A stretch of 32,258 bases of DNA from a virus. Below, piece by piece: positions 1-32,258 of this stretch. A program made the translations under genes and the position numbers. The DNA lies in the IMG/VR virus record IMGVR_UViG_3300044997_000720, positions 1 to 32,258 of that record; one strand, 5' to 3'. The notes under the pieces are model-generated. The model was not told the DNA's origin. It made no database searches and saw only the letters and a program-made list of their open reading frames with translations. The first letter of the stretch is position 1, and each line of letters begins with the position of its first letter.

Positions 1-1
1 G

Positions 2-97
2 AGTCTTAATGTCAAAGAACAGGGTGCACAGGTCTTTGCAGAGTTTCTTAGAGAGCATCTTGGTGTAAGGGCCTACGCTGGCAGTCGTGTAGACTAG
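2..97 (+). CDS. C-terminal end of an unidentified protein (5' end outside window)
   Basis: An open frame enters from the left edge and gives 31 residues, ending RAYAGSRVD before a TAG stop. Composition and codon use match the plus-strand genes that follow, so this is read as the tail of a gene that starts outside the window. No motif is left to identify it. A long perfect palindrome starts 5 bases after the stop. Confidence 0.5.
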   Translation, partial: SLNVKEQGAQVFAEFLREHLGVRAYAGSRVD

Positions 98-101
98 ACA
101 G

Positions 102-127
102 AGGATCCTTTCCTAGGAAAGGATCCT
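102..127. repeat. 26-bp perfect palindrome between two genes
   Basis: The 26 bases are identical to their own reverse complement: two GGATCC arms flank a central CCTAGG. As RNA this would form a stable hairpin right after the stop of the upstream gene. No T-run follows on the plus strand, so it is not a classical intrinsic terminator. It could act in RNA processing or decay, as a protein site on DNA, or as a weak terminator. Confidence 0.8.
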
Positions 128-160
128 AAATTGCAAGGTTCTGCTGTGATAGGAGTTGAC

Positions 161-349
161 ATGGACTATTTGATCTGCGCTGAACAGTATGCAGAAGCTC
201 ATGGTGATGAGAACTATTTCAAATGGATCTATACCTGTAATCGTGAGAACTTTGATATCGAACACAGCGTGTGGTTAACACTGAAATATCTATATTCAGA
301 CCAAATCGCTGATCAACTACAGAGGATAAAGTATGAGCAAGATGAATGA
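161..349 (+). CDS. Small acidic hypothetical protein (62 aa)
   Basis: The ATG at 161 is chosen because an AGGAG Shine-Dalgarno lies 7 nt upstream; the frame stays open back to a TTG at 131, but that has no ribosome site. The product starts MDYLICAEQYAEAHGDENYF and is rich in acidic and aromatic residues, with no membrane segment. Its 3' end overlaps the next gene by 17 nt, which suggests coupled translation. I do not recognise the family. Confidence 0.6.
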   Translation: MDYLICAEQYAEAHGDENYFKWIYTCNRENFDIEHSVWLTLKYLYSDQIADQLQRIKYEQDE

Positions 350-539
350 ACTGTCATGGGACATTGAGCAGCTCTATATTGAGGGAAAAAACGTAGGACA
401 GATCGCTCGTGAATTGAACTGTCCCAAGAGCATGATTCTAGATTGGATCAAGGGTCAGGGACTTCAACCCTTTTACAAGTGGAACAAACGAGCACAGGAA
501 AACTTAATTAGGGATCTCAATGATCCCAATTTCCAATAG
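333..539 (+). CDS. Small helix-turn-helix-like protein (68 aa)
   Basis: An AGAGGA Shine-Dalgarno precedes the ATG at 333. Residues about 10-40 (IEGKNVGQIARELNCPKSMI and the following DWI) have the spacing of a helix-turn-helix: a helix, a GQIA turn, then a recognition-like helix. A small DNA-binding regulator is therefore a reasonable guess, but the HTH call is by eye. The gene overlaps its upstream neighbour by 17 nt and is followed by a hairpin and a promoter, so it probably ends a small early operon. Confidence 0.6.
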   Translation: MSKMNELSWDIEQLYIEGKNVGQIARELNCPKSMILDWIKGQGLQPFYKWNKRAQENLIRDLNDPNFQ

Positions 540-543
540 ACTG

Positions 544-557
544 GTTCTTCTAAGAAC
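544..557 (+). terminator. Short hairpin after the HTH gene
   Basis: GTTCTT and AAGAAC form a 6-bp stem with a 2-base loop just after the stop at 539, followed by AT-rich sequence ending in a short T stretch (ATATTTTG). The loop is too tight and the T tract too weak to be sure of terminator function. Confidence 0.3.
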
Positions 558-582
558 AGAAATATTTTGTAGCTAAACTTGG

Positions 583-611
583 TTGACAACACTGGCCAAA
601 GACGCTAAACT
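583..611 (+). promoter_or_regulatory. Sigma70-like early promoter
   Basis: A perfect -35 TTGACA (583-588) is followed by a 17-base spacer and -10 TAAACT (606-611). The bases directly before the -10 are GACGC, as in the promoter at 2066-2093. It sits about 60 bp ahead of the gene starting at 671 and points toward it. Confidence 0.7.
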
Positions 612-670
612 ATTGATAATGCGAAATACTTCGCAGTTTTTCACAGACACAAACTTTCAAAGGAAATACT

Positions 671-1090
671 ATGTCTACTTTTACTCATGCAGGTACCAGT
701 CGTTTGAATGGTTCTGTTAAGGTTCGTTTCGCCAATGATGCACTGCGAGTCAAGGTTCTCGAGAAAAATGGCCACACTGAGGTTGATCTCATTGAGTTGC
801 CACAGCCCATGCTCAAGAAAGATGCTGTTGCCTACTTGAAGGAAATTGAGTTCTGGAAAGCCAACAACGGCATCGTTAACAGTGCAGTGCAGAATGCCAT
901 TGAAGATGCACAGGATGGCCGTGCAGCCAAGGCAGCAAAAACTGCTAGGTCTAAGAAGACCGAGACTGTTAAACCTATCATGGAAGGCATCAAGGTCAAG
1001 GTCGAGGCCAAGAAAGCCGCTGTTGAAAGCAGCCTAAGTAAGGCTGAAATCATCACACAGCTCAAGAACATGGAAGATGCTCCCTTTTAA
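671..1090 (+). CDS. Conserved marine T4-like phage hypothetical protein (139 aa)
   Basis: AAAGGA precedes the ATG, and a TTGACA/TAAACT promoter lies just upstream, so this is probably a strongly expressed early gene. The N-terminal half (about residues 1-60, with RLNGSVKVRFAND and LEKNGHTEVDLIELP) resembles small proteins I recall from marine T4-like phages. The C-terminal half (about 75-125) is rich in Ala and Lys (AAKAAKTARSKKTE) and may be a flexible or nucleic-acid-binding tail. The protein ends in a short acidic stretch, MEDAPF. Function is unknown. Confidence 0.75.
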   Translation: MSTFTHAGTSRLNGSVKVRFANDALRVKVLEKNGHTEVDLIELPQPMLKKDAVAYLKEIEFWKANNGIVNSAVQNAIEDAQDGRAAKAAKTARSKKTETVKPIMEGIKVKVEAKKAAVESSLSKAEIITQLKNMEDAPF

Positions 1091-1163
1091 ATTCTCTGCT
1101 GCATAGATGCCCGAGGCATGCTGTGAAGCAGTAAGTCCTCACTTATTTTGAGAGAATGTTAAC

Positions 1164-1520
1164 ATGAGAATCATGCAGGAAGTCACAGAATGGCAGTGCT
1201 CTACTCCTAACCACATATATATATTTGATGACTGCCTGAGTCATGCCATTGCCTATGTTCCTGAAGGTTCTCGTACTGTGCAGAAGTTCAGTAAGCCCAT
1301 GAGCATTGATCGTAGAGGTCGTAGATTTGTAGATCTCGAAGACCATGCTGTTGAACCGCCCAAGGCAAGTGTATGGCAAGTGCCCGGAAGCCGTGGTGCC
1401 GATCATACAGTGACCATGAGTCAAGGTTATTACTCCTGCACCTGTCCAGGGTTTACCTATAGAGGCCGCTGCAGGCACGTGACAGACATACAACAGGCAC
1501 ACGCGGTTGAACCGCGCTAG
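1164..1520 (+). CDS. SWIM-type zinc-finger protein (118 aa)
   Basis: Residues about 92-106 read CTCPGFTYRGRCRH, matching the SWIM zinc-finger pattern CxC-xn-CxH (two Cys, then Cys and His). SWIM domains bind nucleic acid or protein in many ATPases and transposases; stand-alone small SWIM proteins also occur in phages. The upstream part has no recognisable domain. The 5' leader holds a 5-bp hairpin (ATGCC, loop CGA, GGCAT; 1117-1129). A second stem (CGCGGT, TGA, ACCGCG; 1502-1516) overlaps the 3' end of the gene and may mark transcript processing or a weak end. The role in infection is unknown. Confidence 0.75.
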   Translation: MRIMQEVTEWQCSTPNHIYIFDDCLSHAIAYVPEGSRTVQKFSKPMSIDRRGRRFVDLEDHAVEPPKASVWQVPGSRGADHTVTMSQGYYSCTCPGFTYRGRCRHVTDIQQAHAVEPR

Positions 1521-1535
1521 AAAAAAGAATTAACA

Positions 1536-1742
1536 GTGACTGACTATGAAATAGTAAAGGCACCGGACACTGATTCTTTGTCTCTTTTGGTAGAATACTT
1601 CATTGAACAAGGCTACTCCCTATCAGGAGGAATCACTATCGATCACAGTGACATGGGCAAGGTCTACATGCAGGTTGTATTTAAATTACCACAGATAACT
1701 TCCGAGCTTGGCACCGATGATTGGAAAAAACATTCATTTTAG
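1536..1742 (+). CDS. Small DUF1737-like hypothetical protein (68 aa)
   Basis: The frame starts with GTG at 1536, 15 nt after the previous stop. The product, MTDYEIVKAPDTDSLSLLVE onward with EQGYSLSGGITI, resembles the small DUF1737 family (a YEIV opening and a GWxLxGG-like core), judged by eye. No ribosome site better than AAGAA is visible, so expression may depend on the upstream gene. It overlaps the long open frame that leads into the membrane-protein gene. Confidence 0.55.
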   Translation: MTDYEIVKAPDTDSLSLLVEYFIEQGYSLSGGITIDHSDMGKVYMQVVFKLPQITSELGTDDWKKHSF

Positions 1743-1797
1743 ATCTGTCATTCTTGATTTCAATAGAAATATTTTGTTACAATGGCAGAGACCGTCA

Positions 1798-2016
1798 ATG
1801 TATCTACTGCTACAATGGGCAGGTGCGCTGTTCATCATAGCAGGACATATTCTAAATGCCTCGGGCACAGACGGCTATAACATAGCAGCATTTAGTATAG
1901 GAACATTGGCATTTCTAGCATGGTCCATACATGCTGGGAATCAGCCACAGACTCTGTTGAACACGGTGTCAATGATCATACATGGTCTGGGACTATGGCG
2001 AGCTTTTGTGGCTTAG
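1798..2016 (+). CDS. Small integral membrane protein, about three helices (72 aa)
   Basis: From the ATG at 1798 the product has three hydrophobic stretches: about 2-16 (YLLLQWAGALFIIAG), 28-46 (AAFSIGTLAFLAW) and 55-70 (LLNTVSMIIHGLGLWRAF). It is probably a three-helix inner-membrane protein. The frame is open back to 1708, but an earlier start would add a charged segment that overlaps the previous gene, so the later ATG is preferred; no clear Shine-Dalgarno decides it. Similar short membrane proteins occur in marine T4-like phages; function unknown. A hairpin follows at 2044-2063. Confidence 0.55.
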   Translation: MYLLLQWAGALFIIAGHILNASGTDGYNIAAFSIGTLAFLAWSIHAGNQPQTLLNTVSMIIHGLGLWRAFVA

Positions 2017-2043
2017 AAATAGTGCGCAGATCTGCTGGATCAG

Positions 2044-2063
2044 CTGTTGTAAAAGCACAACAG
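2044..2063 (+). terminator. Hairpin between the membrane-protein gene and the next promoter
   Basis: CTGTTGT (2044-2050) pairs with ACAACAG (2057-2063) across a 6-base loop. It lies just after one gene and just before a -35 element, the expected place to insulate two transcripts. No T-run follows, so intrinsic termination is uncertain. Confidence 0.4.
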
Positions 2064-2065
2064 GC

Positions 2066-2093
2066 TTGACACAGTGCCTGTTGACGCTACACT
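2066..2093 (+). promoter_or_regulatory. Sigma70-like early promoter
   Basis: -35 TTGACA (2066-2071), a 16-base spacer and -10 TACACT (2088-2093) are present, with GACGC directly before the -10. The expected transcription start (about 2100) leaves a leader of about 20 nt before the ATG at 2121. Confidence 0.7.
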
Positions 2094-2120
2094 AAGAACA
2101 TGAACACCAAGGAGCAGACA

Positions 2121-2321
2121 ATGCCAAGTTGGATCAAAGATGGTCAACGGATCAAGGCTCGTTACATGGATGTGCCAGTCACTGGTGTTGTAGAGAGCAG
2201 CAGAGTAAGGTACGGCGGTCTAGTGCAATACACTGTGATTCTAGAAGAGCCAATTCAATTGCCTTGGCGCGCAGAGCCCACAGATCGTGTGCTGATTGAC
2301 TGCAATGAAATCTCAGCATAA
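2121..2321 (+). CDS. Small hypothetical protein (66 aa)
   Basis: The ATG at 2121 is preferred over the in-frame ATG at 2100 because GGAG lies 8 nt upstream of it and because the promoter at 2066-2093 would start transcription close to 2100. The product (MPSWIKDGQRIKARYMDVPV onward) is predicted all-beta, with alternating hydrophobic and charged residues. No known domain is recognised. Confidence 0.65.
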   Translation: MPSWIKDGQRIKARYMDVPVTGVVESSRVRYGGLVQYTVILEEPIQLPWRAEPTDRVLIDCNEISA

Positions 2322-2348
2322 TAACACCATTGAAACATAGGAGCTGAC

Positions 2349-2516
2349 ATGATTTTTCCCACAGACATGACTGAAGATGATATCATGGAATTTCAGTACG
2401 AGTATGATAGGATCCGCGATATTGAACAAGGTATTGGTCTTTGGGAGATCAACTCAGAACTGCAGATCATTGCAGACCAAATGCGCCAAGAAACATTGGA
2501 ACTACTGCACTTCTAA
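2349..2516 (+). CDS. Very small acidic hypothetical protein (55 aa)
   Basis: An ATG at 2349 is preceded by AGGAGCTGAC, a strong Shine-Dalgarno with good spacing. The 55-residue product (MIFPTDMTEDDIMEFQYEYD onward) is acidic and probably all helix, with heptad-like hydrophobic positions in the second half (ELQIIADQMRQETLELL). Spacing from the upstream gene and similar codon use support a real gene. Function unknown. Confidence 0.6.
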   Translation: MIFPTDMTEDDIMEFQYEYDRIRDIEQGIGLWEINSELQIIADQMRQETLELLHF

Positions 2517-2592
2517 GTACAGTAAGCCAGTTTAACCTGCGCCGGCTGGTGTCAGCACAGTAGGATTCTTTCTAACTTAACCGGAGATCACT

Positions 2593-2811
2593 GTGATTGA
2601 AATTCATAACCTCAGCGCTCGTCAACATCTGTTCGCAGATATTCTTTGGGCCTGTCAAGGACATGATCAAGTTGATACCTTTATCCAAAGCCTGCCCAAG
2701 AAGTTTCAAGGTGAAGCCTGGGCTGTGTTTAACATGATGGTTGCCGCGGTGTTTGATAATGATAACAGCACTGAACTGGCAGTGAAAGCGCTTGCTCGTC
2801 TGCGCAAGTGA
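2593..2811 (+). CDS. Conserved marine T4-like phage hypothetical protein (72 aa)
   Basis: The start is a GTG at 2593 with CGGAGA 6-7 nt upstream. The product starts MIEIHNLSARQHLFADILWA and is probably helical. This opening resembles a small protein family I recall from T4-like cyanophages and related phages; its role is not known. The promoter for the following ATPase gene (2792-2820) overlaps the last codons of this gene. Confidence 0.7.
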   Translation: MIEIHNLSARQHLFADILWACQGHDQVDTFIQSLPKKFQGEAWAVFNMMVAAVFDNDNSTELAVKALARLRK

Positions 2812-2820
2812 CGATATAAT
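2792..2820 (+). promoter_or_regulatory. Sigma70-like promoter for the AAA+ ATPase gene
   Basis: -35 TTGCTC (2792-2797), a 17-base spacer and a perfect -10 TATAAT (2815-2820) are present; GACGA stands directly before the -10, close to the GACGC of the other two early promoters. It lies inside the end of the upstream gene and about 30 bp ahead of the ATG at 2850. Confidence 0.7.
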
Positions 2821-2849
2821 TAATTTTTTAACGTCGCATGGGAACTTAT

Positions 2850-3707
2850 ATGTCTAAGACTGAAAAATCCACTTCACTGCTGGAGTTTGATACCGACGCT
2901 ATCAAGCGTCGTCAGCGTGAAGTAGCACGTGAGTCGGACCAAGAAATCCTGGCTAGACTGGCAGAACGTTTTGAAATTCTCACTGACATGACCAAGGCAG
3001 TCAAGCAGGGCAATATACGTGCCATGATTGTCAGCGGTCCCCCAGGTGTGGGCAAGAGCTATGGTGTTGAGTCAGTGCTGGAAAAAGCTGATCTCTTTAA
3101 CAGGCTGGCTGATCGCAAGCCCAAGTATGAGGTTGTCAAGGGTGCCATGTCAGCTATTGGACTCTACGCCAAGCTCTATGAGTTTTCCCAAAAAGGCAAC
3201 GTTGTGGTCTTTGACGACTGCGATTCAGTGCTGCTTGATGATCTCAGCTTGAACATTCTCAAAGGAGCACTGGACAGCTCTGATCGTCGCTTTATTTCTT
3301 GGAACACTGACAGCCGAATTCTACGCTCAGAGGGAGTGCCTAATCGTTTCGAGTTCAAGGGTTCAGCGATCTTTATTACCAACATCAAGTTTGAGCATGT
3401 GAAGTCAAAGAAACTGCGAGATCATTTGGATGCATTGGAAAGTCGTTGTCACTATGTTGATCTGCAGATGGATACCAATCGTGAGAAAATTCTGCGCATC
3501 AAACAGGTAGTCAACGAAGGCAGCATGTTGAAACACTATGACTTTGAGCAGTTCCAAAAGGACGAAGTTGTAGAGTTCATTACTGCTAACCAAGACCGCC
3601 TGCGCGAGCTCAGTCTGCGCATGGTTCTTAAAATTGCGGATCTGCGCAAGGGCATGCCTGCTAACTGGCGGGCAGTGGCTCGCACTACCTGTATGCGCAG
3701 ATCTTGA
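2850..3707 (+). CDS. AAA+ ATPase, marine T4-like phage type (285 aa)
   Basis: A P-loop ATPase. Walker A is GPPGVGKS at about residues 63-70 and Walker B is VVVFDDCD at about 118-125. An arginine-rich C-terminal helical part fits the AAA+ fold. The ATG at 2850 is preferred to the one at 2838 because GGGAA precedes it and because the TATAAT of the promoter would put the transcript start close to 2827. Its partner and substrate are unknown; single-domain phage AAA+ proteins can act as loaders, remodelers or packaging helpers. It has its own promoter and its stop overlaps the start of the next gene (TGATG), so the two are translated together. Confidence 0.8.
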   Translation: MSKTEKSTSLLEFDTDAIKRRQREVARESDQEILARLAERFEILTDMTKAVKQGNIRAMIVSGPPGVGKSYGVESVLEKADLFNRLADRKPKYEVVKGAMSAIGLYAKLYEFSQKGNVVVFDDCDSVLLDDLSLNILKGALDSSDRRFISWNTDSRILRSEGVPNRFEFKGSAIFITNIKFEHVKSKKLRDHLDALESRCHYVDLQMDTNREKILRIKQVVNEGSMLKHYDFEQFQKDEVVEFITANQDRLRELSLRMVLKIADLRKGMPANWRAVARTTCMRRS

Positions 3708-3943
3708 TGCTGACAAAGTTAGCTCTGTATACCACTCTGGGCGTGCTAATGGACGCCCTGAGTCTAGATGTTGAGAATGTGTATTTTTGGTCTGTGCTGG
3801 GTCTGTTCCTAGCCTGTGATAGACTCAGTAGAATAGAAGGTGAACAGATTGGTCTATTAGAAGGCGTGCGCACTTATATCAATATGACAGCAGAACAGCA
3901 GGAGAACATTAGGCGCATGTTTTTTAATGATAAACAGAAATAA
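3707..3943 (+). CDS. Small membrane-associated protein (78 aa)
   Basis: The ATG at 3707 shares one base with the TGA stop of the ATPase gene (TGATG), the arrangement for translational re-initiation; a TTG three bases earlier is less likely. Residues about 5-37 contain two hydrophobic stretches (LALYTTLGVLMDAL and FWSVLGLFLACD), followed by a soluble charged tail. It may anchor or regulate the ATPase, but only the coupling supports that. It is the last gene before a 760-bp non-coding stretch. Confidence 0.6.
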   Translation: MLTKLALYTTLGVLMDALSLDVENVYFWSVLGLFLACDRLSRIEGEQIGLLEGVRTYINMTAEQQENIRRMFFNDKQK

Positions 3944-3950
3944 CAGCATC

Positions 3951-3973
3951 GGGGGCTCTGGGGGGCTCTGGGG
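3951..3973 (+). repeat. Tandem G-rich repeat
   Basis: Two exact copies of GGGGGCTCTG are followed by GGG, giving three G-runs of 5, 6 and 4 within 23 bases. It starts 8 bases after the last gene of the operon. G-runs of this kind can stall polymerase; only three runs are present, one fewer than a standard intramolecular quadruplex. Confidence 0.8.
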
Positions 3974-3979
3974 CATACA

Positions 3980-3993
3980 TTATAACGTTATAA
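3980..3993. repeat. 14-bp perfect palindrome
   Basis: TTATAACGTTATAA is its own reverse complement. The length and AT-rich arms resemble the binding site of a dimeric DNA-binding protein, but no matching second site was found in the window. Confidence 0.7.
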
Positions 3994-4004
3994 ACTTTAG
4001 CACT

Positions 4005-4021
4005 AACAAGCTTGTTTTTTT
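4005..4021 (+). terminator. Possible weak terminator
   Basis: AACAAGCTTGTT (4005-4016) is self-complementary and runs straight into a tract of T on the plus strand. The usable stem is only about 4 bp once a loop is allowed, so this is a weak candidate for ending the plus-strand operon. Confidence 0.35.
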
Positions 4022-4364
4022 CAAATCCCATTTCTTGGTTAGATAGAATCACCAGGGGCCGAGATCTCCATGGCCTTGAAAAATTGCGCAGCAGATTTTT
4101 TTACCTTGTATATAGACCGGTGCTGTCGTAGAGAACTTGTTAAACCTTAGGTCAGCGGTCCCTCCACATGAACTATGAGCTGTGCGCAGCAGAATTGATT
4201 CTCTGCCATTCACTGCCTGTGATATCTATACTGGGTACCCTGTAGATTATTCTGTTTGACTGCCTTGCTGGAATATCGCAGATTTCAGCAGTTTCTTTAG
4301 ATTCACTGGAACATAGGGTCTATTATCTACACCATAATTGTTTTTTTACCAGTAGATCAATGTT

Positions 4365-4438
4365 TTCATTACAGTGTCTACACCATGTTTCATACCAAGC
4401 GCTCACAGTCTTGTAATTCATTACAGTGCAGACTCCAT
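4365..4438 (+). repeat. Two copies of a 22-base motif
   Basis: TTCATTACAGTG, six variable bases and CCAT occur at 4365-4386 and again at 4417-4438, 52 bp apart; 16 of 22 positions are identical. A partial relative (TCTACACCAT) lies at 4326-4335 and also spans 4377-4386 within the first copy. Iterated sites in a non-coding region fit protein binding or an origin-type element. Confidence 0.6.
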
Positions 4439-4596
4439 CTCAGTTCAGTGTTTGATAGGTCTTAAAAAAATTTTCTACCGCTTTTCCGCTGCGCGGATCT
4501 AACATCTAACCCCGCCCTACAGCTCACCATAAAAACTCTTTGAATATAAGACCTTATCTGCCCTATCACTCACAATGTTAGTTTATACCAGTGCAG

Positions 4597-4604
4597 TATA
4601 AATA
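4597..4604 (+). promoter_or_regulatory. Candidate T4-type late promoter octamer
   Basis: TATAAATA matches the -10 octamer recognised by the T4 late sigma factor gp55. It sits at the end of the non-coding region, ahead of the small gene at 4708 and the tmRNA locus, so it could drive both late in infection. In this AT-rich window chance matches do occur. Confidence 0.45.
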
Positions 4605-4707
4605 TATGATCCAATAGAGGTAAGGCTGCATAGCAGGCTGTATGAGTGAGAGACTCATAGTCTAGGCAGAGGACACAGATGCTCTATGGAGTCTGTCAAA
4701 GATTAAA

Positions 4708-4902
4708 ATGTATACTGCGCAAAATGTAAGGTTGAAAACTATTGCAGAACGTGCTGGAGTAGAATATTCAGAAAGCATTGAATTGTTTGCTGAGATGATA
4801 GCAGCAGAGTGTGCTGAAATAGCAGAAACAACTTGGGAAGTCAAATTGCCTGCGGCTCCTGTGATACGCAGACATTTTAATCTAGTTGAACCTAGACAAT
4901 AG
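4708..4902 (+). CDS. Small T4-like phage hypothetical protein (64 aa)
   Basis: From the ATG at 4708 the product runs MYTAQNVRLKTIAERAGVEY onward and contains ELFAEMIAAECAEIAE (about residues 26-41). This resembles a FAELIVRECA-type motif I recall from many small proteins of T4-like marine phages. No strong Shine-Dalgarno is present. The stop (TAG, 4900-4902) lies a few bases before the tmRNA acceptor piece, so the gene and the RNA may share one transcript. Function unknown. Confidence 0.6.
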   Translation: MYTAQNVRLKTIAERAGVEYSESIELFAEMIAAECAEIAETTWEVKLPAAPVIRRHFNLVEPRQ

Positions 4903-4968
4903 TTATTGTTGTATGAAGGAAGTTGAAAAACGGGCAAGACAGGGGTTCAAATCCCCTCTGGTCCACCA
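4903..4968 (+). ncRNA. ssrA: Permuted tmRNA, acceptor piece (3' half)
   Basis: A T-arm with a perfect 5-bp stem and TTCAAAT loop (4941-4957) is followed by the 3' acceptor strand CTGGTCC (4958-4964), discriminator A and an encoded CCA (4966-4968). No matching 5' acceptor strand exists upstream; it lies downstream at 5079-5085 (GGGCCAG) and pairs over all seven positions. The third pair is G-U, the alanyl-tRNA synthetase identity pair found in tmRNA and tRNA-Ala. GAC just before the T-stem also matches tmRNA. A candidate inter-piece helix pairs TGTTGT (4907-4912) with ACAACA (5120-5125). The 5' end is not determinable by eye; 4903 is a guess set by the preceding stop codon. Confidence 0.85.
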
Positions 4969-4980
4969 AAAAGGTATCTT

Positions 4981-5052
4981 ATGATTGAAATACTGGGATT
5001 TTTTGGAACATTTATTGTTATCATAGTATTGGTTTCTGTTATTGTAGGTTAA
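4981..5052 (+). CDS. Possible 23-aa membrane microprotein inside the split tmRNA locus
   Basis: ATG at 4981, 12 nt after the encoded CCA, opens a 23-codon frame ending in TAA. AAGG lies about 6 nt upstream. The product (MIEILGFFGTFIVIIVLVSV and three more residues) is one continuous hydrophobic helix with a single acidic residue, typical of a single-pass phage microprotein. It lies wholly in the intervening segment that would be removed when the tmRNA precursor is processed. The frame is short enough to be chance; the ribosome site and the uninterrupted hydrophobicity are the only support. Confidence 0.4.
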   Translation: MIEILGFFGTFIVIIVLVSVIVG

Positions 5053-5076
5053 CTCAATCCTTGAGATATCTTTTTT
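5053..5076 (+). terminator. Small hairpin with T-run before the tmRNA coding piece
   Basis: CTCAA (5053-5057) pairs with TTGAG (5061-5065) over a 3-base loop; six T follow at 5071-5076 after a five-base gap. It starts directly after the microprotein stop. The stem is weak; it could be a partial terminator or a processing signal in the intervening segment. Confidence 0.3.
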
Positions 5077-5078
5077 AT

Positions 5079-5290
5079 GGGCCAGCACTGGGATCGATTG
5101 ACGTATAATAAATGACTGGACAACACGATAGGCGAAGAACGTAATTCTAGCAAAACAAATAGACGCAAATGACGACTATTTTTATCAGGAAGTCAAGCTA
5201 GCTGCTTGAATCTGACGGGGTAGTTATACCTAGCAACAGAAAATAGCTGCACATGGGACCTTGTCCCATGTGCCTATTACTTCAACCAGC
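5079..5290 (+). ncRNA. ssrA: Permuted tmRNA, coding piece (5' half with tag frame)
   Basis: It begins with the 5' acceptor strand GGGCCAG (5079-5085) and a D-loop-like region ACTGGGATCGATTGACG close to the conserved tmRNA start. The resume context AATAGACGCAAATGACGAC closely follows the E. coli tmRNA pattern. The tag frame runs from the resume codon GCA at 5165 to TGA at 5207-5209 and encodes ANDDYFYQEVKLAA, ending in the LAA type of degron seen by ClpXP-like proteases. A hairpin TCAAGC/GCTTGA (5193-5198 with 5204-5209) spans the end of the tag and its stop codon, as helix 5 does in E. coli. A further 11-bp hairpin follows at 5249-5273. The 3' end (here 5290) is estimated. It should rescue stalled ribosomes with SmpB. 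Confidence 0.88.
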
Positions 5291-5461
5291 ATGAATTGCA
5301 TTTGGCCTAGAAAATCTCTTACTATAGTTTTCTCTAGCAGAAAATTTCAAACATCCCGGCTTGAGTACAAATCAAACTGTGTAATTACCAATCTGTATTA
5401 GATGGAAATATTCAGCTGGCTCTGTCGTTTCTGCAACAGGCTCACATCTAGTATAGGTTTT

Positions 5462-6154
5462 TTATTTAATGCTTAACTTTTGATTCTGCTGTGCAATTAT
5501 GGTTTTTCGCAATTGATCTACAATTCCGCTATTTCTTAGACTTTTAAAGGTTAGATTGGCAATGCCGTATTCACCTTGTATTCTAAGTCCTTTTTTCCTA
5601 AATTCTTTAAGTCTATCTAATACCTGTTCTAATGACTCTAGATCTTTGCTAGCAATGGCATTGGTAATTATCTTATACCATTTCATAGCTAATTTGTTTA
5701 TAGCTGCGTGATCAATGTCTTGGTTTGGTTCTGTACTTGGTCTCAGCCATTTATCTTTGATAATACTGTATGCACCGCCTACGGTAAATTGTCTGCTGTC
5801 TTCTACATATAGCTCTACTGGGATACCTTTGATCTTGATGTTATATTGTTCTTTGTATAATAAACGTTTAGTATCGAATAATTCACTTAATTCCTTGTCA
5901 CAGTTAATTCTATCATAGTCAGTTATTATGTGCAGATCTAGATCGCTGTATTTTGTATAATATTTGTTGGTTTGTCCTCCGGTTATGATAACATCAATCA
6001 CAGGAAAATCTATGTCAACATATTTTCTAAAGTGCTTGGCAACAGCAATTAATTTTTCCTTAACTTCAGCTGTAAGTTGATTGTCTTTCCAAAGACTGGG
6101 ATTAAGCTCACTATGAGTTTCAATGCCAAACGGTAGGAATTCAATAATTTTCAT
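5462..6154 (-). CDS. Nucleotidyltransferase-fold protein (230 aa)
   Basis: The core motif is GG at about residues 59-60 followed by YSDLDLH at 69-75, with Asp71 and Asp73: the GG-x(9-13)-DxD signature of the polymerase-beta-like nucleotidyltransferase superfamily. A third acidic residue may be in PVELYVED (about 112-119). The C-terminal half is helical. Such proteins transfer nucleotides to proteins, RNA or small molecules; the target here is unknown. The N-terminus MKIIEFLPFG resembles the opening of some T4-like phage proteins. No Shine-Dalgarno is present; instead AATAAATA lies 6 nt upstream of the ATG. Its 3' end faces the tmRNA locus. Confidence 0.7.
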   Translation of the reverse strand: MKIIEFLPFGIETHSELNPSLWKDNQLTAEVKEKLIAVAKHFRKYVDIDFPVIDVIITGGQTNKYYTKYSDLDLHIITDYDRINCDKELSELFDTKRLLYKEQYNIKIKGIPVELYVEDSRQFTVGGAYSIIKDKWLRPSTEPNQDIDHAAINKLAMKWYKIITNAIASKDLESLEQVLDRLKEFRKKGLRIQGEYGIANLTFKSLRNSGIVDQLRKTIIAQQNQKLSIK

Positions 6155-6160
6155 ATAAAA

Positions 6161-6168
6161 TATTTATT
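6161..6168 (-). promoter_or_regulatory. Late-type octamer 6 nt before a start codon
   Basis: AATAAATA on the minus strand ends 6 nt before the ATG at 6154. A T4 late octamer at this distance would put the transcript start at or next to the start codon. Confidence 0.5.
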
Positions 6169-6177
6169 ATAGTAAAT

Positions 6178-6750
6178 ATGATTATGGAAGACATCGACAA
6201 CTATATAGGGTATTTACTGGCAGCACATCCTAAAAGACAAGATCCAGTTTTGAGACGAGGTGTAATTTTAGTAATTGATAATGATCATTCTGGAGCTATA
6301 GGTTTACAAATTAACAAACCTATGGAAAATCAAACATCTCTAGGTAGAATAATGATGAGTCTAGGAATTTCCTATGACAAAGATAATCATGTATATTTTG
6401 GCGGTCCTGAAAATACAAATAGGATTATTGTGTTGCATAGTTTGGATTGGAAAAGTACAGGTACAACATGTCTAGGTAGTAATTTTGGAATAAGTAACGA
6501 TATCAGTGTTCTTGCTGCTATTGCAAGTGATAATGGTCCTCAACATTTTAGGGCCATAGCAGGTGTATATAGATGGCTGCCAGGACATTTTGAAAGTGAA
6601 TTAGATGGAACACCTCCCTTCAATGAAATTGGCAGAAGATGGAGTCATGTTCCTGCAAGTTTAGATTTAATTTTCGGTCATGATGGTTTAACTCAATGGC
6701 ATAACCTAATAGAAGAACATGCCAAAACTCTAATAAGTTCTTGGTTTTAG
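6178..6750 (+). CDS. AlgH/UPF0301 (YqgE) family protein (190 aa)
   Basis: The sequence follows the UPF0301/AlgH pattern: an N-terminal GYLLAAHP, RRGVILVIDND with GAIGLQINKP (about 25-47), VYFGGPENTNRIIVLHS (about 72-88) and a C-terminal part with FRAIAGVYRWLPG and LDLIFGHDG. Length is normal for the family (about 185-200). Bacterial AlgH is a small cytoplasmic protein with an unclear role, linked by name to alginate regulation. The gene is alone on the plus strand, 23 bp from the divergent nucleotidyltransferase gene, and overlaps the end of the helicase gene by 4 bp. No Shine-Dalgarno is visible; a second ATG at 6184 is an alternative start. Confidence 0.8.
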   Translation: MIMEDIDNYIGYLLAAHPKRQDPVLRRGVILVIDNDHSGAIGLQINKPMENQTSLGRIMMSLGISYDKDNHVYFGGPENTNRIIVLHSLDWKSTGTTCLGSNFGISNDISVLAAIASDNGPQHFRAIAGVYRWLPGHFESELDGTPPFNEIGRRWSHVPASLDLIFGHDGLTQWHNLIEEHAKTLISSWF

Positions 6751-8141
6751 TCTTTTTCTGAATTTAAGTTAGCCAATATATTTCTTATATCAGTATTGGG
6801 TTTGCTTTTTAATTTTGGTGCAGCTATTCCCTGTGTAAGAGCGATATTTTCAGTTTGACTGGTTCTCTTTAATCCTTGATAAAATTGACCAGTCTGTTGA
6901 CTGGTGCTTTCATTATAATCTTCCCCTAGGTCGTTAATACGCAGTGTGTCTATGTTATAGGCAAGATCTACTTTTTGACCTACTCCTGAACTAGATCGTG
7001 TTTTCATAAACTGAATTTGATATCTACCACGTTCTTTCATAGCACGACTAGTAAAAATACCAATGACATTGTCAGCGGTTTGAATTTTACTTAGCCCACC
7101 CGAAATATGACTATGATCAAACTCAATCTCTTCTACTGCTGCTCTATTTAATTGACTGGCAGTCACTGTGATACAATTTGTTTCCATAGCTAAATTTCTT
7201 ATTTCTTCAGATACATATTTGTCTTTAACAAACAAATCACTGGGCGACACCTTAACACTTAAAGGCATCATTAAATCAAGATAATCTATTAACAAAACGT
7301 CTGGTTTATAACCTTTTTTGACCTGATATTCTTTCAAATATGCTCTAATATCATTACAATTTTTACCAGATGGCATATATTTAATCTGTATGCTGCCTGC
7401 ACGTTTTCCTGCCATTTTAACCTTTAGTTCAACATCGTCTATGTTTTTAAATATCTCTCTTGTGGCAATACCTGTTACCATACTGTCAAGTCTCATGCTT
7501 ACAAGATTTTCTGCAAGTTCAAAAGTGAGATAAACCACATTCAATTCTACCATGGCCCAATTCACTCCTAGATTGGCAAGAAATAGGCTCTTACCTCCTC
7601 CTGATGCTGCGGCAAAAATATTGAGCTCTCCTCTGTTAAATCCGCCATATAGTTTTTTATCTACTGAAGGCCACCCTGTTGAAATTTGGCCATTTGAGTT
7701 TTTCAATTTTTCTAATCTACCTCGTGGATCTTCAAAGTAGTCTGTGCCCATATCTTTGTTTAAACTTATCTGCATTGCGTCTTTTATCAGTTTCTCCACA
7801 GGTCCATAATCTCCTTTTTCTAGAAGATCTGCAGAAGATAGTATAGCCTGTTCTAAGGCCCTGTGTCTTGAAAATTTCTCAAATTCATCTAATAGCCATT
7901 CATAGTTTTCTAGCGGAAGTACTACTCTATTGAGATTTACGCCGCAGTTTGCATTGACAATATCAACGTCTGGCATGATTTTGTATTGATCTACATACTG
8001 CGAAATAAATTTAGCACAAGGTTTAAGTTTTCTATCAAAATATTCAAAATTAAAAATACTTTGACATCTAATAAAAACTTCTGCATCGCTCAAAAACATT
8101 TCTAAATAAATTTTTTGAATATCAAAAGTATATCTATTCAT
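6747..8141 (-). CDS. 41: Replicative DNA helicase gp41 (DnaB-type, 464 aa)
   Basis: A RecA-fold hexameric helicase of the T4 gp41 type. Walker A ASGGGKS is at about residues 179-185, Walker B VLLIDYLDLM at about 282-291 and the sensor-like TASQLNR at about 327-333. The N-terminal 120 residues form the helical domain that binds primase in this family. Length (464) is close to T4 gp41 (475). It unwinds DNA 5' to 3' on the lagging strand together with primase gp61. The ATG shares one base with the TAA stop of the preceding 48-aa gene (TAATG), so translation is coupled. The primase gene lies just upstream on the same strand, giving a helicase-primase cluster. Confidence 0.93.
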   Translation of the reverse strand: MNRYTFDIQKIYLEMFLSDAEVFIRCQSIFNFEYFDRKLKPCAKFISQYVDQYKIMPDVDIVNANCGVNLNRVVLPLENYEWLLDEFEKFSRHRALEQAILSSADLLEKGDYGPVEKLIKDAMQISLNKDMGTDYFEDPRGRLEKLKNSNGQISTGWPSVDKKLYGGFNRGELNIFAAASGGGKSLFLANLGVNWAMVELNVVYLTFELAENLVSMRLDSMVTGIATREIFKNIDDVELKVKMAGKRAGSIQIKYMPSGKNCNDIRAYLKEYQVKKGYKPDVLLIDYLDLMMPLSVKVSPSDLFVKDKYVSEEIRNLAMETNCITVTASQLNRAAVEEIEFDHSHISGGLSKIQTADNVIGIFTSRAMKERGRYQIQFMKTRSSSGVGQKVDLAYNIDTLRINDLGEDYNESTSQQTGQFYQGLKRTSQTENIALTQGIAAPKLKSKPNTDIRNILANLNSEKD

Positions 8142-8287
8142 TATATTAGGTTATCTTGTTGTTGACTAAGACTAGTAGGTCTATCAAGGCAAATATCTTT
8201 TATTTCTTTTAAGTTGCGTAGTTCTTTAGTCTTGGTTTCTGCATATAAATCAGCACCTGCTCCTAACTTAAATCCGCTGTTTTTCAT
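8141..8287 (-). CDS. Small protein coupled to the helicase gene (48 aa)
   Basis: ATG at 8287 opens a 48-codon frame (MKNSGFKLGAGADLYAETKT onward) ending in TAA, whose last base is the first base of the helicase ATG. The one-base overlap and its position between primase and helicase genes argue for a real gene. The product is polar and charged with no membrane segment. It might be a helicase accessory factor, but only gene position suggests this. Confidence 0.55.
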   Translation of the reverse strand: MKNSGFKLGAGADLYAETKTKELRNLKEIKDICLDRPTSLSQQQDNLI

Positions 8288-8343
8288 GTATTATAAATGT
8301 TTTCATTGATTCTATAGAATGTCTGCTCAAGTAGATCAAGCAT
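8284..8343 (-). CDS. Possible 19-aa leader peptide
   Basis: ATG at 8343 opens a frame MLDLLEQTFYRINENIYNT ending in TGA that overlaps the next ATG (ATGA). The frame stays open another 16 codons upstream but without ATG. The stretch between the primase start and this point (8344-8399) otherwise holds nothing recognisable. The gene is uncertain; the ATGA junction is the main support. Confidence 0.3.
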   Translation of the reverse strand: MLDLLEQTFYRINENIYNT

Positions 8344-8399
8344 GCCTTGTAAGACTACATCCAAAAACAAAAGACCGCCGATAGTTTGTCAGGTCTAGA

Positions 8400-9404
8400 T
8401 TAGAATAATTCATTTTGTAATCTTTTTTTTATCAGTTCTATTTTTAGAGGGCTAGTTTCTTTATAATATAAGATTGAATATAATGTATAAGCTCTACCAT
8501 AAGATTTTACTGCATCTGCAACATCTTTGACGTGTTTTTCCCAAAATGGTACACTCACTGACCAATGTTCATTAAGAGCAGTTTCAAAAAATTGATTTCC
8601 TGCTCTGTCTCTATCAGGAACTATTATAATTTCTTTGTTTAGATTCTTCAATCTAGTAATTTGAGTTTGATTAATATTATTTGTCATTACTGCAACACCA
8701 TCTATGGCAATGGCATCAAATTGTCCTTCTACAACAAGACAAAATTTTTTATCAGTTGTCTGTGCATCAAGATTGAACACGTACCCTTGTTGACTTTCTG
8801 TAAGATATTTTGGGGTACCATCTTGTATTTTTCTTCCTGTGTACCCTACTATTTTTCCATTATGATAAAAAGGTATCAATAATCTATCTTTGTATCTAGA
8901 ACAAGGACTCCAGTGCCAATTGTACCAGTCAATAGACATGCCTCGTATTTTTAAATATTCAAAAACTTTTTCTAACTGTTGTTTTTGATCATCTAATAAT
9001 TCTTGTTTTGTCCATTCTCTAAGACTTTTAGACCCTTCTGGTAAGTTTTTCTCTTTTAATTCTAAGTTATGTATTTTAGTAACTACGGAATCATTATCTT
9101 TGTATTGTAAAGTGACTAGCTGTAATTTTTGAATTTCTTTGGTATTTAGGCCTAGAAATCCAAATAATTTTCTTGTATTTAAACTTAAAGTTTTTCCAGG
9201 TGTCCATCCAGCCTTAAAATTACAATTAAAACAGTGATATTGCCAGCTTCCTTCACCATTTATCAAAACACCGCCTCTGTTTCTCTGATCCCTATTTTGA
9301 CCTCTATTGTGACAACATACTGCATTAAAGGATATCCAACCACTAGGAGTAAATTTTCTTTGAAGAGGTAAGAGATCTATCAATGTGTTTTGAATAAAAT
9401 TCAT
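8400..9404 (-). CDS. 61: DNA primase gp61 (DnaG-type, 334 aa)
   Basis: An N-terminal zinc-binding domain is visible: Cys30/Cys31-His32 and Cys58-Cys61 in HCFNCNFKAG. A Toprim domain follows with the catalytic Glu226 in VVEGQFDAI and PDRDRAG (Asp264, Asp266). A basic region around LLIPFYHNGKIVGYTGRKI (about 175-193) fits the RNA polymerase core. Length agrees with T4 gp61 (342). The enzyme makes RNA primers for lagging-strand synthesis in the gp41-gp61 primosome. It lies upstream of the helicase gene on the same strand and starts 10 nt after the end of a structural gene. Confidence 0.9.
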   Translation of the reverse strand: MNFIQNTLIDLLPLQRKFTPSGWISFNAVCCHNRGQNRDQRNRGGVLINGEGSWQYHCFNCNFKAGWTPGKTLSLNTRKLFGFLGLNTKEIQKLQLVTLQYKDNDSVVTKIHNLELKEKNLPEGSKSLREWTKQELLDDQKQQLEKVFEYLKIRGMSIDWYNWHWSPCSRYKDRLLIPFYHNGKIVGYTGRKIQDGTPKYLTESQQGYVFNLDAQTTDKKFCLVVEGQFDAIAIDGVAVMTNNINQTQITRLKNLNKEIIIVPDRDRAGNQFFETALNEHWSVSVPFWEKHVKDVADAVKSYGRAYTLYSILYYKETSPLKIELIKKRLQNELF

Positions 9405-9413
9405 CTTTATAGA

Positions 9414-10250
9414 TTAGCTTCTATAGAGAAATTTGTCAAATGACCCATAATAGTTAGGATCGTCATTATCTAAACTCGTAGGAGCCTTGGCAGGTATATG
9501 AAATACTCTAAGATAGCTATATACACCATTAAAATTAAAATAACTTATACCGGTAAATTGATTAAAGGATCTTGTATCAATATCATCATAAACATCATCG
9601 GTTGATGGTGAATTTTCTAAAGTACCCTTAATAATTACTGTTCCTCTATATTGTGTCAAATAACAGGCTATGGTATGCAAAGCTTGATTACCGTTGAATT
9701 CTGGCTCTGCATAAATATTGCCACTCTTATGTTCATATTGATTAGTATCTGCATTAAAAATTTTGGTAAATGATGTAATATTAGTGCTTAATTTGAGAAC
9801 TGGATTAATATCTTCTTTAAGTTCTATAACTCCATTAACTCCATAATAGGTATCTGCATATACTGGTGTATATGATCCGTCTGTATCTAACAATCTTATG
9901 GCATAATTATAGCTTGATTTTGGTAAATCTAACACATCGCTTTCATTTAGAGTAATTAGTGCCATACCTTTAGTAGATGTTGTAGCATCATCTAAAATTT
10001 CCAAAGGTTTCTCTATCATTAGTCTGCTATTTAAAGCATCAAACATGGAAAAAACATAAGTTTGCGTAGAATAAATCCTTATACGTTTTTGATCGCTATT
10101 TTTAAATTGAACTCGTATTTGATTTTTAACACCTTTTTGTATAGTTAAATTTCTTTGATACATAATCCTATTTGCTCCAAAAGTTTTAGGATCCAAATCT
10201 AAGATGACGTTTACATTATTATGATATAAATAGATCGGTAAATTCTGCAT
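9414..10250 (-). CDS. Marine T4-like virion structural protein (278 aa)
   Basis: The ATG at 10250 (MQNLPIYLYHNNVNVILDLD) is chosen over an upstream TTG because AATAAATA lies 5 nt before it and because the upstream codons overlap the divergent gene. The sequence is beta-rich (NLTIQKGVKNQIRVQFKNSD), with many Asn, Tyr and Thr, and resembles a structural protein family I recall from marine T4-like phages. Function in the particle is unknown; a baseplate, neck or fibre-associated role is possible. It is separated from other structural genes, sitting next to the primase gene. Confidence 0.65.
   Translation of the reverse strand: MQNLPIYLYHNNVNVILDLDPKTFGANRIMYQRNLTIQKGVKNQIRVQFKNSDQKRIRIYSTQTYVFSMFDALNSRLMIEKPLEILDDATTSTKGMALITLNESDVLDLPKSSYNYAIRLLDTDGSYTPVYADTYYGVNGVIELKEDINPVLKLSTNITSFTKIFNADTNQYEHKSGNIYAEPEFNGNQALHTIACYLTQYRGTVIIKGTLENSPSTDDVYDDIDTRSFNQFTGISYFNFNGVYSYLRVFHIPAKAPTSLDNDDPNYYGSFDKFLYRS
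10225..10232 (+). promoter_or_regulatory. Candidate late promoter octamer
   Basis: TATAAATA on the plus strand lies 39 nt ahead of the ATG at 10272, the only plus-strand gene here. Its position inside the start of the divergent gene makes chance less likely but does not exclude it. Confidence 0.4.
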
Positions 10251-10255
10251 ATTAT

Positions 10256-10263
10256 TATTTATT
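10256..10263 (-). promoter_or_regulatory. Late-type octamer 5 nt before a start codon
   Basis: AATAAATA on the minus strand ends 5 nt before the ATG at 10250 of the structural gene, which has no Shine-Dalgarno. This is the same spacing as at four other genes in the window. Confidence 0.55.
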
Positions 10264-10271
10264 GATAGGCA

Positions 10272-10649
10272 ATGAAACAACAAATAACTGACAATTTTCC
10301 ATTTTTAAGTTGTGTAAAATCTAACGACAAAGAGTATGTAGGTATTATTATTAATTGCGATCAACATGTTCTGAGTATGTATGATTTATCTATGATCACT
10401 GACCAAAATTTAAAAAGTTTATTTTTAGAATTAGGCGAAATTTGGTGGTGGGAAAGCAATAGAAAAATACCAATTCAAATATTTCTAAAGAAAGAGTTCT
10501 TTGTATTTAGATCATATATTAAAACTTTTAATTACAAAGATATTGAAATCTTATTCGGTCCAGTTGTAAATTTAAGTGAGATAGCTGAAAAAAGAGTAAA
10601 AAGAAAAACAATTCAATTAGTTAGATCAATTAAGAATAGTCAGAGCTGA
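10272..10649 (+). CDS. Hypothetical protein, single plus-strand gene (125 aa)
   Basis: ATG at 10272 has AGG about 4 nt upstream and a TATAAATA octamer 39 nt upstream. The product contains a tryptophan cluster GEIWWWESNRKIPI (about residues 56-69) and a basic C-terminus (EKRVKRKTIQLVRSIKN). It feels like a family shared by marine T4-like phages, but I cannot name it. It is convergent with, and overlaps by 20 bp, the DnaE-like gene on the other strand. Confidence 0.65.
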   Translation: MKQQITDNFPFLSCVKSNDKEYVGIIINCDQHVLSMYDLSMITDQNLKSLFLELGEIWWWESNRKIPIQIFLKKEFFVFRSYIKTFNYKDIEILFGPVVNLSEIAEKRVKRKTIQLVRSIKNSQS

Positions 10650-11199
10650 TAGCTTCGCAAATAAGATTCATCTGTACTACAACAGCAACAGCATAGGCTG
10701 TAGCATGTGACTTTTTAAAGTAATACTCGTCTCCTTCAGGTTTCGTCCAAACTTCGTTTATCACCGTAGTCCAGTCTTTGCCAATCAGATAACGTTTCGC
10801 GGGGCGAATCATTGCCAAAACTGCCGCAAGTTGGGGTATCGTCTTTGGTTTCACGCTTCTTAAGATCGAACCATATCCGTTGACGTGAAAAAGCAAGTTG
10901 ACGAAATCGTCCTGTTCCAGTAAATCCCATAACGGCTCCTTGTTTAATAATTTGTTAAGATGTTCTTCACTGCGAATATCTTTATATATGCCTACATTTA
11001 AAAAATCTAATTTAAAGTAGCCTCGTTCTTCTGCATCTTTATAATTTATGCTTGCCAATCCAGTTAACGGATTAATAGGAATTGAGTGACAATATACGCC
11101 TGTATTATGTTTTTTACCATCTTGCAACGAAGCGGGAATATGTTTGATTTGATCTAAAATTACTGATCTATCTGCGAAATCAATATCTATATCAGGCAC
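10630..11199 (-). CDS. Minimal DNA polymerase III alpha (DnaE)-like protein (189 aa)
   Basis: The protein starts with MPDIDIDFADR, the PDxDIDF motif that carries two catalytic Asp residues of C-family polymerases. Later come FKLDFLNVG (about 62-70, like the FDFLG segment of DnaE), VLAMIRPAKR (about 127-136) and KKSHATAYA (about 162-170, like the FNKSHAxAYA motif). At 189 residues against about 1,100 in DnaE, no full polymerase is possible; PHP, thumb and OB parts are absent. The start is GTG with a weak GAAAAG; a stop lies just upstream in frame. I recall similar proteins in marine T4-like phages. Polymerase activity is doubtful; a nucleic-acid-binding or regulatory role is possible. Confidence 0.7.
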   Translation of the reverse strand: MPDIDIDFADRSVILDQIKHIPASLQDGKKHNTGVYCHSIPINPLTGLASINYKDAEERGYFKLDFLNVGIYKDIRSEEHLNKLLNKEPLWDLLEQDDFVNLLFHVNGYGSILRSVKPKTIPQLAAVLAMIRPAKRYLIGKDWTTVINEVWTKPEGDEYYFKKSHATAYAVAVVVQMNLICEAISSDYS

Positions 11200-11206
11200 G
11201 GTCTTT

Positions 11207-11617
11207 TCAGTTTTTTAGTATTATACTTGAACTATTAACTTTGTCAAATCCATCTATTCCAAAAATAAATTTGACATCGTCTCATTTCATTTCAGGAGTG
11301 TGATGTTGATTACGATCATCACCGTTGACAAATACAATTTTTTTCCGTTGAGGATGCATCTGTTTTACCCGGTAGATTGCATCGTTAGCAGTTCTATCAC
11401 TATCGTCAAATGATATTACCTCGTCGACCATTTTTAAATTCTGTATTATTAGAGATCGTTCCCAAAGCTGTATAAAAGGTGCAACTTTCTTTTTTTGAGC
11501 CATTCATCAGAATTTACTCTACGATAAGTTTATCACCTAATTTTTTGCATGTGTAAGGTAATGAATATGGCCACTATGAATTGGATTACATCTGCCAGTG
11601 GCAATTACTAAGTTCAT
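11207..11617 (-). pseudogene. Decayed cytidylyltransferase gene
   Basis: Reading the minus strand from ATG 11617 gives the nucleotidyltransferase start MNLVIATGRCNPIHSGHIHY, with the HxGH motif. It is followed in shifted frames by LGDKLIV, then VNSDEWL, then VAPFIQLWERSLI with DEVISFDDSD, then, past a TGA at 11282-11284, DDVKFIFGIDG and NSSS. Three single-base losses (two in A-runs, one in a GA) fit all the frames and together restore the original frame. A second TGA ends it at 11207. The family is HIGH-type nucleotidyltransferases, often fused in phages to a sugar-isomerase-like cupin, which is missing here. It starts at the end of the heptose kinase gene. Confidence 0.75.
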
Positions 11618-11618
11618 T

Positions 11619-12404
11619 TCATTCATAAATTTCACTTAAGGTTGGAGCATAATTTCCTCTATGTTTTACACTTTCACCTGCTGCTTTCGTGGCAAGATCT
11701 ATAGCTGCATCCATATCTCCGTTTGATTCTAGGTAGCCATAGACTAAAAATGCTAGGAAGGTATCGCCTGCCCCACAAACATCGCTGACTTCGACCTTTT
11801 TGGCAGGATAGTGGCGAGATTTATACATAACGCCATTTGCACCATTTGTAACAATAAGTCCATTTTCATCTTTAGGTGTACTAATTAATTTATTATATTC
11901 TAAAAAATTTACTTTTATAATTGCACCGTCAAATTTTCTAAGATCAGTTTTTTTTGTATCAATAAAAATAGGTTTTTTACATGCTTGCAATATGCCTTCT
12001 ATGTGAGCATACTGTAAAAATCCTTTATTATAATCAGATATTACCACAGCATTGAAATCATTGTAAGAATGATAAAAGGGTAATTGGCCATTCCATGAAT
12101 CTATTTTGGGTTCATTATCTGCTCGTAAAAGGTGCTGGCCGGTTTTTTTATCAATAAATCTAATTTTTTTAATAGTTGTATTATTTGTTATAAATTGGAC
12201 ATCTTGTTCTAAATTCTGAAAATTCTTCTTTACATTGGCAGCCATACCAGGTGTATTAAATGTTTCCTTAATATTAAGAATAGGTACTGGGGCCTCTGGA
12301 CTGATTCTTTCGCAGAATCCTATAAAATATTCATCTATACAACTATCCCCTATTAATAATATCTTGAATTTTTTTGGTACTAGAGTATTTTTCGATTCTT
12401 TCAT
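11619..12404 (-). CDS. hldE1: PfkB-family heptose-phosphate kinase (HldE kinase domain-like, 261 aa)
   Basis: A ribokinase-fold sugar kinase. The N-terminus has LLIGDSCIDEY and GFCERISPEAPVPIL, the segment typical of the HldE (RfaE) heptokinase domain; NTPGMAANVKKN is the GGAANVA-like motif, and VSDVCGAGDTFLAFL is the anion-hole and catalytic Asp motif. It should phosphorylate D-glycero-D-manno-heptose 7-phosphate at C1. At 261 residues it is shorter than the bacterial domain (about 315). It overlaps the adenylyltransferase gene by 62 nt in another frame. In bacteria both domains are usually one protein, kinase first; here they are two genes, kinase second. Confidence 0.85.
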   Translation of the reverse strand: MKESKNTLVPKKFKILLIGDSCIDEYFIGFCERISPEAPVPILNIKETFNTPGMAANVKKNFQNLEQDVQFITNNTTIKKIRFIDKKTGQHLLRADNEPKIDSWNGQLPFYHSYNDFNAVVISDYNKGFLQYAHIEGILQACKKPIFIDTKKTDLRKFDGAIIKVNFLEYNKLISTPKDENGLIVTNGANGVMYKSRHYPAKKVEVSDVCGAGDTFLAFLVYGYLESNGDMDAAIDLATKAAGESVKHRGNYAPTLSEIYE

Positions 12405-12744
12405 AAAATATAATTTCTTTACAATATTGACTACCTATTATATGTGAATTTTTATAGTCACTGCCCTTAATCATAATATCAGGTTGAAAATTTTTGATAT
12501 AATTTTCTAATTCTAAATCAGAGTCAAAAATATCTATTCTATCTACGTATTTTAATGAAAATAAAAGGCTAGATCTTTCATATTCATTATTGATTGGACG
12601 TTTTTTACCTTTTAATTCTTTCACTCTTCTATCACTATCTATGAGAACATAAACAAAGCTATCCTTAAATGATTTGGCATAGGATAAAAGATTTAAATGT
12701 CCGATATGTATTAGATCGAAGGTTCCATTTACAACAATCTTCAT
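12343..12744 (-). CDS. hldE2: Heptose-phosphate adenylyltransferase (HldE C-domain-like, 133 aa)
   Basis: A small HIGH-type nucleotidyltransferase: VNGTFDLIHIGHLNLL (residues about 4-19) contains the HxGH motif, SDRRVKELKGKKRPI follows, and PDIMIKGSDY matches the LVKGGDY region of HldE. Length is normal for the stand-alone domain (about 135-160). It should transfer AMP to heptose-1-phosphate to form ADP-heptose. Its ATG overlaps the epimerase stop (ATGA), and its 3' end overlaps the kinase gene. A glycerol-3-phosphate cytidylyltransferase relative is the main alternative, but the neighbours favour heptose. Confidence 0.82.
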   Translation of the reverse strand: MKIVVNGTFDLIHIGHLNLLSYAKSFKDSFVYVLIDSDRRVKELKGKKRPINNEYERSSLLFSLKYVDRIDIFDSDLELENYIKNFQPDIMIKGSDYKNSHIIGSQYCKEIIFYERIEKYSSTKKIQDIINRG

Positions 12745-13514
12745 ATATCTATTTCTTTCTTAATTTTTGTTAAATCTGCACACGTATAATATTGATATTG
12801 ACTTTGCAAATTTGTAGGCATAGGAAAATATTCAATTTTTGCATTATATTTTTCCGCAATGTTTTCTGCAATCTGTTGAAAACTGATTACTTTACCAGAA
12901 CCTACATTCCATATTCCACTTTTTTGCACTTCAAAAAATTTCTTATGTACATCTATAACCTTGTCCACATGAATAAAATCTCTCCAACATTGATGGCTAT
13001 TTTTAAAAATCCGTATTATGCCATGTTCTTTAGCTTGTTTTTCAAATTTTGAATATGGACTTGATTGATCTCCTTTATGATCTTCATGTTTTCCGTAAAC
13101 ATTAAAATATCTAAATCCTTGTACAATAATATTATCTAATTTTAATGATTGAACATTTCTGTCAAACAAGTATTTGCTCCATGCGTAGGGACTTTGGGGA
13201 CTACAAGGAGCTTCTTCATTAAAATTATCTGTAAGTCCATAAACACTTGCACTACTTGCATATTGTAGATTCACGTTGTTAGCCTGACAGGTAACCAATA
13301 AAATACAACTAAAATCAAAATTATATTTCATAATTTTTTCAACATTAGTTTCAGTTGTATCTGAAATGGCACCAAGATGAATTACCCAATCTAAGCCTAT
13401 AAAACTTGGTATAGGATTTCCATATTCATATAGAATCAATTCATGGTCATTTTGTAGAGCATTAACCATGTTCTGACCTATAAAACCTTTGTAACCTGTA
13501 ATTAAAATTTTCAT
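12741..13514 (-). CDS. hldD: NAD(P)-dependent sugar epimerase, HldD-like (257 aa)
   Basis: An extended short-chain dehydrogenase fold: the dinucleotide motif GYKGFIG (GxxGxxG, residues 7-13), HLGAISDTTE (about 46-55, an HldD-type signature), SSASVYG and YAWSKY (the catalytic Tyr-x3-Lys), and FRYFNVYGKHEDHKGDQSSP. This pattern is closest to ADP-L-glycero-D-manno-heptose 6-epimerase, which makes the LPS core sugar precursor. It is about 50 residues shorter than the bacterial enzyme (about 310). It starts 2 nt after the cupin stop and overlaps the next gene by 4 nt. Confidence 0.85.
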   Translation of the reverse strand: MKILITGYKGFIGQNMVNALQNDHELILYEYGNPIPSFIGLDWVIHLGAISDTTETNVEKIMKYNFDFSCILLVTCQANNVNLQYASSASVYGLTDNFNEEAPCSPQSPYAWSKYLFDRNVQSLKLDNIIVQGFRYFNVYGKHEDHKGDQSSPYSKFEKQAKEHGIIRIFKNSHQCWRDFIHVDKVIDVHKKFFEVQKSGIWNVGSGKVISFQQIAENIAEKYNAKIEYFPMPTNLQSQYQYYTCADLTKIKKEIDI

Positions 13515-13516
13515 AA

Positions 13517-13876
13517 TTATTTTATTTGATTATCGCCTTTTTGTACTCTATAATTGTCTTCTACACTATCTGGAGTACTTACTTCAATTATGGTTCCTTC
13601 TTGTAAACAAAAAAGTTGATGCGGTAAAAGCGGAGGATTATGCCATGTGTCGCCTGGAAGTAATTCTTTTTCTAATATGTCTGCATTTATAGTATCAATA
13701 TATTTCACAATAAATTTTCCATTTAAAACGTACCAGGTCTCGTCTTTTTCTGCATGAAAATGCATGCTGAATTTTGAACCTGTTTTGAACATCATCAGCT
13801 TTCCACAATATTTGTCATTAGAGCACCAAATTATTTCATGTCCCCAACCTTTGTGAACGTGCCCGTTTAATCTCAT
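13517..13876 (-). CDS. Cupin-fold protein, sugar-isomerase-like (119 aa)
   Basis: A single cupin barrel: metal ligands appear to be His39, His41 and Glu46 in HFHAEKDE, with His86 in LLPHQLF (the HxH-x(3-4)-E ... H pattern). PGDTWHNPP (about 74-82) matches the second cupin motif. Similar cupins, close to type II mannose-6-phosphate isomerase, often sit in phage and bacterial sugar cassettes beside hldE- and hldD-like genes. Substrate unknown. It overlaps the preceding zinc-finger gene by 4 nt, which ties the sugar cassette to the replication operon. Confidence 0.8.
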   Translation of the reverse strand: MRLNGHVHKGWGHEIIWCSNDKYCGKLMMFKTGSKFSMHFHAEKDETWYVLNGKFIVKYIDTINADILEKELLPGDTWHNPPLLPHQLFCLQEGTIIEVSTPDSVEDNYRVQKGDNQIK

Positions 13877-14568
13877 ATTATTTTAACCTCATCTAATATT
13901 TCTTTTACCAGTACAACATCTGCTATCTGCTGATTAAATTTTTGCATCCAGAATTTTATATCAAAAGCGGGAGTTATCATGTCTAATTGTTCGTCACTCA
14001 TTTTACTGATCATTGCTTTACCAGTTTGTGAATTGAGAATTACCCAACAACTTATTTTTCCATCTAGTATATCATGAACTGCTTTATTTAGGCTTACATA
14101 ATTAAAATAATGTTCAAATTGAGCATTGTGTTCATCTCCCCATTCCATCATTGTGGCTAACGATCTTTGAACAGCACTTTCTACTGGTTCAATCTTTAAC
14201 ATGTCATATAGATATGTATAATACAACTCATCTTTACACCAATGATCCAATTTTACTCCACTTTTAATTACATAGTCTATAAATTTGTCAGGATATAAAG
14301 GATTAGTATTGTTAATAAAACTACCAAATTTTACAAAGGCATTATAGTAGGTACTATTACAAAAATCTTCGTATGTTTTTGGTTTTTTAGATCCTTGTGT
14401 TATAGAAAAAAATCTATTAAACGCCATAAAACCTGCTTGAACACGTTTTTCGTGTTCTTGCATAGCTCTTCTTTTACGTTCACAGACATGCACAAGACAA
14501 GTTTTTTCTTTCATGAAACTTTTACCGCAATGAATGCATTTATAAGGCTGATTTATCAAATTAATCAT
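13873..14568 (-). CDS. Zinc-finger protein next to the clamp loader (231 aa)
   Basis: Cys11, Cys14, His27 and Cys29 (CIHCGKSFMKEKTCLVHVC, with Cys24 as an alternative ligand) form a likely zinc site at the N-terminus, followed by a basic helix (ERKRRAMQEHEKRV). The rest (about 50-231) is mainly helical. The protein resembles a family I recall near gp62 in marine T4-like phages; its function is not known to me. A DNA-binding or replisome accessory role is an inference from the zinc site and position. Its ATG shares one base with the gp62 stop (TAATG), and its own stop overlaps the cupin start. Confidence 0.7.
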   Translation of the reverse strand: MINLINQPYKCIHCGKSFMKEKTCLVHVCERKRRAMQEHEKRVQAGFMAFNRFFSITQGSKKPKTYEDFCNSTYYNAFVKFGSFINNTNPLYPDKFIDYVIKSGVKLDHWCKDELYYTYLYDMLKIEPVESAVQRSLATMMEWGDEHNAQFEHYFNYVSLNKAVHDILDGKISCWVILNSQTGKAMISKMSDEQLDMITPAFDIKFWMQKFNQQIADVVLVKEILDEVKII

Positions 14569-15029
14569 TATTGATATTCTTTTCTTTGCGCATTATCTAA
14601 TCCTAAAGCATCAAATAGTTCGTCTATATCTTTTTGATTATATTGAGTAGCCAGCACCTGAATATCATCTAGTTTCATATTAGGATGAAGTTCTGCTAAC
14701 AATTTTTCAAATTTATTTCTTTTTGTTTTTTTTCCTAGAGGGAGATATGGATGATATTGTACACTACCTATACCTATGGATGCAAATAGTTTCCATATTA
14801 AACTTCTATGATTTTTACTTAAAGTCCAATGATTTTTATTAATTAACTCATTTGTTCGTTCTATGTACCATTCTTGTAGAAAATCATCGCCTGATACATT
14901 TGATACATATCTCATAAGAATATATGGACTAAATTCTTTTTTTTCTTCGTCAGAAAGGGTATCATAAAAATTATAATTTCTAGTATCAACTGCTTTTAAA
15001 ATTCTTTTTAAATCAAGATTTTTAGTCAT
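14568..15029 (-). CDS. 62: Clamp-loader small subunit gp62-like (153 aa)
   Basis: The N-terminus LDLKRILKAVDTRNYNFYD, LSDEEKKEFSPYILMRYVSN and LQEWYIERTNELINKNHWTL match the pattern of the T4-like gp62 family in marine phages. T4 gp62 (187 aa) forms a 4:1 complex with the ATPase subunit gp44 to load the sliding clamp gp45. This protein is somewhat shorter. In T4 genomes gene 44 lies next to gene 62; here no gp44 or gp45 gene is found in the window, so they must be elsewhere. The start is followed by a tightly coupled chain of genes down to the kinase. Confidence 0.72.
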   Translation of the reverse strand: MTKNLDLKRILKAVDTRNYNFYDTLSDEEKKEFSPYILMRYVSNVSGDDFLQEWYIERTNELINKNHWTLSKNHRSLIWKLFASIGIGSVQYHPYLPLGKKTKRNKFEKLLAELHPNMKLDDIQVLATQYNQKDIDELFDALGLDNAQRKEYQ

Positions 15030-15236
15030 TTTTTATACATAGATCATTATTATGTTTGTCTGTTGCTGTTTCAAGGTTGTGAAATAATTTACATACTTGA
15101 TTAATAAGCTTATTAAAATTCTTCTAGGATTGATTTATATCACATACTTATGATTGTAACAATTTTCTGCATGATGTTTAATAACGTGTATGGTTTCTTA
15201 ACTAGAGTATTAAATGCCTTAGATATTTAGACCTGT

Positions 15237-15302
15237 TTATGTACTGCATTTTTGTTCTGCTGTCTTTTTTGGAATTTTTAATTTTATCTTTTTATAACTC
15301 AT
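15237..15302 (-). CDS. Possible 21-aa remnant or microprotein
   Basis: ATG at 15302 overlaps the stop of the previous gene (ATGA) and opens a 21-codon, lysine-rich frame (MSYKKIKLKIPKKTAEQKCS and one more residue) ending in TAA. Beyond it, to 15030, other frames give gene-like fragments (such as AFNTLVKKPYTLLNIM and LINQVCKLFHNLETA) broken by stops, so the 270-bp gap before gp62 may hold a degraded gene. Support is weak. Confidence 0.3.
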   Translation of the reverse strand: MSYKKIKLKIPKKTAEQKCST

Positions 15303-15514
15303 TTTTCAATTAATCTATATAAAACAATTATCTGCTCGCATGCTTTTTTTAAAGTTGGATTTGAATTTGCAATTTCAAAAATATGCATCCATTCTCTTTT
15401 TAATTTTTGTGTTTTAGCATAATCATCTTCATATAGTAGTTCTCGTTCATTAGAATTAATATTTCTTTGATAAACAGTATGGCCGCCATCGGGACTTTCA
15501 AATATTTTTGTCAT
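15299..15514 (-). CDS. Conserved-looking small hypothetical protein (71 aa)
   Basis: ATG at 15514 shares its first base with the upstream TAA stop (TAATG); a GTG six bases earlier is less likely. The product starts MTKIFESPDGGHTVYQRNIN and has a helical second half (NPTLKKACEQIIVLYRLIEK). I recall similar small proteins beside uvsW in marine T4-like phages; function unknown. Confidence 0.65.
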   Translation of the reverse strand: MTKIFESPDGGHTVYQRNINSNERELLYEDDYAKTQKLKREWMHIFEIANSNPTLKKACEQIIVLYRLIEK

Positions 15515-16017
15515 TACCACGCCTGAATATAATTTATGATTTCACTTTGTCTACTTACTTCTTTTACAAAATAAGCACATAAAGGTTGAGAGCCATGTTC
15601 TAACGGGGTGCACAATAGTTGTCCTGGACGCATTTTTGGAAAATACCATTTGACATCTTGATAAACATCGATGATGTCTATATCTAAAAATTCTGGTTTA
15701 AAACTGCTCAATGGATTAAAACAAAATGTTTTGAATCCGCGATCATTTAAACTGGTCAAAGGTAACACTTCCATTTCTGGACCTTCTGCGTCCCCTACAA
15801 CTGTGCACCAATCAAGCGGCATAGTTAAGTTATAGTTACCTATTCTCAGTACAACTGCTGGACCTGTAAAGCTTTCTAAAAAAATTAATGGTATAAAAAA
15901 ATAGTCTGGATTTTGATTGTCGCTATTATCTAACACAGCAAATCGTAAATCATTTTCAATTTCTTCTGGCAATTCATTGAGATAATATGTTTTATTTTCT
16001 AGAGTAAGTATCTGCAT
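15514..16017 (-). CDS. Conserved T4-like hypothetical protein after uvsW (167 aa)
   Basis: The ATG shares one base with the uvsW stop (TAATG). The protein is beta-rich with a conserved-looking core: PLDWCTVVGDAEGPEMEVLP, TSLNDRGFKTFCFNPLSSF and VKWYFPKMRPGQLLCTPLE. I recall this family from marine T4-like phages but know of no function. Translational coupling to uvsW suggests a role in the recombination-replication programme. No catalytic motif or membrane segment is visible. Confidence 0.7.
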   Translation of the reverse strand: MQILTLENKTYYLNELPEEIENDLRFAVLDNSDNQNPDYFFIPLIFLESFTGPAVVLRIGNYNLTMPLDWCTVVGDAEGPEMEVLPLTSLNDRGFKTFCFNPLSSFKPEFLDIDIIDVYQDVKWYFPKMRPGQLLCTPLEHGSQPLCAYFVKEVSRQSEIINYIQAW

Positions 16018-17474
16018 TATAGGTATTTGGCCTTTTCAATTGTGAAAGGATATTGAGCTTCTTTGTAAAATTTTTTCCTTTCTGTTAGGTGTTTTTTAGC
16101 ATATTTGGTACTGGCTGTTAGATCCCAGATTTGTACAAAGTCTTTGTCCTGAGCTTTTCTAATGCCTCGTCCAATACTTTGTATAACTCTTGTAAAGCTT
16201 TTTCCGGGTTCCAAAAGAACCAGATTAAAAATCCTAGGAATATTAATACCCACAGCGGCCACACCATAAGTCGCCACAATAATCTTGTTATCAGTAATTG
16301 CCACTTCATTGTATTCTTCTTTTCTGTCCTTGGTCTTAACTTTTCCTGATATGAATACACTTTCTTTTAACCTATCTTGTAAAAAATTTCCACTTTCAAT
16401 TCGATCAACTAAGATTAATGTATTACCCGATTCTGAAATACCTTTAATTAAGGTACTAACATAAGTCATTCTTAATTCATCAGTTAACAAATATTTTAAT
16501 TCTTCTGCATAACTTCTAAATGCTTTATATTCTTCTGTCTGAATAATCTGTACATGACACTTACTCAAGATATCTTTTTCTTGCAATTCATAAGCCGATA
16601 CTTTATGAACTACATCCCCTATGCTACATCGTATATTTTCAAAGTCGATTTCTTCTTTTGGTATAGTTCCTGTTAGACCCCAACGAATACAAGCATTAGA
16701 TAAATTATGTGTCAGTAGTTTTTTAAGAACGTTTGCTTTGGCCATATGACATTCATCGACTATGACACATTGAACTCCGTCTAAAAACTCAGCAAGTGTC
16801 AAAGATTCTTCATTATCATAGGATTTTTTCTCTAAAATATTGAGACTTTGCCAAGTTGCTATGGTATGTATGCGACCTAATTCTTTACGATCTCCAAAGT
16901 ATACTCCAATATCTAATTGGCAGTTAACAAAATCTTCTTCAGTTTGTTCTACGAGACTTTTATTAGGAACAATAATTATAGTTCGACCGTATTTTTCACA
17001 GATTTTGGCCAAAGTTGCAGTAGTTATGGTTTTTCCAAAACCTGTTGCAATTTCCTGTATGCTTTGCGGATTTTGTAAAAACTTATTGATTACTTCTACT
17101 TGGTCTTCACGTAAGCGAATAGGTTGTCCTTCAAATCTGTGTCCTTTAGGCCATGTTTTTTCGCCCCAGAAATCACAATTTATTTCTGAAAATTTAAGGT
17201 CTATAGGAGATCTAAGATCTTCAATTTCAACGTAGTAATTTCGTTCTTCTAGGTATTTAAGAACCCGAGGAAGAATAGAGACATAGGTAGTTCCACCAAG
17301 ACCAAAAAAACTCACACTTCCATCCCATCTACCTAGTTTGTAGGCCGGTCTAAATCGTGCTGTAGGGTCCTCTAATCTGAATTTTTTTACTAAATTTTTG
17401 CGAGTTTCTAAATCTAGATTTAGAAACTTACAATTTACTTCATCTATAATTCTAAGTTGTGTGATTTTAGACAT
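16017..17474 (-). CDS. uvsW: UvsW-type superfamily 2 helicase (485 aa)
   Basis: Motif I is ATGFGKT (about 143-149), motif II is DECH (about 240-243), motif III-like is GLTGT, and motif VI is QSIGRGIRKAQ. The N-terminal 100 residues (FRPAYKLGRWDGSVSFF) match the small DNA-binding domain of T4 UvsW. Length (485) is close to T4 UvsW (about 503). UvsW unwinds R-loops and branched DNA and anneals strands, switching T4 from origin- to recombination-driven replication. Its start overlaps the end of the HARP-like gene by 8 nt, and its stop overlaps the next start, so the three genes are coupled. Confidence 0.92.
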   Translation of the reverse strand: MSKITQLRIIDEVNCKFLNLDLETRKNLVKKFRLEDPTARFRPAYKLGRWDGSVSFFGLGGTTYVSILPRVLKYLEERNYYVEIEDLRSPIDLKFSEINCDFWGEKTWPKGHRFEGQPIRLREDQVEVINKFLQNPQSIQEIATGFGKTITTATLAKICEKYGRTIIIVPNKSLVEQTEEDFVNCQLDIGVYFGDRKELGRIHTIATWQSLNILEKKSYDNEESLTLAEFLDGVQCVIVDECHMAKANVLKKLLTHNLSNACIRWGLTGTIPKEEIDFENIRCSIGDVVHKVSAYELQEKDILSKCHVQIIQTEEYKAFRSYAEELKYLLTDELRMTYVSTLIKGISESGNTLILVDRIESGNFLQDRLKESVFISGKVKTKDRKEEYNEVAITDNKIIVATYGVAAVGINIPRIFNLVLLEPGKSFTRVIQSIGRGIRKAQDKDFVQIWDLTASTKYAKKHLTERKKFYKEAQYPFTIEKAKYL

Positions 17475-18693
17475 CTAATGGCCAATCTAAATTTTTTTCT
17501 GTAAAAAGTTTAGTATTTTTCTTTGTAATTTCTATAATATTTTGAAAATTCTTCAAAAAATCTTTGGTCGTATAGTGAGCATGATACTTATTATATATTA
17601 TAGCAGTTTTAAATCTATCAGCACTAGGAAAAAATGTCTTAGGAATTTTTTGACTTATTAACACTGCTTTAGTATCCTCGGATAGTGGGGAGTTCAAACC
17701 ATTTTCTCTTACAAAAATGTTAAAATCGCTGTTTGTGTTATTGGGAAGCCTAAATAATACACTAACATCTGTGTTTGCAACTCCAGTATTTTTCAATATT
17801 TCTAAAGTATAAATGGTCATTGATAATTCGCTACCTGCTGGAATAAAAAACACACAAGGAAGAAGATTTTTGATAAGATTTTCAAGATTTTTTTGATCGA
17901 TCTCGTCTAAATTCACTGGAAATTCGTTTTTTTCTGTATGTCTTAAAAAATGTAAGATTAAAGTATCCACCGATTGGTCTATAAGGTCTTTCTCTACGGA
18001 ATTAGACCATGATAAAATTCCATATTGCCTAGCTGTAAACAAACTTTTTATCAAATTTTTTTCAAAAATTTTAGGAATTCTCATATGTACGTTGCGTAAC
18101 TGATAGATTTCATCAATTTTATCTAACAAAGGAATATATTTTTCTACGTTATTATAAACTTCGTTTAACTGATCAAAATAATTTTGAAATTCTGGATCAT
18201 ATTCAAAATTATATTTCTTATATAGCACGTGACAAATTTTCAACGCCCAAGTATCTAGGCTAAAATACCAAGCTTTGTCAGTTGTGTTCCACACACAGTT
18301 ATAAACTTCGTTTCGTTTTGATTTTATATAATTTATAATTTCTTCATTGTAAGGAAATTGAAGTTTTATACGTTCATGTATGGTCTTGTCAGCTATATAG
18401 CTAATTTTATGCTGACTAGATACTGTTTTCAATGGCAAATTATAAACAGGATTTTCTAAAAATTTAAAAACATCACAATGGTAAATTTGATTAAGAATGC
18501 TAATATATTTTTTTAAAATTTTAAGGCATAGAAATGCCTGTTTCTCTGTCAAACTATGTTGATTATGGTAAATTTGTTCACTTATGTTTTTTATAAAAAT
18601 AAAATCATATGATTTTAATACTTTTGATGATCTAGTAGCCATTGCAATAATCATATTTTCTACTGAAATTTGATTAAAGGATGATGTCTTCAA
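17467..18693 (-). CDS. Unknown protein with HARP-like segment, upstream of uvsW (408 aa)
   Basis: No catalytic motif is visible. Residues about 108-165 (RIKLQFPYNEEIINYIKSKR, then VWNTTDKAWYFSLDTW) resemble a HARP domain: a hydrophobic start, a helix with an I-K-xx-K pattern, then a W-x-Y/F-x-L strand. HARP domains occur in SMARCAL1-type annealing helicases, fused to an SF2 helicase; here the segment lies in a separate protein just ahead of UvsW, itself an annealing helicase. The remaining 240 residues are helical and unassigned. The gene overlaps uvsY by 20 nt and uvsW by 8 nt. The HARP reading is by eye and uncertain. Confidence 0.6.
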   Translation of the reverse strand: MKTSSFNQISVENMIIAMATRSSKVLKSYDFIFIKNISEQIYHNQHSLTEKQAFLCLKILKKYISILNQIYHCDVFKFLENPVYNLPLKTVSSQHKISYIADKTIHERIKLQFPYNEEIINYIKSKRNEVYNCVWNTTDKAWYFSLDTWALKICHVLYKKYNFEYDPEFQNYFDQLNEVYNNVEKYIPLLDKIDEIYQLRNVHMRIPKIFEKNLIKSLFTARQYGILSWSNSVEKDLIDQSVDTLILHFLRHTEKNEFPVNLDEIDQKNLENLIKNLLPCVFFIPAGSELSMTIYTLEILKNTGVANTDVSVLFRLPNNTNSDFNIFVRENGLNSPLSEDTKAVLISQKIPKTFFPSADRFKTAIIYNKYHAHYTTKDFLKNFQNIIEITKKNTKLFTEKNLDWPLDV

Positions 18694-19132
18694 GACCTGC
18701 AGTCCTTAATTTTATTATATTACTTAATTGCCATTGTTTAATATCTAAACCTTTGATAATTCCTAACCACTGGTTACGTAATAGAGCTAATTCGTTAATA
18801 ATTTTTTCCATATCAACAACGTCATCCTCGCCATCTACATATTTTTCTACATCTCTAGAACTTAGGACACGTTGATAATTTTCTAGATATTTTTTGAAGA
18901 CAAGACTGCGAGTTCTCCTAAGTTCAATATTAAGATACTCTAGTATTGCTTCAATTTCTTGAAGTTGATTGAATCTGTGTTCAACGATACCAGGGAGAGC
19001 CGCAGATTCCTTTTCAATATTACCGTGTATCTTAGATTCTTGTTTGGCTAAGCTAAGTTCTTTATAGAAATAGTCAATACAGTCAGGTAAGAACTGTAGA
19101 TTCTTGCTGACTTTTGAGTACCATTTCATCAA
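18674..19132 (-). CDS. uvsY: Recombination mediator UvsY (152 aa)
   Basis: A small, charged, mainly helical protein with the UvsY pattern: an N-terminal Trp/Tyr motif (KWYSKVSKNLQFLPDCIDYF), a basic middle (HRFNQLQEIEAILEYL, LRRTRSLVFKKYLENYQRVL) and an Asp-rich segment before a C-terminal helix. T4 UvsY is 137 residues and forms a hexamer that loads UvsX on gp32-coated ssDNA. The position between uvsX and uvsW genes on one strand supports the call. It overlaps its neighbours by 4 nt and 20 nt. Confidence 0.85.
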   Translation of the reverse strand: MMKWYSKVSKNLQFLPDCIDYFYKELSLAKQESKIHGNIEKESAALPGIVEHRFNQLQEIEAILEYLNIELRRTRSLVFKKYLENYQRVLSSRDVEKYVDGEDDVVDMEKIINELALLRNQWLGIIKGLDIKQWQLSNIIKLRTAGLEDIIL

Positions 19133-19386
19133 TAGTCCTCATCGTCTCCATAATCATAACCATCCTCATCGTATTCATCCTCATCGTCTTGGTTTGCTTC
19201 TCCTAAAATCAACTCAATAGCATTGTCTAAATGAGGATCAAATCCCATAATACTTTCTAAGGTTTTTGTATCTACATCTCTACCAGTGAGAAAATCTACG
19301 AATTGATTGGCCGCAGTTTCTCTGTTTTTTTCGGGAATATAATCCTTAAAAGTATCCCAAACTTCAATGATTAGTGCTTCTTCCAT
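19129..19386 (-). CDS. Small acidic protein between uvsX and uvsY (85 aa)
   Basis: The first 60 residues (VWDTFKDYIPEKNRETAANQ, then FDPHLDNAIELILG) form a compact helical domain; the last 20 are almost only Asp, Glu, Tyr and Gly (DDEDEYDEDGYDYGDDEDY). Such acidic tails can mimic DNA or bind ssDNA-binding proteins. I recall similar proteins between uvsX and uvsY in marine T4-like phages; function unknown. It shares one base with the uvsX stop and overlaps uvsY by 4 nt. Confidence 0.72.
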   Translation of the reverse strand: MEEALIIEVWDTFKDYIPEKNRETAANQFVDFLTGRDVDTKTLESIMGFDPHLDNAIELILGEANQDDEDEYDEDGYDYGDDEDY

Positions 19387-20444
19387 TATGTTTCCTCAGT
19401 AGTTTCGTTAGATATAATAGGTGTAACCTTTGCAGTGTTATCCCACTCTGCCATAATTCTTAATAATTTATCTTCTGTCCAGTTTTTGCGAAATTCTCCT
19501 AAAATTTCACCTGTTTGTTTACTGACATATTGTAACTTATTTCCTACTTTAGTCAACACCCCTAGCTTTTCAAACATGTCCACCAATCCTGAAGTTGGCG
19601 CCATACCTGTTGAATAAGGAATTTTAACTTGAACTGATTCAAATGGTTTAGAATAGCGAGTTTTCATAATCTTACAGGCTGAGCGAATGCCTAAAACATC
19701 ACTGACCTTATTGCCATCTTCATCTTCTTTGAGTTTGAGTTTTTTCATAGCCACTACAATACTTGACGCATAGATAAAACCTTGCCCACCTGAAATTTTG
19801 TCGTCAGGATCAAACATGTCCTGACTGGCATAGGTATGATTTGTAGCAACCAAGCCTACATTATAGGAACCAAAAATATTAACACAGTTACGAACCAAAG
19901 CAGTCAAGGCCTTAGGCTTACGACCCATGTCACCTTTTAGGTCACCTGCTTCAAACTGATTAACATCAGTAGGGGTTAATAACATACCAAGACTGTCAAT
20001 GACAAAAAGAACCTTAGGACGCTCGTCTTGAGGCATTCCTCTATACTCTTTCATAAACTCATTGATAGTTTTTGCTACGTCATCAATCATAGCCATATTA
20101 AGCTTGAGGAGTTTTGATTCATCTGTATCTACACCTAATTTTACCAGCCAATCTTTATCAAGAGCATTTTCTGAATCAATTAATACTACAAAAATATCCT
20201 GTTCTTGAGCGTTTCGAATTAGATTACCTGAGCAGATGTAACTTTTACCAGCACCACTTTCACCGGCAAATACTGTTACCTTACCTAACGGTACACCTTT
20301 GAAAAAGTCTCCGCTGATAAGATAGTTTAAAGCATAGTTACCTGTTGATATCCAGTCTGTTGGATCATTAAAACCAATACCAAGTCCATCAATAGACTTG
20401 GTAAGGCTTTTTCTAAATTTACTAATATCAAAAGCCTTACCCAT
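19386..20444 (-). CDS. uvsX: UvsX recombinase, RecA-like (352 aa)
   Basis: Walker A GESGAGKS is at about residues 61-68 and Walker B VLFVID at about 145-150; VLIDSENALDKDW (about 87-99) is a RecA-type ATPase segment, and NHTYASQDMFDPDDKISGGQ contains the L2-like DNA-binding region. Length is close to T4 UvsX (391). The enzyme forms filaments on ssDNA and carries out strand exchange for recombination-dependent replication and repair. It lies directly after the 70-aa gene that follows gp32, so gp32, UvsX and UvsY are produced from one cluster. Confidence 0.93.
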   Translation of the reverse strand: MGKAFDISKFRKSLTKSIDGLGIGFNDPTDWISTGNYALNYLISGDFFKGVPLGKVTVFAGESGAGKSYICSGNLIRNAQEQDIFVVLIDSENALDKDWLVKLGVDTDESKLLKLNMAMIDDVAKTINEFMKEYRGMPQDERPKVLFVIDSLGMLLTPTDVNQFEAGDLKGDMGRKPKALTALVRNCVNIFGSYNVGLVATNHTYASQDMFDPDDKISGGQGFIYASSIVVAMKKLKLKEDEDGNKVSDVLGIRSACKIMKTRYSKPFESVQVKIPYSTGMAPTSGLVDMFEKLGVLTKVGNKLQYVSKQTGEILGEFRKNWTEDKLLRIMAEWDNTAKVTPIISNETTEET

Positions 20445-20445
20445 A

Positions 20446-20658
20446 TTATTTCATGCCTTTTGAATGTTCTTTAGGCACAACTTCTATGTCAGTTCTGCCA
20501 ATTGCTTTGAGCCATGTAGTTAGTCTTTGGATTATTGTAGTGTCATCTTTGGGATTATCAAAGTTAATACTACAATCCATGACTGTATCACCTGTGCTAT
20601 CTTCGCGACTATTGTAATTAAGAGAAAAGTTCTCATTAACTTTTACAGTTTTGACCAT
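20446..20658 (-). CDS. Small hypothetical protein between gp32 and uvsX (70 aa)
   Basis: Product MVKTVKVNENFSLNYNSRED onward, with TIIQRLTTWLKAIGRTDIEV near the end: an N-terminal beta part and a C-terminal amphipathic helix. It starts 12 nt after the gp32 stop and ends 1 nt before uvsX. Its conserved-looking helix and position suggest an accessory role, but no function is known to me. Confidence 0.65.
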   Translation of the reverse strand: MVKTVKVNENFSLNYNSREDSTGDTVMDCSINFDNPKDDTTIIQRLTTWLKAIGRTDIEVVPKEHSKGMK

Positions 20659-20670
20659 AATAGTTTTCTA

Positions 20671-21657
20671 TTATTGTTGATTACGTTTGCGAATCATAGC
20701 AATGATATCAGCAGCGCGACTTGAAGAATCGCTGCTCGAACTAGCGTCAGATTCTTGAACTTTTAATTGTGCTTTTGAAACATTTGTTTCAAATGGAGCA
20801 TCATCATCTATTTGAATCTGTTTGACCGCAGATTGTGCCTTGGCAGCAGAAGAGTTATTACTGCTACTAGTAGTACTACCATTTATACCAACAGGTTTGA
20901 AGTATTGACCCCAACGATCCATGTCAAATGCATGGCCTGCTACACTGGCTTCAAACATTTCTTTGATGATTTTGAGTTCAACTTCACCTGGTTTCTTAGG
21001 TAAGAAATCTGACAGTTTGTATAGGCCGTGTTGTTTGATTGCGGATTGTTCTAATTCGCTTAGAGCACGTTCTCTACGAGCCCAATTAGAAGTAGAATAG
21101 TCAGCATAACCACCTTTGGTGGTCTTGACAATTTTGAAGTCAAGACCACGAACATAGTCAGTAGGCAGCTCTTCAATCTCACTATCCATGAGAGCGTTTT
21201 TAACAATGTTAAAAATCTGACTGCCAATAATAAACCTACGAATAGGATTATCTGGAATCTTATCTTCAACTAATTTTGTATCCACTACGAAACCCTGGAA
21301 CAGATATGATTTTTTCTTCCAATACTTACGACCCATGTCTTCAAAATTTTTGTCCTTAAACCAAGGACGAACTTCTGTAAGAACTGGACATGATTCATTC
21401 CACATTTCCATACAGGGAACTTGTACTTGCATGAGTTTAGAATTATTTTCATCTTTTATTCCAGCAAAGGGCAATTTAATCATTGCTCGTTCAATCCAAA
21501 AAAAGGTATTATTAGGATCACCGTCGGGTATAAAACGAACTGTAGTAGTTGTTCCTTCTTGTATATTCCAGTGAGGAAAAATTTGATTATCACCGGACAA
21601 AATAGTTTGTTGTGTAGACTGCTGAAGTTTCGCACGAATCTCTGCCAAAGTTGCCAT
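20671..21657 (-). CDS. 32: ssDNA-binding protein gp32 (328 aa)
   Basis: Homologous in layout to T4 gp32 (301 aa): a basic N-terminus, an OB-fold core (about 25-240, including GRKYWKKKSYLFQGFVVD), and a C-terminal linker rich in Ser/Asp followed by a basic end. Of the four T4 zinc ligands only two Cys remain (Cys82 and Cys90 in PCMEMWNESCPVL); the third Cys is replaced by Leu and no His is placed like T4 His64, so zinc binding is doubtful. AAGGAG precedes the ATG. A sigma70-like promoter and a 10-bp hairpin stand in the leader. gp32 coats ssDNA and organises replication, recombination and repair. Confidence 0.92.
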   Translation of the reverse strand: MATLAEIRAKLQQSTQQTILSGDNQIFPHWNIQEGTTTTVRFIPDGDPNNTFFWIERAMIKLPFAGIKDENNSKLMQVQVPCMEMWNESCPVLTEVRPWFKDKNFEDMGRKYWKKKSYLFQGFVVDTKLVEDKIPDNPIRRFIIGSQIFNIVKNALMDSEIEELPTDYVRGLDFKIVKTTKGGYADYSTSNWARRERALSELEQSAIKQHGLYKLSDFLPKKPGEVELKIIKEMFEASVAGHAFDMDRWGQYFKPVGINGSTTSSSNNSSAAKAQSAVKQIQIDDDAPFETNVSKAQLKVQESDASSSSDSSSRAADIIAMIRKRNQQ

Positions 21658-21698
21658 AATGTTTCTCCTTTATGTTAATGCCTTTGTATTTGCCATTT

Positions 21699-21722
21699 CT
21701 TATTAGTCAATGGACTAATAAG
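21699..21722 (-). promoter_or_regulatory. Hairpin in the gp32 leader, possible autoregulatory operator
   Basis: CTTATTAGTC pairs perfectly with GACTAATAAG over a 4-base loop, between the promoter (21740-21768) and the ATG at 21657. In T4 gp32 controls its own translation by binding a structured leader (a pseudoknot); this AU-rich hairpin is in the right place for such a role. Pseudoknot pairing was not established. Confidence 0.55.
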
Positions 21723-21739
21723 GAAAAGTACGTACATGG

Positions 21740-21768
21740 ATAATACGTATTTGTATAAAGTTTGTCAA
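21740..21768 (-). promoter_or_regulatory. Sigma70-like promoter for gp32
   Basis: On the minus strand a perfect -35 TTGACA (21768-21763), a 17-base spacer and -10 TATTAT (21745-21740) stand ahead of the gp32 leader. It would also supply the downstream uvsX cluster. Confidence 0.75.
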
Positions 21769-21791
21769 TCTAAATCGAGTAATAAAATAGG

Positions 21792-24239
21792 TTATTTTGC
21801 CAATCCTGCTAATTTTCTCATAATGTCAAAATCTTCGTCATACTTGTTGTACTGTTTTCTGATCTGATCCATTTTTTCTTCGCCCGCACCGCTTTGTGCT
21901 GCTCTACGTAGTTTATCCATGCCCTGTTTACCGTATTTTTCATAACCTTTAGCATGACGGCTCATGGCTTCTATGGCTGCGTCATCTTGTGCTTTATTTT
22001 GGTAACCATATTCCTGTTCTAGCCTATCAACTATATGACTTTGTATTTCCTCAAAATCATTGTCATGATGTAATCTGTATTCGTCGGCAATAGAATCATA
22101 CATATTTTGAAGTTGATTTCTAATTTCATCACCCAATTTACCCATCATTCCATCGTAGATCATATCATAGGCATCGTCCCCGCTAAGAGCAATTTTTGAT
22201 AAAATTGTATCTGCTGAGTCTTCCAAAACCTCATCTTCACCGAATCTTGATCTATAAGAGTTCGGATTCATACTGTTGCGACTACCAATTACCCTATGGC
22301 CCTCACCTGCTAGTAGTAAATCATACATCATTTTAATAACTGCCATTGGTTTTTTTAAAGTATCAAGATGATTATAGAACCAACTGATTTTTTCAGGTTT
22401 CATTCTGCGAATAGATTTGCCTTTTATTAATTCTTTAGCCTGTGCCTTTAGGGTTTCAAAATCTTTTATTTGTTCTAATCTTTTAATATCGTCAATAGTG
22501 AAATTATCTTCTTTACCATCATTGGGGCCTTCCTTCATTTCTTTCTCACCCATTATAGAATGGCCGCTATGTCGCTGTGACCATTCTTGGGTAAGCTTGG
22601 CCATGAATTTTTCTGCTAATGAGCGAGCATGTTGTCCTGCTTTTTCTCCAAACTTTTCTGATATTGCCTTCTCAACATCAATAGCTATGCCTTCTTCTCC
22701 TCTAAATGGTCCAACATAAGGGTTATCTCTGTTGTAAAAACTTTTGACAATTTTAGCTACTTCACCTATCATTGCTTTTATATCGCTATCTTCTGCAACA
22801 GGTTGTTCTGGAGCTGGTTTGGCTGTTGGTGCTGCTGCTGGTTCTTCAGGGACTTGGAAAATATCTAATAAACCTGGAAATTTATCTTGATTTTCTGGTT
22901 TTTGGGCCCAAGGCATTATTACATTTTGAATAGGATCTGCACTAGGATTAATTCTTGCTTGATCTTTGAGATTGTCTGTGAGTTCGGGACTTTCGACGCC
23001 GTATTCGCTGAAGAAACGCACTACCTCGTCCACTGCTATTTCATCACTAAGTGTAAATGGTTGTGGAAGTTCCTGGAGAGCCTGTGCTAATTTTGCCGCA
23101 TCGAATTCCATACTGGCGGCGTCTTCTGCCCACTCTGCGAATGCCTGATCTAATTTGCCTGGAGGGAGGGTTTCACTGACGGATTCTTGTGCCTGTTCTT
23201 CTACTTGATCTGTTTCACTGAAATATGATTCTAAATTTACCTTGTTGGCCTCACTCATTATGCGATGTAGTAGGGGAAAGTATTGACTGAGTTCTTCTTG
23301 ATAATTTTTCTGTGTGAATTTTGCCTTGTAGTCTTCCATAGTAACGGCATCTAATTCAGCCTGTAGTCCGTCATCTTCTGTAGCTGTAAATTCTGAGATC
23401 CATGATTCATAATGTGGACGCTTGCTCAAAATTTCAATCTGTGCCTTTAATTCTTGTAATCGGCCTACGGCCCTTTCTGTTATACCCAATGCATCATCGT
23501 GTAGAGTAGCGCCCCTTATAGTCTTTTGAAATTCTGCCAGTTGAGCAATTTCTTCGCTCATACTTATAATGGCTTTGCCTGCTGGATCATGTGGAGCACC
23601 ACCGTGATCAACATGCTGAGCCATGGCAAATGCGCCTGCGGGATGAATGAAAGGATACTTGAATCTTTCACCATCTCTATTCTGTATAAAAATTGCCTTG
23701 ATGTTTTTACGTTGGCTGCGAGCACCTGGGAATTTTTCTTCTACAGGCTTGTTGTGTCTAATTATAACTTCTGTGCGTCCCTTGACAGCACGACTGGTTT
23801 TGGAACTGCTACGACCGTTCCAGCGTCCTTCTGCTATGTTTGGCATATTTTCTTCCTTGGGGCCTTGCGTGGCTGCTAAATGTTGAAAATCGTTTTTATC
23901 TAAATTGGTCTTAGTTATATCTCTTGTATCAAATCTCAATAATCTACGCATAGCAAAATAGCGCATCTCTTTGAGAAACATATACCATAATTTCTTGCCT
24001 ATTATGTCTTGTCCTTCAGTTATACCTTGACTATAGTATACTTTTAGACTGCCTAAGTCATTTATACTAATACTAACACGACCTAGATCCACGCCTTCAC
24101 GAACAAAGTCAAAATCAAAAAATCTTGCTTCTGCTGGATCTATGGTAACAGCGCCTGTTTCGTCTCCCATTTCTAAATTGCTGAAACGACTACGAACTTT
24201 ATCAAATAGGTCTTGGCTAATAATTTGAATAGGTTTCAT
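21792..24239 (-). CDS. Large conserved marine T4-like protein of unknown function (815 aa)
   Basis: The second half of a terminase-linked pair: it starts 12 nt after the gp17 stop. The N-terminal third (MKPIQIISQDLFDKVRSRFS, ETGAVTIDPAEARFFDFDF, FDTRDITKTNLD, ERFKYPFIHPAGAFAMAQHV) looks like an ordered, conserved region that I recall from marine T4-like phages. The middle (about 350-500) is low in complexity, rich in Glu, Ala and Pro (PEEPAAAPTAKPAPEQP). The C-terminal third is helical and charged. No known enzyme motif or membrane segment is seen. AATAAATA stands 6 nt before the ATG, with no Shine-Dalgarno. A late virion or assembly role is inferred from position and promoter. Confidence 0.7.
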   Translation of the reverse strand: MKPIQIISQDLFDKVRSRFSNLEMGDETGAVTIDPAEARFFDFDFVREGVDLGRVSISINDLGSLKVYYSQGITEGQDIIGKKLWYMFLKEMRYFAMRRLLRFDTRDITKTNLDKNDFQHLAATQGPKEENMPNIAEGRWNGRSSSKTSRAVKGRTEVIIRHNKPVEEKFPGARSQRKNIKAIFIQNRDGERFKYPFIHPAGAFAMAQHVDHGGAPHDPAGKAIISMSEEIAQLAEFQKTIRGATLHDDALGITERAVGRLQELKAQIEILSKRPHYESWISEFTATEDDGLQAELDAVTMEDYKAKFTQKNYQEELSQYFPLLHRIMSEANKVNLESYFSETDQVEEQAQESVSETLPPGKLDQAFAEWAEDAASMEFDAAKLAQALQELPQPFTLSDEIAVDEVVRFFSEYGVESPELTDNLKDQARINPSADPIQNVIMPWAQKPENQDKFPGLLDIFQVPEEPAAAPTAKPAPEQPVAEDSDIKAMIGEVAKIVKSFYNRDNPYVGPFRGEEGIAIDVEKAISEKFGEKAGQHARSLAEKFMAKLTQEWSQRHSGHSIMGEKEMKEGPNDGKEDNFTIDDIKRLEQIKDFETLKAQAKELIKGKSIRRMKPEKISWFYNHLDTLKKPMAVIKMMYDLLLAGEGHRVIGSRNSMNPNSYRSRFGEDEVLEDSADTILSKIALSGDDAYDMIYDGMMGKLGDEIRNQLQNMYDSIADEYRLHHDNDFEEIQSHIVDRLEQEYGYQNKAQDDAAIEAMSRHAKGYEKYGKQGMDKLRRAAQSGAGEEKMDQIRKQYNKYDEDFDIMRKLAGLAK

Positions 24240-24245
24240 AATGTA

Positions 24246-24253
24246 TATTTATT
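24246..24253 (-). promoter_or_regulatory. Late-type octamer 6 nt before a start codon
   Basis: AATAAATA on the minus strand ends 6 nt before the ATG at 24239. It overlaps the stop of the terminase gene by 2 bases, so it lies at the junction of the two genes. Confidence 0.6.
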
Positions 24254-26273
24254 AGTGTGTGATGTAAATGGGCATGGGCATAATCCACTCATCTTCTCGT
24301 TCTTCACGCATTTTATCATAGATTGAAGGATCCCACTCTTGTAGCATCATTATCATACGTAGTGCTAACAGCATACTACTGACTAAATCATCAGTCGAAC
24401 CTGTCTTACCTGAAAAACTAATACCTTTGGCTACGTAGGTTTTTAATTCGCTTATTAAAGGTTTACTATAGATTTTTAGCTTATCACTTTCTATTAGGTA
24501 CTTCAATTTGGCACAGATTGATATTTTGGCAGAGTGTGTAGTATTAAATCCTTTGCGGAATCTACGAATGTGTCCTTTTTTTATAGGTTCACTTAAGAAA
24601 AGTCCGGGAATAGTTTCTTCACCTATTTCTGTAATAGCCACCAGTGCTGCCTCACCTACAGCATTGTTTTCAATACTAAAATATAAGTTTGCTTGACTTC
24701 CTTGTTTCGCACACTCGTCATTGATATAATTGCAGATATCTCTTAGTATGCGTGCTTGACCTTGTATAGTTGTTAAATTATGCTGCCATTCTCCCGTTTG
24801 TTCAAAACTTGGAATCTCTAAAATTTGTATAGCGGCAGGGTCTCCTCCTGTTCCAAGACTTGGATCTAAAGCAACAATATAAGTAGCTGTTGGTTTTATT
24901 TTTTTATACCAGCGGCATTGACCCATCTTCATATAGGGTTCTTTGCCTTCCAAATTAGCTAATTTTAAGCTGTTTATCAGTGTTTCATCAAAGACCAAAA
25001 ATTCGCAGTTAGAAACTAATAAACCGTTGGCAAAAAATCTATGATTTTTTCCTACATTATATAGATCATATACTATTGCGATTCGATTGGTATCTTTTAT
25101 ACTGATAACCATTTCTGTTCCAGAGGACGTTATAATTTTATGGTTAAGTGTTAGGTCCTTGGCAGATACTCTTCCCATTCCTTCTATAAAAAATTCATGG
25201 TCGTGTGTGGTTTCTATTTCTTGAGTTTCAGTTTGTACTTTAATAGTAGGTCTTTGACCTTTCCTGATAAGCCCGTCAAAATTGTTCCATCCTGAATCAG
25301 TCATAACCTGCAGGTTAAGATTATTTTTTAAGTATTCTTCCACGAACAAATCCTTCCCCAACATTATCAATTCTAAATCAAATACGGTCAATAATTTTAT
25401 ATCGCCATTGGGAAATTTAATTTTTAATTTGCTTTCCCCAGTTATACATTCATGCTCACGCTTGAATCGTTCTTCTCCAATACTTGCTCGCTCTATAGCA
25501 GCCCATTTTTCATCTCGTTCAGGATGTTCGCTCCAATGTGCTCTAAAAGGAAAGAAGCCGTTTCTTCCCAGTTTTGTTGAATTGCCGTGTTCGTCAAATC
25601 TATAGCTAGCATCTTTCCATATAAGAGCGAATTGATCTTCATCTGAGTTAGGAGTTGATGTTAATATAGCCTTTCCACCTGTGGCCAATGTAGGACGTAT
25701 TGAAGTCCAAAATTCCGCAGCAATGCTAGGTTCTACAAAGGCAAACTCGTCAGCATACAATAAAGAGATACTCATACCACGTCCGGTAGTTTCTGTAGTT
25801 GTTTGTGCTACTATACGACTGCCGTTGTCAAATTCAATACTTTGTTTATTATAACTTGTGACACCGCATCTGATATGATCAGGACACAACTCATAAGAAT
25901 ATCTAATACGCTGCATAATTTCCTGCGCACCGGTATATTTGTGTGCCGCTACCAATATTGTGCTGTCAGGTATGAACATAGCAAACCATAATAGATATCC
26001 TGCTGCTGTAGTGGTTTTACCCGTTTGGCGAGGTAGTAGGTTGATATTGAACCTGTGATTATGATAACTATCAACTAAACGTTTTTGATAGGGATATGCG
26101 TTATACTTGAGCTTACCACGAACAGGGTGCTGAATATAGAAAAAATTACTAAGAAAATAATGTGGTCCATTAGTTTTATCCTGACAGGCCAACAGATTAT
26201 CTATCTGCTCTTCTGTCCATTTTTGCTGAACATTAGCATTTTTAACTAATTTGTAATCCTTAGGAATTGCCAT
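24252..26273 (-). CDS. 17: Terminase large subunit gp17 with inserted mini-intein (673 aa precursor)
   Basis: The packaging ATPase and nuclease. Walker A RQTGKT is at residues 82-87 and Walker B LLYADE at 171-176. The nuclease domain has Asp470 in IVALDPSLGTGG, Glu535 in YFSIENN, and Asp628/Asp629 in STDDLVSS, matching the acidic cluster of T4 gp17. Residues 276-422 are an intein (listed separately), so mature gp17 would be 526 residues; T4 gp17 is 610. It cuts concatemeric DNA and pumps it into the prohead with gp16. No Shine-Dalgarno; a TAAATAAA element lies next to the ATG. A strong terminator ends upstream transcription at 26290-26312. Confidence 0.92.
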   Translation of the reverse strand: MAIPKDYKLVKNANVQQKWTEEQIDNLLACQDKTNGPHYFLSNFFYIQHPVRGKLKYNAYPYQKRLVDSYHNHRFNINLLPRQTGKTTTAAGYLLWFAMFIPDSTILVAAHKYTGAQEIMQRIRYSYELCPDHIRCGVTSYNKQSIEFDNGSRIVAQTTTETTGRGMSISLLYADEFAFVEPSIAAEFWTSIRPTLATGGKAILTSTPNSDEDQFALIWKDASYRFDEHGNSTKLGRNGFFPFRAHWSEHPERDEKWAAIERASIGEERFKREHECITGESKLKIKFPNGDIKLLTVFDLELIMLGKDLFVEEYLKNNLNLQVMTDSGWNNFDGLIRKGQRPTIKVQTETQEIETTHDHEFFIEGMGRVSAKDLTLNHKIITSSGTEMVISIKDTNRIAIVYDLYNVGKNHRFFANGLLVSNCEFLVFDETLINSLKLANLEGKEPYMKMGQCRWYKKIKPTATYIVALDPSLGTGGDPAAIQILEIPSFEQTGEWQHNLTTIQGQARILRDICNYINDECAKQGSQANLYFSIENNAVGEAALVAITEIGEETIPGLFLSEPIKKGHIRRFRKGFNTTHSAKISICAKLKYLIESDKLKIYSKPLISELKTYVAKGISFSGKTGSTDDLVSSMLLALRMIMMLQEWDPSIYDKMREEREDEWIMPMPIYITH
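25008..25448 (-). other. Mini-intein in gp17 (147 residues, residues 276-422)
   Basis: It begins with Cys276 in CITGESKLKI (block A), has THDHEF (about 356-361, block B with the usual His359), then VYDLYNV (block F) and HRFFANGLLVSN before Cys423 of the extein (block G). No LAGLIDADG or other homing endonuclease fits in 147 residues, so it cannot home by itself. The penultimate residue is Ser instead of the usual His. It sits between the ATPase and nuclease domains, at the site EHE/CEF. Splicing should restore an uninterrupted gp17. Confidence 0.9.
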
Positions 26274-26289
26274 ATTTTATTTACGAAAA

Positions 26290-26312
26290 AAATAGCCCCA
26301 ACGGGGCTATTT
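26290..26312 (-). terminator. Rho-independent terminator (minus strand)
   Basis: A 10-bp stem with AAC/GTT loop and GC-rich core (AATAGCCCC / GGGGCTATT) is followed on the minus strand by a run of T. It lies after the stop of the 286-aa gene and before the gp17 start, so it would end transcripts coming from gp18-gp16 and leave gp17 to its own promoter. Confidence 0.8.
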
Positions 26313-26328
26313 AATACATCAATGCAAT

Positions 26329-27189
26329 TTATTCACCTACAAATTTGCGATACTCTGCAAATAAGTCCTTTTCCACTTGCTCCATAGTTTTGGTATAGGG
26401 GTTGCCGCCACCATTTACCTTGTTTACTTCATTCCCACCTTTGGAATTGAGATCATTACCAGTTGGAATCATACTGGCATATCCTGATGTTTTAGGAGAT
26501 GGTTCATTATCGTATTCTTTTACATCAGCTTGATTATCGCCTAAGTTTAATTTATCTATCATACTACGCATCATTGTGGGCTCGTTCATTTTCATGTCAT
26601 CTACACCATTTGTATCAACTTCTGCGGGTGGATGTGCATTTGCTGCTGGTTCTCCTATGCTCGTATTACTATCTGGTGATTGTTGCCCTTTTCCTGCAAG
26701 TGTCATTATATCACGCAGCATGGCACTTAATTCATCACCGCTATCTGCAGAAATATTAATGCTAGCAGGAGTATGATTATCATGCATCCTAGTAATTGAA
26801 GGTATCATTCCACATTCTTCTATGCCTTCTTTGGCCATTCGAATGACTTCCGCCACACCATGCAGTGCTATCTTGTTACCAGGAATATCACCTTTCATCT
26901 TAATAACACTTTTAGCATCGTGACCTTTAGCAATTCGTTTGGCATCAGCATCATCTTTGGCGGTAAAACGCTTTACTTTTCCATTTGATAGCATCATTTC
27001 ATACTTTTGTGTTTTACCTTCTTCAGAACCTTCTGCTCCTTCTTGCTGTACACTTTCTTCATGCTTCTGATGATACTTTTCAGCATCAACATTTTTACTT
27101 TCATTATTCAGCACAGGAACATCACTCATGACACGTGGGTCACTCCTATCAAGTTCTGCTAATCTTTTTAACACATCTAGCATTTGCAT
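26329..27189 (-). CDS. Structural-region hypothetical protein (286 aa)
   Basis: N-terminus MQMLDVLKRLAELDRSDPRV is followed by an acidic, Gln/Glu-rich stretch, then YEMMLSNGKVKRFTAKDDAD and AKRIAKGHDAKSVIKMKG (about 63-100, a small alpha-beta unit). The C-terminal half is rich in Asn, Pro and Gly and looks disordered, ending in a helix (EKDLFAEYRKFVGE). I recall related proteins next to terminase genes in marine T4-like phages. Function is unknown; an internal head or scaffold role is possible. A terminator follows; the gene starts 2 nt after its upstream neighbour. Confidence 0.62.
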   Translation of the reverse strand: MQMLDVLKRLAELDRSDPRVMSDVPVLNNESKNVDAEKYHQKHEESVQQEGAEGSEEGKTQKYEMMLSNGKVKRFTAKDDADAKRIAKGHDAKSVIKMKGDIPGNKIALHGVAEVIRMAKEGIEECGMIPSITRMHDNHTPASINISADSGDELSAMLRDIMTLAGKGQQSPDSNTSIGEPAANAHPPAEVDTNGVDDMKMNEPTMMRSMIDKLNLGDNQADVKEYDNEPSPKTSGYASMIPTGNDLNSKGGNEVNKVNGGGNPYTKTMEQVEKDLFAEYRKFVGE

Positions 27190-27191
27190 GG

Positions 27192-27761
27192 TTATTTCCT
27201 TATTGGACTTTGAGTGTTAGCAGGTGAATCTGTATTAAATTTAGCATCACCTTCATTAGGTCTTTGCTCACCGCGCTCTTTGCGTTGTAGTCTTAGAATA
27301 TCATTTAGCTCTTTAACAAATCCACTATTATATTTGTCGCCATAGTAATCTTCAAATTTGGCATTTGGTGCTTCTTTGTAATGAGGGTCGTCAAGTAAAG
27401 CACCTTTACGTTTAGTTTTTGGAGTTTGATATTCTTCACTTGGTTCACCTGGTCTTTTTACCACAACGTGCCCTCTATTAATTTTTAAACTTTGAGCTAG
27501 GTATTCTGTAAGTTCATGTTGTGTACTAGGATAGTCTAGGCTAACTTCATAAATGTTTACTTCCATATTTTTAATGTTTGGAAAATCTAAAGGAAGGTGT
27601 TGTATTGGAGTTTTTCCTATTTTTTTAAAGCTATTGGTTACAAACCTATCTAAGCTAGATTTCAGAATATTTTCCTGCTCATTGGTCATTTCTCCTGCGA
27701 TCTTGATCTTAAAATTATATCGCTTTTGGCTTTCTGCAAGGTATTCAGTAAAGGTTTTCAT
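27192..27761 (-). CDS. Conserved marine T4-like protein next to terminase (189 aa)
   Basis: N-terminus MKTFTEYLAESQKRYNFKIK, with an amphipathic segment of the kind seen in several T4 head-assembly proteins, then a domain with PIQHLPLDFPNIKNMEVNIY. The C-terminal third is polar and low in complexity, ending RKERGEQRPNEGDAK and a Thr/Gln/Pro tail. I recall this family from marine T4-like phages but know of no function. AATAAATA lies 5 nt before the ATG and there is no Shine-Dalgarno, so it is probably a late gene with a near-leaderless message. Confidence 0.68.
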   Translation of the reverse strand: MKTFTEYLAESQKRYNFKIKIAGEMTNEQENILKSSLDRFVTNSFKKIGKTPIQHLPLDFPNIKNMEVNIYEVSLDYPSTQHELTEYLAQSLKINRGHVVVKRPGEPSEEYQTPKTKRKGALLDDPHYKEAPNAKFEDYYGDKYNSGFVKELNDILRLQRKERGEQRPNEGDAKFNTDSPANTQSPIRK

Positions 27762-27765
27762 GATA

Positions 27766-28245
27766 TTATTTATTCATATTCTTAAGTTTTTCTAGCAGAC
27801 TATTTCTATCACTGATAATATAACCTTGTGCTTCAATTGGTTTATCTTCTTCCGAACTATGCTTCTTATCAATAGCAAGTTTTTTTAATTGAAGCTCTAC
27901 CATTTTTAGTTTTTTATCTATTTTAGCACTTTTTGCCTGTATGGCAGCATTCATCATATTTGCTGCTACTTCAAACATTTTAGAACCATATCTAACTTCT
28001 ACATTCATTCCTAAATCCATTAGATCGTCATAAGCCTGTTCTGCCTTTGCCGCAAGTGCATCTAATTCAGCATCTGCCATGTCGCCCAATCCTTTTACCC
28101 TTGGTAATGCAGAGGAAATTTTATCAAATTCCTCTAATTTTCCTTGTAAGTTTATTGTAGGAGGTAATTTTGCAATAGCTTCGGGTGACAGGTATTTTTC
28201 ATCTGAAGATTTTAAATCTAAAACTTGTTCAAGCTTTTTAGTCAT
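27766..28245 (-). CDS. 16: Terminase small subunit gp16-like (159 aa)
   Basis: Mostly helical with a long coiled-coil-like C-terminal helix (AAIQAKSAKIDKKLKMVELQ, then LKKLAIDKKH), preceded by ALAAKAEQAYDDLMDLGMNV and FEVAANMMN. This order matches the T4 gp16 family (164 aa), which forms rings, recognises DNA and stimulates gp17. The gene lies just ahead of the gp17 region, separated only by two hypothetical genes. Sequence identity is limited, so the assignment rests on layout, length and helix pattern. Confidence 0.78.
   Translation of the reverse strand: MTKKLEQVLDLKSSDEKYLSPEAIAKLPPTINLQGKLEEFDKISSALPRVKGLGDMADAELDALAAKAEQAYDDLMDLGMNVEVRYGSKMFEVAANMMNAAIQAKSAKIDKKLKMVELQLKKLAIDKKHSSEEDKPIEAQGYIISDRNSLLEKLKNMNK
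27767..27774 (-). promoter_or_regulatory. Late-type octamer 5 nt before a start codon
   Basis: AATAAATA on the minus strand ends 5 nt before the ATG at 27761. It overlaps the last codons of the gp16 gene. Confidence 0.6.
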
Positions 28246-28270
28246 AATTTTTGATATAAAAAAAATTTAC

Positions 28271-28714
28271 TTATCTTTTCTTATTTGAGTTGATATAAAT
28301 ATCATGCTCATTTATCACTCTAAATTTCAAGCCGTGATTTCTAGCCCAAACAGAAGCTGCTTCCCATTTTGCCATATTTTTAACATACTGAGACTGATCG
28401 TAAGGATTTTTACCAATACGTTCTTTTATGCTTTGTTTAGCAGGTTTTATTTCTATTAGTTCTCCGTGTTGCTTCATGTTTTTGTCTATATAGGTAATTA
28501 GAAAATCAGGTACATAAACCGTTTGTTTATCAGTTAATGGATCTCTATAGGGTATTTTCACTGCTTCGCTAGCCCATTGTTGTATACTAGGGTTATTATC
28601 ACAAAATATCATGAATGTTAGTTCCCAACTACTTCTATAAATAGGTGTTTTATTGCCCAAATATTTTTCTGGATTTTTTACCCTATAAAAATCTTTTGAA
28701 AATTTTAAACTCAT
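28271..28714 (-). CDS. 4: Head-completion protein gp4-like, TnsA-type nuclease fold (147 aa)
   Basis: N-terminus FYRVKNPEKYLGNKTPIYRS matches the T4 gp4 family opening. The putative nuclease residues are Glu31 in SSWELTF, Asp70 in VPDFLITY and Glu88/Lys90 in LIEIKPAK: the E-D-ExK pattern of TnsA-like PD-(D/E)xK nucleases. T4 gp4 (150 aa) completes packaged heads before tail joining. It may trim DNA at the head neck; whether it cuts DNA in T4 is not settled to my knowledge. The gene overlaps its upstream neighbour by 4 nt and ends 25 nt before gp16. Confidence 0.82.
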   Translation of the reverse strand: MSLKFSKDFYRVKNPEKYLGNKTPIYRSSWELTFMIFCDNNPSIQQWASEAVKIPYRDPLTDKQTVYVPDFLITYIDKNMKQHGELIEIKPAKQSIKERIGKNPYDQSQYVKNMAKWEAASVWARNHGLKFRVINEHDIYINSNKKR

Positions 28715-29079
28715 GCAATTATATTTCTTTCTATTTCAGAATTGATAAGTGTATTACTGACATATCCTAGGCTACTGGTCTTAAATCTAGTAAAATTTAA
28801 AATTTCTGCAACCAATCCAGAAATACTAACATTGTCAATGCCTTTCAATGTATCTAAAATTTGCATAGGATTAAGTTCATCTTGTCTTGCCTGCAAAATT
28901 ATAACTTCTGCAATCAATTCAGCAGAGGTTTCTTCAAATCCCTTACTTACAAAAAATCCTGTCACGGAAGCAAAAACATTGGAATCTATACCAATTGGCA
29001 AATTTTGATAATTTTTAAAAGATTCTATTGTTGTATTTTGTCTACCTTTTTTAGGTAAATTTGTATAAGTGTATCTCAT
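28711..29079 (-). CDS. Conserved marine T4-like structural-region protein (122 aa)
   Basis: The N-terminal part (MRYTYTNLPKKGRQNTTIES) is basic; the middle is helical (FFVSKGFEETSAELIAEVII), and the end LVAEILNFTRFKTSSLGYVS resembles a conserved segment I recall from marine T4-like phages. Its ATG shares one base with the TAA stop of the tube-like gene (TAATG). No function is known to me; position between a tube-like gene and gp4 suggests a virion or neck role. Confidence 0.65.
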   Translation of the reverse strand: MRYTYTNLPKKGRQNTTIESFKNYQNLPIGIDSNVFASVTGFFVSKGFEETSAELIAEVIILQARQDELNPMQILDTLKGIDNVSISGLVAEILNFTRFKTSSLGYVSNTLINSEIERNIIA

Positions 29080-30290
29080 TATCTTTTAGGAGGAAAAATT
29101 ATTGCAGCCGGATTTACTCTTATCCTGCCATCGACACCTTTATTTAATCCTTTGAAGACATTTATTCCTATACCTCCAGGTAAATTAAATACACCTGGAA
29201 CATATTGATTAGAAGGAGGTTCATAATACTTTCCTGCAGGATTACGTACAGAATTGTTTAAAACACTAGAAGCAATGTTATATCCCGTTGGACCCACTCT
29301 GCCTAAACCATTTTTATTTAAATAGTTTTTTGCTAAGATAGCTGCTATATCTAATAGAGGATTTTTTACATTATTAGGTGAATTAACAAGTCCATATTGT
29401 TTTGGAGCATTGGGAAAATCAAAAAAACTATGCCGCGTGTTAAGAGTGTTATACGCTCTAGCCGTACCTGCTTTATCATACAAAGGATTATTGGTTATCC
29501 TAGGAATCTGTTGCCTATTTGCAATATCAGAAATGTCTGAACGTGAACCTGCACCTATTGATAACGGACTTTGACTTGGATCGTAAAATTCATTTTTGAA
29601 GTTAGGAATGGTATCTATAGCCCTATTATGATTACCCCTGTAGTATAAAACATTTTCATATACTAAGGTCATACTATTTTGTAATATCTTTGTGCCATCT
29701 GCCTGGTTTAAACTATCATGCTTCCATTCACTAATTTTAGGATTTATAATACTTATTAGTGTATGATCATGATGTGTATGATGCAGTATATAAATGTCTA
29801 TTCGTTCAAAAAATGAATTGGCCACATCTCTATTGTACATTCCATATTCGTAATCTATTGCTCCGTATTTTGTATCAGTAAATTGTTTGGGAATATTTGT
29901 TCTTTCTTGGTCATAATTACTGTCAGCAAACGTATGTTTGTAATAATTTATCCATAAATCATTTGTAATTCCAGAATTATCATCATGAAACTCTATATTA
30001 ACTGGACTATAGGTTAAACCTGTAGTAACCTGTGTTTTCCTATTGTATTGATTTATCATTTCAGTTTTTATATCAAATTTAGGTAAGTCAATTTTTTTAA
30101 CAAACATACCTATATTTTTATTAACTTCGCCTAGAATTGCATTTCGATTTATAACAAAGTTGATGTAATATAAAAAACCATATTTTGGAGCTCGAACTTG
30201 ATAATTATCTATATAAAATCTAGAAGCATGTTTATAGTCCTGCAGGCGGACCCCAGGTTTGGTATTCAAAAAATTAATAAAATGACTCAT
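29079..30290 (-). CDS. Tail-tube-fold structural protein, gp48/gp54-like candidate (403 aa)
   Basis: The first 230 residues have the look of a tail-tube fold: YGFLYYINFVINRNA, MFVKKIDLPKFDIKTEMINQ, YNRKTQVTTGLTYSPVNIEF and HDDNSG-x2-NDLWINYYKH. This is the pattern of gp19-related proteins in T4-like marine phages. The C-terminal 170 residues are Asn/Pro/Gly-rich. T4 gp48 and gp54, the proteins that start the tube on the baseplate, share this fold, and the gene is next to gp19, so a tube-initiator or cap role is likely. Which of the two cannot be decided. AATAAATA lies 5 nt before the ATG; no Shine-Dalgarno. Confidence 0.62.
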   Translation of the reverse strand: MSHFINFLNTKPGVRLQDYKHASRFYIDNYQVRAPKYGFLYYINFVINRNAILGEVNKNIGMFVKKIDLPKFDIKTEMINQYNRKTQVTTGLTYSPVNIEFHDDNSGITNDLWINYYKHTFADSNYDQERTNIPKQFTDTKYGAIDYEYGMYNRDVANSFFERIDIYILHHTHHDHTLISIINPKISEWKHDSLNQADGTKILQNSMTLVYENVLYYRGNHNRAIDTIPNFKNEFYDPSQSPLSIGAGSRSDISDIANRQQIPRITNNPLYDKAGTARAYNTLNTRHSFFDFPNAPKQYGLVNSPNNVKNPLLDIAAILAKNYLNKNGLGRVGPTGYNIASSVLNNSVRNPAGKYYEPPSNQYVPGVFNLPGGIGINVFKGLNKGVDGRIRVNPAAIIFPPKR

Positions 30291-30295
30291 GCATT

Positions 30296-30303
30296 TATTT
30301 ATT
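30296..30303 (-). promoter_or_regulatory. Late-type octamer 5 nt before a start codon
   Basis: AATAAATA on the minus strand ends 5 nt before the ATG at 30290. It follows directly after the terminator at 30305-30336, so the tube-like gene would have its own transcript. Confidence 0.6.
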
Positions 30304-30304
30304 C

Positions 30305-30336
30305 AAAAAAAAACCCGGGAAATACCGGGTTTTTTT
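30305..30336. terminator. Bidirectional-looking terminator after gp19
   Basis: CCCGG (30314-30318) pairs with CCGGG (30325-30329) across a 6-base loop, with A-runs on one side and T-runs on the other extending the stem. It can form in both directions; the minus-strand version ends the gp18-gp19 transcript just before the octamer at 30296-30303. Confidence 0.8.
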
Positions 30337-30349
30337 ATCTTAAAAGTAA

Positions 30350-30997
30350 TTAGCCTACTGCAAATCCTTGTTCAAATGGTCCACGGACTACTCTACCTAC
30401 TGTTAAACCAATACCACTGGATGATCCTCCGGGTCCTTCTAGTTGTATTGCATTATCATACGTTATGGTCAATGCAATATCCATTACCTCATTACTGTTA
30501 TAATCACCTCCTTGGTAAGTTGCTTGTTTTATAAAACAACCTAAAAATTCAAAACTTTCTAGTGTAACAGGTTCAAATCCTCCATTTCCACCATCTAGAA
30601 TTTCAACACGCATTCTAAATTTATAATCTATGGCACTTTGAGCACCCGATTGTTCAAAGAAATCAAATTGTTTTTGCAGTTGCTCTCCTACTTTACGACT
30701 TACTACCCCGCTTGCATCATCACGAATGGTAAGTTTGGCATCTGCAAAATTATGTTTGCCTAAAATTTTAACCGTACTATTATATACAGGTAATTTTATT
30801 TCCTCAAAAGTAACATCAGGTCTTGTGGCATTCATTATCTGTTTCGTGAGCTCAGTTGCAGGAGCTCCTGCAACTCCAAAGCCGTCAAAAGTTACCCTAA
30901 AGCGGTATTTTAATTTGGGCATCAGCAAGCCTTGAGTTGCGCTCGCTTGTGAGCCTGATATAGGAACTGTAAAATTTTTTAAACTTGCGATTGGCAT
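30350..30997 (-). CDS. 19: Tail tube protein gp19 (215 aa)
   Basis: N-terminus MPIASLKNFTVPISGSQASA, then LKYRFRVTFDGFG and KLPVYNSTVKILGKHNFADA, a pattern of the T4 gp19 tail-tube family. A second conserved segment, ESFEFLGCFIKQATYQGGDY and MDIALTITYDNAI, lies in the C-terminal half. T4 gp19 is 163 residues; this one is about 50 longer, with a Gly/Pro-rich tail. It stacks in hexamers to form the inner tube of the contractile tail, inside the gp18 sheath. AAAGGAG precedes the ATG. It lies directly after gp18. Confidence 0.88.
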   Translation of the reverse strand: MPIASLKNFTVPISGSQASATQGLLMPKLKYRFRVTFDGFGVAGAPATELTKQIMNATRPDVTFEEIKLPVYNSTVKILGKHNFADAKLTIRDDASGVVSRKVGEQLQKQFDFFEQSGAQSAIDYKFRMRVEILDGGNGGFEPVTLESFEFLGCFIKQATYQGGDYNSNEVMDIALTITYDNAIQLEGPGGSSSGIGLTVGRVVRGPFEQGFAVG

Positions 30998-31018
30998 ATA
31001 AATGCTCCTTTTAATGTC

Positions 31019-32258
31019 TTATAGACCTGCTGCTATATCACCTTTGTTTTTAATACGCAAAGGGATATATATAAATTCAACTGATTTTACTGGCTCAACT
31101 GCTATATCCATATAAAGTTCACTTCTATCTATTCTAGCAGGTGTATTATTTGATTCATCGCAAACTACAATGAAATCATATAAAGCTCGCTGGCCAACTA
31201 ATTCTAATAATAAGCTTTCAGCTGCTGCCTTTATTTCACGCCTTGTCTGAGCATCATTTGGTTCAAATAGAAATGGTCTAGCTAGAATATCAAGCTGTCT
31301 TCGTAGATAACCTACTAGTCTTGCCACATTGATTCTATCTAAAGCACTGGCATTTTTTGCCCTTGTTTTTTGACCATAGACTACCAAACCTATTCCAGAC
31401 AAACTAGAAATAGGATTTATACTTACATCATCTAATACATCTCTTAAAGCTTGGGGGACAGTTGTAGTTTTAAATTCACCTTCATTTGTGATATGACCTA
31501 CAGAAGTAGCATTATCTACAGTACCTCTTCTAGTTCCAGCAGGTGCAAACCAAAGATAGCTCTTAGCATCGCTGTTAATAATTGTTCTCAGCATCATATG
31601 GCTTGGCGGTACAACTATGCTGTTTCCGCTATTATCATTAGTGAATCCACTTGGATAGAAAATAGCCATATATTCATCATAAGTAGATGCACCGTGTTCA
31701 CCATGTTCTAGAGCACCAGCGGTGTTTTTCCCATAAGCCGTTAATTTGTTTCCATTTGGTTCTAATCTAAAAGGTGTATCACCTAATACAAATCCTGTTA
31801 ATCCTCTATCAGCATTCAATGCTACCATATTAGGAATTAACTCAGAATATGAAGGAGCTGCGATAAGATTAAAATTTAATGTATCTGTATCTCTAATTGC
31901 TGTATTAGTATCAACTAGAGACTTAAGAGCTCTTGTAACTACTCTCCTTTGAGCTTTTCTTCCAAAACTACCACTGCCGTCTAAATTCGTAGGAAATTGA
32001 CTTACCCAACGATTAGATTTATATCCTGACATAGATTGATTTTGGAACCTTAAATTTTGACCGCCATTTGCAGTAATATTAATGTGTCCTTCAATATACT
32101 TCTTGACATTGAATCCACTTCTTCTAGTATTCCACATTTTTAACCCTCTTGGGTATAATAAAGGATCTGGTGCATCAGGATCAACATAATCACTAGTTCT
32201 CAATACGCTGAGATCTCCTGGCGTAGATAATGAACCTCCTGTTGAATATCTTGCGTCT
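31019..32258 (-). CDS. 18: Tail sheath protein gp18 (C-terminal part, cut by window edge)
   Basis: The frame runs off the right edge; the visible 412 residues are the C-terminal part of a T4-like sheath protein. The end matches the T4 gp18 pattern: LYDFIVVCDESNNTPARIDR, then LYMDIAVEPVKSVEFIYIPL. The TTG at 32203 is not a true start, since the frame stays open upstream (ending STPGDLSV before it). GYLRRQLDILARPFLFEPND and LVVYGQKTRAKNASALDRIN are typical sheath segments. The protein contracts to drive the tube through the cell envelope. It precedes gp19, as in T4. Confidence 0.92.
   Translation of the reverse strand, partial: DARYSTGGSLSTPGDLSVLRTSDYVDPDAPDPLLYPRGLKMWNTRRSGFNVKKYIEGHINITANGGQNLRFQNQSMSGYKSNRWVSQFPTNLDGSGSFGRKAQRRVVTRALKSLVDTNTAIRDTDTLNFNLIAAPSYSELIPNMVALNADRGLTGFVLGDTPFRLEPNGNKLTAYGKNTAGALEHGEHGASTYDEYMAIFYPSGFTNDNSGNSIVVPPSHMMLRTIINSDAKSYLWFAPAGTRRGTVDNATSVGHITNEGEFKTTTVPQALRDVLDDVSINPISSLSGIGLVVYGQKTRAKNASALDRINVARLVGYLRRQLDILARPFLFEPNDAQTRREIKAAAESLLLELVGQRALYDFIVVCDESNNTPARIDRSELYMDIAVEPVKSVEFIYIPLRIKNKGDIAAGL

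Follow-up and report, generated by a model that had tools for sequence, protein, structure and literature searches.

Does the permuted tmRNA gene of a phage encode a tmRNA and nothing else, or may its intervening sequence (IVS) also hold a small gene? In a permuted tmRNA, the spacer is regarded as waste, and the benefit of the permuted order is debated. The locus at 4907-5209 raises this question in the window, by which we mean the whole stretch of DNA analysed here (32,258 bases, IMG/VR). Genes for tail sheath, tail tube, DnaB, RecA, a gp32-like protein, and a T4-type terminase are present, the terminase being nearest to those of PA5oct, Munch, GAP32, and Atu_ph07 (280-490 kb phages), and the window is apparently a piece of a large T4-type phage. 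The terminase large subunit gene (24252-26273, minus strand) contains an intein-like insert (weak PF14890 match, residues 335-382); among relatives, this gene varies from insert-free (1563 nt) up to a form with a bigger insert (2691 nt). PfkB-like, cytidylyltransferase-like, epimerase, and cupin genes adjoin at 11619-13876 (minus strand), which suggests phage-encoded synthesis of a nucleotide sugar, perhaps ADP-heptose. An AlgH-like (DUF179) protein is encoded at 6178-6750 (plus strand, E 1.6e-22), and a nucleotidyltransferase-like gene (5462-6154) lies between it and the tmRNA region.

The permuted tmRNA model (tmRNA_permuted, RF04321) matches 4907-5209 over model positions 1-213 of 213, scoring 115.4 bits where the cut-off is 47 (E 4.2e-22). 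All parts of the locus are on the plus strand. The acceptor piece (4907-4968, starting with the RF04321 match) includes a T-arm (4941-4957), the 3' acceptor strand CTGGTCC (4958-4964), and the discriminator A with an encoded CCA (4965-4968). The coding piece, which the model follows from 5079 up to the tag stop at 5209, opens with the 5' acceptor strand GGGCCAG (5079-5085). The order is therefore the permuted one, with the 3' acceptor/T-arm piece upstream and the 5' acceptor/tag piece downstream. All seven acceptor pairs form, including G3-U70, the alanine identity pair. The tag frame (5165-5209) encodes ANDDYFYQEVKLAA, 14 residues with the usual LAA terminus, and the stop that follows lies within a 6-bp hairpin (5193-5198 with 5204-5209). 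The 3' part of the coding piece (5210-5273) was placed from the beta_tmRNA match at 4862-5275 and ends near an 11-bp hairpin (5249-5273). A 64-aa ORF with no Pfam match (4708-4902, plus strand) ends 4 nt before the tmRNA match and possibly shares one transcript with it. A first-pass annotation had proposed a phage-encoded permuted two-piece tmRNA here, with this acceptor pairing, the CCA ending at 4968, the partner strand from 5079, and its own tag frame with a hairpin over the stop; every one of these parts is present, in a phage with a T4-type terminase and a sheath. It had named a covariance model and ARAGORN as suitable checks. RF04321 scores far above its cut-off, and ARAGORN called no tmRNA at the locus; the two disagree because ARAGORN has no match, and sensitivity is greater for the covariance model. 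The sequence gives strong evidence of a circularly permuted two-piece tmRNA gene at 4907-5209.

Relatives of the locus also bear on its integrity. The tag, as ANDDYFYQ[DE][VL]KLAA, was found in about 35 viral contigs. The stem of the tag-stop hairpin co-varies among relatives (TCAAGC/GCTTGA versus TTAAGC/GCTTAA), and so do the acceptor strands in a first sample of relatives that was collected with no selection on acceptor sequence (CTGGTCC/GGGCCAG, CAGGTCC/GGGCCTG, CATCTCC/GGGGATG, and CCGGTCC/GGGCCGG). The locus might be read as a degenerate tmRNA remnant left after recombination with the host ssrA gene, since ARAGORN does not recognise it and its TTCGAC motif has diverged to ATCGAT. However, the acceptor, T-arm, resume context, and tag are all intact, many contigs share the conserved tag, the stems co-vary, and a host flank is absent, so that we hold a remnant to be highly improbable.

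The first-pass annotation had also placed the tmRNA with those of alphaproteobacteria, a kinship that gives way to another. The alpha model (RF01849) scores 56.8 bits on the window, above its cut-off of 50, yet below the 78.2 bits of the beta model (RF01850), which itself falls slightly short of its cut-off of 84. Relatives exceed the RF01850 cut-off (L086, 135 bits; L240, 132; L238, 107; L135, 95). Of the two lineages, the betaproteobacterial permuted tmRNA thus appears the closest to that of the window. Many relatives have the tags ANDEQFALAA or ANDERFALAA, a type which we take to resemble the tags of betaproteobacteria. Given the better beta-model scores and these beta-like tags, the phage host is probably betaproteobacterial. 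SmpB (PF01668) was absent from 29 phage records, among them 231-, 164-, and 137-kb contigs, although these records may be fragments; the same search was positive in 10 of 14 control genomes. A complete trans-translation kit, with a phage-encoded SmpB, was accordingly not found in those 29 records, and the tmRNA would therefore depend on host SmpB. The retargeting of host tagging that the first-pass annotation had raised would be by a tag that keeps the usual LAA terminus. A DNA search of the window locus against a phage collection gave no match. The tag-pattern scan of genome contigs returned two stray loci, in a Bacteroidales MAG (L158) and in Staphylococcus simulans (L159).

A tmRNA of this kind had been thought unusual in such a phage. 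That view does not hold, as 53 two-piece tmRNAs were predicted in a 2021 phage database (PMC9004378) and all our pattern scans together give more than 150 viral permuted tmRNA loci. Scans with tag and coding-piece patterns alone found about 60 viral loci, and RF04321 confirmed nearly all of them. The IVS of each locus was delimited by parsing on the 7-bp acceptor pairing, which in the window fixes both ends at 4969 and 5078 (110 nt); this segment is predicted to be absent from the mature RNA. In the fold, the IVS ends form a closing stem (3' arm, 5061-5078) that stacks on the acceptor stem, giving a single long hairpin. The window stem has a dG of -12.7 (z -4.8), and 0 of 200 shuffles were equally low. 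Among 111 distinct IVS, the ends pair beyond 95% of shuffles in 87% (mean z -3.6), and 97 have TGAT or TAAT as their 3' end, shortly before the coding piece. These data strongly support a real closing stem, and the maturation enzymes presumably act on the long hairpin of acceptor and closing stems.

In most other relatives, the IVS is a compact, ORF-free hairpin of 50-80 nt. The L217, L236, L255, and L232 groups have long IVS (95-119 nt) that are ORF-free and conserved across contigs, possibly structured RNAs occupying the same slot. Tandem repeats are found at the IVS front, with TAAGGAAATATCCA three times in L084 and an in-frame 12-nt ATGGAGTCAGTT in L169. Two further loci with a permuted tmRNA (110 bits), L148:1540-1580 and L150 (IMGVR_UViG_3300023179_001094 and _000123), have CATCTCC and GGGGATG linked by AAGACGAG only, and CCA is not encoded; their RNA may need CCA addition or remain a closed single piece.

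The IVS of the window appears to hold a coding frame that the first-pass annotation overlooked. Its first six bases are a Shine-Dalgarno-like AAAAGG (4969-4974), located in the 5' arm of the closing stem and 6 nt 5' of an ATG. This ATG, 12 nt after CCA, opens a putative nested ORF of 23 codons (MIEILGFFGTFIVIIVLVSVIVG, 4981-5052), whose stop lies 26 nt before the coding piece. The predicted peptide resembles a single membrane helix (hydropathy 3.01 over 19 residues), with the caveat that T-rich DNA readily gives hydrophobic translations. By itself, the window ORF fits chance: an ATG frame of equal cover occurs in 18% of shuffled IVS (P 0.18), and codon usage gives P 0.13. Such values would be expected if this were an ordinary two-piece tmRNA with a non-coding spacer, in which the frame is an AT-rich accident and AAGG a by-product of a purine-rich stem arm. 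Two observations favor the non-coding spacer: most relatives have an A/G-rich stem arm, and no such ORF is present in about 37 of the 49 clusters of long IVS among the matches listed. We nevertheless regard it as unlikely, though the contender to be taken most seriously, on the following evidence.

The window ORF has a candidate homologue, MIEAIGFFITLMALMWIAIILGEMFL, at the same slot in L238, L287, and L302. The peptide of these loci, MIEAIGFFIT(L)(M/I)ALMWIAIILGEMFL, starts at CCA+11 with AAAGG upstream, and the N-terminal alignment of the window and L238/L302 peptides scores 44 (shuffle P 0.001); the DNA is also similar. The tags of these tmRNAs differ, being ANDDYFYQEVKLAA in the window and ANESRFALAA in the L238/L287/L302 group. 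We have moderate confidence that the window ORF is homologous to these ORFs and hence a member of an IVS-ORF family. An ATG at CCA+12 with AAAAGG also occurs in the unrelated families L082, L083, L089, and L102, and in the first sample of relatives, the slot held unrelated frames whose ATG was often exactly at CCA+12. Coding support for the window ORF consists of its position and the likely homologue, and its 23 codons lean on the family evidence.

For this family evidence, viral sequences were scanned with a pattern blind to ORFs (T-arm, GGTCCACCA, 90-120 nt, GGGCC, TCGA), which yielded at least 119 loci with 87 distinct IVS in 49 clusters among the matches listed. In 12 of these 49 listed clusters, an ATG 9-16 nt after CCA opens, in every member, a frame that spans 70% or more of the IVS, against 1.53 expected from shuffles by summed probabilities (P 1.9e-8); the offset range, cover threshold, and motif list were chosen once the blind sample had been inspected a first time, and the first sample had already shown the fixed ATG offset. 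Reverse complements preserve composition and stems, and gave 1 of the 49 clusters listed. Of the 12 ORF clusters, 11 have a ribosome-binding motif within the first 13 nt, against 5 of the 37 others among the matches listed (Fisher P 1.6e-6). GG-rich 5' arms are thus rare in ORF-free IVS, which argues against the motif as a by-product of the stem. Again among the matches listed, most ORF families from the blind scan terminate at the TGA within the conserved TGAT, which lies 4 nt ahead of the coding piece; some IVS ORF families have their stop beyond the junction.

Amino acid replacements are fewer than random placement predicts in the MDDD (10 versus 17.9, P 0.0005), MNIL (3 versus 7.6, P 0.004), and zinc-finger-like (12 versus 18.2, P 0.0045) families, and also in MPVD (16 versus 25.6, P 0.0001), where the value is rough as the frames of the pair differ after about residue 27. 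Pooled, there are 48 replacements versus 76.4 expected (P below 5e-5); these are counts of distinct substitutions rather than tree-based events, and the expectation ignores RNA structure in the loop. Substitution tests of the coil, MTEE, and MQKC families gave no significant protein-level constraint. Start, ribosome-binding site, and protein-level constraint were nevertheless found across families, and sequence evidence strongly supports that IVS ORFs are in excess and conserved across phages. The ORF excess over shuffles, the motif bias, the bias toward synonymous changes, and the likely homologue of the window ORF at the same offset all speak against the non-coding spacer. Phage permuted tmRNA genes thus appear to have a second role as carriers of nested small genes.

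Of 18 representative IVS peptides, 9 are single-membrane-helix-like; one family is zinc-finger-like (CxxC..HxC), and others are soluble. Searches of phages by tblastn with the 61-aa L084, zinc-finger-like, and MIEA peptides gave no match. The IVS ORFs of the L228 group were rejected as chance, as they have no ribosome-binding motif and their frames break in relatives. The cultured phages Marzo, Yut2, YB07, Mendera, DLP_6, X1, XacN1, QDWS595, BUCT628, and HTVC008M have an IVS without a convincing ORF. The cultured freshwater Synechococcus phage BUCT-ZZ01 (L182:894-1005) has an unannotated permuted tmRNA, and its 111-nt IVS holds a 16-codon frame only (MYKLLQQFIILKIVCP). The possibility that the ORF is required for tmRNA maturation was ruled out because most IVS are ORF-free.

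We propose that the acceptor stem and the IVS ends fold into one long hairpin in the precursor, from which host RNase P and 3'-end enzymes would excise the IVS to leave a two-piece tmRNA. With host SmpB and EF-Tu, this tmRNA would rescue stalled ribosomes and append ANDDYFYQEVKLAA. The small gene in the IVS loop would be translated from the precursor. Pairing leaves the ribosome-binding region of the window 8% unpaired in the precursor and 30% in the nascent form, with similar values in most families, and a paired ribosome-binding site would impede translation of the completed precursor. Ribosomes therefore most likely initiate while the RNA is still nascent and the 3' arm has yet to be transcribed; once the ribosome is off, the stem would close and processing follow. 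In those families whose stop is past the junction, translation would have to come before cutting. As the ribosome-binding site and stop are in the processing stem, one transcript would yield a microprotein, often membrane-bound and in the window a membrane peptide, and then the rescue RNA. We infer processing, co-transcriptional translation, the SmpB partnership, and peptide function from the sequence. Taken as a whole, a beta-like permuted phage ssrA gene with a translated small gene in its IVS loop is the probable explanation of the locus. A further step, in which the IVS is a standing small-gene slot whose translation is coupled to tmRNA maturation and ties rescue to the translation state, seems doubtful.

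The same stem could also act as a switch resembling a leader peptide, in which ribosomes hold the closing stem open and delay cutting by RNase P and the 3'-end enzymes, and less initiation gives more tmRNA. The stem arms contain both the ribosome-binding site and the stop codon, and the difference in pairing between precursor and nascent RNA would suit such a switch. However, the same stem is found in most relatives, where the ORF is absent, and the peptides are conserved at the protein level within families and unrelated between phages, a pattern indicative of a functional peptide. We consider the switch improbable and retain the translated small gene as the preferred reading.

If phages keep conserved small genes in the IVS, annotation pipelines overlook a class of microproteins. 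Permuted tmRNA genes would then be two-product genes, and the permuted order would gain a use in gene packing. A start-codon mutant would separate the peptide from the RNA and offers an experimental handle. Searches that covered the open literature gave no account of a coding IVS in a permuted or two-piece tmRNA. The two-piece tmRNA of phages is already known, and the coding IVS appears to be new.

Two-piece tmRNAs have been described in the marine Pelagibacter phage HTVC008M and Methylophilales phage Melnitz (PMC9004378), and 79 phage tmRNA sequences are listed in PMC11915505, which also covers about 12,000 permuted tmRNAs of bacteria. The marine-phage tmRNAs share with the window the permuted order, encoded CCA, degron-like tag, and T4-type phage, whereas HTVC008M has a 49-nt IVS without an ORF and the tag ANFNEYALAA. 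Among bacterial lineage models, the betaproteobacterial permuted tmRNA (RF01850) fits best, and relatives are above its cut-off; the window differs from this type by its score under the cut-off and a longer IVS with an ORF, and its tag has 14 residues, in contrast to the 10-residue AND..ALAA of many relatives. Inserts within the IVS were reported in PMC11915505 as single cases in cellular genomes, one a tRNA gene (tmRNA-Ala) and one a repeat. They are alike in placing extra sequence within the discarded IVS, whereas the window and its relatives come from phages, in which protein-coding ORFs recur together with ribosome-binding sites. The tmRNAs with a group I intron and nested homing endonuclease genes (PMC11915505) also contain a protein gene within a segment that the tmRNA gene loses on maturation. 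However, that segment is a self-splicing intron and encodes a mobile endonuclease, whereas the window and its relatives would have microproteins of 23-61 codons in the spacer of a permutation.
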